Assembly (NCBI RefSeq): GCF_000317045.1
Contig: NC_019703.1
Location: 3,336,501-3,400,500, forward strand
DNA: 64,000 nt
DNA from: Geitlerinema sp. PCC 7407
GTDB taxonomy: Bacteria; Cyanobacteriota; Cyanobacteriia; PCC-7407
Reading direction: 5' to 3'
In this document: piece after piece, positions 1 to 64,000 of the stretch
How positions within the stretch are numbered: position 1 is the stretch's first letter
Layout of the letters: each line of letters starts with the position of its first letter
The notes under the pieces: generated by a model
What the model saw: the letters and a program-made list of their open reading frames with translations, nothing else
Told to the model about the DNA's origin: nothing
Database searches by the model: none
Made by a program: the position numbers and the translations under genes

Positions 1-2
1 AA

Positions 3-575
3 GATGCGGGGCTGTTGCTTCAGCTCGATGTGATCGCGCGCCAGAGCGCCATCCAGCAGGCCAAGCGCCATTCCCTCGAAAGCCTCTTGTTCATTAACTT
101 TGCGCCGACGTCGGTGTACGATCCGGCGACCTGCCTGCGCAAGACGGTGCGGGCGATCGATGAGGCGGGAATTCCCCACAATCGGGTGGTGTTTGAGGTG
201 ATGGAGTCGGCTCAGCTGACGGAGCTCAATCACCTACTCAAGATTCTGCGCTTCTATAAGGAAGCAGGATTTTTGGTGGCGCTGGATGATTTTGGGGCGG
301 GTTATTCCAATTTGAATTTGATTCACCAAATTCGGCCCGACTTTATCAAGCTCGATCGCCATCTGATTAGCAATGTCCACAGCGATCCTTACAAGGCGCT
401 GATCACTGAGAAGTTGCTGGAGATGGCTCACCAGCTAGAAATCCAGACCGTGGCAGAGGGCATTGAGACCCTGGAGGAACTGAACTGGGTGCGCGATCGC
501 GGCGCGACCTATGCCCAAGGGTTTTTGATCGCGCGGCCCGCAGAGGCGCCGATTAAGCGGGCTGCGTCGGTGTAG
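3..575 (+). CDS. EAL-domain protein, C-terminal part (5' end outside window)
   Basis: This is the C-terminal part of an EAL domain, the family of cyclic-di-GMP phosphodiesterases. The frame is open to the window edge, so the true start and any upstream sensor or GGDEF domain are not visible. Motifs seen, in order: FEVMES (metal-binding Glu region), DDFGAGYSNL, PDFIKLDR, AEGIETLEEL and the closing GATYAQGFLIARP. The DDFG and AEGIET blocks contain the acidic and Glu residues of active EAL enzymes, so the visible half looks catalytically competent. The initial EAL signature lies outside. Function as a c-di-GMP hydrolase is inferred from the family; degenerate EAL proteins that only bind c-di-GMP also exist. 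Confidence 0.9.
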   Translation, partial: DAGLLLQLDVIARQSAIQQAKRHSLESLLFINFAPTSVYDPATCLRKTVRAIDEAGIPHNRVVFEVMESAQLTELNHLLKILRFYKEAGFLVALDDFGAGYSNLNLIHQIRPDFIKLDRHLISNVHSDPYKALITEKLLEMAHQLEIQTVAEGIETLEELNWVRDRGATYAQGFLIARPAEAPIKRAASV

Positions 576-613
576 GCGATCGCCCTTCCAAGAGGCTCCG
601 CCAACAGCAGGGC

Positions 614-1105
614 CTAGGCAGATTGGGAGCTGGTGGCTGGGCGGTGCCGAGGGCGCGGCTGGGGGAGCTGGCTCTCAAATTTGCGTAGATAATTCCAGCC
701 GGTGACGCTGCTGATTTTCTTGCCGGTGACCTGCTCGATCCAGCGGGCCACTTTGGGACCGCTCCACAGCCCGCCGTCGGGGGGCGGCGCCTGCAAAAGC
801 TGGAGCAGTTCTGTTTGCTGCTCGAGGTTGAGGATGGGCTTTTGGCCACCCGGGTTTGCGCGGTGCCGATCGACGAGACCGTCGGGACCGTGTTCGTTGT
901 AGCGATGGACGAGCTTGCGTACCCAGTCGGGAGTGAAGCCGATCACTTCGGCGACTTGCTCAGCGCTGGGGGGTTTGGTTGGTCGACTAAGAAGCCAAAT
1001 GGCCTGCCACCGAGAGCGTTCCTTGGCATCTCGGCAGGCCCGGTATCGTTGGGTCAGTTCTTCGTAGCTGAGATGGGGAACGAGCTTGATCCGAGCTTGA
1101 GCCAT
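614..1105 (-). CDS. Stand-alone IS630-type helix-turn-helix protein, 163 aa
   Basis: The protein resembles the N-terminal DNA-binding half of IS630/Tc1-type transposases: a first helix-turn-helix at about residues 45-75 (VAEVIGFTPDWVRKLVHRYNEHGPDGL), a GGQKPIL linker, and a second winged-helix-like part at about residues 95-145 (WSGPKVARWIEQVTGK). The DDE catalytic half is absent, and no in-frame continuation is visible downstream, where the EAL gene ends only 38 bp away. No terminal inverted repeats were noticed. It may be a transposase remnant or a domesticated DNA-binding protein; the clean ATG-to-stop frame favours an expressed protein. No target can be inferred. Confidence 0.75.
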   Translation of the reverse strand: MAQARIKLVPHLSYEELTQRYRACRDAKERSRWQAIWLLSRPTKPPSAEQVAEVIGFTPDWVRKLVHRYNEHGPDGLVDRHRANPGGQKPILNLEQQTELLQLLQAPPPDGGLWSGPKVARWIEQVTGKKISSVTGWNYLRKFESQLPQPRPRHRPATSSQSA

Positions 1106-1195
1106 GCAACCGGGAAAGATTCAGAAGGAAGAAGGTCTTAGCCCAGATATTATAGTGGCTGTGCCATGGGCTGGGATCCGCAGTAGGCGAGAACT

Positions 1196-2242
1196 TTAGC
1201 CCTGCAAAAAGGCATCTAAAAGTTCGTCGGCACCAAAGCGAACGGGATCGGTGCAGGGCAGGCCGGTTTTTGCTCGGACAACGGCGATCGCGAGCTGAGC
1301 GGCAGGCTCATCGAGGTGGGCCGTGTTGAGGGCGATCGCCGCTACGCGCGGATGGCCAAACAGGCCAGCTCCCGCCGCCAAAGTCTCATAGAGGGGCACC
1401 ACCTCCGGCAGCGGCGGAATCAGCAAATCGGGAAAGTTGCGCAGGTGGTCCTGACCAGCGCGATGGACCAGCACCAAGTGGGTCGGCTGAGCGCCCCGCA
1501 TCAGCGGCAGCGTCGCAGTGGAAGCCGGATGGAGCAGGGAGCCTTGGCCCTCGACCCAGAGAATGTCTTGGTCCGGGGCGGCCTGGATCACGGCCTGCTC
1601 GACGGCCCCCGCCGCAAAGTCCACGCGCACGGCATCCAGGGCCACGCCTTCCCCCGCGATCATCAGGCCCGCTTGGCCGGTGGCGATGAATTTGGAGCGC
1701 AGACCTCGCTTTTGGGCCTGGCGATGCAGCTCTAGCGTGGTGGACATTTTGCCGACGCCCATGTCGGTGCCGACGGCCAGAACTCGCTGACAGGGGAGCG
1801 ATCGCGCTTGGCCGGTGCCGGTGCGCAGCCCCGGAGGCTCCTGGCGCACGTCCCAGATCTGCTGTCCCGGCCGCAAGAGTCCCTGAAATTCTGGGTCTGT
1901 GGCCAAGGGCGTATGGAGCCCATTGAGGATGGACACGCCAGCGGCGATCGCCGCTCGGATTTCCTGGCGCCACTCCGGGGGCAAGGCACCGCCCGAGGGC
2001 GCAATGCCGATGGCCAGCACCGTGGGCTGATGGGCCAGGGCCGCCTGTACCGAATCCACGATGGGCGCTGAGGCCGCAATGCCCGTCAAGGCTTCTAGAT
2101 TTTGGCCCGCCGTTTGGCGATCGATCACGGCTACGGGCTGGGCAGCGCTGTAGCGCAGCAGGGCCAAGCCGGTTTTGCCCTGGGAAGTCAAAATGCCGTC
2201 ATGCAGCAGCACGGCCAAGCGATCGCTAGTGCTCAGGCGCAC
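1196..2242 (-). CDS. dgcN: DUF1611 protein, DgcN-like (D-glutamate N-acetyltransferase family)
   Basis: This 348-residue DUF1611 protein has an N-terminal Rossmann-like part (IGIAPSGGALPPEW, about residues 77-90) and a C-terminal P-loop domain with Walker A GTDMGVGKMSTT at about residue 158. It also carries the family blocks FIATGQAGLMIAGEG and EGQGSLLHP. DgcN of marine bacteria in this family acetylates D-glutamate, and the partner DgcA then racemises N-acetyl-D-Glu to the L form. The start is a GTG preceded by AGGAG at nine-base spacing, inside the end of the upstream epimerase gene (17 bp overlap), so translation of the pair is probably coupled. The substrate is inferred from the gene pair, not proven here. 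Confidence 0.8.
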   Translation of the reverse strand: MRLSTSDRLAVLLHDGILTSQGKTGLALLRYSAAQPVAVIDRQTAGQNLEALTGIAASAPIVDSVQAALAHQPTVLAIGIAPSGGALPPEWRQEIRAAIAAGVSILNGLHTPLATDPEFQGLLRPGQQIWDVRQEPPGLRTGTGQARSLPCQRVLAVGTDMGVGKMSTTLELHRQAQKRGLRSKFIATGQAGLMIAGEGVALDAVRVDFAAGAVEQAVIQAAPDQDILWVEGQGSLLHPASTATLPLMRGAQPTHLVLVHRAGQDHLRNFPDLLIPPLPEVVPLYETLAAGAGLFGHPRVAAIALNTAHLDEPAAQLAIAVVRAKTGLPCTDPVRFGADELLDAFLQG

Positions 2243-3284
2243 GGTGGTTTACTCCTAGACCGGGTTGATCGGGCGGCACGAGGCGGCCCCCTTGCATCCT
2301 AGCGCCACTGAACGGATCGTCCAGCAAGTTGAGGTGGCTATCGAGATCGAGGTGATCGGCCAGGGGCGAAAGCTGGGCCGCAGCGGTGTTGGACAGGGCG
2401 CTGTCGGAGTAGCAGCCAAACATCACCTGGAGGCCGCAGGCCCGGGCGGTGTGGACCATGCGCTGGGCCTCGGAGAGGCCGCCCGCCTTCATGAGCTTGA
2501 TGTTGATGCCGTGGACTTTGCCAGCCAGCACCGGAATGTCGCGACTGGTGAAGCAGCTCTCATCGGCGAACAGGGGCAGGGGCGATCGCCCGTAGAGTGC
2601 CGGCAAGTCAGCTTCTTGGCCCCGAGCCAGGGGCTGCTCCAGATAGCGAACCCCGCGATCGCTCAGCCAGTCCGCCATGGCGATCGCGTCCTTCAGGCTC
2701 CAGCCCCCATTGGCATCGACAAAAAACTGCGAGCCCGGAGGCGCCTCCTCCTGCACCGCCAGAAACATCGCCTGATCCGCCTCGATGCCTTCGGGACTGC
2801 CCAGCTTCACCTTAAAGAGTCTCGCCGGAAACACCTCCAGCCAGCCCCGCAGCCGCTCCCGCGCCGCCTCCGGCGAACTGATGCCGATGGTCACCGAAAT
2901 GGGCGCTGTCGTCCGCTGGACATCGAGCCCCCACAATCGCCACAGGGGCAGCTGCACCCGCTTGCCAAGCCAGTCGTGGAGGGCCATGTCCAGCCCTGCC
3001 CAGGCCGCCGACAGGAGCCCCGCCTCTCGGCAGTGGGCCTCGATGGCTTGGCGATCGCCCGCATGGAAGCGCTCTAGGTCCGGCAATACCGTCGCCAGAG
3101 ACGCGGCGATCGCCTCTGGGGTCTGCTGCACCTCCCCGATCGAAAAGGCCGTCGCCTCGCCCCAGCCTTCGATGCCGTCCTGCTGCACCCGGATCCACCC
3201 ATTGGTGGACTCCGCCGTGGTGCCTCGGCTGATGCGCAGGGCAAAGCGTTTGTGGACCGTGAAAGGCTCTAGGAAAACCTGCAT
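2226..3284 (-). CDS. dgcA: Enolase-superfamily dipeptide epimerase / N-acetyl-D-Glu racemase (DgcA-like)
   Basis: This is a mandelate racemase/muconate lactonising-type enolase-superfamily enzyme. It has the base pair KVK (about residue 153) and IKLMKAGG, and metal ligands in VDANGGW, LEQPL and ADES. The late DLDSHL matches the DxD motif of Ala-Glu dipeptide epimerases, so two substrates are possible: L-Ala-D/L-Glu from peptidoglycan recycling, or N-acetyl-D-glutamate as in DgcA. The tight pairing with a DUF1611 gene favours the second reading. An ATG at 3284 is preferred over an upstream in-frame GTG at 3305 because the conserved N-terminal strand begins there. The 3' end overlaps dgcN by 17 bp. 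Confidence 0.82.
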   Translation of the reverse strand: MQVFLEPFTVHKRFALRISRGTTAESTNGWIRVQQDGIEGWGEATAFSIGEVQQTPEAIAASLATVLPDLERFHAGDRQAIEAHCREAGLLSAAWAGLDMALHDWLGKRVQLPLWRLWGLDVQRTTAPISVTIGISSPEAARERLRGWLEVFPARLFKVKLGSPEGIEADQAMFLAVQEEAPPGSQFFVDANGGWSLKDAIAMADWLSDRGVRYLEQPLARGQEADLPALYGRSPLPLFADESCFTSRDIPVLAGKVHGINIKLMKAGGLSEAQRMVHTARACGLQVMFGCYSDSALSNTAAAQLSPLADHLDLDSHLNLLDDPFSGARMQGGRLVPPDQPGLGVNHRAPEH

Positions 3285-3490
3285 GCTGGGAGTTACCAGT
3301 TCCACATCACCATTTGATCATCCAGGGTATCAGTGCCCTGGCGGCTAAGCATCCTATCAACGACACCCCAGCCAAAAATCTTCTCAGAGTTCCATAGCAA
3401 CCCGTCAGCCTGGCAGGTATCGTGAGGGCAACTATCTCAATATAGATTTGAGTTTGACCCTATACGCTGCTGCACCAAGGACAAAGAGTC

Positions 3491-4195
3491 ATGTCTACGA
3501 AGGAAATCGCGATCGCCGCTGCTGACCAGGGAAGCTTCAGCGCCTACCTCGCCACACCCCCCAGCGGGACAGGGCCTGGCCTGGTGATTATTCAAGAAAT
3601 CTTTGGCGTGAATGAGGTCATGCGTCACATCGCCGATCGGTATGCGGCGGCTGGGTATGTGGCCGTGGTGCCCGACCTGTTTTGGCGGCAAGAGCCGGGC
3701 ATCCAGCTCACCGACCGCACCGACGAAGACTGGAAGCGAGCCTTCGAACTCTATCAGGGCTTCGATGTCGATAAAGGCATTACCGATCTCAACAGCACTC
3801 TGCAAACCCTGCGTCACCTGCCCAGCTGCAACGGTCGCGTGGGCTCGGTGGGCTTTTGCCTGGGCGGTCTGCTAGCCTACCTGATGGCTACCCGCACCGA
3901 CACCGACTGCAGCGTCAGCTACTACGGCGTGTCCATCGACCAGTACCTAGCTGAGGCCGCCAATATTCACCAGCCGCTGATGCTGCACCTGGCCGAAAAA
4001 GATCAGTTTGTCTCGCCCGAGGCCCAGGCCACGATCCGTCAAGCCCTGGATGGCCACGAGCAGGTGACGCTGCACTCCTACGGCGGGGTAGATCACGCCT
4101 TTGCGCGCTTTGGAGGGCAGACCTACGACGATGCAGCCGCCACCCTGGCCAACGGGCGAACCGAGGAATTTTTGCGATCGCACCTCAAGGGCTAA
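3491..4195 (+). CDS. Dienelactone hydrolase family protein
   Basis: This 234-residue alpha/beta hydrolase matches carboxymethylenebutenolidase (dienelactone hydrolase) in length. The nucleophile elbow is GFCLGG (Cys at about residue 123), followed by Asp in AEKDQFV and His in VDHAFA, which complete the Cys-Asp-His triad. IIQEIFGVNE near the N-terminus is also typical. An AAGGA site lies nine bases before the ATG. The 3' end overlaps the convergent LysR gene by 11 bp. Upstream, positions 3436-3452 hold a small dyad (CTCAA, seven bases, TTGAG) that could be a regulator site. In bacteria that degrade chloroaromatics these enzymes act on dienelactones; in cyanobacteria the substrate is usually unknown. 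Confidence 0.88.
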   Translation: MSTKEIAIAAADQGSFSAYLATPPSGTGPGLVIIQEIFGVNEVMRHIADRYAAAGYVAVVPDLFWRQEPGIQLTDRTDEDWKRAFELYQGFDVDKGITDLNSTLQTLRHLPSCNGRVGSVGFCLGGLLAYLMATRTDTDCSVSYYGVSIDQYLAEAANIHQPLMLHLAEKDQFVSPEAQATIRQALDGHEQVTLHSYGGVDHAFARFGGQTYDDAAATLANGRTEEFLRSHLKG

Positions 4196-5090
4196 CGCTG
4201 CCAACCAAATCGGGGGCGATCGCCCGCACCACCTCCAAAAAACGCTGCACCGTCGGCGAGGTGTCGTGGGTGCGCCACACCAGAGCGATCGTCGCTTTGG
4301 GCGTCGGCTCCGCCACCGGCCGGTAGATCACCCCCGTGCGCTGGAGATTTTGCAGCGACGCAGGCACCAGCGCAACGCCCATCCCCGCCGCCACCAAGCT
4401 GACGATGGTCTGCATCTGAATCGCCTCTTGGACCACGTTCGGGCTAAAGTCTGCCTGCTGACACAGACTAATAATCTGGTCATAGAGCCCCGGAGCCAGA
4501 GGGCGGGGAAACAAAATAAACGGCTCACCAGCCAGCGATCCCAGGGCGATCGCCGCCTGCCGCCCCAAAGCATGGTGCTCCGGCAGCGCCACCACCAGCG
4601 GCTCCCCAAAAATCGTCATCTGGCTAAACGCCTCATCCTCCACCGGCGGCCGCATAAACCCCACATCCATCCGGCCCTCCCGCAGCCGCTGGACCTGCTG
4701 ATCCGTCGTCAGCTCCCGCAGGCTCAGATCAATATCGCCAAACCGACTGCGGAACGCTTGCAGCATCGGCGGCAGCACATTGTAGGCCGCCGAGCTGACA
4801 AACCCGACCACCAGCTTGCCCGTCTCGCCCCGGCTGGTGCGCCGCCCCAGCTCCACCGCCTGCTCCAGCTGCCGCAGCAGCCGCCGCGCCTCCCGCAAAA
4901 ACACCGCCCCCGCCTCCGTCAGCTCCACGCTCCGCTTCGTGCGCCGAAACAGCTCAAATCCCAGCTCTTTCTCGAGCTGGCGGATTTGCTGGCTCAGGGG
5001 CGGCTGGGCCATCTGCAAGCGCTCCGCCGCCCGCCCAAAGTGCAGCTCCTCCGCCACCGCCACAAAATACCGCAGATGCCGCAGCTCCAT
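4185..5090 (-). CDS. LysR-family transcriptional regulator (BenM/CbnR-like)
   Basis: This is a full-length 301-residue LysR regulator. The winged helix-turn-helix at residues 1-60 includes FGRAAERLQMAQPPLSQQIRQLEKELGFELFRRTKRSVELT, quoted as blocks: FGRAAERLQMAQ, PPLSQQIRQLE, LGFELFRR. The effector domain follows from about residue 90. The N-terminus ELRHLRYFVAVAEELHFGRA resembles the BenM/CatM/CbnR group, which controls aromatic-ring catabolic genes. Its convergent neighbour is a dienelactone hydrolase, an enzyme of the same pathways, so a regulatory link is plausible though not shown. The gene is divergent from the MerR gene, with about 150 bp between the starts. Confidence 0.9.
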   Translation of the reverse strand: MELRHLRYFVAVAEELHFGRAAERLQMAQPPLSQQIRQLEKELGFELFRRTKRSVELTEAGAVFLREARRLLRQLEQAVELGRRTSRGETGKLVVGFVSSAAYNVLPPMLQAFRSRFGDIDLSLRELTTDQQVQRLREGRMDVGFMRPPVEDEAFSQMTIFGEPLVVALPEHHALGRQAAIALGSLAGEPFILFPRPLAPGLYDQIISLCQQADFSPNVVQEAIQMQTIVSLVAAGMGVALVPASLQNLQRTGVIYRPVAEPTPKATIALVWRTHDTSPTVQRFLEVVRAIAPDLVGSVSP

Positions 5091-5170
5091 CTCCTGGCTA
5101 CCAGACAGACCTCATCTGTAGATCGTGACAGGCTTTGCCAGGTTTTGAGCGGTCAAGCTGTGATCAACCC

Positions 5171-5202
5171 TTGACCCTCTAGTCAGCTTGAGTGTTTAAG
5201 CT
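5171..5202 (+). promoter_or_regulatory. MerR-type promoter/operator of the downstream merR gene
   Basis: A TTGACC -35 hexamer (5171-5176) and a TAAGCT -10 hexamer (5197-5202) are separated by 20 bp. The spacer carries a dyad: CCCTCTAG (from 5175) against CTTGAGTG. An over-long spacer with a central dyad is the hallmark of promoters activated by MerR proteins through DNA twisting. The merR start lies 40 bp downstream, so the gene is probably autoregulated. Confidence 0.7.
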
Positions 5203-5242
5203 AAAGGAGTGACCTTTTGAAGACCGCCGGGAGAAAGCACCT

Positions 5243-5713
5243 ATGCTGACCGCTAATTTGCTGAAAATCGGGGAAATCTCCAAGAAAACGGGCGTCTCAG
5301 TGGGCACGCTGCGCTACTACGAGAGCTTGCGCCTGCTACAGCCAGCAGAGCGCGGCGAGAACAGCTATCGCTACTATCACCCAGACACCGTTGAACAGGT
5401 GCAGTTCATCAAGCAAGCTCAGGCGCTTGGCTTCTCCCTCGACGACATTCGCAGCATTCTAGAGGTGCGCAATCACGGCCAAATGCCCTGCGATCTAGTG
5501 CAAACGCTGCTACAGCAAAAAATTGCTCACCTCGACTCCCAAATTCAGCAGATGATCGCCTTCAAAGAGGAGCTAGAGGAATACCGCGATCGCTGGTCAA
5601 AAATGTCGGACTCGAAGATGGCCAGTCATCTCAGCGAAGATCAGGTCTGCCCCCTGATTGCGACTGTTTCTTTAGACACGAACAGCAAGCCAAATCAGAG
5701 CCTAGAGCGTTAG
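5243..5713 (+). CDS. MerR-family transcriptional regulator (heavy-metal type)
   Basis: This 156-residue MerR regulator has the DNA-binding domain at residues 6-75 (IGEISKKTGVSVGTLRYYESLRLL, with YRYYHPDTVEQVQFIKQAQALGFSLDDIRSIL seen in blocks), then a long dimerisation helix (about 85-120). Cysteines occur at NHGQMPCDLVQ and near the C-terminus (QVCPLI). That spacing resembles the ZntR/CadR/CueR-type group, with one Cys before and one after the dimer helix, but a canonical C-terminal metal loop is not evident. No metal exporter is adjacent, so the ligand is unknown. Its own promoter has a MerR-type 20-bp spacer. A bidirectional terminator follows. Confidence 0.9.
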   Translation: MLTANLLKIGEISKKTGVSVGTLRYYESLRLLQPAERGENSYRYYHPDTVEQVQFIKQAQALGFSLDDIRSILEVRNHGQMPCDLVQTLLQQKIAHLDSQIQQMIAFKEELEEYRDRWSKMSDSKMASHLSEDQVCPLIATVSLDTNSKPNQSLER

Positions 5714-5778
5714 AAAAAGACAAATTTTGCCTGGTTCTTCCAGGGCGCTATTTTTGCGTAAAAAGGCGCATTTTTAGC

Positions 5779-5820
5779 AAAATTGCGGCACCTCTTTACA
5801 CTTAGAAGTACCGCAATTTT
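5779..5820. terminator. Bidirectional rho-independent terminator between merR and rhodanese genes
   Basis: Perfect inverted arms AAAATTGCGG (5779-5788) and CCGCAATTTT (5811-5820) flank a 22-base loop. A/T tracts lie on both outer sides, fitting termination of the convergent genes on either side. Confidence 0.7.
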
Positions 5821-5897
5821 AGTTCAGATTCTAGCGAGTTGCGATCGCACAATTAATACGATCGTAATCAACAAATTTGCGCCATTTCTGCACAAAT

Positions 5898-6383
5898 TTA
5901 TTGATTTTTAGCCGCCTTCTGAGTTCTTTCCTGGGTTGCCATACGAGAGATAACGTTATATTCTCCCGCACCCAAGTTGCCGTTTTCTTGAATCCCTTCG
6001 GTCGGTCCACCAACGGCTTTCCAGCCCTCCAGGCCGCCCTTGATTTCAGCGACGTTGCGGAAGCCCGCTGTGCGCAGTTGGCTGACGGCTTGGGCGGTCT
6101 GGCCTTCGTCGGCGCCGTAGAGATAGATGTCTCGTACCGGCTCCAGAGCAGCCCGGACGCGATCCACCAGCGTATCCAGGGGCATCGAAATCGCTCCCAA
6201 GATTCGGCCGTTATTAAAGGCCTCGCGATCGCGCACATCAATGATCGTGAGCGCAGGTTCGCCCCACTCCAAACGCGCTTTCAAATCTTGGGCGCTAGAG
6301 TGCTCCTTAAACTTGGGCGGAGTCGGCGTCAAGTTTGGCATTTTATCTTTGGCGTTTTGCAGAGTATCAGAGATATTGTCCAT
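5898..6383 (-). CDS. Rhodanese-like domain protein lacking the catalytic cysteine
   Basis: A 161-residue protein with one rhodanese fold: TIIDVRDREAFNNGRILGA (split: IIDVRDREAF, NNGRILGAISMP) and the late AGFRNVAEIKGGLEGW. The active-site loop, normally C-R-x-G after a hydrophobic strand, reads YLYGADEGQTAQA, so the Cys is replaced by Gly. Sulfur transfer by the usual persulfide route is therefore not expected; a binding or scaffold role is inferred. A short C-terminal extension (about residues 130-161) is basic and polar. A hairpin lies in its 5' leader at 6423-6448. Many cyanobacteria have such proteins; none of the neighbours suggests a partner. Confidence 0.85.
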   Translation of the reverse strand: MDNISDTLQNAKDKMPNLTPTPPKFKEHSSAQDLKARLEWGEPALTIIDVRDREAFNNGRILGAISMPLDTLVDRVRAALEPVRDIYLYGADEGQTAQAVSQLRTAGFRNVAEIKGGLEGWKAVGGPTEGIQENGNLGAGEYNVISRMATQERTQKAAKNQ

Positions 6384-6422
6384 GGTTAAGTTTTTGTTAG
6401 ATTCCCCTGCACTCTAATGAAG

Positions 6423-6448
6423 AAAGAGAGTTACTTTTATCTCTCTTT
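6423..6448 (-). promoter_or_regulatory. Hairpin in the leader of the rhodanese gene
   Basis: Arms AAAGAGAG (6423-6430) and CTCTCTTT (6441-6448) enclose a 10-base AT-rich loop, about 40 bp upstream of the rhodanese start on the minus strand. It is not followed by a T run, so it is not an obvious terminator; it may be an operator or an RNA structure. The rest of 6384-6618 is AT-rich and shows no gene. Confidence 0.35.
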
Positions 6449-6618
6449 GGTCATAGGCTCTAAACAATCTCCCCTGGGGAATAGCGCTGTCTGAAAAGCA
6501 GTAATTTTAATGATTCTGGGCGCAAATCATCGAGGATTTTCACGGAAAACCCCAGATTATCAACTCGATGCTTTTTGAGCGGAATCAGCAGAGTTGAATA
6601 GCGTTTTTGTCGCTAAAA

Positions 6619-6652
6619 CAGATAAATATAAAAGCGTTTCAGCTTTTATCTG
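6619..6652 (-). terminator. Probable terminator of the GT39 gene
   Basis: CAGATAAA (6619-6626) pairs with TTTATCTG (6645-6652), with an inner AAAAGC/GCTTTT stem. Reading the minus strand, the hairpin is followed by TTTTAGCG. It lies about 45 bp past the glycosyltransferase stop. The imperfect stem makes the call moderate. Confidence 0.5.
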
Positions 6653-6696
6653 GGTTTTCGTGACGAGCGCTCCTTCATGCAGCCTTTTGAGCCAGC

Positions 6697-8337
6697 TTAT
6701 GGACACTGATAGCGCTGGTAGGGGACGCCGATGCGGTAGTAGTTGGTGGGGTCGAGGGTGCACTGAAGGGGCTGTCCCTGGCTTTGGAGCTCCAAGGCTG
6801 GGGGAAACTGACTTTGCTTGAGGCCTGGACCGACGATCCACAGATCGCTTTGGCTAGGCGCATCGAGCCGGGAAAGATTTCGCCAAATGGGCTCGTAGCC
6901 CCGGACCCGGCTAAAGAAGGCAAGCTGCGTGGGCGGCGACGCGGCGGGGCGATCGCCCTCTGAGAGGGCGAGGCCAAAACTCAGGCCCAGAGCGACTTCC
7001 TGAAGATCTTGGTAGGCCAGAGCCACCACCAAGGGCCGATCGGGGAACTGCTGCCAGTGCTGGGCGACGCGATCGGGCAGGTAGGGCTTGAGAAAGACCC
7101 AGTTGGCGCTGACGAGGAGGCTGCTGGCGACGCCCAAGGCGATCGCCCCCAGCACGGGGGAAACTCTGGGGCGCGGGAAGGGAGCCGCCAGACACAGGCC
7201 GAGCAGGGACGCCAGGGCAGGATAGTAGACAAAGTTGTAGCGGGGAATGGCGGTGAGGTCTTTGTTGAGGCCGTAGGCGATCGCCCAAAACTCCAGCGTC
7301 ATCAGGCCGAGGAATCCAGCCAAAACCCCAATCGTGGCGCGATCGCCGCTGGTTTGCCACGCGTGGCGTGCTCCCTGGATCAGCCAATACCCCAGCCAGA
7401 CGATCGCCCCCAGCATCAGCAGCGCCGACACCACGATTTGGCCCAGGGGCTGCTCCTCCACGGGCAGCGCCACCACCGTCCACACCCAGCCCAGCAGCGT
7501 TTGATACAGCGGGGCCACCGGATTGGCTAGGGTCAGCCAGTTGGTCTCGGGGCGCTGGAAATGGAGCCAAAAGCTGGGCCAAGCGGGACCGTAGGCGAGG
7601 CCAATCCCCGCCACCGCCAGGGCGATCGCGATCCAGGTGCGCCAGCCCCGGCGGTATAGCCCCGCCAGTCCCAGCAGCACCCCGACCTGAGCCGCGATCG
7701 CCAGCAAAAAGAAGTAGTGAACATAAAGGCCCAAGGCATTCACCGCCACCCAAGCCAGCCATCGCCAAGGCCGATCGCGCTGGTGTCGCAGATCCCGCTG
7801 GAGCGAGACCAAGAGCGTGAGGGCCAGGGTCACCAAAAGCATGGGCAGGGTGTAGTGACGGCCTTCCTGGGACAGGTACACCGCGAAGGGCGACACCGCC
7901 ATCACCCACGCCCCCAGCAGGGCCGCCCGAGGCGAAAAGGCTACTCGGTTGAGGCCGTACAGGGCTGCGATCGCCCCCACCCCCAGCAGGGCCGGCAGCG
8001 ATCGCAGCGCCCACACCCAGGGCACGCCCACGCCCAGCAGCCCCTGCATCCAGCGGTGCATCAGGCAAAAAAACAGCGGCGGATGGGTGGACTCCGTCAG
8101 CAGGTGCTGGGCGATTTGGCCGCAGGTGGTGCCCGGCTGGAGCTGAAAAATCGCCGTCACGTCCGCCAAGCTCAGCGGGCGATCGAGGGGCAGACTCGCC
8201 AAATGGTGGCCCAGACTAAACAGAGCCGTCAGGACCTCATCGAGCCACAGCGGCTTGCTCTCGAGTTGCCAAAACCGCAGCGCCGCTCCCAAGGCGATCG
8301 CCCCCAGCAGGCCAAACCAATGGTGGGTTCTTTTCAT
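6697..8337 (-). CDS. GT39-family membrane glycosyltransferase
   Basis: A 546-residue polytopic protein of the PMT/ArnT type, which transfers sugars from polyprenyl-phosphate donors on the outer face of the plasma membrane. The N-terminal loop contains PLWLDEV, carrying the Asp-Glu pair of the family. THPPLFFCLMHRWM follows, and then about ten hydrophobic segments. The C-terminal 120 residues are soluble and probably periplasmic. The frame extends upstream to 8436, but that would run into the divergent kinase gene; ATG 8337 (MKRTHHWFGLLGAIALG) gives a normal membrane N-terminus. Acceptor and sugar are unknown, and no lipid-carrier genes are adjacent. Confidence 0.82.
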   Translation of the reverse strand: MKRTHHWFGLLGAIALGAALRFWQLESKPLWLDEVLTALFSLGHHLASLPLDRPLSLADVTAIFQLQPGTTCGQIAQHLLTESTHPPLFFCLMHRWMQGLLGVGVPWVWALRSLPALLGVGAIAALYGLNRVAFSPRAALLGAWVMAVSPFAVYLSQEGRHYTLPMLLVTLALTLLVSLQRDLRHQRDRPWRWLAWVAVNALGLYVHYFFLLAIAAQVGVLLGLAGLYRRGWRTWIAIALAVAGIGLAYGPAWPSFWLHFQRPETNWLTLANPVAPLYQTLLGWVWTVVALPVEEQPLGQIVVSALLMLGAIVWLGYWLIQGARHAWQTSGDRATIGVLAGFLGLMTLEFWAIAYGLNKDLTAIPRYNFVYYPALASLLGLCLAAPFPRPRVSPVLGAIALGVASSLLVSANWVFLKPYLPDRVAQHWQQFPDRPLVVALAYQDLQEVALGLSFGLALSEGDRPAASPPTQLAFFSRVRGYEPIWRNLSRLDAPSQSDLWIVGPGLKQSQFPPALELQSQGQPLQCTLDPTNYYRIGVPYQRYQCP

Positions 8338-8438
8338 AAACTCTCTGCCACTGCTCCCGCAGGCTTCGGGCCTGTCCCTAGAGGCGATCGCGCCGTCACC
8401 CCGTACAATAATTGAGCAAATTTGCGTCCTCGTCACCC

Positions 8439-9359
8439 ATGGGCACCGATCGCTCTGCTTCTCCCACCGCCAACGTCATCGGCATCGATCTTGGCGGCAC
8501 CGCCATCAAACTCGGTCGCTTCCGTGCAGACGGCACCTGTCTGGCCTCCCTCAGCGTCCCCACGCCCCAGCCCGCCACGCCCGAAGCGGTCCTGCTGGCG
8601 CTCCTCGAGGCCATCGACCAAGTCGATCCCGACGGCCAGAGCTTGGCGATCGGCCTGGGGACTCCCGGCCCTGCCGACGCACCAGGCCGAGTGGCCCGCG
8701 TCGCCATCAACCTAGCAGGCTGGCGAGATGTGCCCCTCGCGGACTGGCTCGAAGCCAAAACTGGCCGCCCCAGCATCATCGCCAATGACGCCAACTGCGC
8801 CGGACTCGGAGAGTACTGGATCGGCGCGGGCAAAGACTTTCAAGACTTGATCCTGCTCACCCTGGGAACGGGCGTCGGCGGCGCCATTATTCTCAACGGT
8901 GAGCTGTTTGTTGGTCGCCAAGGCACCGCTGGGGAACTGGGCCTGATCACCCTCGATCCCGATGGTCCTCCCTGCAATAGCGGCAATCAGGGCTCCCTCG
9001 AGCAGCACGCCTCGGTCCAGGCGATCCGGCGACGCACCGGTTTGGAGCCAGGAGATCTGGGGCAGCGCGCTCTGGCGGGGGATCGAGAGGCGATCGCCTT
9101 TTGGGAAACCTACGGCCGCGAGCTGGGCGCGGGCTTGGCCAGCTTGATCTACGTGCTCACGCCAGAAGCCATCATTATCGGCGGCGGCATTAGCGCCAGT
9201 GCGCCTTTCTTCTTTCCGGCGGCGATCGCCGAGATCGAGCGCCGCGTCCTGCCCAGCTCCCGCGAGGGACTCCAGATCCTGCCCGCCCAGCTCGGCAACC
9301 AAGCCGGCATGGTCGGCGCCGCCAAACTCGCGTGGCAGCACCTTGCAGCAGCGAATTAA
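8439..9359 (+). CDS. ROK-family sugar kinase (glucokinase-like)
   Basis: A 306-residue ROK kinase with the phosphate motif IGIDLGGTAIKLG near the N-terminus, catalytic Asp in NDANCAGLGE, the ATP-binding block LTLGTGVGGAII, and a GGGIS loop late in the protein. The usual ROK zinc motif CxCGxxGCxE is degenerate here: CNSGNQGSLEQ keeps only one Cys. Sugar phosphorylation, probably glucose, is inferred from the family. An upstream in-frame TTG at 8412 is rejected because a good -10 box TACAAT sits at 8404-8409, too close for it to be translated. The stop overlaps that of the next, convergent gene by 3-4 bases. Confidence 0.85.
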   Translation: MGTDRSASPTANVIGIDLGGTAIKLGRFRADGTCLASLSVPTPQPATPEAVLLALLEAIDQVDPDGQSLAIGLGTPGPADAPGRVARVAINLAGWRDVPLADWLEAKTGRPSIIANDANCAGLGEYWIGAGKDFQDLILLTLGTGVGGAIILNGELFVGRQGTAGELGLITLDPDGPPCNSGNQGSLEQHASVQAIRRRTGLEPGDLGQRALAGDREAIAFWETYGRELGAGLASLIYVLTPEAIIIGGGISASAPFFFPAAIAEIERRVLPSSREGLQILPAQLGNQAGMVGAAKLAWQHLAAAN

Positions 9360-9775
9360 GGCAACGAATGGCCGGTCGTTTTTTGGATGTAGTCCATCAC
9401 GACCTGGTAGCCATCACCGCAGTTATGGGCGTTGAGGGCCAGCGTCATCCCCCCAGCCGGCAGACAGAAAGAAATTCGGCCGTTGGGCGCAAAGGAAAAG
9501 GCGCTGATGCGGCTGAGATCAATGTAGTATTCGCTGCGATCGTAGGGCATCCGAATCCAGGTGGACCGGGGAAAGTAGGTTGTTCGCTGCTTGAGGTAGT
9601 CCAGCACCGCGCAGTGGGCCTCAGGGTTGGACTGGGGAGTCAGGACTACAGGAATCGCACTTTCGGGCAGCCAGAACGTCAAACGCCCGTTGGGAGCGTA
9701 GACAAACGCACTAATTTGGTCTAGATCGACCACGTGAATTTCGCGCTCATAGCTGAACTTGATCCAGTAGGCCAC
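9356..9775 (-). CDS. Internally duplicated unknown protein, 139 aa
   Basis: The protein is two tandem copies of a unit of about 62 residues (roughly 3-66 and 72-135). Shared positions include W-I at the start, a Tyr-x-Arg patch, D-L, ISAF, APNGR, a following F-x-LP, and LDY/MDY near the end. Copy 1 reads DLDQISAFVYAPNGRLTF and copy 2 reads DLSRISAFSFAPNGRISF. Predicted mostly beta strand with a terminal helix, no signal peptide or membrane segment. The start is GTG with AGGAGG just upstream. I do not recognise the family. It is convergent with the ROK kinase and lies downstream of pyrG on the same strand. Confidence 0.8.
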   Translation of the reverse strand: MAYWIKFSYEREIHVVDLDQISAFVYAPNGRLTFWLPESAIPVVLTPQSNPEAHCAVLDYLKQRTTYFPRSTWIRMPYDRSEYYIDLSRISAFSFAPNGRISFCLPAGGMTLALNAHNCGDGYQVVMDYIQKTTGHSLP

Positions 9776-9892
9776 ACAACCTCCTCATCGTTCCTCCCCG
9801 CTTCCTCAATGTGTTTCGGTCGCTGCTGATTTGGGTTCGGAGCCTGCCCGTTTGCACATTGGCCCCGAACCCCCTGTAGCAATCTACTCAGG

Positions 9893-11893
<2,001 letters not shown>

Positions 11894-12931
11894 ATGTGGG
11901 AACGCTTTGTTAATTTCACGGTTTTTCAAAACAGCATAGGGGACTACATTGCCTCTTTGGTCACCCTTGTTCTTGGGTTGATTGCGATTCAATTAACCGA
12001 CCGAGTTATTTTGCGCCGTCTCAAGCGATGGGCCAACAAAACGACCAATCCTTGGGACGATTCTCTGGTCGAAATTATTGAGCGATCGGTTTTGCCCTTG
12101 GCCTATGTAGGCCTGATCTATATCAGCCTTCAGAATCTCAAGCTCTACAGCATTCTGGACCGAGTGATTGATTCTTTCGGCATCATTTTGTTGACCCTTT
12201 TGGGCATTCGGGGCATCAACTCCCTGATCGAGTATTTGCTCAAAATCTATTGGCTCACTCGCGAAGAATACGCGGCGCGGCAAACCAGCCTCAACATTCT
12301 TTTGCCCAGCATTCGAGTGTTTTTCTGGGCCTTGGGCATCATCTTTTTGCTCGACAACTTAGGCTTTGACATTGCGGCGGTGGTCGCCGGTTTGGGCATT
12401 GGTGGCGCGGCCGTGGCCCTAGCGTCCCGCGGCGTCCTCGAAGATCTGTTTAGCTATTTTGCGATCTTGTTCGATCGCCCCTTTGAAATTGGCGATTTGA
12501 TTACCGTGGAGGGCTTCACGGGCACGGTCGAAAACATCGGCATCAAGACGACGCGTCTGCGCAGCATTGGGGGCGAGCAGCTGGTCTTTTCTAATACCAA
12601 CCTCACCAATTCTCGCCTACAAAACTTCCGATCGATGGAGCGTCGGCGGGCGCTTTTCAAGTTTCAGGTATCCTACAACACACCCGAGGAGCAGCTGCAC
12701 ACGATTCCTCAGATCGTGAAGGCCATCATTGACGATATGCCCGGCGCTATTTTCGATCGCTCACACTTTGCGGCCTACGGGGAGTTTGGCCTGATTTTCG
12801 AGACGGTGTACTACGTCGAGGGCAATGAGTACCTGCGCTATATGGACATCCAGCAGCAGATCAATTTGCTCATCAAGACGAAGCTCCAGGAAAAAGGGGT
12901 GGAGTTTGCGCTGCGGCCGCGGGAGCTTTAG
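11894..12931 (+). CDS. MscS-family mechanosensitive ion channel
   Basis: A 345-residue small-conductance mechanosensitive channel homologue of the plasma membrane. Four to five hydrophobic segments (about 15-185) precede the pore helix AAVVAGLGIGGAAVALASRG, whose Gly/Ala pattern is the MscS TM3 signature. The beta domain FEIGDLITVEGFTGTVENIGIKTTRLRS follows (blocks: EIGDLITVEGFTG, VENIGIKTTRLR), with NTNLTN-type residues after it. ATG 11894 is chosen because GGAG sits eight bases upstream; an in-frame GTG at 11861 lacks a site. Release of solutes on osmotic downshock is inferred from the family. Confidence 0.92.
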   Translation: MWERFVNFTVFQNSIGDYIASLVTLVLGLIAIQLTDRVILRRLKRWANKTTNPWDDSLVEIIERSVLPLAYVGLIYISLQNLKLYSILDRVIDSFGIILLTLLGIRGINSLIEYLLKIYWLTREEYAARQTSLNILLPSIRVFFWALGIIFLLDNLGFDIAAVVAGLGIGGAAVALASRGVLEDLFSYFAILFDRPFEIGDLITVEGFTGTVENIGIKTTRLRSIGGEQLVFSNTNLTNSRLQNFRSMERRRALFKFQVSYNTPEEQLHTIPQIVKAIIDDMPGAIFDRSHFAAYGEFGLIFETVYYVEGNEYLRYMDIQQQINLLIKTKLQEKGVEFALRPREL

Positions 12932-12981
12932 GGCATGGCCAAGGCGTAATACAGTAGGGGACAAATCTAAGTGGGCAGGCC

Positions 12982-14766
12982 ATGAAGCAGTTTTTGGGAT
13001 GGATGGTGGTGGGAGGGGCGATCGCCGCGCCGGTCCAGGCAGAACAACCCTTGTTTTTGGCCTATCCACCGCCCAACCACGAAACCACGGCAGAGCAGAT
13101 TTTTCTGATCGGGACGGCGGCCCCTGGCGGCGAGGTCGAGGTCAACGGCCAGGTGATCCAGCGCAGCGAGGCAGGCCACTTTGCGCCCAGTTTTCCGCTG
13201 GAGATGGGCGAGAATCGCTTTACCCTCCGCTACGGATCCCAGGAGCTGACGACGGTGGTGACTCGGCTGCCCAGTCAGCCGCCAGCGCCTCAGGGACTGG
13301 CGTTTGGGGAGGGATCGCTGAAGCCCAATGGGGCGATCGCCCGCCTGCCGGGAGAGCCGATCTGCTTTGGGGCGATCGCGCCGCCCCAGGCCCAGGTTTC
13401 GGTGCTGCTCGGGGGCCAGGTGATTCCGCTTCAGGCTCAGGGCCGACAGACGTCGCTGCCGTCGAATTTGTCCGTGCTCACTCAGCAAAATCAGCCCCAA
13501 ACTGCGGGCGATCGCGGCGTGTTTCAGGGCTGTAGCACTTTCTCGACGCCGGGGGTGCTGGGCACGCCGGAGTTTCAGCTCAGCCTCGGCGGCCAAATCC
13601 GACGAGAAGCTGGTGCAGGCCCGGTGGAAATCTTGTCTCCGGCCAATCTAGCGGTGGTGACCGTGACGGCAGAGGAGGCGATCGCCCGCACCGGCCCGGC
13701 CAGCGACTACTCCCGCCTCACCCCCCTGCCCAAGGGCAGCCAAGCCGCCGTCACCGGCCGGGAGGGAGACTGGCTGCGCCTCGACTACGGGGCATGGCTG
13801 CGGCAGTCTGAAACCGAACCGCTGACGGACACCAGCGCCATTCGGACCACCAGCGGTGATGCGGCCCGCTCGATTATTCGCAGTGCGCGATCGCGCGCCG
13901 TGCCGGGCTGGACCGAGATTGTTTTCCCGCTGGAGGTGCCCGTTCCCGTGAGCGTGCAGCAGGGCGACGACGTTCTGACCCTCAGCCTCTACAACACCAC
14001 GGCCCAAACAGACATCATTCGGCTCGATGACGACCCGATCATTGAGCGCCTCGACTGGCAGCAGGTCAGCCCCAGCCGCATCGACTACCGCTTTCAGCTC
14101 AAGTCCGAGCAGCAGTGGGGCTACAAGCTGCGCTACGAAGGCAGCAGCCTGGTGCTGTCTCTGCGGCATCCGCCCGCTCGGTCCGATCGGCGGCGGCCCC
14201 TCGAAGGCGTGACGGTGCTGCTCGATCCGGGCCACGGCAGCGAAAATGATCTGGGCGCGCGGGGACCCACCGGCTACCCCGAAAAAGATGTGGCGCTGCG
14301 GGTGTCCCAGCAGGTGCGCGATCGCCTGGAAGCGCGGGGGGCCAAGGTGGTGATGACGCGGGAAGGGGATGACGATCTCTATCCCCAAGATCGCGTGGAC
14401 ATCATCAACCAGCAGGAACCGACCCTCGCCCTCAGCCTTCACTACAACGCCCTTCCCGACAGCGGAGATGCCGAAAATACCCAGGGTCTATCGGCATTTT
14501 GGTACCATCCCCAGGCCCACAGTCTGGCAGTATTTCTGCATAACTACCTGACGGAAACCCTTGATCGCCCGTCCTACGGGGTCTTTTGGAATAACTTGGC
14601 GCTGACGCGTCCGGCCGTGGCGCCAGCGGTCATGCTGGAACTGGGCTTCATGATTCACCCCGAGGAGTATGAGTGGATCGTGGATCCGGAGGCCCAGGAG
14701 GACCTGGCAGAGGCGATCGCCGAAGGCGTGAGCCGGTGGGTCAGCCAGAGCACCCGCCAGCCCTAG
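12982..14766 (+). CDS. N-acetylmuramoyl-L-alanine amidase (AmiC-like)
   Basis: A secreted peptidoglycan amidase of 594 residues. A signal peptide (residues 1-20, ending PVQAEQ) is followed by beta-rich AMIN-like segments, an SH3-type domain at about 222-275 (TAEEAIARTGPASDYSRL), and a C-terminal Amidase_3 domain from about 405. Zinc ligands are visible: His in DPGHGSEN, Glu in YPEKDVA, His in SLHYNAL, and the catalytic Glu in LELGFM. It is expected to split septal or lateral peptidoglycan between muramic acid and L-Ala. The stop overlaps the convergent cobS stop by 4 bp. Confidence 0.93.
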   Translation: MKQFLGWMVVGGAIAAPVQAEQPLFLAYPPPNHETTAEQIFLIGTAAPGGEVEVNGQVIQRSEAGHFAPSFPLEMGENRFTLRYGSQELTTVVTRLPSQPPAPQGLAFGEGSLKPNGAIARLPGEPICFGAIAPPQAQVSVLLGGQVIPLQAQGRQTSLPSNLSVLTQQNQPQTAGDRGVFQGCSTFSTPGVLGTPEFQLSLGGQIRREAGAGPVEILSPANLAVVTVTAEEAIARTGPASDYSRLTPLPKGSQAAVTGREGDWLRLDYGAWLRQSETEPLTDTSAIRTTSGDAARSIIRSARSRAVPGWTEIVFPLEVPVPVSVQQGDDVLTLSLYNTTAQTDIIRLDDDPIIERLDWQQVSPSRIDYRFQLKSEQQWGYKLRYEGSSLVLSLRHPPARSDRRRPLEGVTVLLDPGHGSENDLGARGPTGYPEKDVALRVSQQVRDRLEARGAKVVMTREGDDDLYPQDRVDIINQQEPTLALSLHYNALPDSGDAENTQGLSAFWYHPQAHSLAVFLHNYLTETLDRPSYGVFWNNLALTRPAVAPAVMLELGFMIHPEEYEWIVDPEAQEDLAEAIAEGVSRWVSQSTRQP

Positions 14767-15518
14767 GCCAGGGTCAGCAGCACCAGCAGCAGCGCCTCGG
14801 TCCACTCCACCACCGCGCCGTAGGTGTCCCCTGTGTGGCCGCCCAGCTTGTGGTGAAACCAGGCGCCCGTGGCCAGGGCGATCGCCCCGCCGCCGCCGGT
14901 CATCAGCGCGGCGCGCAGCCACAGATCCGGGGCGATCGCCCCCTGGACCCCGCCCAGGATCACCAGCAGCAGCCCCGTCGGCAGGGCTGCCCAGCTTGAT
15001 CGAATCGCCGCCTTATGAAAAGCCCCTTTGCCCTCGGCCTTCAGGTAGGGGTAGCGGGCGATCGCCATGAGCTGGCCCCAGCGCCCCCAGCCCGCCGCCG
15101 CCATCAGCACCAGGGTGCGATCGCCCGTCAGCTCGCTCAGGGCAACGATCTTGAGACTCAAGAGGGCGATCGCCGCCATCACCCCAAAGGCCCCCGCCAC
15201 GCTGTCGGTCATCACCGCCAGTCGCCGCTCAGGATCCATCACCGCTAGACCGTCTGCCGTATCCATCGCGCCATCGAGGTGCAGCCCCCCCGTCAGGGCC
15301 AGCCAGACCATGACCACCAGGGCGCTGCGGGTCAAAATCGGCATCCCAGCCAAAGCCAGCCCCCCATCCAGCGCCCCCACAATCGCCCCCAGGATCACGC
15401 CCACCAGGGGCGCCACCTTGGCAATCCCGTCAAAATTAAGCGGCCATCGAGCTGGCAGAGGCACACAGGTATAGAAGACCCACGCAGCCGCCAACGTACT
15501 AAAAATTTTTTGCCCCAT
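14763..15518 (-). CDS. cobS: Adenosylcobinamide-GDP ribazoletransferase (CobS)
   Basis: CobS joins adenosylcobinamide-GDP to alpha-ribazole in the last steps of cobalamin synthesis at the membrane. Family blocks: FYTCVPLP near the N-terminus, [18 protein letters not shown] with the acidic metal motif, DSVAGAFG, and [12 protein letters not shown]. The late [21 protein letters not shown] (read as [10 protein letters not shown] and EWTEAL) is also typical. Several membrane helices are present. The open frame extends to 15692, but the family N-terminus starts at ATG 15518. No cobalamin riboswitch was recognised upstream. Confidence 0.93.
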   Translation of the reverse strand: [251 protein letters not shown]

Positions 15519-15987
15519 TAGGAAAAACGCTACTGTTGCCCAGGGCCAATCTACTGAGACTTTTGGGCACTCAGGATCGACCCCCGTCCTTCCGCTAAAA
15601 TACTGAACTTTTGGCCCGATCGCCGTGCAATGATGGATCTCACGGGGGAGATCCCAGCGATCGCTCCCCCAGATGCTAAACATTTTTACCACCGCCCAGC
15701 AGATGGGATTCCGTCCCCCGGAGGGCAGACCTCAGATCCTGGGATAAAATTGTCTGGTATCTACACCCTCTGCCTAGAAGCTAGCTCCTGAAGAGCTTTT
15801 GGGCACCCCGCCCCCCAATTACGGACCATCCCTCCCTCCAGGATTGAGCGTCTATCACCCAGTGTTTTCGCTAGTCTGCGCCTTTCACTGATTCGCTCTT
15901 CCCAGTACCCATTGGATTAGCGCAGCGATCCGCTTTCCTAACTGTCCACAATTCTGAGCTGCCTACTCTGGCTAGAGGCTTATTTTC
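15519..15987. other. Non-coding stretch between cobS and an unknown gene
   Basis: About 470 bp contain only short open frames (for example about 50 codons from 15632 on the plus strand) with no supporting features. A TAAAAT at 15745-15750 could be a -10 box for the next gene, which would give a leader of more than 200 nt. No known RNA family was recognised. Confidence 0.4.
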
Positions 15988-16443
15988 ATGAGTCCCGAAC
16001 CATCTTCTCAACGCACGCACCTGCCGGCTCCGTGCATAGTCGATGTTGGCACTGTTGTTCATAAACGCGACATGCAGCGGCTACTGGCTGATTTGGGTCG
16101 TGTTCGCTATGTCTATCAACAAGACGGAGCGATCGCCAGCGAAGGAGAAGCCTGCATCCTGGAGGTGTTTGCCGACTCCCAACAGGCGACCCTCATTGCC
16201 AACCAGAGCATTTATCTCAACACCCACAGTTTTGACTATCTGGAAATGGGGCGATCGCCGGACGGCAGCGCCTACTTTGACCTGATCCAGGACAACCGTC
16301 AACTGCGGCTCATCCCCTTGCACAACCCGTTTCAGGAGCCCGGCTGCCGACCGCTCAGCACGGCAGCCCTTGAGGCTGTCGTAGCAGATGTGCTCTCCGC
16401 CAACTGGGATGCCCAGATTGATGACGAAGAAAATTTTTCCTGA
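15988..16443 (+). CDS. Unknown conserved-looking protein, 151 aa
   Basis: Not recognised. The protein is soluble and acidic at its C-terminus (DAQIDDEENFS), with beta-rich predicted content and hydrophobic core segments such as IVDVGTVVH, RYVYQQDG, ILEVFADSQQATLI and YFDLIQDNRQLRLIPL. No signal peptide or membrane helix. AGAGG lies nine bases before the ATG, which supports translation. It precedes tgt by about 150 bp on the same strand, so co-transcription is possible. Confidence 0.75.
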   Translation: MSPEPSSQRTHLPAPCIVDVGTVVHKRDMQRLLADLGRVRYVYQQDGAIASEGEACILEVFADSQQATLIANQSIYLNTHSFDYLEMGRSPDGSAYFDLIQDNRQLRLIPLHNPFQEPGCRPLSTAALEAVVADVLSANWDAQIDDEENFS

Positions 16444-16597
16444 TAGAGTCTGAGATCGCTTGCGGCCCTCGGGAGGCGATCGCCCCCTGACGCCGCGCGA
16501 GACCTCTCGCTAGGTTTTTCTCCTTTGGGCGCCAGTCGACTGTGGCTGACGCCATTGGTGTTTGTTCGCTTTTGTCCTCTCCTCGCTAGCTGCCACC

Positions 16598-17722
16598 TTG
16601 AGCCAATCCGCTTTTTCCTACCAGTGCCAGGCCCAGTGCTGCCACACCCACGCCCGCGCGGGTGTCTTCATGACGCCCCACGGCCCCGTCGAGACGCCTC
16701 GATTCATGCCCGTCGGCACCCTCGCCAACGTCAAGACCCTCACCCCCGCTCAGCTCAAGGACACGGGGGCCCAGATGGTCCTGGCCAACACCTACCATCT
16801 CCATTTGCAGCCCGGCGAGAATATCGTGGCCCAGGCCGGCGGTCTCCACCGCTTCATGCACTGGCAAGGCCCCATGCTCACGGACTCGGGGGGATTCCAA
16901 GTCTTCAGTCTCAGCGAGATGCGGGTCATCAGCGAGGAAGGCGTCAAGTTCCGCTCGCCCAAGGACGGCCAGCTGATCAATCTCACGCCAGAGCGATCGA
17001 TCGAAATTCAGAACGCCCTGGGGGCCGATGTGATCATGGCCTTTGACGAGTGCCCGCCCTATCCGGCATCTCGCGAGGCGGTCCAGGAGGCCACAGCCCG
17101 CACCTACCGCTGGCTCCAGCGATGCATCGCGGCCCATCAGCGATCGGATCAGGCCCTGTTTGGAATTGTGCAGGGGGGCGTCTATGGGGATTTGCGGCAG
17201 GCGGCGGCGCGCCAGCTCGTGGAGCTGGATCTGCCGGGGTACGCGATCGGGGGCGTGAGTGTCGGAGAACCCGCAGACCTGATCGAGGGCATCGTGCAGG
17301 CGACAGCGCCGCTGCTGCCGGCCCACAAGCCCCGCTACCTGATGGGGGTGGGGACCTACCGGGAGATGGTGCAGGCGATCGCCGCTGGGGTGGATCTGTT
17401 TGACTGCGTGATTCCGACGCGCTTTGCTCGCCACGGCGCCGTCCTCAGCCACGGCACCCGCTGGAACATCAAGAACTCCCAGTACCGAGAAGATTTTTCT
17501 CCCATTGACGAAACCTGTCCGTGCTACACCTGCCAGCACTTTACGCGGGCTTATTTGTGCCACTTGGTGCGATCGCAGGAGCTGCTCGCCTACACCCTGC
17601 TGTCCATCCACAATGTGACTGAGCTGATCCGCTTTACCCAGCGAATTCGGGACTCGATTTTTGCAGGCACTTTCACCACAGAGTTTGCTGAATGGCTCTC
17701 GCCTGAGTCTCTGCGGGCCTGA
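16598..17722 (+). CDS. tgt: Queuine tRNA-ribosyltransferase (tRNA-guanine transglycosylase)
   Basis: Tgt swaps guanine at the wobble position of GUN-anticodon tRNAs for preQ1. Blocks seen: [22 protein letters not shown] in two parts ([21 protein letters not shown]), [12 protein letters not shown] with a catalytic Asp, [20 protein letters not shown], and [13 protein letters not shown] with the nucleophile Asp. The zinc site is CPCYTCQHF plus the later His in SIHNV. There is no in-frame ATG near the expected N-terminus; TTG 16598 gives [13 protein letters not shown], which fits the family, while TTG 16562 would add twelve residues. psbK follows on the same strand. Confidence 0.95.
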
Positions 17723-17781
17723 GTTGCCATGTTAAAATGTGTTCCAATTCTGAAAACTGTGTTGGAGAGGTGGATTTATTC

Positions 17782-17919
17782 ATGGAAGCAGCCCTGCTGT
17801 TGGCAAAGTTGCCGGAAGCCTACGCAATTTTTGACCCCCTCGTCGATGTTTTGCCGATTATTCCGGTCTTTTTCCTGCTTTTGGCTTTTGTTTGGCAGGC
17901 AGCCGTTGGTTTCCGTTAA
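17782..17919 (+). CDS. psbK: Photosystem II reaction centre protein K
   Basis: PsbK is a one-helix subunit near CP43 that stabilises photosystem II. The 45-residue product [17 protein letters not shown], then [17 protein letters not shown] and [11 protein letters not shown], matches the family closely, including the [17 protein letters not shown] block where precursor cleavage occurs. ATG 17782 is chosen over an upstream in-frame ATG at 17737 because the family starts here and GGAGAGG lies eleven bases upstream. A TAAAAT box at 17733-17738 may be its own -10. A very strong terminator follows within 50 bp. Confidence 0.97.
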
Positions 17920-17965
17920 ACCTACGTTTGACCCTCGGTTTCAAGATATAAATTTGCAATACGAG

Positions 17966-17997
17966 ACAGGAGGTAAGTGCGCTTACCTCCTGTTTTT
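17966..17997 (+). terminator. Strong rho-independent terminator of psbK
   Basis: Perfect 12-bp arms ACAGGAGGTAAG (17966-17977) and CTTACCTCCTGT (17982-17993) around the tetraloop TGCG, followed by a T run to 17997. Confidence 0.93.
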
Positions 17998-18090
17998 GTC
18001 TGGGCTGCAAGGACGCGATCGCGCCCTTGCTGCTTGGTTTTCGCCTAGAGCGTTTTTCTCATTTTTGCGCCCTGTCCCGGCCCCAGCTCT

Positions 18091-18651
18091 CTAAGCTTGG
18101 TAGCGAATGCCGATGGCTTTCTGGTAGGCAGGCCGATCGGTGATGCGGGTCAGGTAGTCGGCGATCGCCGGATAGTCGCCATAGGTCAGGCCCACAAAAA
18201 GCTGCATGTAGGCCAGGGTCGCGCCCACCGCAACGTCTGCAACCGTCAGCTCCTGTCCTGCGAGATAGGGATGCTGAGCAAGGACCGTTTCGACTGCGCC
18301 CAGCAAGCGCGGCGCTTCTTTTTCGCGCAGAGATTCATTGAGCAGGCCCGGGCCCAGAGTCGCATTGGCAAAGCTCACCCACTGGGCCAGCGTGCCGCGC
18401 GTTTCGGGAGTCGTGCCCGGGCCATACTTCTCGGCCAGATAGAGCAAGATCGCGCCCGATTCCCACAGGACATAGTCCCCATCAACGATCGCAGGCACTT
18501 TGCCCACCGGGTTGATCGCCAGATAAGCGGGCTGGCGATGCTCTCCCGCCTGCATGTCTAGCATTACGAACTCGTAGGGAAGACCCAGCTCTTCCAGATA
18601 CCACTGGACAATTGAGGCGCGACTGCGCGCCCCGCCATACAGCTTTAACAA
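18091..18651 (-). CDS. Glutathione S-transferase family protein
   Basis: A 186-residue cytosolic GST. The thioredoxin-like N-domain carries LYGGARSRASIVQWYLEELG with the active-site Ser region, then NPVGKVPAIVDGDYVLWESGAIL in two blocks (NPVGKVPAIV, VLWESGAILLYL), the cis-Pro and Glu-Ser glutathione contacts. The helical C-domain contains LTVADVAVGATL (N-capping box). It is slightly shorter than usual. The start is TTG, supported by GGAGG seven bases upstream; this site overlaps the stop of the preceding gene (TAGGAGG), so translation of the two is likely coupled. Substrate unknown. Confidence 0.88.
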   Translation of the reverse strand: MLKLYGGARSRASIVQWYLEELGLPYEFVMLDMQAGEHRQPAYLAINPVGKVPAIVDGDYVLWESGAILLYLAEKYGPGTTPETRGTLAQWVSFANATLGPGLLNESLREKEAPRLLGAVETVLAQHPYLAGQELTVADVAVGATLAYMQLFVGLTYGDYPAIADYLTRITDRPAYQKAIGIRYQA

Positions 18652-18662
18652 AATATTGCCTC

Positions 18663-19127
18663 CTACAGCACCTGATGAGTATAGGCGTGCTGTTTCACAT
18701 TATCCTCGGTGCGAATAATGCGTTCGGAGTTGAGCACCCGCTTGCGCTCGACGGAGAAGTTGAAGTCGCTGCGGCTGGTCCCTAGGGGCAAATGGGTTTT
18801 GGCTTCGGGCTTGCGCTTGTAGGTGCGGGCCGTGGCGGTGAGGCGAAAGGCGAAGTCGTCGCAGAGCTGAGTTTCGGCGGGAAAGTCTGCTGGCAAAGCC
18901 ACGCGATCGCCCTGCATCAGGGCACCGAGGGTGGTTCCCAGAGCGGTTTCGTAAGAAGTGGGCACGCCTTTGAGCAATGCTTCTAGGGCCGCCGACGGGA
19001 TCGGCTCCGCAATCTTGACCTGGTGAATCTCGCCGTCTTCGCGGATAAAGCAGGTGGCAACGCCAATCACCACATAGTCTTCCGCAGTCAAATCAGAGAC
19101 GTTGGGATAAGCCAAATCGGTTGTCAT
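18663..19127 (-). CDS. Unknown protein translationally coupled to a GST, 154 aa
   Basis: Not recognised. A soluble protein with an acidic N-terminal half (YVVIGVATCFIREDGEIHQVKIAEPIPSAALEALL in pieces) and a basic, Arg/Lys-rich C-terminal half (TARTYKRKPEAKTHLP, SVERKRVLNSERI). No membrane segment or known motif. It is the first gene of a two-gene unit: its stop codon overlaps the ribosome-binding site of the GST gene 11 bp downstream, suggesting a shared role, possibly in stress response. That is inference from position only. Confidence 0.75.
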   Translation of the reverse strand: MTTDLAYPNVSDLTAEDYVVIGVATCFIREDGEIHQVKIAEPIPSAALEALLKGVPTSYETALGTTLGALMQGDRVALPADFPAETQLCDDFAFRLTATARTYKRKPEAKTHLPLGTSRSDFNFSVERKRVLNSERIIRTEDNVKQHAYTHQVL

Positions 19128-19311
19128 AGAGATTTCTCAAAAGTCACAAATTCAAGGCGTCACGGTGTTGGCGACCGATGGGAGATTTTGCAGCCAAGGT
19201 GCTGAGCGTCATCGCCTACCTCCCGATCCTAGGGTAGAGGCCCCAGGGCTCTGGCCCCGCGTGGGAAAACTTGACATACCGTTGCGTTTCGCAGCGAAAC
19301 CAGTGTCCAAG

Positions 19312-20280
19312 TCAGGGTTTCGGCACAAGCTCCATCAGGGTGACTTCCCAGACCAGGCGGGGCTGGGCGTACCCCAGCAGGTGCTGGCGCGTCTTCTCCA
19401 GTCTCAGCAGGAAATGGGAGCCCAGGCCGTGGGCGGCCATCTGCTGCCAGTAGCGGTGCTGGAGAAAGTCAACGAGCCACAGCTGGGCCTCGGTGTCGAG
19501 GGTCTGGTCGATTTGGCGAGCGAGGGTGAGGGCAGCCCGCAGCGATCGCGGCGGCTGGTGAAGGGCGTCGAGGATCTCCGGCGGCATCGCCTGGATCTGC
19601 TCCCAGGCAACGATCGCCGCTCCCGGGCTCCCCTGGGCGATCGCCAAAACCTCAGGGTGCTGGAGCAGCTCGTCGTGTCCCAGACTGGCCAGCACCTGCA
19701 CCATAGCCTCTCGGGTCAGCCGATAGAAAGGGATGCGCTGACAGCGGGAAACCAGGGTCGGCAGCAGCGACTCCGGCCCCGGCGCAATCAAGATCAGCGT
19801 GGCTTTGCCCGGTTCTTCGAGGGTCTTGAGCAGCCCGTTGGCCGCCGCCTCGGCCATGGTGTCCGCGTCCTCGAGGACCACCAGCGATCGCGGCGCTTCC
19901 AGGGGCGGCCGTCCCAGAAACTGGGCGATCGATCGCACCTGCTCAAGGCGAATCTGGGGCGGCGCTTTGCGCTTGAGGCCCGCCGAGGCCGCTTCGGCCG
20001 CCGACAGCAGCTTGCCCTGGTGGAGGTAGGTCGGCTGCACCCACAGCACATCTGGGTGGTTGCCCCGCTGGAGGCGATCGCGCAGGAGGTCCCCCTTCTG
20101 GGGCGGCAGGCTGCGGCTCAGCAGCTGCGCCATAAAATATCGCGCCCCCAGCGATCGCCCCACCCCCGGCGGCCCAGCAAACAAATAGGCCGGCGCAACG
20201 CGATCGCGGGCGATCGCCTGATTGATCAGCTCAACGGCTTGGGGCTGGCCGATGGGCGGAAAGCAAGGGCTGGATACCAT
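19312..20280 (-). CDS. holB: DNA polymerase III subunit delta' (HolB)
   Basis: HolB is part of the clamp loader that opens the sliding clamp. The N-terminal AAA+ domain carries AYLFAGPPGVGRS, a Walker A in which the usual Lys is replaced by Arg, so nucleotide binding is doubtful, as expected for delta' subunits. LVVLEDADTMAEAAANGLLKTLEEP (blocks LVVLEDADTM, NGLLKTLEEP) and LLPTLVSRCQRIPF are typical. The zinc-binding Cys cluster of E. coli HolB is absent. ATG 20280 is preferred over TTG 20286. The start lies 55 bp inside the end of tmk, indicating co-transcription. Confidence 0.9.
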   Translation of the reverse strand: MVSSPCFPPIGQPQAVELINQAIARDRVAPAYLFAGPPGVGRSLGARYFMAQLLSRSLPPQKGDLLRDRLQRGNHPDVLWVQPTYLHQGKLLSAAEAASAGLKRKAPPQIRLEQVRSIAQFLGRPPLEAPRSLVVLEDADTMAEAAANGLLKTLEEPGKATLILIAPGPESLLPTLVSRCQRIPFYRLTREAMVQVLASLGHDELLQHPEVLAIAQGSPGAAIVAWEQIQAMPPEILDALHQPPRSLRAALTLARQIDQTLDTEAQLWLVDFLQHRYWQQMAAHGLGSHFLLRLEKTRQHLLGYAQPRLVWEVTLMELVPKP

Positions 20281-20948
20281 AGACAAAGCCGCTCCGTCAT
20301 CACCGTCTGAATCTCCTGGGCCACCTGGGCTTCTGAGCCGCCCGCATCGATGGCCACCATGCGCTCCGGATGGGCCGCCGCCAAAGCCCGAAAGCCCGCC
20401 TGCACCCGCTCGTGAAACGCTTGGTTCGCCTGCTCCATGCGATCGGCTTGGCCCCGGCGCTGGGTGCGGGCCAGGCCCACTGTCACCGGCAGATCGAGCA
20501 GCAGCGTCACATCACTGGTCAGGCCCGCCGTCGCGATCGCGTTGAGCTGCGCGATCAGCTCGCCATCGAGCCCCCGGCCAAACCCCTGATAGGCCACCGT
20601 CGAATCCGTAAAGCGATCGCACAGCACGATCGCCCCCTCCGCCAGCAGCGGCCGCAAAAAACCTTCCACATGCTGAGCCCGGTCCGCCGCATAGAGCAGC
20701 AGCTCCGCCCGATCGCTCATCGGCTCCTCGCCAACCTCCAGCAGCAGCCGCCGCAGCTTGGTTCCCAGGGCCGTGCCGCCCGGCTCCCGCGTCACCACCA
20801 CCCCAGGCCCGCCCGCCGGAATCAGGTCGCGTCCAGCGCCCTCCGTCAGCCAGTGCCGCAAGCGTTGAATTTGGGTTGTTTTCCCTGCGCCTTCAACCCC
20901 TTCAAAAACAATTAGTTTTCCCTTCAGCAAAACAATTTCTGACCCCAA
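20226..20948 (-). CDS. tmk: Thymidylate kinase
   Basis: Tmk makes dTDP from dTMP. P-loop GVEGAGKTT, TREPGGT, LLLYAADRAQHVE and the DRFTDSTVAYQGFGRGLD block (seen as LCDRFTDST, AYQGFGRG) are all present; the LID region is TQRRGQADRME. At 240 residues it is a little longer than usual, owing to a C-terminal tail of about 20 residues that overlaps holB by 55 bp. No in-frame ATG exists at the start: TTG 20948 gives the listed protein, but a TTG six codons later (20930, MLKGKLIVFEG) fits the family better. Upstream region 20949 on is non-coding. Confidence 0.92.
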   Translation of the reverse strand: MGSEIVLLKGKLIVFEGVEGAGKTTQIQRLRHWLTEGAGRDLIPAGGPGVVVTREPGGTALGTKLRRLLLEVGEEPMSDRAELLLYAADRAQHVEGFLRPLLAEGAIVLCDRFTDSTVAYQGFGRGLDGELIAQLNAIATAGLTSDVTLLLDLPVTVGLARTQRRGQADRMEQANQAFHERVQAGFRALAAAHPERMVAIDAGGSEAQVAQEIQTVMTERLCLWYPALAFRPSASPKPLS

Positions 20949-21263
20949 GCATGTCCCTTTGGATCATACGAACGAAGGGAGCAGTGCCCAAAGGATTAAT
21001 TCCTGGGCGATCGCCCCTTGGGGTATTCTTTCGTCGCGAAATTCCGTGCTTTCACAGGCACGCTGGAAGAATCGCGCTACCAAGCGCAAAGAATTCCAGC
21101 AATGCCCTTGAACATTAGCCCAAAAGGCTCCATGATTCAAAGTGCCGGCGTGATTGTTTCTCGCCCGAGCCTATCGATCCCTAACCCCGGCATGATTCAG
21201 TTCTTCGGGGCCCCTTCGGTAAGATAGGGTTAACTTCTTGATGTCGCGCTCCTAGGGTGGCCT
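20949..21263. other. Divergent intergenic region with an internal-loop hairpin
   Basis: The 315-bp region between tmk and an unknown plus-strand gene holds no gene that I can support. At 21062-21100 there is a two-part hairpin: outer arms GCTGGAA/TTCCAGC and inner arms GCGCT/AGCGC around ACCA. A TAAGAT at about 21220-21225 may be a -10 box for the 21264 gene. Confidence 0.4.
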
Positions 21264-21611
21264 ATGGCCCGCTACACTTGCTTTTTTACCGTTGCCGTTC
21301 CGCTCAACAACCTTCGCCAACTTCTAGTGCAAACCCTCGAAGATTGCGACTTCGACATTATCTATGACACGGGAGACTACATGATGGCGCGGGAAGTCCC
21401 GGGCCAAGTCTCGTTTTCCAAACTGGTGACCGTCGAAGTCCTCATCGACAAGACCACCGCCACAGATGAAGCGATCCGCATGAACTTGGTGATGAAGAAC
21501 GAAGAGTTGCCTCTCCAGGTAGACAACCACTGTCACAAGATGTTCGATCGCGTCAATCAGGCCATTCTGGAAAACCGGCAATGGCAAATGATCGAAAACG
21601 TTGTTGGCTAG
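21264..21611 (+). CDS. Unknown conserved-looking cyanobacterial protein, 115 aa
   Basis: Not recognised by name. A small soluble alpha/beta protein: YTCFFTVAVPLNNLRQLL, CDFDIIYDTGDYMMAREVPG, FSKLVTVEVLIDKTT and a helical C-terminus HKMFDRVNQAILENRQWQMI. The alternating pattern suggests a ferredoxin-like or similar small fold. It has three Cys but no metal motif. The ATG follows a likely promoter region, and a strong terminator lies 33 bp after the stop, so it is probably a single-gene unit and really expressed. Confidence 0.8.
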   Translation: MARYTCFFTVAVPLNNLRQLLVQTLEDCDFDIIYDTGDYMMAREVPGQVSFSKLVTVEVLIDKTTATDEAIRMNLVMKNEELPLQVDNHCHKMFDRVNQAILENRQWQMIENVVG

Positions 21612-21643
21612 AGCACCGAGCTCCAGTCTTTTGTCAAATTGAG

Positions 21644-21687
21644 GCACTGCTGTTTAACTCATGGGTTAGGCAGCAGTGCATTTTTTT
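21644..21687 (+). terminator. Rho-independent terminator
   Basis: Arms GCACTGCTG (21644-21652) and CAGCAGTGC (21671-21679) with an 18-base loop, followed by A and seven T residues (21681-21687). It ends the 21264 gene and touches the stop of the convergent FHA gene. Confidence 0.88.
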
Positions 21688-22108
21688 AGTCTTCTGGATC
21701 GCCCACCATGTTGGGGCTGATCAGCGTGATGTCGAATTCATCCGGCGGCACCGTCGCGATGGAGTCGCGCTGGAGTAGGTAATAAATCGCTCGGACCTGG
21801 GGACCAAAGACAATTTCGTCCTCATTTTGGAGGTCATGGGCCTGGAGCTTGCGGCCATTGATCAGCAGGCCGTTCGCGCTAGGCTTGCCCTTGAGGTTAC
21901 CGTCAACGACCCGATAGTAGTAGCTGCCGTCTTCGTTGGGCAGCTGGACCAGGGTTGCGTGGCGGCGGGAGACAAATTGGGAAACCAGTCGAATGTCGCA
22001 CTTGGGGTCTCGTCCGATGGCGTAGACCGGGGCATCTAGGATAAATTCTCGCCGCCCTTTATCGTCTTCGATGATAAGTAGGTGGTTTTGACTCGGTTCT
22101 GATGGCAT
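21686..22108 (-). CDS. FHA-domain protein
   Basis: A 140-residue protein made almost wholly of one forkhead-associated domain, which binds phosphothreonine peptides. The motifs are YAIGRDPKCDIRL, VSRRHATLV (the Ser-x-x-His signature) and LKGKPSANGLLINGRKL (conserved NG). The C-terminal tail of about 30 residues (DEFDITLISPNMVGDPED) contains Thr and Ser that could themselves be kinase targets. No kinase is adjacent. An intergenic stretch of 230 bp (22109-22338) separates it from the copper ATPase gene; nothing is recognisable there beyond a weak GAGTCT/AGACTC dyad. Confidence 0.9.
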   Translation of the reverse strand: MPSEPSQNHLLIIEDDKGRREFILDAPVYAIGRDPKCDIRLVSQFVSRRHATLVQLPNEDGSYYYRVVDGNLKGKPSANGLLINGRKLQAHDLQNEDEIVFGPQVRAIYYLLQRDSIATVPPDEFDITLISPNMVGDPED

Positions 22109-22338
22109 TGTAAGGAATGCTTTCGTAAATGAATCCAGCAGGATGGCTCTGGGTAGCGATGATCACCTAGGAGAGGGCGATGCAAAGCCAAGAGCGTTTA
22201 CCAGAAAACACTGGTGCTGGGCTTTGGTGGCGATCGCTACAGGCCGGAGTCTTAAAGCTTTCGTGAGGCGGTTAATGAGTCTATTATGCCTCGACTTTAG
22301 AAAGACTCTACTTAAGAGTGCCCAGGCTGACAGTATTA

Positions 22339-24753
22339 TTAACGAGCTTTGCTCGAGGGAGCAGCCGAGAAGCGGCGAAGCAACAGAGAGTTGGTGACGA
22401 CGCTCACGGAACTAAAGGCCATCAGTCCACCGGCAGCAGCAGGGCTAAGAGAAAATTCAAGGGCGGGCAGCAAGATTCCGGCCGCGATGGGAATTCCCAG
22501 AACGTTGTAGGCCATGGCCCAAAAGAGGTTTTGGCGAATTTTGGCCAAGGTGGCGCGGCTGAGGCGAATGGCGGCGACGACATCGGTCAGGCGATCGCGC
22601 ATCAGCACGATCTGGGCGGTTTCGATGGCGGCGTCGGTGGCGGACTGCAAAGAAATGCCCAGGTCTGCCTGGGCCAGGGCGGGGGCGTCATTGATGCCGT
22701 CTCCGACCATGGCGACCACCTGGCCCTGGGCCTGGAGGTGGGCGATCGCCGCTGCTTTGCCGCTGGGCTGAACGCCAGCGAGGGTGTCCTCGGGCGAGAG
22801 GTCCAGGGAACGGGCGATCGCCGTCGCGGCCGCGGGCTGGTCTCCGGTGAGGAGCATTACCCGGATGCCCATCTGCCGCAGCTGCTGGACAGTTTGGGCC
22901 GCGTCGGGCTTGAGGGTGTCGATCGCGGCGATCAGGCCCAGGAGCTGCTGGTCAGCGGCCACATACACCACGGTTTTGCCATCGGCGGCGTAGGTATCCC
23001 CGAGAGCCTGGGCCTCTGGCGAAAGGTCCACGCCCTGGGCCTGGAGCCAGTCCGCCGTTCCCAGCATGACCTGCTGCTGCTGCACCTGGGCCGCTACGCC
23101 GCAGCCCGGCTCGGTGGTCCAGTCCTTGGCCGGAAGTAGGGCTAGGGTGCGATCTTCGGCGGCCCGCTGGATGGCCTCCGCCAGGGGGTGACGGGTGCCC
23201 TGCTCGACGCTAGCGGCCAGCCGCAGCAGGGTCTCAGCGCTGCCGTCCGGGGTCAGGGGCTGGCAGTCGGTCACAGTGGGCTGGCCGGTCGTCAGGGTGC
23301 CGGTTTTGTCAAAAATCAGGGTGGACACTTGCCGGACCCGCTCGAGGATGTCGCCGCCGCGAATCAGCAGCCCCTGCTCGGCTCCGACGCCGGTGCCCAC
23401 CAGGATCGCCGTCGGGGTGGCTAGGCCCAGGGAGCAAGGGCAAGCGACCACCAAAACGGCGATCGCCAGCCGGAGGCTCAGCATCATCGGGTCGGTTTCA
23501 CTGGCGTGGCTGACCATGTGCCCCATGAGGTCGTGGGTCATGGGGTGGGCCATGTCCCCGTGGGCCAGCACCTGGGGCCACAGCCGCGTCCCCAGGAAGT
23601 ACCAAAAGCCAAAGGTCAAGGCGGCGATCGCCATCACGCCATAGGCAAAGTAGCCCGCGACGGTGTCCGCCAGCCGCTGAATCGGCGCTTTGCGGGTTTG
23701 GGCCGTTTCCACCAGCTCGATGATGCTGGCTAGGGCCGTGTCAGAACCCACGCGGGTCGCTCGCAGGGCGATCGCCCCGGACTGGTTGAGGGTGCCCGCC
23801 GAAACGCGATCGCCGGGCTGCTTGCGCACCGGGACCGATTCCCCCGTCAGCATGGACTCGTCCACCGTGGTCTGGCCCGCCACCACTTCACCGTCAACGG
23901 GGATTTTTTCCCCCGGCAGCACCTGGATCCATTCCCCCACCCGCACCTGATCCGCCGGAATCTCGATCGCCTGGTGCGTTTCGGTCAGCTCCTCCTCGGG
24001 CAGCAAGTCTTTTTTGGCGACGAGGCGCGCCCGCTGGGGCTGGAGGGCCAGCAGCGCCTGGAAGGCCGCCGCCGCCCGAGTTCTGGCTCGCTGCTCTAGG
24101 GTGCGACCCAGGAGAATGAAGCCCACCAGCATCACCGGCTCATCAAAAAAGCACTCCCAGCCCAGTCCCGGAAACACCAGGGCCACCACGCTGGCAGTGT
24201 AGGCCGACACGGTGCCCAGGCCCACGAGGGTGTTCATGTTGGGGACGCCGTGGCGCAGGCCCTGCCAGCCGTCGACCAGCAGCGATCGCCCCGGCCCAAA
24301 GAGCGCCACCGTCGCCAATCCGCAGTGGAACCAGATGTCGCTCAGCAGCGGCAGGGTCGGTCCCCCAAACAAATTGAGGTGGCCGATGGCAGAAAACACT
24401 AGCAGCAGGGTGGCGATCGCCAATCGGCGGGTTTGCTGGCGGGTTTCCTGCTGATGACGCTCGGCAGGGCTCCAGCCTTCGGGGGCACTGCGGCCCGTCT
24501 GGCGCGGCTGGCTCGGAAATCCCGCTTCGGTCAGGCGCTGGGCGATCGCCGCTGGATCGGCCTCCGTCGCGCACTCCACCGTGGCCACCTCCGTCACCAG
24601 ATTGACGCAGGCAGACACCACGCCGGGATGACTCAACAACTGCCGCTCGACTGCGCTCACGCAGCCAGCGCATTTCATGCCGCTGACATCGAGGGTCACA
24701 GTTTCCGCAGGCGCAGGCACAGCGGTTTCGCGGGGAACGGAGGAAAGCTGCAT
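22339..24753 (-). CDS. Copper-transporting P1B-type ATPase
   Basis: An 804-residue heavy-metal P-type ATPase of the CtaA/PacS kind. An HMA domain with GMKCAGC is at about residue 25. Eight membrane helices follow, with the transport motif CPC ([15 protein letters not shown]), phosphorylation site FDKTGTLT, the HP dipeptide in GTRHPLAEA, and [10 protein letters not shown]. The CPC and GMxCxxC motifs indicate Cu(I). The loop before CPC is rich in Met and His ([19 protein letters not shown]), probably outward-facing and able to bind copper. Whether it imports into thylakoids or exports from the cell cannot be decided. ATG 24753 is preferred over TTG 24795. Confidence 0.94.
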
Positions 24754-24793
24754 AGACTTCAAAAGCTCAAAGAAAGCCCGGAGAGGGGCCAAC

Positions 24794-24831
24794 AAAAAAG
24801 ACTGCTCTCTAATAGCCTAAGAGAAGCAGTC
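24794..24831 (-). terminator. Rho-independent terminator upstream of the copper ATPase gene
   Basis: On the minus strand GACTGC with a following TCTCT pairs with AGAGAGCAGTC and runs into six T residues (24794-24799). It ends the 24887-25602 genes; because it lies just before the ATPase start it also separates the two units. Confidence 0.8.
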
Positions 24832-24886
24832 CGCGAAAGTCCGTACTTTCCAAGGGTTTAAGATTTTTTACTTAACTCTAGAGCTG

Positions 24887-25072
24887 CTAGGTTTGGCGCT
24901 GTTGCCAATGGCGATAGACAAAATAAAGCAAGACTGCCCCTTGCATGGGCAGCAGCGTGAGCCAGGGCTTGAGCAGCATCGGCGCGTCTAGTCCAGACAT
25001 CTGCCCAAAGTACCCAAAACCGGCGATCGCCAGCAAAGCCAACCAGGCCAAACGCTGAGGGCGTGCATTCAT
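24887..25072 (-). CDS. Small two-helix membrane protein, 61 aa
   Basis: Not recognised. Two hydrophobic segments (about residues 8-24 and 36-53) are separated by a short loop GQMSGLDAPMLLKPW and followed by a basic tail YRHWQQRQT. It starts ATGAATGCACG, 35 bp downstream of the DUF2752 gene on the same strand, and a terminator lies about 55 bp past its stop, so it is likely the last gene of a small unit. No function can be assigned. Confidence 0.65.
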   Translation of the reverse strand: MNARPQRLAWLALLAIAGFGYFGQMSGLDAPMLLKPWLTLLPMQGAVLLYFVYRHWQQRQT

Positions 25073-25107
25073 TGCTTAGAGTGTCCCGATAGTGTCTTTC
25101 TGCTTTG

Positions 25108-25602
25108 CTAGGAACTGGCTGTCCAGAGCAAAAGCCATTGCCCTAGAGGCGATCGCGCCATTGCCAGCCCCAATTCCCCCGAATGCGCCAGCAGTCCTAA
25201 GCGCAGAAGGTAGTAGCCGCCAACCAAGCAACCCGCAGCTACCTGGAGAGAAAGCTTGCGCACCCAAGCTTCATAGAAAGCCTTGAGGCGGCGCCCCGTC
25301 CCCAGTTCCAAGCAGCAGTGCAGGGTCAAAACCAGAAACGCCAAGAACAAGGCCGGCCCAAATAAATGGTAGGCGATCGCCTGTTCCCAATCTCCCTGCA
25401 CCAGAGCCGTGAACGATCGAGTCATGCCGCACGTTGGGCAGGGCACTCCTGTCCAGTAGCGCAGCGGACAAACCAGAAAGGGAATGTGCAGGCCGCGAGC
25501 GTAGAAATAGGCCCCCACAACGGGCGAGGCTCCCAGGAGCAACCCAGCCCAGCGCACAAGTTTGCCCACAGGGGTTAGAGGGTGTGCTGCTTTAATCCAC
25601 AC
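25108..25602 (-). CDS. DUF2752 membrane protein
   Basis: A 164-residue DUF2752 protein. The family signature is clear: CPLRYWTGVPCPTCGMTRSFTAL, with three conserved Cys and a Thr-Arg (blocks CPLRYWTG, VPCPTCGMTRS), then GDWEQAIAYHLFGPALF. Three to four membrane helices are predicted. The family's function is unknown; the CPTCG motif suggests metal or disulfide chemistry at the membrane. The start is GTG. It sits between a TM2 protein and a small membrane protein on the same strand. Confidence 0.87.
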   Translation of the reverse strand: MWIKAAHPLTPVGKLVRWAGLLLGASPVVGAYFYARGLHIPFLVCPLRYWTGVPCPTCGMTRSFTALVQGDWEQAIAYHLFGPALFLAFLVLTLHCCLELGTGRRLKAFYEAWVRKLSLQVAAGCLVGGYYLLRLGLLAHSGELGLAMARSPLGQWLLLWTASS

Positions 25603-25671
25603 CGTTAGAACTGGCTCCCAAAACTCTAGTAGGGCGTGATGTCACGCCTCTGTCAGGCTCTTTTGAAGATG

Positions 25672-25932
25672 CTAGAGCCAGCCTTTGCGACCGACAATGT
25701 AGGTGCTGACAAACTCTTCATCCGTCTTGGTTAGGTAGATAATGCCTTCAATCAGGCCCACTACCCCCATGATTGCTCCGCCAATTCCACAGGTCAGCAG
25801 AGTGACCAGCAGCATAATGAGGCCTTCGGTGTTGTATCCCAGCAAGAACTTGTGAACACCCAACGCCCCTAGCAAAATTCCGCAGATGCCTGCTGCAACT
25901 TTTTTGTCGGCGCCGCCGCTTGCATTGGTCAT
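25672..25932 (-). CDS. TM2-domain protein
   Basis: An 86-residue TM2-domain protein with two membrane helices joined by a short loop. The family motif is present: KKVAAGICGILLGALGVHKFLLGY (as KVAAGICGILLG, ALGVHKFLLGY), then GLIMLLVTLLTCGIGGAIMGVVGLIEGI in pieces. ATG 25932 (MTNASGGADKK) is preferred to an upstream start at 25989. The function of bacterial TM2 proteins is not established. Confidence 0.88.
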   Translation of the reverse strand: MTNASGGADKKVAAGICGILLGALGVHKFLLGYNTEGLIMLLVTLLTCGIGGAIMGVVGLIEGIIYLTKTDEEFVSTYIVGRKGWL

Positions 25933-26072
25933 GGGCAATTTCCTTCTGCCTTCAGATAGATGATGGATTTTGCCCGCCAGTATAGCCACGTCCCAGAGGT
26001 AAGCCGAGTAATATAGCCGACTTGTGATGTTTTTTTACGTTGCAAGCAGGCGCTTTTCGGCTCAAACCAAGC

Positions 26073-26098
26073 CTGGGAGAGGCGATCGCCTCTCCCAG
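26073..26098. repeat. 26-bp perfect palindrome centred on a HIP1 site
   Basis: CTGGGAGA (26073-26080), the core GGCGATCGCC, then TCTCCCAG (26091-26098) form an uninterrupted 26-bp palindrome just past the CPBP gene stop. It could fold as a hairpin in RNA of either strand and may stop or protect transcripts, although no T run follows. Confidence 0.6.
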
Positions 26099-26134
26099 AG
26101 CACCTAGCACCAAGATTGAAAGCTTGAATCAGGT

Positions 26135-27658
26135 CTAGTTGAGACCGCTGCCCAGCACCACCAAACTGACGAGCGTGCCGCTGTTCCAGAGGCCGTGGAG
26201 CAGCATCGGGGCCAGCAAGTTGCGCGATCGCGTGTAGACAAAGCCCAGCACGCAGCCCAGGGTTGCCAGCGGCAGCACCTCGGATAGGCTCAGGTGGGCC
26301 AGCGCAAAAATCAAGCTGCTGAGGGCGATCGCCCCCCACACCGGCACATAGCGCGTCAGAGACGGCAGCAAAAATCCTCGGAACAAGATCTCCTCAAACA
26401 GGGGCGCAGCAATGGACGCCGTCGAAAAGAAAATCAGCAGCGCCACCGGATCTTCGGCCTGGAGCGCCAGCGACAAAATGGGATTACTGCCGCCCTGACC
26501 CTGCCAAATTTGCTGGTTGATCAGCGACACAGCAATCACCAAGGGCAGCGCCACGCAGTAGCCGCCCACCGCCCACCAGACCCAATTTCCGCGCAAGCTG
26601 AAGCGGAACCAGTCCGGAGGCAGCGGCCGAAAAGGCTTGATCACCCAAAACAGCACGCCCAGAGAGCCCGCGGTCAAGAATCCATAGGTGATCAGCGTCA
26701 AAACAGCCTGGGTGCGCACCGTCATCATCGCCGGATTCAGGCTCAGGCCCTGCACCGTCAAAGGCACCAAAATCTGGCTCAGAACAATCTGCCCCAGGAA
26801 GAAAAATCCGCCCATCAGCACGATCAGCAGATCGGACCAGTCCCAGGGCGTCGACCAGCGCAAATCTCCTCGGCCCGCCAGCACCGCCTGCTTGCGCTTG
26901 AGCCCCCACTGGATCAGTAGCCCGATCAGCAGCACCAGGCCAATAAACGACCCCAATCCCGGAATAGCGCTGACTAGGAGCAGCTTGTAGACTGCCTGCT
27001 GAGCCGTCACCTGCTCCGCTGCCTGTAGCGCTGCCAGATCGCTCTGGCGCTGCTGCAACTCGTAGAGGCGCGCGAGGGCCTGATACTCAAACCACCCCTC
27101 CATGGACTCTTGAATCAGAGATTCGTCAGCGGTCGGCAAGAGACGGGGCGGCTCGCTCCAGAGCCCTGCCAGGACGCGGGGCAGGTCCGCATCGAGGCCA
27201 GCAACCGGCTGCTGCTCGAGGCGATCGCCCAAGGCTGTCCAGATCTCCACCGCTCCTGGGCGATCGCCCTGCACCGCCTTCAGCACCCCCAGTCGCAGAT
27301 CCAGCCGCAGCTGGAGCAGCAGCAGCTCCTTCAAGGTCCGCGTCGACAGTTCCTCCAGGCGGAGCTCCGCCACCGGCCGCCCCGGCAGCAGCTGGCTGAG
27401 GGTCTCCTGGGTTCCTTCGCGAACCGACTCGTACTGTTTTTGCGCCGTCTCTAGGGGCTTGTCTCCCACCAGAGTCTGGCTTGCAGCAGCAATTTCTTGG
27501 TCTGACTTCAGTTCCGTCGCATGGAGCAGCAAGTCTGTTTGATAAAGCTCCAGGCGACTCTGGATTTGGGGCTGCTGCCAGCTTCCCAAGAGCAAGATCA
27601 CCAGATTAAGGGTTACGAAGGCCGTCAAAAGGGCCGCAAAAATTTGCTTCAAGGTCAT
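26135..27658 (-). CDS. CPBP-family intramembrane metalloprotease
   Basis: A 507-residue CPBP (Abi/CAAX-protease-like) protein. The C-terminal membrane domain holds the catalytic motifs EEILFRG (Glu-Glu-x3-Arg), FALAHLS (Phe-x3-His) and HGLWN (His-x3-Asn). The N-terminal half is unusual: one signal-anchor helix (residues 5-25), then about 180 residues of soluble helical, Gln/Leu-rich sequence, then membrane helices from about 220. Such long forms occur in cyanobacteria. Substrate is unknown. The gene is divergent from the histidine phosphatase gene. Confidence 0.88.
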   Translation of the reverse strand: MTLKQIFAALLTAFVTLNLVILLLGSWQQPQIQSRLELYQTDLLLHATELKSDQEIAAASQTLVGDKPLETAQKQYESVREGTQETLSQLLPGRPVAELRLEELSTRTLKELLLLQLRLDLRLGVLKAVQGDRPGAVEIWTALGDRLEQQPVAGLDADLPRVLAGLWSEPPRLLPTADESLIQESMEGWFEYQALARLYELQQRQSDLAALQAAEQVTAQQAVYKLLLVSAIPGLGSFIGLVLLIGLLIQWGLKRKQAVLAGRGDLRWSTPWDWSDLLIVLMGGFFFLGQIVLSQILVPLTVQGLSLNPAMMTVRTQAVLTLITYGFLTAGSLGVLFWVIKPFRPLPPDWFRFSLRGNWVWWAVGGYCVALPLVIAVSLINQQIWQGQGGSNPILSLALQAEDPVALLIFFSTASIAAPLFEEILFRGFLLPSLTRYVPVWGAIALSSLIFALAHLSLSEVLPLATLGCVLGFVYTRSRNLLAPMLLHGLWNSGTLVSLVVLGSGLN

Positions 27659-27828
27659 GCCGCTGGAGGGTGCCGTATGGGGGGCAAAAATCCGTTGGGA
27701 CGGCCGGAAATTTGGTCAGTCCAGTCACAAAGGCTACTGACGCAAATCCTCAGGCGCACCCGAACAGGGTAAAATTCTCCTGGTCTTTTGCCGGCTCCTA
27801 GGGTTTTGCCAAGAGCCATTGAAAACAC

Positions 27829-29199
27829 ATGGAGGATAGAACCCTGACCACTCGCGTCATTCTAGTACGTCACGGCCAGAGCAGCTACAACCTAGAGCGG
27901 CGAATTCAGGGCCGCCTGGACGCTTCAACGCTCACCGATCTTGGTCGTGCAGCCGCCCAAAAAGTGGCGGAGGCCTTCACTGATCTTTCGTTTGATGCGG
28001 TTTATACCAGCCCGCTACAGCGCGCCAAGACCACAGCCGAGACTATTTGCGATCGCCTGCGGTCTCTGGAAATATCGGTGCCCGAGCTCCAGCCTCGCGA
28101 TGACTTGCAAGAAGTGGACCTGCCCCTGTGGCAAGGAATGCTGTCTGCGGAGGTCAAGGAGAAGTTTCCAGAAGACTATCGCTGCTGGCGCGATCGCCCC
28201 CATGAGTTCAAGATGGTGCTGCCCGGCCCCGACGGCCCCACCGAGCACTACCCGGTCCCCAGCCTCTACGAGCAGGCCAAGCAATTTTGGGCTGACATCC
28301 TGCCCCGCCACAGCGGCCAGACTATCTTGATCGTCGGTCACAACGGCATTAACCGCGCCCTCATCAGCACCGCCATTGGCCTAGCGCCCGATTTCTATCA
28401 GCGCATTCGCCAGTCTAACTGCGGCATCAGCGTTCTCAACTTCCCCAGCGGCTGGGGTACGGCGGCTCAGCTCGAGTCGCTCAACTTGACCAGCCACCTG
28501 GGCGAAGCGCTGCCCGACGCCCTCAAGACCCATCAGGGACCGCGGCTGCTGCTGGTGCGCCACGGCGAAACCGAGTGGAATCGCCAAAAGCGCTTCCAGG
28601 GCCAGATCGACGTGCCCCTCAACGAAAATGGCCAAGCCCAGGCCCAGCGCGCTGCTGAGTTTCTCCAAGAGGTCGCCCTAGACTTCGCGGTCAGCAGCCC
28701 GATGCTGCGGCCCAAGGCAACGGCTGAGGCGATTTTGGCGCGCCACGCAGCGATCGCCCTCGAGCTCGAAGACGGCCTGCGGGAAATCAGCCACGGCCTC
28801 TGGGAAGGCAAGCTAGAGTCTGAGATCGAAACGGAGTTTCCAGGCCAGCTCGAGCAGTGGAAAACTGCGCCGGAAACGGTGCAAATGCCCGAAGGCGAGA
28901 ACCTGCAAGAAGTCTGGGACCGCACCATCGCAACCTGGGAAGCCATCGTTCGGCGCAAGGCTGACCCCACCCACCAAACGGGCATGGTCGTGGCCCACGA
29001 CGCCGTCAACAAGGCCATCTTGTGCCACGTGCTGGGCCTGGGTGCCAAGGACTTTTGGCAGTGCAAGCAGGGCAATGGCGCAGTGAGCGTGATCGACTAT
29101 CCGGACGGTCCCGACGGCCCGCCCGTCCTCCAGGCGATGAACATTACCACTCACCTGAGCGGGAGCGTGTTGGACAAAACGGCAGCGGGCGCTCTCTAG
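27829..29199 (+). CDS. Two-domain histidine phosphatase (phosphoglycerate mutase superfamily)
   Basis: Two phosphoglycerate-mutase-like domains lie in tandem. Domain 1 (about 8-215) has VRHGQSSYNLERRIQG, domain 2 (about 235-445) has VRHGETEWNRQKRFQG; both keep the phospho-accepting RHG and the later His (VGHNGIN and VAHDAVN). Domain 1 resembles plant 2-carboxyarabinitol-1-phosphate phosphatase, so a role in clearing Rubisco inhibitors is possible but unproven. The ATG is part of ATGGAGG; that GGAGG lies eight bases before a CTG codon at 27844, where a protein MTTRVILVRHG would start, so the start is uncertain. The dihydroorotase-like gene follows. Confidence 0.9.
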   Translation: MEDRTLTTRVILVRHGQSSYNLERRIQGRLDASTLTDLGRAAAQKVAEAFTDLSFDAVYTSPLQRAKTTAETICDRLRSLEISVPELQPRDDLQEVDLPLWQGMLSAEVKEKFPEDYRCWRDRPHEFKMVLPGPDGPTEHYPVPSLYEQAKQFWADILPRHSGQTILIVGHNGINRALISTAIGLAPDFYQRIRQSNCGISVLNFPSGWGTAAQLESLNLTSHLGEALPDALKTHQGPRLLLVRHGETEWNRQKRFQGQIDVPLNENGQAQAQRAAEFLQEVALDFAVSSPMLRPKATAEAILARHAAIALELEDGLREISHGLWEGKLESEIETEFPGQLEQWKTAPETVQMPEGENLQEVWDRTIATWEAIVRRKADPTHQTGMVVAHDAVNKAILCHVLGLGAKDFWQCKQGNGAVSVIDYPDGPDGPPVLQAMNITTHLSGSVLDKTAAGAL

Positions 29200-29249
29200 G
29201 CCCTGTAGCGGCGATCGCCCTTTGTGTTTCCTGAGGCTCTGAGAACCCC

Positions 29250-30509
29250 ATGACGAGTGAACTGCTTCAACAGGTCCGGGTGCTGGACCCGACCACCAAC
29301 ACCGACCGCGTGGCCGATGTCCTGATCGAAGACGGGGCGATCGCGGCCGTCGAGGGCGCGATCGATTCGTGGTCCGCTGACACCCAGGTCCGCAGCGGCC
29401 AGGGCTTGATTTTGGGGCCGGGGCTGGTGGATCTGTACAGCCACTCCGGGGAGCCGGGCTTTGAGTCGCGGGAAACCCTCGAATCCTTGGCCCAAGGGGC
29501 GATCGCAGGCGGATTTACTCGGGTGACCCTGCTGCCCGACACCCAGCCCGCCCTCGACCAGCCAGAGGCGATCGCCGCGCTGCAGCGGCGATGCAGCAGC
29601 CTGGGGGTCCAGGTTCAGGTGTGGGGCGCTCTCACCCAGGGGCTCAAGGGGCTCCAGATGACCGAGCTGGCCGACCTCGTCGACGCGGGCGTGGTCGGCT
29701 TTGCCGATGGTCTGTCTCTAAACAACTTGATGCTGGTTCAGCGGGTGCTGGAGTACGCCGAGCCCCTGGGTAAGCCAGTGGGGCTGTGGGCCTGCGAAGG
29801 AGCTCTCGATGGCGGCGTTGCCCGCGAAGGCACCCACGCCCTGCGGCTGGGCCTCGCCAGCAGCCCAGTCGCTGCCGAAACTGCGGCCCTGAGCAGCCTT
29901 TTGGCCTGCGTCGCGGCGATCGCGACCCCGGTGCATTTTCTGCGCATTTCCACTGCGGGCGGCGTCCAGCTTTTGCGACAGGCCAAGGCCCAGGGTCTGC
30001 CCGTCACCGCCAGCGTCTCGTGGCTGCACCTGCTGCGCAACACCACCCACCTCGAGAGCTACGACCCGAATTTGCGCCTGGCGCCACCCCTCGGCAACCC
30101 CGAAGACATGGAGGCCCTGCGCCAAGGCCTGCTAGACGGTACCCTAGACGCGATCGCCATTGATCACGCAGCGTACACCTACGAAGAAAAAACCGTCGCC
30201 TTTGCCGAAGCACCGCCCGGAGCGATCGGCCTAGAGCTGGCGCTGCCGCTGCTGTGGCAGGCCCTGGTGGAAGAAGCCGGCTGGTCGCCGCTGACCCTGT
30301 GGCGCTGCCTGAGCAGCCAGCCCGCTCAGTGTCTTGGCCAAGCTTTGGGGGCGATCGCCCCAGGCCAGCCTGCGGAGCTGACCCTCTTTGACCCCCGTCA
30401 GCCCTGGAGCGTCACCGAAAGCAGCCTGCGATCGCGCTCCAGCAACACCGCCTGGCTTCACCACACCCTGCAAGGCCGCGTGGTCAAAACCTGGTGTCCT
30501 GGGGCATAG
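29250..30509 (+). CDS. Dihydroorotase-like protein, probably inactive
   Basis: A 419-residue amidohydrolase-fold protein of the PyrC type. The family metal motif HxHxREPG appears as YSHSGEPG, so the first His and the substrate Arg are lost. The next ligand region reads WACEGALDG instead of H-x-E-D, and the later HVST-type His is Arg (FLRISTAGG). Only one of the first His pair and Asp in AIDHAAYT remain. Dihydroorotate formation is therefore unlikely. In some bacteria such pseudo-dihydroorotases are structural partners of aspartate transcarbamoylase; that is the best inference. It lies 50 bp after the phosphatase gene. Confidence 0.87.
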   Translation: MTSELLQQVRVLDPTTNTDRVADVLIEDGAIAAVEGAIDSWSADTQVRSGQGLILGPGLVDLYSHSGEPGFESRETLESLAQGAIAGGFTRVTLLPDTQPALDQPEAIAALQRRCSSLGVQVQVWGALTQGLKGLQMTELADLVDAGVVGFADGLSLNNLMLVQRVLEYAEPLGKPVGLWACEGALDGGVAREGTHALRLGLASSPVAAETAALSSLLACVAAIATPVHFLRISTAGGVQLLRQAKAQGLPVTASVSWLHLLRNTTHLESYDPNLRLAPPLGNPEDMEALRQGLLDGTLDAIAIDHAAYTYEEKTVAFAEAPPGAIGLELALPLLWQALVEEAGWSPLTLWRCLSSQPAQCLGQALGAIAPGQPAELTLFDPRQPWSVTESSLRSRSSNTAWLHHTLQGRVVKTWCPGA

Positions 30510-30523
30510 GCCCCACAGTTAGT

Positions 30524-30545
30524 GCGATCGCCTGCGGGCGATCGC
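30524..30545. terminator. Hairpin from two HIP1 sites between convergent genes
   Basis: Two GCGATCGC octamers (30524-30531 and 30538-30545) separated by CTGCGG can pair as a stem-loop just after the dihydroorotase-like gene and just before the lepB stop. A terminator role is inferred; no T run follows. Confidence 0.35.
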
Positions 30546-30551
30546 CAGAAT

Positions 30552-31199
30552 TTAGTGCCCCAAGCTCAAAGTTCCGGACTCAGATTGAGGCACCGCCATA
30601 CTCTCCGACGGATTTTCTCGGTACTCTGGCGTCGGCGTGATGCCCCCAACCCGACCTGGCGGCCAAAAGCGCACAGCGGCCCGGCCAATAATATTTTCCC
30701 GTGGTACATAGCCCCAGTAGTGGCTATCGTAGCTGTTGTTGCGGTTATCACCCAGCACCAAATACGAATTCGGCGGCACCGTCTCCGGGCCCCACTCATA
30801 GTTGGGTCTTTCAGCCGTGTAGTTCTCCGGCAGAGGCTCATTGTTGACGTAGACTCGGCCGTTCTTGACCTCTACCGTTTCCCCCGGCAGCCCGATCACC
30901 CGCTTAATAAACGCCTCATTAAACTCTGCCTGGAGGGCTGGCGTCGGCCGGAAAACCACAATGTCGCCTCGTTTTGGCTCACTGAAACGGTAGCCCATCT
31001 TGTCGATGATCAGGCGATCGTTGATTTCCAGCGTTGGCAGCATCGAGCCGGTGGGAATGTAGCGAGCTTCCACAACAAAGGTCCGGATGCCAAAGGCAAG
31101 AATAGCAGTGAGGCCAAGGGTTTTGAGCGCCTCGATCAAAACACTTTCCGAGGCTGGCTGAGGTTTTTGTTCGGACACTTGATTTTGTGCGCGCGCCAT
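30552..31199 (-). CDS. lepB: Signal peptidase I
   Basis: Type I signal peptidase, which removes Sec and Tat signal peptides on the outer face of membranes. A single N-terminal membrane anchor (about 23-43) precedes the catalytic Ser in [10 protein letters not shown] and the general-base Lys in [27 protein letters not shown] is the box D/E region ([18 protein letters not shown]). The length of 215 is normal. A C-terminal tail of about 25 polar residues is extra. Cyanobacteria often have two such enzymes, one for thylakoids; which one this is cannot be told. Confidence 0.95.
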
Positions 31200-32211
31200 A
31201 GACGTTTAGTTCAATTCTGGATGCAGTCTGAAAATCATCGTGCTGCGAGGCCCCTTGCTGGGCAACAGAGCAGAAGCGTTTGGGTTAGCTGCAAGTTGAG
31301 TTTAGCCTCAAAACAGATGCTGCCAATCGCAAGTTTGCTGAGCTTGACAAGGTGACATCTTCCCATAACCCCTCTTGGTCTAGTGTAGGCGTCCCAGCGC
31401 TGCCTGCGATCGCCTTGGACGTTCTGAGCAAGGCTGGGCGATTACCCTCCGATTCCCCAAAAATTGCTAAACACAAGATGCACGATCGGGAGAGCGGGAA
31501 CAATCCTACCTTCGTCAGAGTTTGACACATTCGCTCCCGTCAACGCAGAACACTGGGTCCTCAAGGCAGCGCTTTGTTTGGCATTTTGCAGGCTCTAGGG
31601 CAAAGCAGTTTTTCGCTCGAATTCTTGTCTCACCTGGATTTTGACTATTTTTAGCCGCCGAGATTTATGTTGTCTGGGGCGCGATCGCCTTTGGCCTGAG
31701 AGGCCGGGGCTGGGCTCGCCAACGCCTAGATTACGGGCCTGCACCCATCCCAAAGGACCGGTTCATAGGGCTTTCCAGCGAAGACATCGACTCCTTGCTA
31801 CTTTACCAATCTAGCCTTGCCTGTGTTGAGATGCCGTCGCGTCCGTAATTGTTCCGAGACCCAGAGACCTAGTGGTTTCGGCGGCGGGCAGGGCTTGGAG
31901 TTGCTTTTGGGTTTGCTAGCAAAGGGTTGGTTGTAGCGCCAGAGCCTGCAAGATTCAAGGCGATCGCCTCCTGAGGTTCCTGAGTTTGCGTCGAAAATTG
32001 GGTTAGCTAGCTCAGCCAGAAGCCTCAAGTCCATAATCTCTGATTTGGCGTGAGACGAAGGCGCGTTCATGGCAGGGCGGTCGGTGAACTGTGTTTGACG
32101 CGAGAACCGACCAGCCCCGCTATCAACCCCCTCTTTCGCCTCAAGCCAGAAAGTCCTACTCTCCAGCTCGGTGAGCGGATGCTGAAAAATCTCACCCAGT
32201 AAAATACTCAA
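31200..32211. other. 1-kb gene-poor stretch upstream of tnpB
   Basis: No convincing gene. It must contain the lepB promoter near 31200-31300 and the left end of the tnpB element further right. A 7-bp dyad (GGTCGGT 32079-32085, ACCGACC 32106-32112) could be a left-end hairpin, but this is uncertain. A 180-codon frame on the minus strand (31798-32340) overlaps tnpB and has no recognisable domain. Confidence 0.4.
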
Positions 32212-33444
32212 ATGAGAACCGCCTACCAGTACCGATTGCGCCCAACCGTCAGCCAAGTCGCCTTGATGGGCGAATGGCTGGAATTGCTGCGCAGACAGTA
32301 CAACTACCGTCTCGGTGAGCGGTTCTCTTGGTACGAGCAAAACCGCTGTGACATCACCGATTGCCCGCTAATCTGCCACCTGCCAGAACTTCGAGAGAAT
32401 CCTGACTTCTACTCCCAGAAACGAGACTTGGTGAACTCCAAGACTTTATTCCCGGAGTACCGACAGATTCACTCTCAAGTGCTGCAAGACTGCATTGGCC
32501 GGGTGAAGAAGACCTTTGACCGCTGGCTCAAGGGAGACTGCAACGGCAAGCGAAGCGGCAAGCCTCGACTCAAGGGGGCAGGCCGATACCGCTCTTTCAC
32601 CTTCCCTCAAGCAAAACAAGACTGTATCCAGGGCAAGCAGATCAATCTCCCCAAGATTGGCTGGGTGAAACTGATTCAGCATCGCCCCTTACCGGAAGGG
32701 TTCAAGATCAAGACTGCCACCGTCAGCTACAAAGTCGATGGCTGGTATGTGACTCTGAGTCTTGAGGATTCATCAGTTCCCACCCTCACTCCCGAGGCCC
32801 CCAGTCTTGAGAACACGATGGGGATTGATTTGGGCTTGAAGTCGTTCTTCGTAGACGACTCAGGGAGAGAAGAACCCATCCCCCAGCACTACCGCCAAGC
32901 CGAAAAGCGTCTGAAGCGGTTGCAGCGTTCACTGTCACGCAAGAAAAAAGGGTCCAATCGCCAGAAGAAGGCAATTAAGCGAGTTGCCAAAGCACACCTG
33001 AAAGTCTCGAATCAGCGCAAGGACTTTCACCACAAGGTCGCAAGCAAGCTTTTATCCCAGGGAAAGCATGTCGCCCATGAAAAGCTGAATATTCGAGGCA
33101 TTGCGAGAACGCGACTCGCAAAATCGACCCAGGATGCTGGTTGGGGGCAGTTCCTGCAAATTCTGGCAATCAAGGCTGAAAGAGCTGGATTGCTTACGGT
33201 TGCAGTGAATCCCAGCGGCACGTCTCAGAACTGCTGTGGCTGCGGGGTCAAAGTTCCTAAAATACTTCAGGACAGGATTCACGTCTGTCCTGAGTGTGGA
33301 TTGACGCTGGACCGTGACCACAATGCAGCGGTCAACATCAAGTATTTGGCGGTAGGGCATTCCGTCAATAAAGCTCAGGAAACGCCCGATGGGTTACCAG
33401 GGGTCACTGAGAAGCCGACACCGGATACGTCAGTATCGGTGTAG
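32212..33444 (+). CDS. tnpB: TnpB, RNA-guided nuclease of an IS200/IS605-type element
   Basis: A 410-residue TnpB. The RuvC parts are GIDLGLKSF (first Asp), HEKLNI (Glu) and DRDHNAA (last Asp); the zinc finger is QNCCGCG with HVCPECG. All catalytic residues are present, so the nuclease is probably functional. No tnpA transposase is nearby. TnpB proteins cut DNA guided by an RNA made from the right end of their element. The surrounding 1.6 kb (31968-33577) contains no HIP1 octamer, whereas the rest of the window is full of them, supporting recent arrival. A hairpin overlaps the last codons. Confidence 0.93.
   Translation: MRTAYQYRLRPTVSQVALMGEWLELLRRQYNYRLGERFSWYEQNRCDITDCPLICHLPELRENPDFYSQKRDLVNSKTLFPEYRQIHSQVLQDCIGRVKKTFDRWLKGDCNGKRSGKPRLKGAGRYRSFTFPQAKQDCIQGKQINLPKIGWVKLIQHRPLPEGFKIKTATVSYKVDGWYVTLSLEDSSVPTLTPEAPSLENTMGIDLGLKSFFVDDSGREEPIPQHYRQAEKRLKRLQRSLSRKKKGSNRQKKAIKRVAKAHLKVSNQRKDFHHKVASKLLSQGKHVAHEKLNIRGIARTRLAKSTQDAGWGQFLQILAIKAERAGLLTVAVNPSGTSQNCCGCGVKVPKILQDRIHVCPECGLTLDRDHNAAVNIKYLAVGHSVNKAQETPDGLPGVTEKPTPDTSVSV
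33418..33442 (+). ncRNA. Right-end hairpin / putative omega-RNA (reRNA) 3' scaffold
   Basis: ACACCGGATAC (33418-33428) pairs with GTATCGGTGT (33433-33442) with one bulged G and a GTCA loop, inside the last tnpB codons. It is followed by AGGAGTATGTCAC, which looks like the element's right end. In known IS200/IS605 elements the guide RNA scaffold ends here, and the guide is the flanking DNA, here from about 33456. Confidence 0.5.
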
Positions 33445-33517
33445 GAGTATGTCACGGTCAGGTCGGCGACTTCCGATCTACCGGTTTTCCGTCGTTTCGC
33501 TGACGAGGTACTTTCCC

Positions 33518-34024
33518 ATGCGGTTTATGGCTCCGATTTCTTGGGGGGCAGGGCAGTGGCTGTGGCTGAGCACAGCGGCGATCGCCCTGGGGCTCAGTCC
33601 GTCGGCCCAGGCCATGCCCCCGACTTCTGTGATTCCGCCCCATCTGCCCAACCTGCGCATCAGCGTCTACCAAGAGTCGGGCAACTGTCCGCGGCTGCTG
33701 GGCCTGTGGGCCTGGGAGCGCAAGTACGAGGGCGGCACCGAGTACACCGTGATTCCGGACACCCTGACCATCGGAGGGCCTGCAACCCTTGTGGGGGCCA
33801 GCGATCGGGGCATCGAGTACACAGCGCCCCTCCAGAGCCGCTACGCTAGCTGCGTCGGAGAGACCCTAGAGCAGCCAGAGCGCTACTATCACGCCCGGTT
33901 TCAAAATGGTCAGGTGACCTTTCGGGTCGACTTCACGGCCCTCCCCAGCGGCCTCTACAGCGAAATCACCCATCTCAACGTTGTCAACGCCCGCCCCTAC
34001 GTTCGCTGGGCGGTGGTGGACTAG
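33518..34024 (+). CDS. Secreted protein of unknown function, 168 aa
   Basis: Not recognised. A signal peptide is clear: MRFMAPISWGAGQWLWLSTA with a hydrophobic core and cleavage after SAQA. The mature part of about 135 residues is beta-rich, with two Cys (SGNCPRLL and RYASCVGE) that could form a disulfide in the periplasm. ATG 33518 is chosen because GAGG lies nine bases before it and the signal peptide starts there, rather than the much longer open frame that runs back into the tnpB element. The insertion lies about 70 bp upstream, so the original promoter may have been moved or lost. Confidence 0.78.
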   Translation: MRFMAPISWGAGQWLWLSTAAIALGLSPSAQAMPPTSVIPPHLPNLRISVYQESGNCPRLLGLWAWERKYEGGTEYTVIPDTLTIGGPATLVGASDRGIEYTAPLQSRYASCVGETLEQPERYYHARFQNGQVTFRVDFTALPSGLYSEITHLNVVNARPYVRWAVVD

Positions 34025-34072
34025 CGCGCTAGCCTAGAAAAGCGTTGGTTTGAAGCGTTTGAAAGAATCGCC

Positions 34073-34516
34073 ATGGCTGCTTATTACGTCATCTACGACG
34101 GCAACTGCAATCTCTGCGTCAACCTGGTCAAGGTCCTAGAGCAAGTCGATCGCGGCGATCGCTTTCAGTATGTGCCGATGCAGGACACCGAAACCCTGGG
34201 CCGCTTTGGCATTACGCCCCAAGACTGCGAGATGGGCATGATTTTGCTCGATGGCCAGCAGCCGAGCCGCCGCTGGCAAGGCAGCGACGCGGCGGAGGAA
34301 ATCGGCCGCTTGTTGCCGGGGGGCAGTCCTTTTGTGCAGGCGTACCGCGCCCTGCCCGGCGCGAAGTGGGTGGGCGATCGCGTATATGCCCAGGTGCGCG
34401 ATCGCCGCTACGAAATTTTTGGGCGGCGCGACCAGACCTATCACGCCGCCTACGGAGTCTGCGATACCGGCACTTGCGGGCCTACTGGTCGCACAGCTGA
34501 CGCAGAGAGTCGGTGA
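34073..34516 (+). CDS. DCC-family thiol-disulfide oxidoreductase-like protein (DUF393)
   Basis: A 147-residue DUF393 protein. The N-terminal motif [19 protein letters not shown] has the D-x-x-C-x-x-C signature that gives the family its name, followed by a thioredoxin-like pattern ([10 protein letters not shown]) and the late [11 protein letters not shown]. Redox activity is suggested by the Cys pair, but no reaction is established for the family. Two more Cys lie in the C-terminal VCDTGTCG. The 3' end overlaps the convergent aroA by 35 bp. Confidence 0.9.
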
Positions 34517-35831
34517 AGTCGGGATAGGAGATCGCAGCGGCCTCGGCCCGGTGAATCTGGGTTTCGCCCGTCGCGTTGAGGGCGGCGATCGCCAAGCTCA
34601 TGGCGATCCGGTGATCGGTGTAGCTGTCCACCGCCGTTCCGGTCAGGGCCGCCCCGCCGGTAATCTCTAGGCCGTCGGGCAGCTCCGTAATCTGAGCGCC
34701 CATTTGCCCCAGCTGCGTCGCCATTACCGCCAGGCGATCGCTCTCTTTGACCCGCAGCTCGGCCGCATCGCGGATCACCGTCGTCCCCTCCGCAAAGGCC
34801 GCCGCCACCGCCAAGATCGGAATTTCGTCGATCAGGCGAGGAATAATATCCCCTGCGATGGTGCAGGCCTTCAGCGCGCTGTGGCGCACTCGCAGATCGG
34901 CCACCGGCTCCCCAGCCACTTCCCGCTCATTTTCGGGGGTGATGTCGGCTCCCATCTGGGCCAGCACTTCCAGAATGCCGGTGCGGGTGGGGTTGACGCC
35001 CACGTTTTCGATCACCAGGTCTGACCCCGGCACGATGGCCGCCGCCACCAGCCAGAAAGCCGCAGAGCTGATGTCTCCCGGCACCACCACGGTTTGGCCG
35101 CGGAGAGTGGCGGGGCCGTGGACCGTGACGCTACAGGTCTCCGGGTCCACGGTGAGATTCGCGCCAAAGGCCCGCAGCATGCGTTCGCTGTGGTCGCGGG
35201 ACAGGGCTGGCTCGGTGACCGTGGTGTCCCCTTCGGTCATCAGGCCCGCCAGCAAGACGCAGGATTTGACCTGGGCCGAGGCAATGGGGGACTGGTAGTG
35301 GGTCGGCTTGAGGCGCTGGCCCTGGACGGCTAGGGGGGCGAGGGAGTTGCCTTTACGGCCCCAGATCTGGGCGCCCATTTGCTGGAGGGGCTTCACGACG
35401 CGGGACATGGGGCGCGATCGCAGGGAATCATCCCCCGTCACGACAAAAAAGCGATCGCTGTGGGAAGCCAAAATGCCCATCATTAGGCGCATGGTGGTCC
35501 CGGAGTTGCCCGCATCCAGCACGTTTCCCGGTTCGCGCAGATTGCCCAGACCAATGCCCTGGATCCGCACCTGCTGGGAATTGAGCTCTGAGATGTCGGC
35601 TCCCAAGGCCCGGAAGCAGTGGGCGGTGCTTAGAGGATCTTCGCCCAGCAGCAGCCCCTCGATGACGGTTTCGCCCTCGGCCAGGGAGCCCAACATCAGG
35701 GCGCGGTGGGAAATTGACTTGTCGCCGGGCACCCGCAAACGCCCCCGTAGCGCCAGTCCGTCGGCGGCAGGTTTGATGACGAGAGTTTGGTGATTTTCCG
35801 GGGTTTTCCGCGTTTCGATCGCAACAGGCAT
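34482..35831 (-). CDS. aroA: 3-phosphoshikimate 1-carboxyvinyltransferase (EPSP synthase)
   Basis: AroA makes EPSP in the shikimate pathway, the route to aromatic amino acids, plastoquinone and tocopherol precursors. Motifs: [22 protein letters not shown] ([12 protein letters not shown]), [25 protein letters not shown], and [10 protein letters not shown] with [13 protein letters not shown]. These give all phosphoenolpyruvate and shikimate-3-phosphate contacts. NSGTTMRL with Gly and Ala positions as in class II enzymes would fit a Bacillus-like form, but class cannot be settled here. ATG 35831 is used; the frame is open 35 codons further but overlaps the divergent gene. Product of 449 residues. 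Confidence 0.96.
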
Positions 35832-35921
35832 TGGGCTAGACTGGCATGGAACTGCGCTAGAGATCGTACCGTTTTCTTCGCGCGATTCATCCTTCGCCGC
35901 CTGGTATCTGCGCTTCACACC

Positions 35922-36437
35922 ATGCTCACACACCACCGCAAGCCTGTTTGCCTCTCGCTGGTTTCGACGGATCTCCCGTTTTGGTCAGTGGTGGAAACGG
36001 CGGCTACGATTTATCAAAAAGATCGCGATCGCTTTCATCTGGTGCTGACAGAGCCAGCGTTACCAGAGCGATCGCCCCGGGAAGACGGCGCTTTGGAACC
36101 CTCAGAGGCTGCCCTCACCGAATCCACGACGGCCGTTCGCGAGTCTCCTCGGCTGCTCTGGCTCGAAATTTCGCCCTATCGGGTCATTTTGACGATGCAG
36201 GGCCACGGAAACTTCAGCTATCGCCACTTTTGGGAGCAGGGGGTCTACGGGCTCAGCCGCTACTGGCTCCGGAGCGAGGACTTTGGCCATGATGGGCAGA
36301 TGCACCTGCGCAACTACACGCGCAGCCTGACGGTCAAGAATCCTCTGATGCCGGAGCACCTGCGGGTTGAGTACGAACTGTGGGCGGCCAAGGTACAACT
36401 GGGCCATTACGTGTTAAACGTTGAAATTCAGCATTAA
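35922..36437 (+). CDS. Unknown protein, 171 aa
   Basis: Not recognised. The protein has a low-complexity middle ([20 protein letters not shown], Glu/Pro-rich) and a beta-rich C-terminal domain with [38 protein letters not shown] and [21 protein letters not shown]. No signal peptide or membrane segment. ATG 35922 lies just beyond the divergent aroA start; an upstream in-frame ATG would overlap aroA by 45 bp. No clear ribosome-binding site is seen. The C-terminal fold could be lipocalin-like, but this is a guess from strand pattern. Confidence 0.7.
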
Positions 36438-36524
36438 TCCACGGGGCGATCGCCCCCCATCCCCGGCAATCCTTTGAAATACGGGGAGAAGCTGGATTTG
36501 AGACAGTGAAACGAGGAACACGAC

Positions 36525-36989
36525 ATGAGGAGCGATCGCCGAATAGCCACTGAGATTCACTGCGCAGATCTCACCTCCGAGGCCCTTCAGCATCCGCTCT
36601 CGCCCGGCTACGTCTTTCGCAGCTATGGTGGCCACTTTAGCTATCGCGTGCTGGGCGCATGCTGCCGGCTGTTCGATCGCGAGGAGCTGCCTTGGCCATG
36701 CTGTCGCCTACAGTGGCGCGGCAAGGAGCCCAGCTGGCGGCGCGTGGGCCGTCGCTTTGTGCTGGACATGGCCACCCAAGGGCATCCATCCTATTGGGTC
36801 GAGATCGTGGGGCCAGGTGATGGAGGAGAGCCGTTTATTTTGACGCTCTATCCGGTGAAGCTAGCGGGACCGCTGCGGGAGTGGTGGTACTCCAAGCGGG
36901 TGGCGATCGCTAGCACGCTGCCCCCCAATCAGGCTGAGCCGCCGCTTCCGCCCACTGCTGCAAACGAGCAGGCGACACTGACGCCATAA
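36525..36989 (+). CDS. Unknown protein, 154 aa
   Basis: Not recognised. Predicted mostly beta: SPGYVFRSYGGHFSYRVLG, RRFVLDMATQGHPSYWVEIVG and EPFILTLYPVKLAGPLREWWY, with Cys and Trp-rich turns (ACCRLF, PWPCCRLQWRG). The last 25 residues are Pro-rich and probably disordered. A GAGGAA site lies about six bases before the ATG, supporting translation. Its last 80 bp overlap the end of the MMADHC-like gene on the other strand, an unusually long overlap; the true stop may still be right because the two C-termini are both poorly conserved. Confidence 0.62.
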   Translation: MRSDRRIATEIHCADLTSEALQHPLSPGYVFRSYGGHFSYRVLGACCRLFDREELPWPCCRLQWRGKEPSWRRVGRRFVLDMATQGHPSYWVEIVGPGDGGEPFILTLYPVKLAGPLREWWYSKRVAIASTLPPNQAEPPLPPTAANEQATLTP

Positions 36990-37407
36990 TCACCGAGGGA
37001 TAGACCTGGGCACCCCAGCGGGGATGCAGCAGCAGCAGGCAGCCGCCCCGCCGCACGGTAGGGTAGCCGAGGGCGGTTTGGGCGATCGCCACATCGTCTA
37101 GACACAGGGTGCCAGCGGGCGATCGCGTCGGCAGCCCCGTGCGCGGATCAAAGATTTCGATCAGCTCCTCCGGTCCGTGGTTTGCCGCTACCAGCCCCTG
37201 CCCGAAGGCCAGAAACTGCGCCCGAAGACAGTCTTTCGCCTGCTCGGAGGCTTCAACTCGGTCCCACAGCGCCGTGGGGCAGTGCTGCAGCGCAATCAAA
37301 ACCGAAGCAATGGGCCGCGACCAAGCCGGCAGCAACTGGCTCTGGTGAGCCACCACGTAGGCGCTGGGCGCATGAATGGAATACTGCCAGCTAGCCGTCG
37401 CAGCCAT
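36910..37407 (-). CDS. MMADHC-like protein (methylmalonic aciduria and homocystinuria type D homologue)
   Basis: A 165-residue protein that I recognise as the cyanobacterial version of the MMADHC family, which in animals traffics cobalamin to its two enzymes. Characteristic blocks are YSIHAPSAYVV, IASVLIALQHCP, ELIEIFDPRTGLPTRSPAG, CLDDVAIAQTALGYPTVRRGGCLLLLHPRWG in pieces, and VYPSVIM. The GGC and the downstream His are conserved in what I recall of the family. A link to B12 handling is inferred from homology, with cobS in the same window but 22 kb away. It starts 5 bp after msrB. Confidence 0.8.
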   Translation of the reverse strand: MAATASWQYSIHAPSAYVVAHQSQLLPAWSRPIASVLIALQHCPTALWDRVEASEQAKDCLRAQFLAFGQGLVAANHGPEELIEIFDPRTGLPTRSPAGTLCLDDVAIAQTALGYPTVRRGGCLLLLHPRWGAQVYPSVIMASVSPARLQQWAEAAAQPDWGAAC

Positions 37408-37412
37408 GGTCT

Positions 37413-37814
37413 TTACTCCGCCACAGGCTCAAAAGTGAGAGCCGCCGAATTGAGGCAGTAGCGCTGACCCGTGGGGCGCGGCCCGTCCTCAAATACGTGG
37501 CCCAGATGGGCATCACAGGCCGCGCACAGCACCTCTACTCGCCGCATAAAGAAGCTGTTGTCTGATTCGTAGCGAATGGCCGACTCACTCAGGGGAGCCC
37601 AGAAGCTAGGCCAGCCCGTACCCGACTCATACTTGGTTTCAGCGCTAAAGAGGGGTGTACCGCAGCACACGCACCGGTAGGTTCCGGGGGCTTTGTTGTC
37701 ATGGTAAGCGCCTGTAAAAGCTCGCTCTGTGCCTTTTTTGCGCGTAATTCGGAACTGCTCGTCGGTGAGTTGCTGTTTCCACTCAGCTTCGGTCTTTTGG
37801 ATTTTGGGTGCCAT
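37413..37814 (-). CDS. msrB: Peptide-methionine (R)-S-oxide reductase
   Basis: MsrB repairs methionine-R-sulfoxide in proteins. Seen: zinc-binding pairs CVCC and [34 protein letters not shown] (split [11 protein letters not shown]) and the catalytic Cys in RYCLNSAAL. The length of 133 residues is that of a single-domain MsrB. ATG 37814 is used, with AAGGA six to seven bases upstream; an earlier GTG at 37832 would add six residues. Likely co-transcribed with the MMADHC-like gene, which begins 5 bp after its stop. Confidence 0.96.
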
Positions 37815-38002
37815 GAAGGAATCCTTTTTCACGAATGCGTTCCCGAGGCGATCGCCGTTGAGCGCGACACGGCGAACTGTGGAGCGATCGCCCTCTGCCC
37901 CTCGATCCTAGCGTTCCCTCAGAGACCAATGGAGTCGAGATTTCCACCCATTAAGCTCAATTTTTTAGATTGCGGCAGATTAGGGTTTGAGAAATTTCCA
38001 AC

Positions 38003-38110
38003 CTATTTCTTGCTGGTGAAAATCGTGGTGAACATCATCAACATTCCGCCCACAAAAATCGCCACAGCCAAACCCCCCGTGATTTGGTCGAGAAATGCAG
38101 TGTTTTCCAT
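38003..38110 (-). CDS. 35-residue single-helix membrane microprotein
   Basis: A complete small frame, ATG to TAG, in the gap between msrB and mutY. The product has a short acidic N-terminus (MENTAFLDQ), one membrane helix (ITGGLAVAIFVGGMLMMF) and a C-terminus TTIFTSKK with two Lys. This is the architecture of low-mass subunits of photosystems, cytochrome b6f and NDH-1, and of SliP4-type light-induced proteins, but I cannot match it to a named one. AAGG lies about ten bases upstream of the ATG. Frame quality is good: no rare composition, helix begins and ends cleanly, positive-inside C-terminus. Confidence 0.72.
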   Translation of the reverse strand: MENTAFLDQITGGLAVAIFVGGMLMMFTTIFTSKK

Positions 38111-38330
38111 ATTTCAAAAGCCTTTTTGACAGCACGCAATTTGCCTGAAAGTCCTCGCCTTCGAGTCCTTGAAGCCTTGCCAAGGGCACGATCAGCGAGA
38201 AGCCTTCACCCTCAAGTTTAGCGGCCTTCGGATCCCCGTTTTTCTTTGGGAGCGGCCCCGGACCAGGCGTTTTTCCCGGGGCGATATGCTGAAACAATGC
38301 CCTTTACAGGAACGTTTACAGGAAGGTTCT

Positions 38331-39512
38331 GTGTCTCCTCGGTCCAAGCGCTCTGCTCCGCCTGCGGCGGACTTGCCCCTTTTGCAGGCGATCGCCCGCT
38401 CTGCTCAGCCCGCGCCGCCCCCCACCGTCACCGAAGTCGCTGACTTGCGGCGATCGCTCCTCACCTGGTACGGCCATCAAGGGCGCGACCTCCCCTGGCG
38501 AAATACCCGCGATCCTTATGCCATCTGGATCTCGGAGATCATGCTTCAGCAGACCCAGGTCAAGACGGTCATCCCCTACTACCAGCGCTGGCTCAGCCAG
38601 TTTCCCACCGTCGAGAGCCTCGCCGCCGCCGACCAGCAGAGCGTCCTCAAAACCTGGGAAGGCCTGGGCTACTACGCCCGCGCCCGCAATCTTCACCGCG
38701 CCGCCCAAGACATCGTAGAGCGCTTTGGGGGACGCTTTCCCAGCACTCTGGCTGAGGCCATCAGCCTGCCCGGTATCGGCCAAACCACCGCTGGCGGCAT
38801 CCTGAGCGCCGCCTTCAACTTGCCAACGTCCATTCTCGACGGCAACGTTAAACGGGTTTTGGCTCGCCTGAGCGCCCTCGCCACCCCGCCCGCCAAGGCC
38901 ATGCCCCAGCTCTGGGCGCTCTCCGGGACCCTGCTCGACCCCCAGAACCCGCGAGACTTCAACCAGGCTCTGATGGACTTGGGCGCTACGGTCTGTACAC
39001 CCTCTCAGCCAGACTGCTATGGTTGCCCTTGGCAGAACCACTGTCGGGCTTATTCTCTAGGTATTCAAGCAGCTTTACCCATGCGCGAAGCGTCTTCTCC
39101 CCTTCCCCACAAGCAGATCGGCGTGGCGGTCATCTGGAATGACCAAAACCAGATTTTGATCGACCGGCGCCCCCAAAGCGGCTTGCTCGGCGGCCTCTGG
39201 GAGTTTCCGGGCGGCAAAATCGAAGCGGGCGAGACCGTCGAGGACTGCATCGTTCGGGAAATTCGAGAGGAGCTGGCGATCGACGTTGAAGTGGGCGATC
39301 ACCTGATCACGATTGACCACGCATACACCCATTTTCGGGTGACCCTTCAGGTGTATCACTGCCGTCACGTAGCCGGTGAGCCCACCCCGATCGAGTGCGA
39401 TGAAATTCGCTGGGTGACCCTCGATGCCCTAGACGAGTTTCCCTTCCCCAAGGCCAACACCCAGATCATCGAGGCGCTGCGCGCCAACGCCCCAGATCGG
39501 GCCGAAGCTTAA
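38331..39512 (+). CDS. mutY: A/G-specific adenine glycosylase MutY with C-terminal Nudix domain
   Basis: MutY removes adenine mispaired with 8-oxoguanine. The glycosylase half shows PWRNTRDPYAIWISEIMLQQTQV (catalytic Glu in SEIMLQQTQ), helix-hairpin-helix LPGIGQTTAGGI, catalytic Asp in ILDGNVKRVLAR, and the 4Fe-4S ligands C-x6-C-x2-C-x5-C in CTPSQPDCYGCPWQNHC. The C-terminal third has a complete Nudix box: GGKIEAGETVEDCIVREIREEL. The start is uncertain: GTG 38331 has AGGAAGG at good spacing; ATG 38286 would add 15 residues. A bidirectional terminator follows. Confidence 0.95.
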   Translation: MSPRSKRSAPPAADLPLLQAIARSAQPAPPPTVTEVADLRRSLLTWYGHQGRDLPWRNTRDPYAIWISEIMLQQTQVKTVIPYYQRWLSQFPTVESLAAADQQSVLKTWEGLGYYARARNLHRAAQDIVERFGGRFPSTLAEAISLPGIGQTTAGGILSAAFNLPTSILDGNVKRVLARLSALATPPAKAMPQLWALSGTLLDPQNPRDFNQALMDLGATVCTPSQPDCYGCPWQNHCRAYSLGIQAALPMREASSPLPHKQIGVAVIWNDQNQILIDRRPQSGLLGGLWEFPGGKIEAGETVEDCIVREIREELAIDVEVGDHLITIDHAYTHFRVTLQVYHCRHVAGEPTPIECDEIRWVTLDALDEFPFPKANTQIIEALRANAPDRAEA

Positions 39513-39541
39513 TCCCTCGCTCAACTATCCAATATCAAAAC

Positions 39542-39570
39542 AAAAGGGCAGCCGATTGGCTGCCCTTTTT
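39542..39570. terminator. Bidirectional terminator between mutY and the sigma factor gene
   Basis: AAAAGGGCAGCC (39542-39553), loop GATT, GGCTGCCCTTTT (39558-39569), with T and A tracts at the outer ends, so it can act on both convergent genes. Confidence 0.93.
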
Positions 39571-39595
39571 CAGTTTGGGAGCGGGCGATCGCGCC

Positions 39596-40552
<957 letters not shown>

Positions 40553-40667
40553 AGGACTGCACAGTGGAGAGTATCGGAGGCTGGAGTAAAAATAAGGGAC
40601 TTACAGGCTAACCAGAGGTCAACCTGTAAGGGGGCAGATTGTTCAGTTGATGGGGACCGAGGGGCAA

Positions 40668-40808
40668 CTAGGAGCGGTAGCGCGTCTCGTCTGTCCGGAT
40701 AGGGATGAGAACAGCCTCGGTTTGATGAGAAGCCCGGCTCTGCCAGTACCAAGCTGCCACCACGCCCGCAACGGAGATTAAAGATAGAAGAGTTGTGGAA
40801 AAGCTCAT
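40668..40808 (-). CDS. 46-residue single-helix membrane microprotein
   Basis: A complete small frame upstream of the sigma gene. The product is MSFSTTLLSLISVAGVVAAW, then YWQSRASHQTEAVLIPI and RTDETRYRS. Residues 5-21 form one membrane helix ending in an aromatic WYW belt; the remainder is a polar, charged tail likely in the cytoplasm. TAGAGG lies six bases before the ATG, an almost ideal ribosome-binding site. I do not recognise a family. The same strand and 115-bp gap suggest it could be co-transcribed with the sigma factor. Confidence 0.68.
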   Translation of the reverse strand: MSFSTTLLSLISVAGVVAAWYWQSRASHQTEAVLIPIRTDETRYRS

Positions 40809-41159
40809 TGATGGCCTCTATACAAACGATCTATTAAAAATTGTAACAATATATCCGAGCAATTTGACTACTCTTCCTAAGGTAGAACTTGCGAGCTGGA
40901 GGGCGATTGTACAGCTAGATTACCCAGAAATTCTATTTATGAATGCATCCTGTGAAACAAATTTTCGCCAACTTTCTTAAGATTTCGTCAGGAGCATTTT
41001 TCATATTCGCAACTTTACTTAACAGAAATATTTTACATTTGGTTGCGTCAATTCAATCCATTGGGATGATACCGCTCCAGGTTTCGGCGATCGCCCCTTG
41101 AGGCCTCTCGCGCTTTTTGGGCCAACCGGCGAAGGCTTGCTCCCACGCCCCGCAGCCAC
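40809..41159. other. AT-rich intergenic region
   Basis: About 350 bp between the microprotein start and the carB terminator. It is clearly more AT-rich than its surroundings (40800-41040) and likely holds the promoter for the microprotein and sigma genes. No gene is supported; a 61-codon plus-strand frame there looks random. Confidence 0.45.
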
Positions 41160-41185
41160 AAAAAAAGCTGCCCCGGAGGGCAGCT
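41160..41185 (-). terminator. Rho-independent terminator of carB
   Basis: On the minus strand AGCTGCCC pairs with GGGCAGCT (41166-41173 and 41178-41185 on the plus strand, loop CGGA), followed by seven T residues. It lies 51 bp after the carB stop. Confidence 0.92.
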
Positions 41186-41235
41186 GAGAGGATGTCACGA
41201 AATGAATCGATGACCGGGCAAATTTCGAGTTATTG

Positions 41236-44481
<3,246 letters not shown>

Positions 44482-45042
44482 AGTTCGTGTCGACTTGGCA
44501 TTACAGCATTGAAATCCAGACCATTGTAAAGGCTATCCCTAACATCGCAGCGTCCTGTTTGGTTTGCTTTTGCTGATGCGCTTTTTCCTGCCAGCGCGCC
44601 CCACAAACAACTGAACAATCGGCCCATTGGGATCCGAGAAACTCAGGATTTTTGCCGTTCATCGCTCCTGCACGCGGGGAGGTGGGCGATCAAAACCTTT
44701 TTGAGAATTAGTTGCATTAGTATTGACGGCGATCGCGAAATGCTTTAGGGTCATAAGGCATTAAAATTCACGTCTTTGTCTTGTAGCGATCGCCCTTAAA
44801 TCAGCGCAAATTAGCGTCTCGAAGAGATTTTTTCTCAAAACCTTCAGAAACTTGCTTGCTGAAGCCAAATTTTGCTCGGCATTCGCTTTGGGGTGCCGAC
44901 GTTAGCTGCGATCGCCAAACGCCTGAGGGCAGCGCTTGTCTGTCCGGCCCTTCGGTTTTGGGACTTAGCGCCGCTCTTGCTTGCCCTAGGCGTCTTGCCC
45001 CTGTTTGTATCCCCCAGTTTGTAAACGATTAGGAAAACGTCC
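44482..45042. other. Divergent intergenic region between carB and futA
   Basis: No gene seen in 561 bp. The right half should contain the futA promoter. A long 5' leader of about 290 nt is implied if the candidate promoter at 44723-44751 is used. Several HIP1 sites are present. Confidence 0.45.
44701..44751 (+). promoter_or_regulatory. Candidate futA promoter with Fur-like box
   Basis: TTGACG (44723-44728) and TAGGGT (44746-44751) have a 17-bp spacer. Immediately upstream, TTGAGAATTAGTTGCATTAG (44701-44720) resembles a Fur-type AT-rich box, whose opposite strand contains CTAATTCTCA. The iron transporter downstream makes Fur control sensible; it is inference. Confidence 0.4.
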
Positions 45043-46110
45043 GTGAAACGCCGCAAAGTCTTGTCCTTAATGGGATTGGCCATCGCTTCTGGCAGTCTCG
45101 CGATCGCCTGCTCCAGCCCCACTTCTACCAACACCGCTAGCTCTCCCAGCGCCAGCCCCGCCGCCAGTCCGGCCAGCCCCGCCGCCGACGCTGACGCCCT
45201 GGTAGTGTATTCGGGACGCAGCGAAAGCCTGATCGGCGAGCTGCTCCAGAAGTTCGAAACCGAAACCGGCACCAAGATCCAGGTCCGCTACGGAGACACC
45301 GCCGAGCTGGCCGCAGCCCTGCTCGAAGAAGGGGACAACAGCCCTGCTGACGTCTTTTTTGCCCAGGATGCCGGAGCCCTCGGCGCGATCCAGAAAGCCG
45401 GCAAATTCACCCAGCTCCCCGATAGCGTCCTCAACAAAGTTGCTGCCACCTATCGATCGCCCCAGGGAACCTGGGTCGGAATTTCGGGTCGCGTACGCAC
45501 CGTCGACTACAACGTCGACCTCGTACCCGAGGCTGAGCTTCCCCAGAGCGTCTTTGACTTGACTGACCCGAAGTGGAAAGGCAAGGTCGGCTGGGCACCA
45601 ACCAACGGCTCCTTCCAGGCCTTCGTGACGGCGATGCGTATCAGCGAGGGCGAAGATCGGACCCGGGAGTGGCTCGAAGGCATGAAGGCCAACGAAGCCA
45701 AGGTCTATCCCAAAAACGTCCCCATTGTAGAAGCCCTCGGCCGCGGCGAAATTTCCCTGGGCCTGGTCAACCACTACTATCTCGATCGAGCCAAGAAAGA
45801 AAATCCCTCCCTGCCGGTGATGCACCACTTCACCAATGACGTTGGGTCATTGGTGAACGTGGCGGGCGTGGGCATTCTGAAGACCGCTGACCAGGGCGAC
45901 GCAGCCCAAGAGCTGATTAATTTCTTGCTGAGCGAAGAAGCTCAGACCTACTTTGCCCAGGAAACGGAAGAATATCCGCTGGTGGAAGGGATTGCCTTGG
46001 GTGAGGGCACGAAGCCGCTGAGCGAAATCCAGACTCCCGATGTGGACTTGAGCAATTTGGACGATCTGGAGGGAACGCTCCAGCTGCTCCAAGAAACGGG
46101 TGTGATCTAG
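45043..46110 (+). CDS. futA: Iron(III) ABC transporter substrate-binding lipoprotein (FutA/IdiA family)
   Basis: A 355-residue periplasmic ferric-iron-binding protein. The N-terminal signal ends in a lipobox (SLAIAC, Cys about 23), then a Ser/Pro/Ala-rich linker of about 30 residues, then the binding domain starting LVVYSGRSESLIGELLQ. VNHYYLDRAKKE supplies the Tyr pair that coordinates iron in this family. The start is GTG with AGGA eight bases upstream. futB and futC follow on the same strand. FutA and IdiA proteins can also protect photosystem II under iron stress, which sequence alone cannot separate. Confidence 0.94.
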   Translation: MKRRKVLSLMGLAIASGSLAIACSSPTSTNTASSPSASPAASPASPAADADALVVYSGRSESLIGELLQKFETETGTKIQVRYGDTAELAAALLEEGDNSPADVFFAQDAGALGAIQKAGKFTQLPDSVLNKVAATYRSPQGTWVGISGRVRTVDYNVDLVPEAELPQSVFDLTDPKWKGKVGWAPTNGSFQAFVTAMRISEGEDRTREWLEGMKANEAKVYPKNVPIVEALGRGEISLGLVNHYYLDRAKKENPSLPVMHHFTNDVGSLVNVAGVGILKTADQGDAAQELINFLLSEEAQTYFAQETEEYPLVEGIALGEGTKPLSEIQTPDVDLSNLDDLEGTLQLLQETGVI

Positions 46111-46176
46111 AGCAGCCTCTTGACTCAGGGGCGATCGCCCCTCGCGCTGACTCTCCGCCCTACCAACAAGCCACCC

Positions 46177-46208
46177 TAGCTGAACTGTGATTTTCACCAG
46201 TTCAGCTA
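46177..46208 (+). promoter_or_regulatory. Intercistronic hairpin between futA and futB
   Basis: TAGCTGAACTG (46177-46187) pairs perfectly with CAGTTCAGCTA (46198-46208), with a short inner TGA/TCA stem. No T run follows, so it may be a processing or mRNA-stability element setting a higher futA than futB level, or a weak attenuator. A HIP1-centred 16-bp palindrome lies just upstream at 46127-46142. Confidence 0.55.
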
Positions 46209-46253
46209 TTGGCGTTTCTGGCGTCTACTATGTTTCTGGCTGATTTTTGGTGA

Positions 46254-47894
46254 GTGCCTGTGTTAGAGCGGCTTCGTAGGCAGATTTCTCTCAGCAATCT
46301 TGGGCAAGGCTCGGCTGGCAGCCCACCGATATTTCTCACGATCCCGGCTGCTCTGACGGCGGGGGCGATCGCGCTGCCGCTGATATACCTGCTCCTGCGC
46401 GCCGCTGGCATTGGCCCCGAGAAGCTAGAGGCTCTGATCACAGCGCCCCGCACCCTAGAGGTGCTGATCAACAGCGGCCTGATGGCCGCCATCGTGACGC
46501 TGCTGTCGGCCCTCATTGCGGTGCCGTTGGCCTTTTTGACCATTCGCACGGACTTGCCGGGGCGGCGGTTTTGGCTGGTGGTGACCACGCTGCCCCTGGC
46601 AGTGCCCAGCTACGTGGGCAGCTTCACGCTGATTGCGACTTTTGCGCCCCGGGGGGGCTTTTTGCAGCTGCTGCTAGCGCCCTTGGGTGTTGAGCAGCTG
46701 CCGTCGCTCTACGGCTGGCCGGGGACGATCGCAGGCATCACGCTGTTTACCTATCCCTACCTGCTGCTGAGCGTGCGATCGGCGCTACAAGGCATGGACG
46801 CCAGCCTAGAAGAAGCAGCGCGCAGTCTGGGCTATGACGCTCGCCAAACCTTTTTTCGGGTCACGCTGCCGCAGCTCCAGCCGTCGATGGTGGCGGGCGG
46901 GCTGCTAGTGGCCCTGTATGCGCTGCGGGATTTTGGCACGCCGTCGCTGATGCGCTTTGACTCGTTTACCCGCGTCATTTTTATTCAGTACAAATCCAGT
47001 TTCGATCGCAGCTCGGCGGCGGTGCTGGCGCTGGTGTTAGTGGGGCTGGTCTTGGGAATTCTATGGTTAGAGTACAGAGTGCGATCGCGCGCCGCGTACT
47101 ACAGCCGGGGCTCCACCAGTCGGCGATCGCCTACGCTAATCCCCTTAGGACCCTGGAAATATCCAGCTCTGCTGTTTTGCGCCCTGATCACGGGCTTCAG
47201 CCTCGTGCTGCCGGTCGGGATCACGCTCTTTTGGCTGGCGCGGGGCATCGCCAGCGGCACCGATCTGAGCGGCATTCTCCAGACGACGGGCCAGGCCCTG
47301 GGCAATTCCTTACTGGGGGGATGTCTGGCGGCGATCGCGGCTACGGTGCTGGCCTTGCCCATCGCGGTTTTGGCCGTCCGCTTTCCCAGCCCCATCACGA
47401 CCCTGATTGAGCGCTGCTCTTACCTCAGCTTTGGTCTGCCGGGCATCGTGGTCGCCCTATCCCTGGTGTTCTTCGGCGCTCGCTACCTACCCTGGATCTA
47501 CCAGAGCTTGCCCATGCTGATCTTTGGCTATGTGGTGCTCTTTTTGCCCCAGGCGGTGGGCAACGTGCGCACCTCGCTGCTTCAGGTCAACCCCCGCCTC
47601 GAAGAGTCCGCCCGCGTCCTCGGGCGATCGCCCTGGCAGGCGCTCCGGGCCATTACGCTGCCCCTGATTCGGCCCGGTCTGGCCAGCGGCGCCATTCTGG
47701 TGTTCTTGACGGCAGTCAAGGAGCTGCCAGCCACCTTGCTGCTCGCCCCCATCGGCTTTCGCACCCTGGCCACCCAAATCTGGCAGGCCACCGAGGATGT
47801 GTATTTCACCGACGCGGCGATCGGGTCGTTGGCCATGTTGCTGATGTCGACGGGCTTGACGCTGCTGGTGGTGCTCCAAGAGCGATCGCGCTAA
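46254..47894 (+). CDS. futB: Iron(III) ABC transporter permease (FutB type, fused double permease)
   Basis: A 546-residue permease with two homologous halves of about six helices each, as in FbpB/FutB of ferric iron importers. Each half has its own ATPase-contact EAA loop: EEAARSLGYDARQTFFRVTLP at about residue 185 and EESARVLGRSPWQALRAITLP at about 455. The first in-frame codon of the frame is GTG 46254; GTG 46260 is equally possible. It is preceded by futA with an intercistronic hairpin, and followed by the ATPase gene about 120 bp later. Confidence 0.94.
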   Translation: MPVLERLRRQISLSNLGQGSAGSPPIFLTIPAALTAGAIALPLIYLLLRAAGIGPEKLEALITAPRTLEVLINSGLMAAIVTLLSALIAVPLAFLTIRTDLPGRRFWLVVTTLPLAVPSYVGSFTLIATFAPRGGFLQLLLAPLGVEQLPSLYGWPGTIAGITLFTYPYLLLSVRSALQGMDASLEEAARSLGYDARQTFFRVTLPQLQPSMVAGGLLVALYALRDFGTPSLMRFDSFTRVIFIQYKSSFDRSSAAVLALVLVGLVLGILWLEYRVRSRAAYYSRGSTSRRSPTLIPLGPWKYPALLFCALITGFSLVLPVGITLFWLARGIASGTDLSGILQTTGQALGNSLLGGCLAAIAATVLALPIAVLAVRFPSPITTLIERCSYLSFGLPGIVVALSLVFFGARYLPWIYQSLPMLIFGYVVLFLPQAVGNVRTSLLQVNPRLEESARVLGRSPWQALRAITLPLIRPGLASGAILVFLTAVKELPATLLLAPIGFRTLATQIWQATEDVYFTDAAIGSLAMLLMSTGLTLLVVLQERSR

Positions 47895-48012
47895 GGCTCA
47901 GCCGTCTATTCTCGGCGGACAAATTGATGAAGTTCTCGACTGTTGCGTTTATCATGGCCTTTAGTTGAAACTTTGTCGCAATAACTCCCACACTAGAGAT
48001 TCGTCAACTCGC

Positions 48013-49074
48013 ATGGCCCAGCCTCCCATTCTCCGCGTCGAACAGCTTAGCAAGCGCTTTCCCCGGACTCCCCACCCCGCTATTAACCAGGTGACCTTAG
48101 CGCTACCCCAGGGAGATTTGCTGGCGCTGCTCGGGCCGTCAGGCTGTGGCAAAACGACTCTGCTCCGGATGATTGCCGGCTTTGAGCAACCCGATAGCGG
48201 CACCATCGAGCTCGCGGGCCAGCGAGTGGCGGGTCAGGGCAGCCACGTTGCGCCAGAGCAGCGGGCGATCGGCATGGTCTTCCAAGACTTCGCCCTCTTC
48301 CCTCACTTGACCGTGGCCCAGAATGTGACCTTTGGCCTCCAAAAACCCAAAGGCGGGGCCGTCAATCCGACCGAAGCGCGCGATCGCGCGGCGGAGGTGA
48401 TTCGACTGGTCGGTCTCGAAGGCTTCGAGGCGCGCTACCCCCACGAGCTTTCGGGCGGCCAGCAGCAGCGGGTGGCCCTAGCCCGGGCGCTCGCGCCGCG
48501 GCCCGCCCTGATCCTGCTCGACGAACCCTTTAGCAACCTGGATGTCTATGTGCGATCGCACCTGCGCAACGAAGTGCGCCACATCCTGCGAGAAACCGGC
48601 ACCTCTGGCATTTTTGTGACCCACGACCAGGAGGAGGCCCTCTCCATCTCCGACTGGGTGGCCGTGATTCGCCAAGGCTGCCTGGAGCAGTTTGGCCCGC
48701 CGGAGCTGATCTATCAGGAGCCGGTGTCTCGCTTTGTGGCGGAGTTCGTTACCCAGGCAAACTTTTTGCCGGCCCAGCGCCGAGGAGAAGTCTGGGAAAC
48801 GGAGGTCGGCAGCTTTCGCTGTGGGGCCGAGGCGCCTGAGGAGAAGGGCACCCTCATGATCCGCCAAGAAGACCTCATTCTAGAGCCCTGCGACGATGCG
48901 CCGGTGGTCGTGCGCGATCGCCTTTTTCTGGGCCGCGAGCTTTGCTACTGCCTGCTGAGTCCCTCGGGCCGCGAGCTCCACGCCCGCACCACCGCCGCCA
49001 CCCAGCTGGCCGTTGGCACCCGCGTCCAGCTCTCAGTCGCCAGCCCCAGCCTGCGCGTCTTTCCCGCCGCCTAG
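48013..49074 (+). CDS. futC: Iron(III) ABC transporter ATP-binding protein (FutC)
   Basis: A 353-residue ABC ATPase with Walker [16 protein letters not shown]-loop [12 protein letters not shown], signature [15 protein letters not shown], Walker [13 protein letters not shown] and the switch His in [11 protein letters not shown]-terminal TOBE-type domain of about 110 residues fits the ferric/molybdate-type ATPases. ATG 48013 is chosen; the frame is open to 47965 only through non-standard starts. Third gene of the futABC unit. Confidence 0.94.
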
Positions 49075-49213
49075 CGCTCCGAGCTGCCGCAATTTTTTGC
49101 CCAAAAAACAGCGCTCCTGGCTTCAGCCTTGCACGGCTCACTCGCCAAGAGCACTTTGGGTTTCCATGGGATCAAATCAAGCCGGTCAGGCTCAAGCTCG
49201 GTCAGCTCAAACC

Positions 49214-49609
49214 CTATTCAGGCAGCACAGCGATGCACTCGATTTCGACGCGAACGCCCTTGGGTAAGCGAGACACTTCGACGCAGGCCCGCGCAGGCGC
49301 CTGCTCTTCCCCAAAAAATCGCGCGTAAACTTCGTTCATCGCGGCAAAATCGTTCAGATCGGTCAGGAAAACGCTGGTTTTCACGACATCTTGGAGTGTC
49401 GCGCCTCCTGCCTTGACGATCGCCTCTAGATTGCGCAGCGCCTGCTCGGTCTGCTGAGCCACGTCATCACCACCGACCAGCTCGCCAGTGGCGGGGTTGA
49501 GAGGAATCTGGCCAGCCACAAACAGCATGGAACCGCGAGCCGCGATCGCCTGGTTGTAGGGGCCGACGGGGGCAGGGGCTTGATCAGTCTGAATAATTTT
49601 TCGAGTCAT
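49214..49609 (-). CDS. ridA: RidA-family enamine/imine deaminase
   Basis: A 131-residue RidA protein, which hydrolyses reactive enamines and imines formed by PLP enzymes such as threonine dehydratase. Motifs: [12 protein letters not shown] near the start, [42 protein letters not shown], and [24 protein letters not shown], with Arg in ARACVEV that binds the carboxylate. ATG 49609 fits the family; an ATG six codons upstream is also possible. Convergent with futC. Confidence 0.95.
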
Positions 49610-49663
49610 GGCTCCGGTGCCAAACATCTCAAAGGTCCAACGGGCAGTATACGGCGAATTGCC

Positions 49664-50104
49664 CTAGGAAAGGCGAGGGCGCAGGCCGTGGTGACGATAC
49701 TGCCAGTAGTCCCGCAGAATTCGGTTGTGATCAAAGCACAAGTTCGCCGGAACCCGCCAAAACTCAAAGACTCCCACCGTCTTGGCGTCATCTCCGGCGT
49801 AGGGTTCCCCCGTTGCCGTCGCCAGCAGCACAACACTCAGGGTATGCTGGCGGGGATCGCGCCCCGGATCCGAATAGACTTGAAACTGCTCCCGCAGCTC
49901 AACCCACAGCCCCGTCTCTTCGTGGGCTTCCCGCTGAGCCGCAGCCTCCACCGATTCACCGTAGTCAATAAATCCCCCCGGTAGCGCCCAGCCCAAGGGA
50001 GGATTTTGGCGCTCTACCAAGACAATCGGACGATGAGGCCGATCGATGAGTTCGATAATAATGTCAACGGTGGGGGTGGGATTGCGATAGGCCACTGAGG
50101 GCAT
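49664..50104 (-). CDS. Nudix hydrolase
   Basis: A 146-residue Nudix hydrolase. The box is intact: [24 protein letters not shown], with the preceding PLGWALPGG typical of ADP-ribose or NADH-pyrophosphatase types. [15 protein letters not shown] and [14 protein letters not shown] follow. The substrate is unproven; ADP-ribose is one option. It is located 55 bp upstream of ridA on the same strand, and both could form a small damage-control unit, removing reactive nucleotides and metabolites. Confidence 0.92.
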
Positions 50105-50338
50105 CCGGAGTTTTGCGCTGTCTTTTCAGAGCTTATCCTACCGTGTCCTGCGCAGGCCGAGGCGGCACGCGCTTTTTCCCAGCCTCACCTAGCCCTCAGC
50201 GCAAGCTTCTTGCAAGGGTTTGCGCCCTTTCGGCTCACGACGCCGTTTCATTTGGCCTGTCTCGGGCTACGGCCGTCGTTGACGTTGGGCGACGCGATCG
50301 CCCACTGCTGTTTTGTTTAACCTTCATCTGAACTGTGT

Positions 50339-51844
50339 ATGGATTTTCCTAGATCAAGCGGTATCTTGCTGCATCCGACGTCCCTGCCCGGCCGCTTTGG
50401 CATTGGCGATATGGGACCTGCAGCGTACGAATTTGTCGATTTCTTAGTAGCCAGCGGTCAGCAGATTTGGCAGGTGTTGCCCCTAGGCCCCACCGGCTAC
50501 GGCAACTCGCCTTATCTGTCCTACTCAGCAGCGGCCGGCAACCCGCTGCTAATCAGCCTCGAGGTGTTGCAGCAGGCAGGGCACCTCAGCGAGGCGGATC
50601 TGGCCCAGCTGCCCGAATTTCCGGCAGACACTGTGGACTTCGATCGGGTGATTGCCACCAAGTTTCCGCTGCTGCGTCTGGCCAGCGACCATTTTCGAGA
50701 TCACGCATCTCCAGAGGAAAGGGGCGAATTTGAGGCCTTCTGCGGTGACGAAAGCTATTGGCTAGATGACTACGCCTTCTTCATGGCGCTGAAGGACGCC
50801 CACGGCGATCTGCCCTGGAACCAGTGGGATGAGGCGATCGCCCGCCGCGACCCCGCCGCTCTAGAAGAATGGCGATCGCGCCTTGCCAACGACATTTTCT
50901 TCCGGCAGTACACCCAGTTTGAGTTTTTCCGGCAGTGGGCCAAGCTGCGGGCCTACGCCAACCAGCAACGAATTTTGATTGTTGGAGATATTCCCTTCTA
51001 CGTCGCCCACGACAGCGCAGACGTTTGGGCTCAACCGGACAACTTCTGCCTCGATGAGGAAACGGGGGCAGCGGCTCTGATGGCGGGCGTTCCGCCAGAC
51101 TATTTCAGCGCCACCGGTCAGCTCTGGGGCAACCCGGTCTACAACTGGGAGCATCTGGAGGCTCAGGGCTTTCAGTGGTGGGTTCAGCGCTTCAAGGCGC
51201 TTCTGCGCTACGTCGATGTGATTCGCATTGACCACTTCCGGGGCTTCGAGGCCTACTGGGCCGTCCCCATGGGCGAGGAAACTGCCGTCAACGGCGAGTG
51301 GATCAAGGCCCCCGGCGAGACCTTTTTCCAGGTGTTGGGCGATCGCCTTGGCAAGCTGCCGATCGTGGCCGAAGATTTGGGCGTGATCACCCCCGAAGTA
51401 GAGGCGCTGCGGGATCAGTTCGGCTTCCCAGGCATGAAGATTTTGCAGTTTGCCTTTGGGTCCGGCCCCGGCAACCCCTACCTGCCCTTCAACTACCAGG
51501 GCTCCAAGTGGATCGTGTACACCGGCACCCACGACAACAACACCACCTTGGGCTGGTTCTCCCAGTGCGGCCACCACGAGAAGGAAGGCCTGCTGCACTA
51601 TCTGGGCTGCACTGGCCCCCACGGCATCCACTGGGACATGATTCGCTTGGCCCTCAGCTCCACTGCCTGCCAAGCCATCATCCCGCTTCAGGACGTCTTG
51701 GGGCTGGGCAGCGAAGGCCGCATGAACACGCCGAGCGAGAGTCATGGCAACTGGGGCTGGCGCTATCACGCTGGCGCGCTGACGCCAGAATTGCGCGATC
51801 GCCTGCGCGGCATGACCGAGACCTACGGCCGCCTGCCCCACTAG
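50339..51844 (+). CDS. malQ: 4-alpha-glucanotransferase (amylomaltase)
   Basis: A 501-residue GH77 enzyme that disproportionates maltodextrins during glycogen turnover. Blocks: SGILLHPTSLPGRFGIGDMGP, QVLPLGPTGYGNSPYLSYSA (as PLGPTGYGNSPY), VIRIDHFRGFEAYWAVP with the nucleophile Asp, VAEDLGVITPEV with the acid/base Glu, and YTGTHDNNTTLGW with the third carboxylate. Length and motifs are those of a plain bacterial amylomaltase. It ends 15 bp before the convergent RodZ-like gene. Confidence 0.97.
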   Translation: MDFPRSSGILLHPTSLPGRFGIGDMGPAAYEFVDFLVASGQQIWQVLPLGPTGYGNSPYLSYSAAAGNPLLISLEVLQQAGHLSEADLAQLPEFPADTVDFDRVIATKFPLLRLASDHFRDHASPEERGEFEAFCGDESYWLDDYAFFMALKDAHGDLPWNQWDEAIARRDPAALEEWRSRLANDIFFRQYTQFEFFRQWAKLRAYANQQRILIVGDIPFYVAHDSADVWAQPDNFCLDEETGAAALMAGVPPDYFSATGQLWGNPVYNWEHLEAQGFQWWVQRFKALLRYVDVIRIDHFRGFEAYWAVPMGEETAVNGEWIKAPGETFFQVLGDRLGKLPIVAEDLGVITPEVEALRDQFGFPGMKILQFAFGSGPGNPYLPFNYQGSKWIVYTGTHDNNTTLGWFSQCGHHEKEGLLHYLGCTGPHGIHWDMIRLALSSTACQAIIPLQDVLGLGSEGRMNTPSESHGNWGWRYHAGALTPELRDRLRGMTETYGRLPH

Positions 51845-51859
51845 TTCCCTAGCACAGCC

Positions 51860-52768
51860 CTAGTCGCGAATCACACTTGCCGTCGTCGTCACGCTGCCCA
51901 GCACCGTCGGCGGCAAGGCGGCTGACGGGTTGTTGAGCTCAAAAGTCACTTCTTCCACGTCTCCGGGAGCCCCCAGAGCCTTGGCTTCGCCGCCGTTGAG
52001 AGCCACCAAGACGCCGCCAGCATTGCCAGCGCGCACCACCACCTGCTCATCCGCTGACCAGGAGCGCTGAGCGCCTTCCTGCATCATGCCCTCGAAGGCC
52101 ATGCGCCCATCCGTCACGATGCGCACCCAGGACTGCTCCTTGAAAGTTAAACTCACTTCGACCGATCGCTGAGAGCGCTCAGGCTGGCTAGCGACTGGCT
52201 TAGAGGCTGGACGAGGGGGGGCTACCTTATCGGTCCCGTTAGGCCGGCTAGGAGCCTTAGCAGAGGAGGGCTGCTGCACCTGATCAGGCACAGGCCCAGA
52301 TTTCTCAACGGGCAGGGGCTCTTCATACAGGTTAGCCGTGTTGACCGTCGCTGGAGCAGAGTCTTCGATCAGGCGGGACAAGCCGTTGACGGCGACGACA
52401 ATCACCGCAATGTAGAGCAAGTACAGGTGCATCGGGCGGGGCTGGGTCAAGCGCAGACCGAGCCAAGGGAAACGGCGGTGCGATCGCGTCATCGCCATCG
52501 TCGTGGGGAACTCGCCCGCCACATCTACCCCTTTGAGCCCCAGAGAGTCCGCAAAGCGTCGAATAAAACCATGAACATACACCGGCTCAGGCAACTGCTT
52601 GAGGTCGCCACCCTCGATCGCGCGGAGCGTCCGCACAGGAATCATCGTCTTCGCGGAGATTTCCTCCAGCGACAGCGATCGCCCTTCCCGAGATTGACGC
52701 AGGTAGCCTCCGATTTCAGACAGCTTTTCCGCCCGCTCTTGTTCAAATTGGGGTAGATTCTTCCTCAT
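51860..52768 (-). CDS. RodZ-like helix-turn-helix membrane protein
   Basis: A 302-residue single-pass protein with an N-terminal cytoplasmic helix-turn-helix (about 15-80: LRQSREGRSLSLEEISAKT, MIPVRTLRAIEGGDLKQLPEPVYVHGFIRRFA in pieces), one membrane helix at about 115-135 (LYLLYIAVIVVAVNGL), a Pro/Ser-rich periplasmic linker, and a C-terminal DUF4115 domain (WVRIVTDGRMAFEGMMQEG). This order is that of RodZ, which links MreB to cell shape. The ATG overlaps the stop of the pseudouridine synthase gene by 4 bp, with GGAG upstream, so the two are translationally coupled. Confidence 0.88.
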   Translation of the reverse strand: MRKNLPQFEQERAEKLSEIGGYLRQSREGRSLSLEEISAKTMIPVRTLRAIEGGDLKQLPEPVYVHGFIRRFADSLGLKGVDVAGEFPTTMAMTRSHRRFPWLGLRLTQPRPMHLYLLYIAVIVVAVNGLSRLIEDSAPATVNTANLYEEPLPVEKSGPVPDQVQQPSSAKAPSRPNGTDKVAPPRPASKPVASQPERSQRSVEVSLTFKEQSWVRIVTDGRMAFEGMMQEGAQRSWSADEQVVVRAGNAGGVLVALNGGEAKALGAPGDVEEVTFELNNPSAALPPTVLGSVTTTASVIRD

Positions 52769-53559
52769 AAGTCGCGCTCCTTTGTAGCTTGTGCTGGCAG
52801 AGTCAGGGTCAATTTTTGGCAACGGGGTTCCCAAGGCATTTTGAGTTGTGCAATTTCATCAGGAGTGAGGAAGCGATACTGCCCGCGGCGAAGACGCTCC
52901 AAGCGAATACTACCTATGGCGACCCGATGCAAACGTTTAACAGGGTGACCCAGCTGTTCAGCAACACGGCGAATTTGTCGATTTCGCCCTTCTTTCAACA
53001 TGATCTCGAGGCAGGTCTGATCGTCCGACTGACACAATACCCGAACTTGGGCCGGCAAGGTTCGGCGCCCGTCGAGCATCACCCCTTGGCGCCAAGCCTG
53101 TAGCTCAGACGCAGAAGGATGCCCCATTACCCATACCTCATAGGTTTTGGCGATTTCATGGCGGGGATGAGTAAGCTGGAACGTCAATTCTCCATCATTA
53201 GTCAGCAATAGCGCCCCAGTCGAATCGGTGTCAAGTCGCCCCACCGGATGGATACCCTGACCCTCTTGGAGAGAGACGGGCAGCAAATCCAGGACAGTTT
53301 TGCGTTTCTGGGGATCTCGACACGTGGATACGAAGCCCGCTGGCTTGTGAACCAGCAAATAAACTCTCTGAGGAGAGTCTTCTGAACGCAAGAGCGCTCC
53401 ATCCACCCGAATCTCATCGCGCCAGGGATCGGCGCGCTGTCCCAAAAATGCCACGCTGCCGTTCAGCATTACTCGCCCCGCCAGGATCATCGCCTCCGCC
53501 CCTCGCCGAGAAGCAATACCCCGTTGGGACAAGATTTTTTGCAGTTTTTCAGTCACCAT
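52765..53559 (-). CDS. rRNA pseudouridine synthase (RsuA/RluB/E/F family)
   Basis: A 264-residue protein with an N-terminal S4 RNA-binding domain (TEKLQKILSQRGIASRRGAE) and a catalytic domain carrying VGRLDTDSTGALLLTNDGEL, whose Asp is the nucleophile, then TLPAQVRVLCQS and MLKEGRNRQIRRVAEQLGHPVKRLHR (as KEGRNRQIRRV). RsuA acts on 16S rRNA and RluB on 23S; which one is not clear. ATG 53559 is preferred to the longer frame at 53634. The stop overlaps the RodZ-like start (ATGA). Confidence 0.92.
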   Translation of the reverse strand: MVTEKLQKILSQRGIASRRGAEAMILAGRVMLNGSVAFLGQRADPWRDEIRVDGALLRSEDSPQRVYLLVHKPAGFVSTCRDPQKRKTVLDLLPVSLQEGQGIHPVGRLDTDSTGALLLTNDGELTFQLTHPRHEIAKTYEVWVMGHPSASELQAWRQGVMLDGRRTLPAQVRVLCQSDDQTCLEIMLKEGRNRQIRRVAEQLGHPVKRLHRVAIGSIRLERLRRGQYRFLTPDEIAQLKMPWEPRCQKLTLTLPAQATKERDL

Positions 53560-53679
53560 TGCGGGTTTTGAGGCACTCTGCAACAAGCTGGGCAACACTC
53601 CGGGCCGGACTAAACACACAAGTTCTATGTACAAATATTACAGCCTTGGTTGAGAGATCGAAGCATCTCTGGTGCGGTT

Positions 53680-55020
53680 TTATGGAGAGATGCACGGCAG
53701 GGTGACTTGCAACCAAGCGCCACCGGTTTCGGGATGGTTGCTGGCAGTGACAGAGCCGTGATGCGCTGCAACAATCTGACGGACGATGGCCAGGCCAAGA
53801 CCGTTTCCCCCACAAATCTGGGGATCAAGGGCGCGATCGCCTTTGAGGTTCGCAGGCCTCGCGCGGCCCTGATCCACTCGAAAAAAGCGATCAAACACGT
53901 AGGGCAGCGCAGCCTCCGAAAAGCCAGGACCAGCGTCAATAACCTCTAGATGCACTCGATGTCTGGTTGAAAGAGCAGAATTCGCTGGATTCGCCTCAGC
54001 CTCTTGTATTTCGGTCAGACAAACCCGAATGGTCTGGCCCTCAGGACTGTACTTGATACTGTTGTCGAGAAGATTGAGCAAAACTCGGTACAAGCGGGAC
54101 TCGTCGGCTTGGATGAGGAGGTGAGCAACGCCCGTATACTCCAATTTTACTTGTTTTTGGCGGGCTAAAGGCTCTAGGTTCAGCCAAGCCGATTGGATCA
54201 GGTCCGGCAAGTTAACGGACTTGATAGACAGACAGTGCAGGGTGCCGCGCTCGAGCTGACTCAAGTCAAGAACGTCCTGCACCAGATTGCTCAGACGCAC
54301 CACTTCATTGAGCAGGCGATCGAGCCAGTGGCGCAGGGCCGGATCAATTCGGTACTGAAGCGTTTCGGCCACGAGACGAATCGAGGTCAAGGGCGTTTTG
54401 AGCTCGTGGGCGACATCTGAAACCCAGCGATCGCGCTGCTGAGTGAGCAGGGCAATTTCCTGGCGATTTTCTAAAAAGACCCCCACATGTCCCCGGTGCA
54501 GAGGCAGCCCATACCCCCGGAGCGCACAGGATCGCGGCGGGAATAAGTGCTGGGGATCAGCGTTAATGGCATGAAAATTCCACTCCTGACGACACAGCTG
54601 CTGAGTGTTTCGAGTTTGTTCAATCAGCTGATCGAGTTCGTAGGAGCGCACCAGTTCGAGCAGCAGACGCGGTCGGCGATAGTCGGACTGCTGGATTTCG
54701 AGCAGCTGCCGGGCCATCGGATTGGACCAAGTCACCTGATTTTCTTCATCTACTTGAAGATAGCCAACCGGGGAAGCGTGCAGGATGCGGTGATAGAGCT
54801 CAATCTCTTGCTCTAGGGCTTGCTGGGACTGCCGCTGACGGGCGATCGCCCGCAGCCAAGCAGACGGAAAATACAGAAACGTCCATGGTTTCTGAGGATG
54901 CTCTTCCTTCAGCAGCTGTTCCAGGCGTCGACCAAAGCGAAACTGCCATAGCACCAACGCCACGGCACTAAAGGCTACGCCCAGCACAAACCCCAGCAGT
55001 CCCACCATCCCATTACCCAT
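53680..55020 (-). CDS. sphS: Sensor histidine kinase, SphS-like
   Basis: A 446-residue sensor kinase with one N-terminal membrane helix (about 6-28), a PAS domain at about 75-180 (LHASPVGYLQVDEENQVTWSN), a HisKA domain with the phosphorylated His in VSDVAHELKTPLTSI, and an HATPase with N-box LLNLLDNSIKYSP, G1 IDAGPGFSE and G2 GGNGLGLAIV. The domain order and pairing with the next response regulator match the phosphate sensor SphS of cyanobacteria (PhoR type). The assignment is by homology and context; pho boxes were not searched. It lies 125 bp downstream of the regulator gene. Confidence 0.85.
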   Translation of the reverse strand: MGNGMVGLLGFVLGVAFSAVALVLWQFRFGRRLEQLLKEEHPQKPWTFLYFPSAWLRAIARQRQSQQALEQEIELYHRILHASPVGYLQVDEENQVTWSNPMARQLLEIQQSDYRRPRLLLELVRSYELDQLIEQTRNTQQLCRQEWNFHAINADPQHLFPPRSCALRGYGLPLHRGHVGVFLENRQEIALLTQQRDRWVSDVAHELKTPLTSIRLVAETLQYRIDPALRHWLDRLLNEVVRLSNLVQDVLDLSQLERGTLHCLSIKSVNLPDLIQSAWLNLEPLARQKQVKLEYTGVAHLLIQADESRLYRVLLNLLDNSIKYSPEGQTIRVCLTEIQEAEANPANSALSTRHRVHLEVIDAGPGFSEAALPYVFDRFFRVDQGRARPANLKGDRALDPQICGGNGLGLAIVRQIVAAHHGSVTASNHPETGGAWLQVTLPCISP

Positions 55021-55145
55021 CGGGAAAACGGACGTCTAGCCTTACCAAAAACTCATTTTTGATTTGGGCAGCGCCCCTTTGGAGCGTTCCTTCGAGTTTC
55101 GCCAAGCGTGCTCTTTGGAACTACCCGCCGGAACAACACCCAAAA

Positions 55146-55907
55146 TTAGCCAAAACGGTATCCGAAGCCCCGTACTGTCAAAAGGTACTGGGGGCGGCTC
55201 GGATCGACCTCCAGCTTCTCGCGAAGCCAGCGAATATGGACGTCGACCGTCTTGCTATCACCCATGAAATCTGGTCCCCAGATCCGCTCTAGCAGCTGCT
55301 CTCGAGACCAAACCCGGCGAGGATGGCTCATAAACAGCTCCAGCAGCCGGAATTCCTTGGGCGACAAACTAATAGACTCTCCCGAAAGGGTAACACGACA
55401 CTCTTGGGGATACAGCACAATATCTCGAAAGCGCAGCACCGGCTCTTGAACCCGCGTTTGGGCGTGGCGATGGCGACGGAGCAGGGCTCGGCAGCGAGCG
55501 ATCAGCTCCCGCATCCCAAAGGGCTTGGTGAGGTAGTCATCAGCCCCAACCTCTAGGCCAACCACGCGATCGGTCTCGCTGCCTTTGGCGCTCAGCATCA
55601 GGATGGGCACATTATTGCCTTCGCGCCGGATCAGTCGGCACAGATCCAGTCCATTTACGTAGGGCAACATGAGATCCAAAATCACCAAGTCGATCCCATC
55701 CTCGTCAGAGTTCGCCCGCGCCATAGACTGGTGGGTCAGCTCCAGCGCCGTCCGACCATCTTCTGCAACCACGACTTCGTAGCCTTCGTCCGTGAGGGCA
55801 AGTGCGATCGTTTCTCGGATTAATTCTTCATCCTCGACAATTAGAACCCGGCCGAGCTTAAGGCTTGCTTGGGACAGGCTGGCTTCTGCTGATAGCGTAG
55901 TCGGCAT
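55146..55907 (-). CDS. sphR: OmpR/PhoB-family response regulator, SphR-like
   Basis: A 253-residue regulator. The receiver has acidic pocket EDEE, the phosphorylated Asp in VILDLMLPYVNG and Lys in LTKPFGMRE. The winged-helix effector starts near residue 155 and includes LSPKEFRLLELFMSHP, VWSREQLLERIWG and TVDVHIRWLREKLEVDPSRPQYLLTVRGFGYRF in pieces. It has an extra N-terminal tail of about 18 residues. Upstream of the sphS-like kinase on the same strand; together they form a two-component system, phosphate-type by analogy. Confidence 0.88.
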   Translation of the reverse strand: MPTTLSAEASLSQASLKLGRVLIVEDEELIRETIALALTDEGYEVVVAEDGRTALELTHQSMARANSDEDGIDLVILDLMLPYVNGLDLCRLIRREGNNVPILMLSAKGSETDRVVGLEVGADDYLTKPFGMRELIARCRALLRRHRHAQTRVQEPVLRFRDIVLYPQECRVTLSGESISLSPKEFRLLELFMSHPRRVWSREQLLERIWGPDFMGDSKTVDVHIRWLREKLEVDPSRPQYLLTVRGFGYRFG

Positions 55908-56003
55908 GATAGGGCTGCCGTGACGGTTCAGCCCGATTCTATCATCGATAACCTACCAGTATGGGAGAATACAGCCCCGATTATTGAAGATGCGGAGACG
56001 AGG

Positions 56004-57002
56004 CTAGCCAAAGAGCTGGAGCCACAGAGGCAGCGTCAGGAGCAGCATGGGCGTGGTTAGCGCGATGCTGCTGGCAATCAGTTCATGATCAAGGCTGTAC
56101 TCTTCTGCCAGGATGAGTCCAGCAAAGGCCGTTGGCATGCCAGCCATCAGCACCATCGACAGACGAGCGTCTTGCACAAGGCCTGCTGCGGTTGCCACGC
56201 CTCCAATGGCTGCTGGCAAAACAAACATTTTGATGGCGCTGGGTAAGAGAGCCAAACGCAGACTGGTCAGACCATTGAGTTGGCTGAGGCGCATTCCCAT
56301 CAGCAGCAGGGCACAGGGAATCACAAACCAAAGGCTGCGCTGAAGATTTGTTTCTAGCACGCTAGGTAGTTTCACGGAGTGCGTAGCGACGCCAAGGGTA
56401 AAGGCCCAGAGGGAGGGAACGCTGAGCATGGTCCGAAGTTTTTGCGGCCAAGAGGGCGCTTCGCTGAGTCCCCCAAAATGGCAGGACAGCAGGATGCCAA
56501 GGCCGTAGGTCCCAAGAACGTTCTGAGTCATGTTGTAGAACACGAGCCAGCCCAGCTGGGTATCGGGAACAAACTCTGGCAGGACGGTGAGCCCCACGAA
56601 TCCGGTGTTGCCCAGCATGGCGGAGAGGAGCAGGCTGCCCTGGCTGGGCGCTTCGCTCAGCCAGCGGGGCGGCTCAAGGGCAGGTGCTAGGTCTGCTAGG
56701 TCTGCCAAGTCTGCGGTACTCTGCTGAGTGCGATCGCGCTGATGCTGGCTCCAGCGCAAACCCGTCCAGCCAAACGCTAGGCCCAGCAGCAGAGCGGCGA
56801 TCGCCATCAGGGGCGCCCAGCCGATGGACTGAGAGAAGTCCGTTCGGCGGGTAAACGCCAGAATCTGAAGGGGCACTCCGACCCAGTACAGGCCGCGGCC
56901 CAGCAGGCGGGGAAAGGATTGAGGGACAAACCGAAAAGCTAACAGGCCTAAGCTGACCCAAACCAGCAAAGGCGTATAGGCATGCACAAGGGTTTCTGTC
57001 AT
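56004..57002 (-). CDS. AEC-family transporter
   Basis: A 332-residue polytopic membrane protein with about ten helices of the auxin-efflux-carrier family. AMLGNTGFVGLTVLPEF with the family N-x-G-F/N-x-G pattern lies near residue 130; VLMAGMPTAFAGLILAEEYSLD is near the C-terminus. Between helices 3 and 4 is a cytoplasmic loop (about 80-120) with the repeated ADLADLADLA, encoded by three near-identical 9-bp units. The bacterial substrates of this family are mostly unknown. ATG 57002 gives an 11-bp gap after ftn2; an earlier frame start would overlap it. Confidence 0.88.
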   Translation of the reverse strand: MTETLVHAYTPLLVWVSLGLLAFRFVPQSFPRLLGRGLYWVGVPLQILAFTRRTDFSQSIGWAPLMAIAALLLGLAFGWTGLRWSQHQRDRTQQSTADLADLADLAPALEPPRWLSEAPSQGSLLLSAMLGNTGFVGLTVLPEFVPDTQLGWLVFYNMTQNVLGTYGLGILLSCHFGGLSEAPSWPQKLRTMLSVPSLWAFTLGVATHSVKLPSVLETNLQRSLWFVIPCALLLMGMRLSQLNGLTSLRLALLPSAIKMFVLPAAIGGVATAAGLVQDARLSMVLMAGMPTAFAGLILAEEYSLDHELIASSIALTTPMLLLTLPLWLQLFG

Positions 57003-57013
57003 TCCGGGAGGAC

Positions 57014-59278
57014 TTAGTCCAGGACTACCATATCCTGAATTCGCCATTCTCCTTCCTGGCGCACCAGATCGTAGCGAACTCGCAAATTGTCATCGTAGGA
57101 GGAAGCGGCGTTGAGGGTCCCCTGTTCATAGAAATCCGCTTTTTCTCGAACCTGGGCTTCGACGCTGGCCTGGTTGGAATCGTTGGGGCTCACCTGCACA
57201 GATTCCACCGAGAGTTCGTGCTGGTACTTCCAGTGCCAGCCATCACGCTCGGCTGCGATCGCCCGCTGTTCCCATTCCGCCAGGGCTGGGTTGACCAAAA
57301 TCTGGGCCAAGCGATCGCGAGAGTGCTCCTCGCCCAGGGCCGAGGATTTGGCAGCTAGCCAGGCGTTGATCACGGCTTTGGCCATGTCCGCGTTGAGATC
57401 GGCTGGGCTCTCGCTAGCAGCTTGCAGCTCAGGCGGAAATTCTAGAATCGGCCGATCTAGCTGAACCAGCAAAGGCTCTGAGTTGGCCGAGGAGGCGGCA
57501 GGCTCCCGGTTGCCCAGCCAGGCAACAGCCCGCGTGATGGCCCAGCCGGTGCCACCCAAAACCAGCAGCGCAAGGGTCACCAGCAGCAGCAGCGGACCGA
57601 TCTTAGGCGATCGCCGCGAGCCGCTGCCCGGTCGACGGGGCGGCAGGTCTTCTAGGTCTGGAACTCGATAGCCGTTCTCGAGCTGGCCTCGTACCCGATC
57701 CTCGCGGCGGCGACGGCCACCGCTGCCGGAATCCGCAACGCTCAGCGCCCCCTCGCGCCGCGTGATGGCCAAGGCCGAAGCCGCAGCGGCAGGCTTGGCT
57801 GCCGCATCAGCGCCTTTGGCAGCGCGGCCCACGCGCACCGCTGGGGGCGTTTGGCCTGCTTCTGTGCCCACGGGCGGGGACGATGCGGCGGCTGTCGCTG
57901 TCGGCATCGAGCGCGCAGCGGGCGCTGCCACCGTCTCCATCGACGGCGTAGCGGTCTCCGCCACGCTGCTGCGGGCAGCCCGCGATCGCCGCGGCATCGG
58001 CACTACTTCCTCTTCCGCTTCGCTGGGCAGAGCCTCTAGGTAGGACTGCACCTGCTGATCGGCAAAATAATCCTTCAGGGACACCTCATCTTGGGCCAGG
58101 TCGCGAAAGTGCTGAAACACCTCCGACTGCAGCCAGCGCTCCGCATAGAGGCACAGGCCCGGCAGCATATCCGGCGATCCTTGGGAATGCTCTCGAATAA
58201 AGGCCAGAGGCTCATACTCCTGGCTCAGTTCTAGGGCTCGACTGGCTTCTTCGGTTTGCCCCAGCAGCAAGGCGCACACCCCTTGCTCGAGGTGGACATC
58301 CTGCCGGCTCCCTAGGCGCATCAGCAGCCGCTTGGCTCGCCGGATCAAGGCAGGCTGACGCTCTGCAAAGCCGCGCCCCAGCAAGGCATACACCGCCAGA
58401 TAAGTCGCCACGGCAGAGGGACGATCGGCCTCTGCCTCAAACAAAACCTGCTGCTCAGCCGCTGTGAGATAGTCCCGGAGCTGCTGAATGAACCGCAGAA
58501 AATCGTCAATGCTCAGGCCCGACTGATCGTCTCCGGTGCCATCGATGCCACTGCGCGCTTGCAGCATGGCCTGCAATAGCTGAAGGCCTTGCTGGCGCTC
58601 CTCTCGCGCCGTCTCTGGCAGGGCCAGCAGCTCCAAAATCCGGTAGGGACGCAGCTTGTGCAGATCCGAAAGAATTTCGGCTTGGACCTCGTTGAAGGCC
58701 CCCTCGCGCTGAAGCAGCTCTTGGCCCATCTGCAAAGAGGCCGCTGCATTCTCGTACTGGCCTTGCTGCCAGTGCTCACGCCCCAGCTCCAGCTGGGCTC
58801 GAGCCACCGTCAGGAGGATATCTGCCCGGGCGATCGCCGGCTCACCAAAGCGCCCCTGCTTGAGCCCGAGGGTATCACTGCTCAAATACGATCGCCCAAG
58901 CTTGAGCACCAGCTCGTATTCGCCCAGTTCTTGGAGAATCAGCAGTGCGCCCACCAAATGCTGATCATCAATCTCGATGCTGGGGCCGTCTGTCAGCTCC
59001 GTAGCCTCACCCTCAGGCCCTTGAAGCGCTTGGGCCGTCTCAGCGTCTAGCTCGTAGGTCGTGGCCAAAAAGCGCGCATCATATTCTTTGCGCTGCTCCA
59101 CATCGGAGAGAACAGCGTAGGCTTCGTCCAGCAGATGACGTCGAGAGGCGATCGCGGCTTCCGAATATTCCCGTCGCGGCAGCTGAAGCATGCGATCGCG
59201 GTGGGCTTGGCGAAGTTGTTCAGCCGTTGCCTGAATCGGTAGTCCCAGGATTCTGTAGTAATCAAGCGGAATCCGCAC
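57014..59278 (-). CDS. ftn2: Ftn2/ZipN (ARC6 homologue) division protein
   Basis: A 754-residue cell division protein. The N-terminal J-like domain (YYRILGLPIQATAEQLRQAHRDRM, LLDEAYAVLSDVEQRKEYD) lacks the HPD tripeptide (QLPRRE there), as usual for Ftn2, so it is not an Hsp70 co-chaperone. A long helical region (about 85-440) follows, then a Ser/Ala/Pro-rich stretch, one membrane helix (PLLLLVTLALLVLGGTGWAI) and a C-terminal IMS/DUF4101 domain. It anchors FtsZ to the membrane in cyanobacteria. The start is GTG with GGAG eight bases upstream. Followed after 11 bp by the AEC transporter. Confidence 0.93.
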   Translation of the reverse strand: MRIPLDYYRILGLPIQATAEQLRQAHRDRMLQLPRREYSEAAIASRRHLLDEAYAVLSDVEQRKEYDARFLATTYELDAETAQALQGPEGEATELTDGPSIEIDDQHLVGALLILQELGEYELVLKLGRSYLSSDTLGLKQGRFGEPAIARADILLTVARAQLELGREHWQQGQYENAAASLQMGQELLQREGAFNEVQAEILSDLHKLRPYRILELLALPETAREERQQGLQLLQAMLQARSGIDGTGDDQSGLSIDDFLRFIQQLRDYLTAAEQQVLFEAEADRPSAVATYLAVYALLGRGFAERQPALIRRAKRLLMRLGSRQDVHLEQGVCALLLGQTEEASRALELSQEYEPLAFIREHSQGSPDMLPGLCLYAERWLQSEVFQHFRDLAQDEVSLKDYFADQQVQSYLEALPSEAEEEVVPMPRRSRAARSSVAETATPSMETVAAPAARSMPTATAAASSPPVGTEAGQTPPAVRVGRAAKGADAAAKPAAAASALAITRREGALSVADSGSGGRRRREDRVRGQLENGYRVPDLEDLPPRRPGSGSRRSPKIGPLLLLVTLALLVLGGTGWAITRAVAWLGNREPAASSANSEPLLVQLDRPILEFPPELQAASESPADLNADMAKAVINAWLAAKSSALGEEHSRDRLAQILVNPALAEWEQRAIAAERDGWHWKYQHELSVESVQVSPNDSNQASVEAQVREKADFYEQGTLNAASSYDDNLRVRYDLVRQEGEWRIQDMVVLD

Positions 59279-59702
59279 AGTTCACTCCCCCAGCAGTGAA
59301 CAACTAATCCAGTCCATAGCCTGGGCGTCGCCTTTGCCCCGGCCAAAGTGCCCTCATCATAACTCGTTCCTCCCCAATCAATGGCACTCCATCCTAGCGG
59401 AGTTTAGGCGCGATCGCAGCTTTCAGAAATTTTGGCCCCTCGGTTTTGCAGTCCGCAGCCTTCCAAAAAACCAGAGCGCGATCGCCTCCTTCCTCGACCC
59501 AATCCGCCCAGTTCACAGGTGGAGTCCGGGTCGGAATCTTGATAGGCTTAACAAAGCGAGTAATCTATAACAGAGCCGCTTGACGCGATAGGTGACCACC
59601 TCCTTCCCTTTTGGGACAGTGGAAGCGTCAGAAACCCCGTACATCTCCAGTTCGGGGTCGTCCACTCATGACGGGTATTGCCGCAAGGATACGAACAGAT
59701 CG
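59279..59702. other. Divergent promoter region of ftn2 and pdhA
   Basis: 424 bp with no gene. A plus-strand promoter is suggested by TTGATA (59539-59544) and TAATCT (59561-59566) with a 16-bp spacer, giving a leader of about 130 nt for pdhA. Two HIP1-containing blocks are present. Confidence 0.45.
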
Positions 59703-60734
59703 ATGGTTCAGGAACGGACTTTACCAGTATTTTCGGCTGCTTCCGCCGACCTTGACCGCGAAGAAGGGCTACGACTGTACGAAGACATGGTCCTCGGGCG
59801 CCAGTTCGAAGACAAGTGCGCCGAAATGTACTATCGAGGCAAAATGTTCGGCTTCGTGCACCTCTACAACGGTCAAGAAGCCGTCTCCACAGGCGTCATC
59901 CAATCCATGCGCCCAGGAGAAGATTACGTTTGCAGCACCTATCGCGACCACGTCCACGCCCTCAGCGCGGGCGTCTCTGCCCGAGAGGTGCTCGCAGAGC
60001 TCTTCGGCAAAGAAACCGGCTGCAGCAAAGGGCGGGGAGGCTCGATGCACCTGTTCTCCGAGCCCAAGCGCCTGCTGGGTGGCTTTGCCTTCATCGGTGA
60101 GGGCATCCCGGTCGCTCTAGGAGCCGCCTTCCAGAGCAAGTATCGCCGCGAAGCCATGGGAGATGCCTCCGCTGACCAGGTCACTGCCTGCTTCTTCGGC
60201 GACGGCACCACCAACAATGGTCAATTCTTTGAGTGCCTGAACATGGCGGCGCTCTGGAAACTGCCCATTCTGTTTGTGGTCGAAAACAACAAGTGGGCGA
60301 TCGGCATGGCCCACGAGCGCGCTACCTCACAGCCCGAAATCTATAAGAAGGCCAGCGTCTTTGGGATGCCCGGTCATGAAGTGGACGGCATGGATGTCTT
60401 GGCCGTGCGCCAAGTGGCCAAAGAAGCCGTAGCTCGCGCCCGAGCAGGGGAAGGCCCCACGCTGATCGAGTGCCTGACCTATCGCTTCCGGGGACACTCG
60501 CTGGCAGATCCCGACGAGCTACGCTCCAAGGAAGAAAAGGAAGAGTGGTTTGCTCGCGATCCGATCAAGAAGTTCTCGGCCTACCTGACCGAGCAAAACC
60601 TGGCGACCCAGGAAGATCTCAAGGCGATCGACCAGCGGATCCAGGCCGTGATTGAGGATGCGGTGCAGTTTGCAGAGAGCAGCCCCGAGCCCAATCCTCA
60701 GGACCTTTACCGCTACATTTTCGCTGAGAGCTAA
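59703..60734 (+). CDS. pdhA: Pyruvate dehydrogenase E1 component, alpha subunit
   Basis: The E1-alpha chain decarboxylates pyruvate with thiamine diphosphate. The 343-residue product shows [50 protein letters not shown], and the ThDP motif [17 protein letters not shown] closing at NNKWAIG. The phosphorylatable Ser loop of mitochondrial enzymes is [15 protein letters not shown] here. ATG 59703 starts [10 protein letters not shown], as in the cyanobacterial family; the open frame extends 37 codons further but into the leader. pdhB is not in the window. Confidence 0.96.
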
Positions 60735-60776
60735 AGCCTCTTAGGGCGATCGCGTCCCAGCTAACGATTGAACAGG

Positions 60777-60807
60777 AAGCGGCAGAATCTAAAATTCTGC
60801 CGCTTTT
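60777..60807. terminator. Terminator between pdhA and ftsI
   Basis: AAGCGGCAGAAT (60777-60788) and ATTCTGCCGCTT (60794-60805) with a 5-base loop CTAAA, followed by TT. The strong stem sits between two convergent genes and ends pdhA transcription; on the other strand the tail is weak. Confidence 0.88.
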
Positions 60808-60817
60808 GCGTTGCTTG

Positions 60818-62620
60818 CTAGGGCGCTGTGGGCTTCTGGGCCGGGATGCCTTCACTCGCCAACAGGACTTCCATAACCGCTTTCACGATGGGCGCTGCAA
60901 CGGTGGAACCGAAGGCGTCGCCGCCCTGGGGCTCGTCGATCACCGCCAAAACCACGTAGCGAGGGGCTTCAACGGGGACAATGCCAACGAAGCTCGTGAT
61001 CTTGGCGTTTTCGTAGTAGCCGCCGTTGGGGTTGGCTTTTTGGGCCGTGCCGGTTTTGCCAGCAATTCGGTATCCCGGAATCTGAGCGGCTTCGCCTGTG
61101 CCGTTTTTGACCACGTTTTCCATCATGCCCAAGACAGCCTGGGCGTTTTCAGGAGAGAAGATGGGGCGGGGGGTGTAATCGGGTTGCCAGTGCATTTTGC
61201 CGTCGGTACTGCGCAGGCCCCGGACGACGTGGGGAGTAACGAGTTTGCCGCCGTTGGCGATCGCCGCTTCGAGCTGCACCAGCTGGAGCGGCGTGAGCGA
61301 AAAGCCTTGGCCAAAGGCCGTGGTTGCTGCTTCTACCGGACTGCCTAGGAACTGCTCGCGGTTCTTGAGCTGGCCGCTCACTTCGAAGGGCAGATCGGTA
61401 CCCAAGGGCTGCCCAAGGCCAATGCGCTCTAGCCAGCCGTAGTAGACTTCTGGCTTCAGACGCTCCACGATGTGGACCATGCCGACGTTGCTGGAAACCT
61501 CCAGAATCTCGGCGATGCTGAGATTGCCTCGGGCGCCTCGGCTGGAGTAGTCGAAGTTGGAGATCGGCCAGCTGTCGACAAAGATTTGGCCTTCGTCGTA
61601 GATCTGGGTGTTGGGCTCGATGACGCCCGCTTCGAGGGCGATCGCCACATTGATAGGTTTGAAGGTCGAGCCTGGCTCGTACAGGTCGCTCAGCAACCAG
61701 TTGCGGAAGCGATCGATTTTGAAGTCGTAGTAGCGGTTGGGGTCGTAGGTGGGCTCGCTGGCCATGACCAACAGGGCTCCGTCCCGCACATCCATGACGA
61801 TAACGCCCCCCCGTTTGGCGCCGTAGCGAGAAATTTGCTGCTTCAGAGCGGCCCGGGCAGCTCGCTGTAGCCGACCATCGATGGTGAGCTGTAGCTGAAG
61901 ATCGTCATTGTGCAGAAACCCCCCAGGCACCTGGGTGGGGATATAGGTGCCGTCGCCCATGCGGCTTACGCGCAGTGCCTGCACATGGCGCTCGAGAATT
62001 TTTTGCTGGCTGTACTCGACACCGGCCTGGCCCTGGCGATCGACGTTGACGTAGCCCAGCACGTCGGCAAAGAGCTCTTGCTGGGGATACAGGCGCATCT
62101 GGTGGGGCACCAGCTCCAAGCCATCGAGGCCCAGGGCCGTGACGCGGGCAGCGCTGTCTTCCGGTAGATTTTCGATCAGCTCGATCCCGCTCTGGGCCGC
62201 ACTAAAGCGCTTGAGCAGCTCGGCAGGGCTCAAAGCGACGATGGGAGAAAGCTTTTCGGCGATCGCCTCCGGCGGCTCCTTAAAGAGCTTGGGGTGAACG
62301 TACAGCGTCGCCACCGGCTGATCCACCGCAATCACATTGCCATCGCGATCCACAATCGGGCGGCGGGGCACAAAAGGCCGCAAATAAACCTGCTGCTGGG
62401 CCTGGGCTTTTTCTTTCAGCTCAGCCGTATGGACAATTTGTAGCCGCACTAGATTGGCCACCAAGCCCAGGGTCGCCGCCAACAAAATGCCCCCAACCAA
62501 AAGCATTCGCGATCGCGTCGGGTGAACCGGAGTCCCCGCCGAGGCCTGACCCATCCGGCGGGGGACAGCCCTAGAGTGCCGCAGGGCTCGGCGAGAATTC
62601 GGAGGAACAGAAGTTGCCAT
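60818..62620 (-). CDS. ftsI: Penicillin-binding protein 2/FtsI-type transpeptidase
   Basis: A 600-residue class B penicillin-binding protein. A membrane anchor at about 40-60 (LLVGGILLAATLGLVANLV) is followed by a dimerisation domain (RPFVPRRPIVDRDGNVIAVDQP) and the transpeptidase with STFK (EPGSTFKPIN), SSN (VSSNVGMVH) and KTG (AGKTGTAQKAN). It cross-links septal peptidoglycan, as FtsI, or lateral wall if it is a PBP2/MrdA; the upstream FtsL-like gene favours FtsI. ATG 62620 is used; an earlier ATG at 62644 is also open. Confidence 0.94.
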   Translation of the reverse strand: MATSVPPNSRRALRHSRAVPRRMGQASAGTPVHPTRSRMLLVGGILLAATLGLVANLVRLQIVHTAELKEKAQAQQQVYLRPFVPRRPIVDRDGNVIAVDQPVATLYVHPKLFKEPPEAIAEKLSPIVALSPAELLKRFSAAQSGIELIENLPEDSAARVTALGLDGLELVPHQMRLYPQQELFADVLGYVNVDRQGQAGVEYSQQKILERHVQALRVSRMGDGTYIPTQVPGGFLHNDDLQLQLTIDGRLQRAARAALKQQISRYGAKRGGVIVMDVRDGALLVMASEPTYDPNRYYDFKIDRFRNWLLSDLYEPGSTFKPINVAIALEAGVIEPNTQIYDEGQIFVDSWPISNFDYSSRGARGNLSIAEILEVSSNVGMVHIVERLKPEVYYGWLERIGLGQPLGTDLPFEVSGQLKNREQFLGSPVEAATTAFGQGFSLTPLQLVQLEAAIANGGKLVTPHVVRGLRSTDGKMHWQPDYTPRPIFSPENAQAVLGMMENVVKNGTGEAAQIPGYRIAGKTGTAQKANPNGGYYENAKITSFVGIVPVEAPRYVVLAVIDEPQGGDAFGSTVAAPIVKAVMEVLLASEGIPAQKPTAP

Positions 62621-62670
62621 AGAGAAAGGAACCAAGCCAGACACAGCAGAAAGAAGCGCGGGACCCTGCC

Positions 62671-63207
62671 CTAGTAGCCCAAGGGCATCGGGGTGGCCTC
62701 AGGGGACTCAGGCTCGGGGGGAACTGCCAGCGGTTGGCGCTGGGGGGCTGGCGTCAAGAAGATGGTGTTGTTGGGGCTCTGGGGAACAAAGCCCGAGTCG
62801 GGGCGCTCGGCCTGACGGGCTAGCTGATTTTTGAGCAGCTCATTATTGGCGGTGAGCTGGCGCTCGTTGCGGCGCAGGTGCTCTAGGCGATCGTAGGTCC
62901 GTCCCCAGAGCTGCTGGGAATAGACGGTCCAGCCGTAGGCTCCCAGTACCGCCACAACCATCACGAAAGCGGCGATCGCCGAGGTCCGGTGCATCACCAC
63001 CAGGCAGCGGAACCACAAGGGAAGCACTGAGGGCTTGCGCAGGGAAGCAATACCTTTTGGGAGACCGGTCTGGGGATCGATCGCCGCCAGAGGCCGTCGG
63101 CCAGCACGCCCCTGCCGCAAGGCAATCACTTCAGCCTGAGGCTGGCCCTTGACACGCTTTTTGGGTCGCTGACGCGCGGATGTTTTGGATCCCATTACTG
63201 TCGGCAT
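62671..63207 (-). CDS. FtsL-like divisome protein
   Basis: A 178-residue single-pass protein: a basic N-terminal cytoplasmic part (KTSARQRPKKRVKGQ), a membrane helix at about 75-95 (AIAAFVMVVAVLGAYGWTVY), a coiled-coil-like helix (YDRLEHLRRNERQLTANNELLKNQLARQ in pieces) and a Pro-rich tail. Size, topology and position directly upstream of ftsI are those of FtsL. Primary sequence of FtsL varies too much to be sure. GGGAGGAG lies four to eight bases before the ATG. Likely one unit with ftsI. Confidence 0.78.
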   Translation of the reverse strand: MPTVMGSKTSARQRPKKRVKGQPQAEVIALRQGRAGRRPLAAIDPQTGLPKGIASLRKPSVLPLWFRCLVVMHRTSAIAAFVMVVAVLGAYGWTVYSQQLWGRTYDRLEHLRRNERQLTANNELLKNQLARQAERPDSGFVPQSPNNTIFLTPAPQRQPLAVPPEPESPEATPMPLGY

Positions 63208-63614
63208 AGACTCTCCTCCCCACCGTGATTTTGCATCAAAGGTCTTGCCTACTGCTTGCCCTGCTTACTCGCTCAGCAGGGGATCGCGAGCGCTGTTCCC
63301 CTGATTGTCGCCTGTCTTGCAACAATCAACGCCTTTGTTTTGTGTCTCCAAGGCTTGCGGCCCACGCTGGCAACTGCTTTCTAGGTGCTATTTAGCTGCT
63401 CTGGCCTTTGGGAGACCCCTTGCTGGGCTCCAATATAGCCGAGTTTATTGCTGTCAATGCAACCGTATCATGAGACTCAGCTGGGATTGATCCGCGATTT
63501 GGCCAAGCTTCAGAGAGTTTTAAGCTTTTGACTCGCTGAGATGAGCGGCGGCTTGGGCGATCGCTCGGGTATGGGAGAATGCTGAAAGACCGACTTTCTG
63601 GCCCATTTCCTGTC
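63208..63614. other. Divergent intergenic region before the DUF3288 gene
   Basis: About 400 bp between the divergent ftsL-like and DUF3288 genes. It must hold their promoters. No gene and no strong hairpin were identified; an AAGCTT pair near 63508 and 63525 forms a weak dyad. Confidence 0.4.
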
Positions 63615-63905
63615 ATGGCAGACGCTAGCGCCAAAGACCAGCAGCATCCCCAAGAACAATCCGATCGCCAGCTCACCCAGCAGCTGCTCGCCAGCGATCC
63701 CAGTGACTTGAATCTGGCTGAACTAGCGCGGCTGCGGGTGAGGTATCAAGGATTTCCTGGAGCGCGAGACATCCAGACAAACCTTGACAAGGCCCTACAG
63801 CGCTGGAACCTGACCGAAGAGGAGCTCTTCGCGCGCACCCGAGAAATCCACAACTCCACCCAGATCTACAAGGGACGCAGCAACCAGCGCGAGGACTGGA
63901 GCTAA
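63615..63905 (+). CDS. DUF3288 family protein
   Basis: A 96-residue protein of the cyanobacterial DUF3288 family. Characteristic blocks: KDQQHPQEQSDRQLTQQLL, LNLAELARLRVRYQGFPGARDIQ and LDKALQRWNLTEEELFARTREIH. The fold is predicted all-helical and soluble; function is unknown. ATG 63615 (MADASAKDQQ) is used rather than the ATG at 63579. No terminator was recognised downstream to the window end at 64000. Confidence 0.88.
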   Translation: MADASAKDQQHPQEQSDRQLTQQLLASDPSDLNLAELARLRVRYQGFPGARDIQTNLDKALQRWNLTEEELFARTREIHNSTQIYKGRSNQREDWS

Positions 63906-64000
63906 GCCCAGCCCTTTCGGTTCTTCAGTTATGAAGGTAAGTCGTTAATTTCCCAGTTTCATCTCGAATGGGGAATCAGCACTCTGAGAGTCCGTATCAA

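Follow-up and report, generated by a model that had tools for sequence, protein, structure and literature searches.

The 35-amino-acid frame on the minus strand between msrB and mutY of Geitlerinema sp. PCC 7407 is almost certainly a genuine gene, whose translation we infer, and by sequence comparison it is part of a cyanobacteria-wide family of membrane microproteins that is real and carries no curated name. The gene is regarded as real since matches were found across the class, start, length, and helix are shared, and purifying selection acts in frame. That a microprotein under such strong selection has gone without a curated family name suggests that a component of cyanobacterial energy-converting membranes has so far been missed, and the role of the microprotein should be easy to test in Synechocystis, S. 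elongatus, or Thermosynechococcus.

Conservation of the microprotein frame

A sequence-only reading of the window, i.e., the whole stretch of 64,000 nucleotides analyzed here, had proposed the frame without naming its strand; coordinates and peptide were borne out, with the frame located on the minus strand and the plus strand reading differently (Table 1). Translation of this frame, complete from ATG to TAG as described there, revealed the peptide MENTAFLDQITGGLAVAIFVGGMLMMFTTIFTSKK with an acidic N-terminus, one hydrophobic helix, and a KK end. Its proposed position between msrB and mutY was confirmed by Pfam domains in both neighbors. Of the ribosome-binding site claimed in the same reading, an AAAAAGG motif is present, but it is weak at best, and Shine-Dalgarno-like motifs upstream of other family members revealed mild enrichment only. 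Neither a sigma-70-like promoter nor a terminator was found in region 37750-38450, and an Rfam search at the locus resulted in no match to an RNA family. The mutY frame stays open well upstream of its likely start (38169-38331). Near this start, and upstream of the divergent microprotein gene, a tandem 12-bp repeat (TTTACAGGAACG/TTTACAGGAAGG) is located at 38303-38326, which recalls the HLR1 box, taken by us to be the RpaB site, but has a period of 12 bp instead of 10 bp.

Table 1. Features at the microprotein locus (positions within the window)
Feature	Position	Strand	Basis and remarks
Microprotein CDS	38003..38110	-	ATG 38110-38108, TAG 38005-38003; 35 aa, subfamily A; sequence, family conservation, pN/pS
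Transmembrane helix, residues 11-30, TGGLAVAIFVGGMLMMFTTI	38021..38080	-	Per-column entropy; AlphaFold2 helix
Shine-Dalgarno-like AAAAAGG, weak	38121..38127	-	Sequence; 10 nt before ATG
msrB (methionine sulfoxide reductase B)	37413..37814	-	Pfam SelR PF01641, E 3.8e-53; 188 nt downstream of microprotein gene
mutY (A/G-specific adenine glycosylase)	38331..39512	+	Pfam NUDIX_4 and HhH-GPD; divergent, upstream; start codon tentative

When the single peptide was searched in six frames against 96 sampled genomes of the class, 67 of them gave matches at E <= 10, with a best non-self E value of 4.3e-11, compared to a best E value of 0.17 for the reversed peptide, a control of the same composition. 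Using a profile built from 23 relatives, matches at E <= 0.01 were obtained in 226 of 390 class genomes and in 111 of 160 genera. Altogether, 118 distinct peptides of 32-50 aa were read out, nearly all of which begin with Met-Glu or Met-Asp and which commonly share the helix (family motif GGLAxAIxxGGxLMMFT) and a charged end. The peptide of the window itself displays the features by which the family is defined, namely a length of 32-50 aa, a Met-Glu/Asp start, and a helix of the form GGLAxAIxxGGxLM[ML]F. Over 51 independent close pairs, differences at the three codon positions numbered 117, 58, and 384, the last being third positions, and pN/pS was 0.145 in frame, compared to values of 1.6 or higher for the remaining forward frames; the value of 0.25 obtained for one reverse frame was expected, as third positions are mirrored there. 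The sequence-only reading had named conserved counterparts in related genomes and substitutions respecting the frame as checks, and both were found, the counterparts class-wide with helix and charged end kept. The SKK end, also expected there to be conserved, is retained as a charged, basic tail, but not literally. Though 35-aa frames are common by chance, and the weak ribosome-binding site and the lack of a recognizable promoter would fit a chance open frame without a product, conservation, in-frame selection, and the kept start and length refute this in silico and leave it next to no probability.

Helix, family branches, and distribution

AlphaFold2 predicted a single helix over residues 3-33 (mean pLDDT of 86), a confident result, though hardly informative for a peptide of this kind. 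Based on entropy per column in 138 sequences, variability is lowest at A15, I18, G21, G22, and M25. The conserved residues lie mostly on one helix face with a heptad-like spacing of 15-18-22-25-29 and with G21 beside this face, and the p value for helix periodicity ranges from 0.05 to 0.13 depending on the statistic; in sequence terms, the conserved face is suggestive of an interaction interface. In subfamily A, mean charges are -2.1 on the N-side and +2.3 on the C-side, and the N-side is lower than the C-side in 109 of 109 members; therefore, the positive-inside rule predicts a lumenal or periplasmic N-terminus.

The family consists of two paralogous branches, A and B, separated with an SH-aLRT value of 99 on a short alignment in which two B-labeled rows fall among A. 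Branch A, the type found in the window, is characterized by GGxLMMFTxxWTxKK and a basic tail, and branch B by GGLxMLxSGVxxMNDD and a neutral to acidic tail, given which both branches may differ in their partner. Most genomes harbor a single copy, with one or two per genome in general and several genomes carrying one A and one B member; the Geitlerinema genome has one copy of the A type. Members from family f5 (L158, L011, L012, and L018), which we take to be Thermostichus-like, possess an additional hydrophilic C-terminal extension of 12-14 residues rich in Pro, Asp, and Lys.

In a phylum sample of 386 genomes, 99 revealed a family match, and these belong to the photosynthetic class without exception, with no match in about 197 genomes of other classes; a photosystem II (PSII) reaction-centre protein was present in 186 of the 386. 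Members of branch A were identified on named contigs from Nostocales, Leptolyngbyales, Thermosynechococcus, and others. Synechocystis, S. elongatus, and Thermosynechococcus all carry members, as assigned by named records or the norf4 marker; exact norf4 primer matches identified the g44 genomes as Synechocystis, and these carry the B-type member MENTANLDWILGAIALGILVAGLVMLLNGVKSLGK. Divergent B-type frames were also detected in family f14, probably Gloeobacteraceae, which we assume to be thylakoid-less like Gloeobacter. No copy was found on phage or viral contigs, and the sole, weak plasmid match is a B-like copy on an 880-kb replicon of Gloeothece verrucosa PCC 7822 (NC_014533.1:230307-230399) with no annotated feature beneath it.

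Within family f31, none of the six complete genomes without PSII has a member, compared to 22 of the 44 others with a clear one, a comparison that amounts to only two losses, both in reduced genomes, and is confounded by genome reduction. It gives a hint of loss of the gene together with PSII. Two of the six keep photosystem I (PSI) only, and in the remaining four psaA/psaB are absent or broken by stops. These four reduced genomes (G355, G385, G543, and G660), in which psaA/psaB, where present, consist of stop-riddled pieces, are likely from diatom endosymbionts and would be useful for loss-based testing of photosynthesis-linked genes. No member was detectable in the genomes of f2 (presumably Prochlorococcus-like), f17, f23, and g126 (presumably Microcystis-like), all of which possess photosystem genes, so that the gene is dispensable for the core process. 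As judged from these sequences, strong selection keeps it in most PSII-bearing cyanobacteria outside the small-genome marine-type group.

Known small membrane proteins and candidate roles

Searches of Pfam, NCBIfam, and PDB with the peptide, six relatives, and the profile resulted in no accepted match, so that the earlier statement that no named protein fits holds for these three databases. Matches to T4SS_pilin and VPEID-CTERM were below the cut-offs, reflecting hydrophobic composition, and were rejected; for CydX and other curated small membrane families, too, no Pfam or NCBIfam model scored above its cut-off, with chance matches below it only. In the literature searched, the family was not named and the motif LMMFT was not found in print. 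A published list of Synechocystis proteins of up to 50 aa gives psbM only at 35 aa; the Synechocystis member seems to be absent from it, with the genome of strain 6803 lying outside the sample compared. The PDB profile search revealed no chain, though Thermosynechococcus carries the gene, and a PsbT control found 31 sequences, exclusively of its own family, which speaks for a partner that is loosely bound or was not sampled.

The likeness to photosystem, NDH-1, or SliP4-type subunits put forward in the sequence-only reading applies to the architecture, but no homology was found. SliP4 (HliR1) of Synechocystis is of the same size class (37 aa), has one transmembrane helix, is cyanobacterial, and was missed by early annotation, but its start MSNLIAVAF and end PVLIFPE, known from cloning primers (PMC5126843), are not matched by the family when these primer-derived ends are compared by eye. 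A scan of 390 genomes, strain 6803 not among them, with a sliP4 29-mer gave no match. An upstream HLR1 (RpaB) site, as expected for SliP4/HliR1, which is induced by high light and links NDH-1 to photosystems, is likewise not a feature of the family, since HLR1 was found in 14 of 118 upstream regions versus 15.3 in shuffles, i.e., without enrichment. Norf4 of Synechocystis (31 aa, one transmembrane helix) is also a conserved small gene, but MTADQLLMLVVLLVPGILLSALVMGSFAKGG belongs to a separate gene of unrelated sequence that coexists with the B-type member in Synechocystis-like genomes. NdhP and NdhQ of NDH-1L are single-span proteins under 5 kDa, and NdhP, with its N-terminus predicted in the lumen (PMC4131877), has a similar N-out/C-in orientation; however, NDH-1L structures in PDB include both, and the family matches no PDB chain. 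PsbT, PsbM, and other low-mass PSII subunits share a length of about 30-40 aa and one helix, but no PDB or Pfam match links the family to low-mass subunits of PSI, PSII, cytochrome b6f, or NDH-1. The oxidase subunits CydX and CcoM are analogues in the way of working, with a single short helix supporting a large membrane enzyme in each case; in contrast to them, the family has no Pfam match and, within the phylum, occurs only in oxygenic cyanobacteria.

One-helix proteins such as NdhP, NdhQ, SliP4, Psb34, and CcoM control the assembly or association of major complexes. By analogy, and as the reading we favor, the microprotein may quite possibly be an accessory single-span protein, with a role in assembly or regulation, that docks on a membrane complex of oxygenic phototrophs. 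Insertion would require no signal peptide and, as the positive-inside rule predicts, would place the acidic N-terminus in the lumen or periplasm and the basic C-terminus in the cytoplasm; the conserved face (A15, I18, G22, and M25, with G21 beside it) would pack onto a helix that is part of a larger membrane complex found in oxygenic phototrophs, and the docked peptide would stabilize or modulate this complex as a substoichiometric, condition-dependent accessory protein. It might work like NdhP, NdhQ, SliP4, CydX, or CcoM without being a demonstrated member of any of these. A specific link to photosynthetic complexes is rather doubtful. With similar reserve, one might think of an ancient accessory protein of a photosynthetic complex, present as an A/B paralogue pair from Gloeobacter-like to heterocystous cyanobacteria and lost with PSII, which would have been overlooked on account of its length of 35 residues and a binding too weak to withstand purification.

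Such a docking role has to be weighed against the possibility that the microprotein, as a small subunit or as a regulator (CydX-, CcoM-, or KdpF-like), serves a respiratory terminal oxidase, an ATPase, or a transporter located in the same membranes and is unrelated to the light reactions. Single-span subunits of this size are typical of oxidases, with CcoM and YnhF as described examples (PMC9264385), and the divergent B-type copies in f14 would also fit; but the gene is missing from all of the about 197 non-photosynthetic phylum genomes as well as from the photosystem-less f31 genomes, and no match to the Pfam families of such subunits was found, so we consider this explanation unlikely. A resident, stoichiometric subunit of PSI, PSII, cytochrome b6f, or NDH-1 would have the right size and the N-out/C-in orientation of NdhP (PMC4131877). 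Since the profile finds no PDB chain despite the working PsbT control, and all 19 NDH subunits are accounted for in the Thermosynechococcus (T. elongatus) NDH-1L structure (PMC6992706), a tightly bound subunit present in stoichiometric amounts in the solved complexes is very unlikely, and the gene is also missing from many photosynthetic genomes.

A membrane peptide that associates with itself and, without a fixed protein partner, alters the order or curvature of the membrane or reports stress would agree with a helix rich in small residues (GG...GG) and a conserved Met cluster, and with a stand-alone gene in variable context; near-invariant A15, I18, and M25 in 138 sequences, however, are more specific than lipid packing requires, which makes it distinctly improbable. 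The short, hydrophobic, one-helix peptide also resembles a type I toxin, but one or two copies per genome, a vertical pattern, strong purifying selection, the absence of phage or viral copies with one weak plasmid match, and no RNA family match at the locus leave a toxin-like role hardly any probability.

Gene neighborhood

Neighbors of the gene differ between orders, namely CobO/BtuR in Nostocales, an AbrB-like regulator in Leptolyngbyales, and msrB/mutY in the window; an ABC permease, a UbiA-type prenyltransferase, and a response regulator were identified as well. Since neighbors are order-specific only, no common partner could be deduced from them. The NtcA motif revealed no enrichment upstream of the family. 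In most Nostocales loci (L031-L110, e.g., L061:40-1098), a CobO/BtuR adenosyltransferase-like gene with two tandem domains is located upstream on the same strand, 0-490 bp and mostly less than 280 bp away from the microprotein gene. In Leptolyngbyales-type loci (L160, L166, L167, L169, L170, and L095), it follows the gene for a cyanobacterial AbrB-like regulator (PF14250), beyond which a convergent gene for a ClC-type channel is often located.
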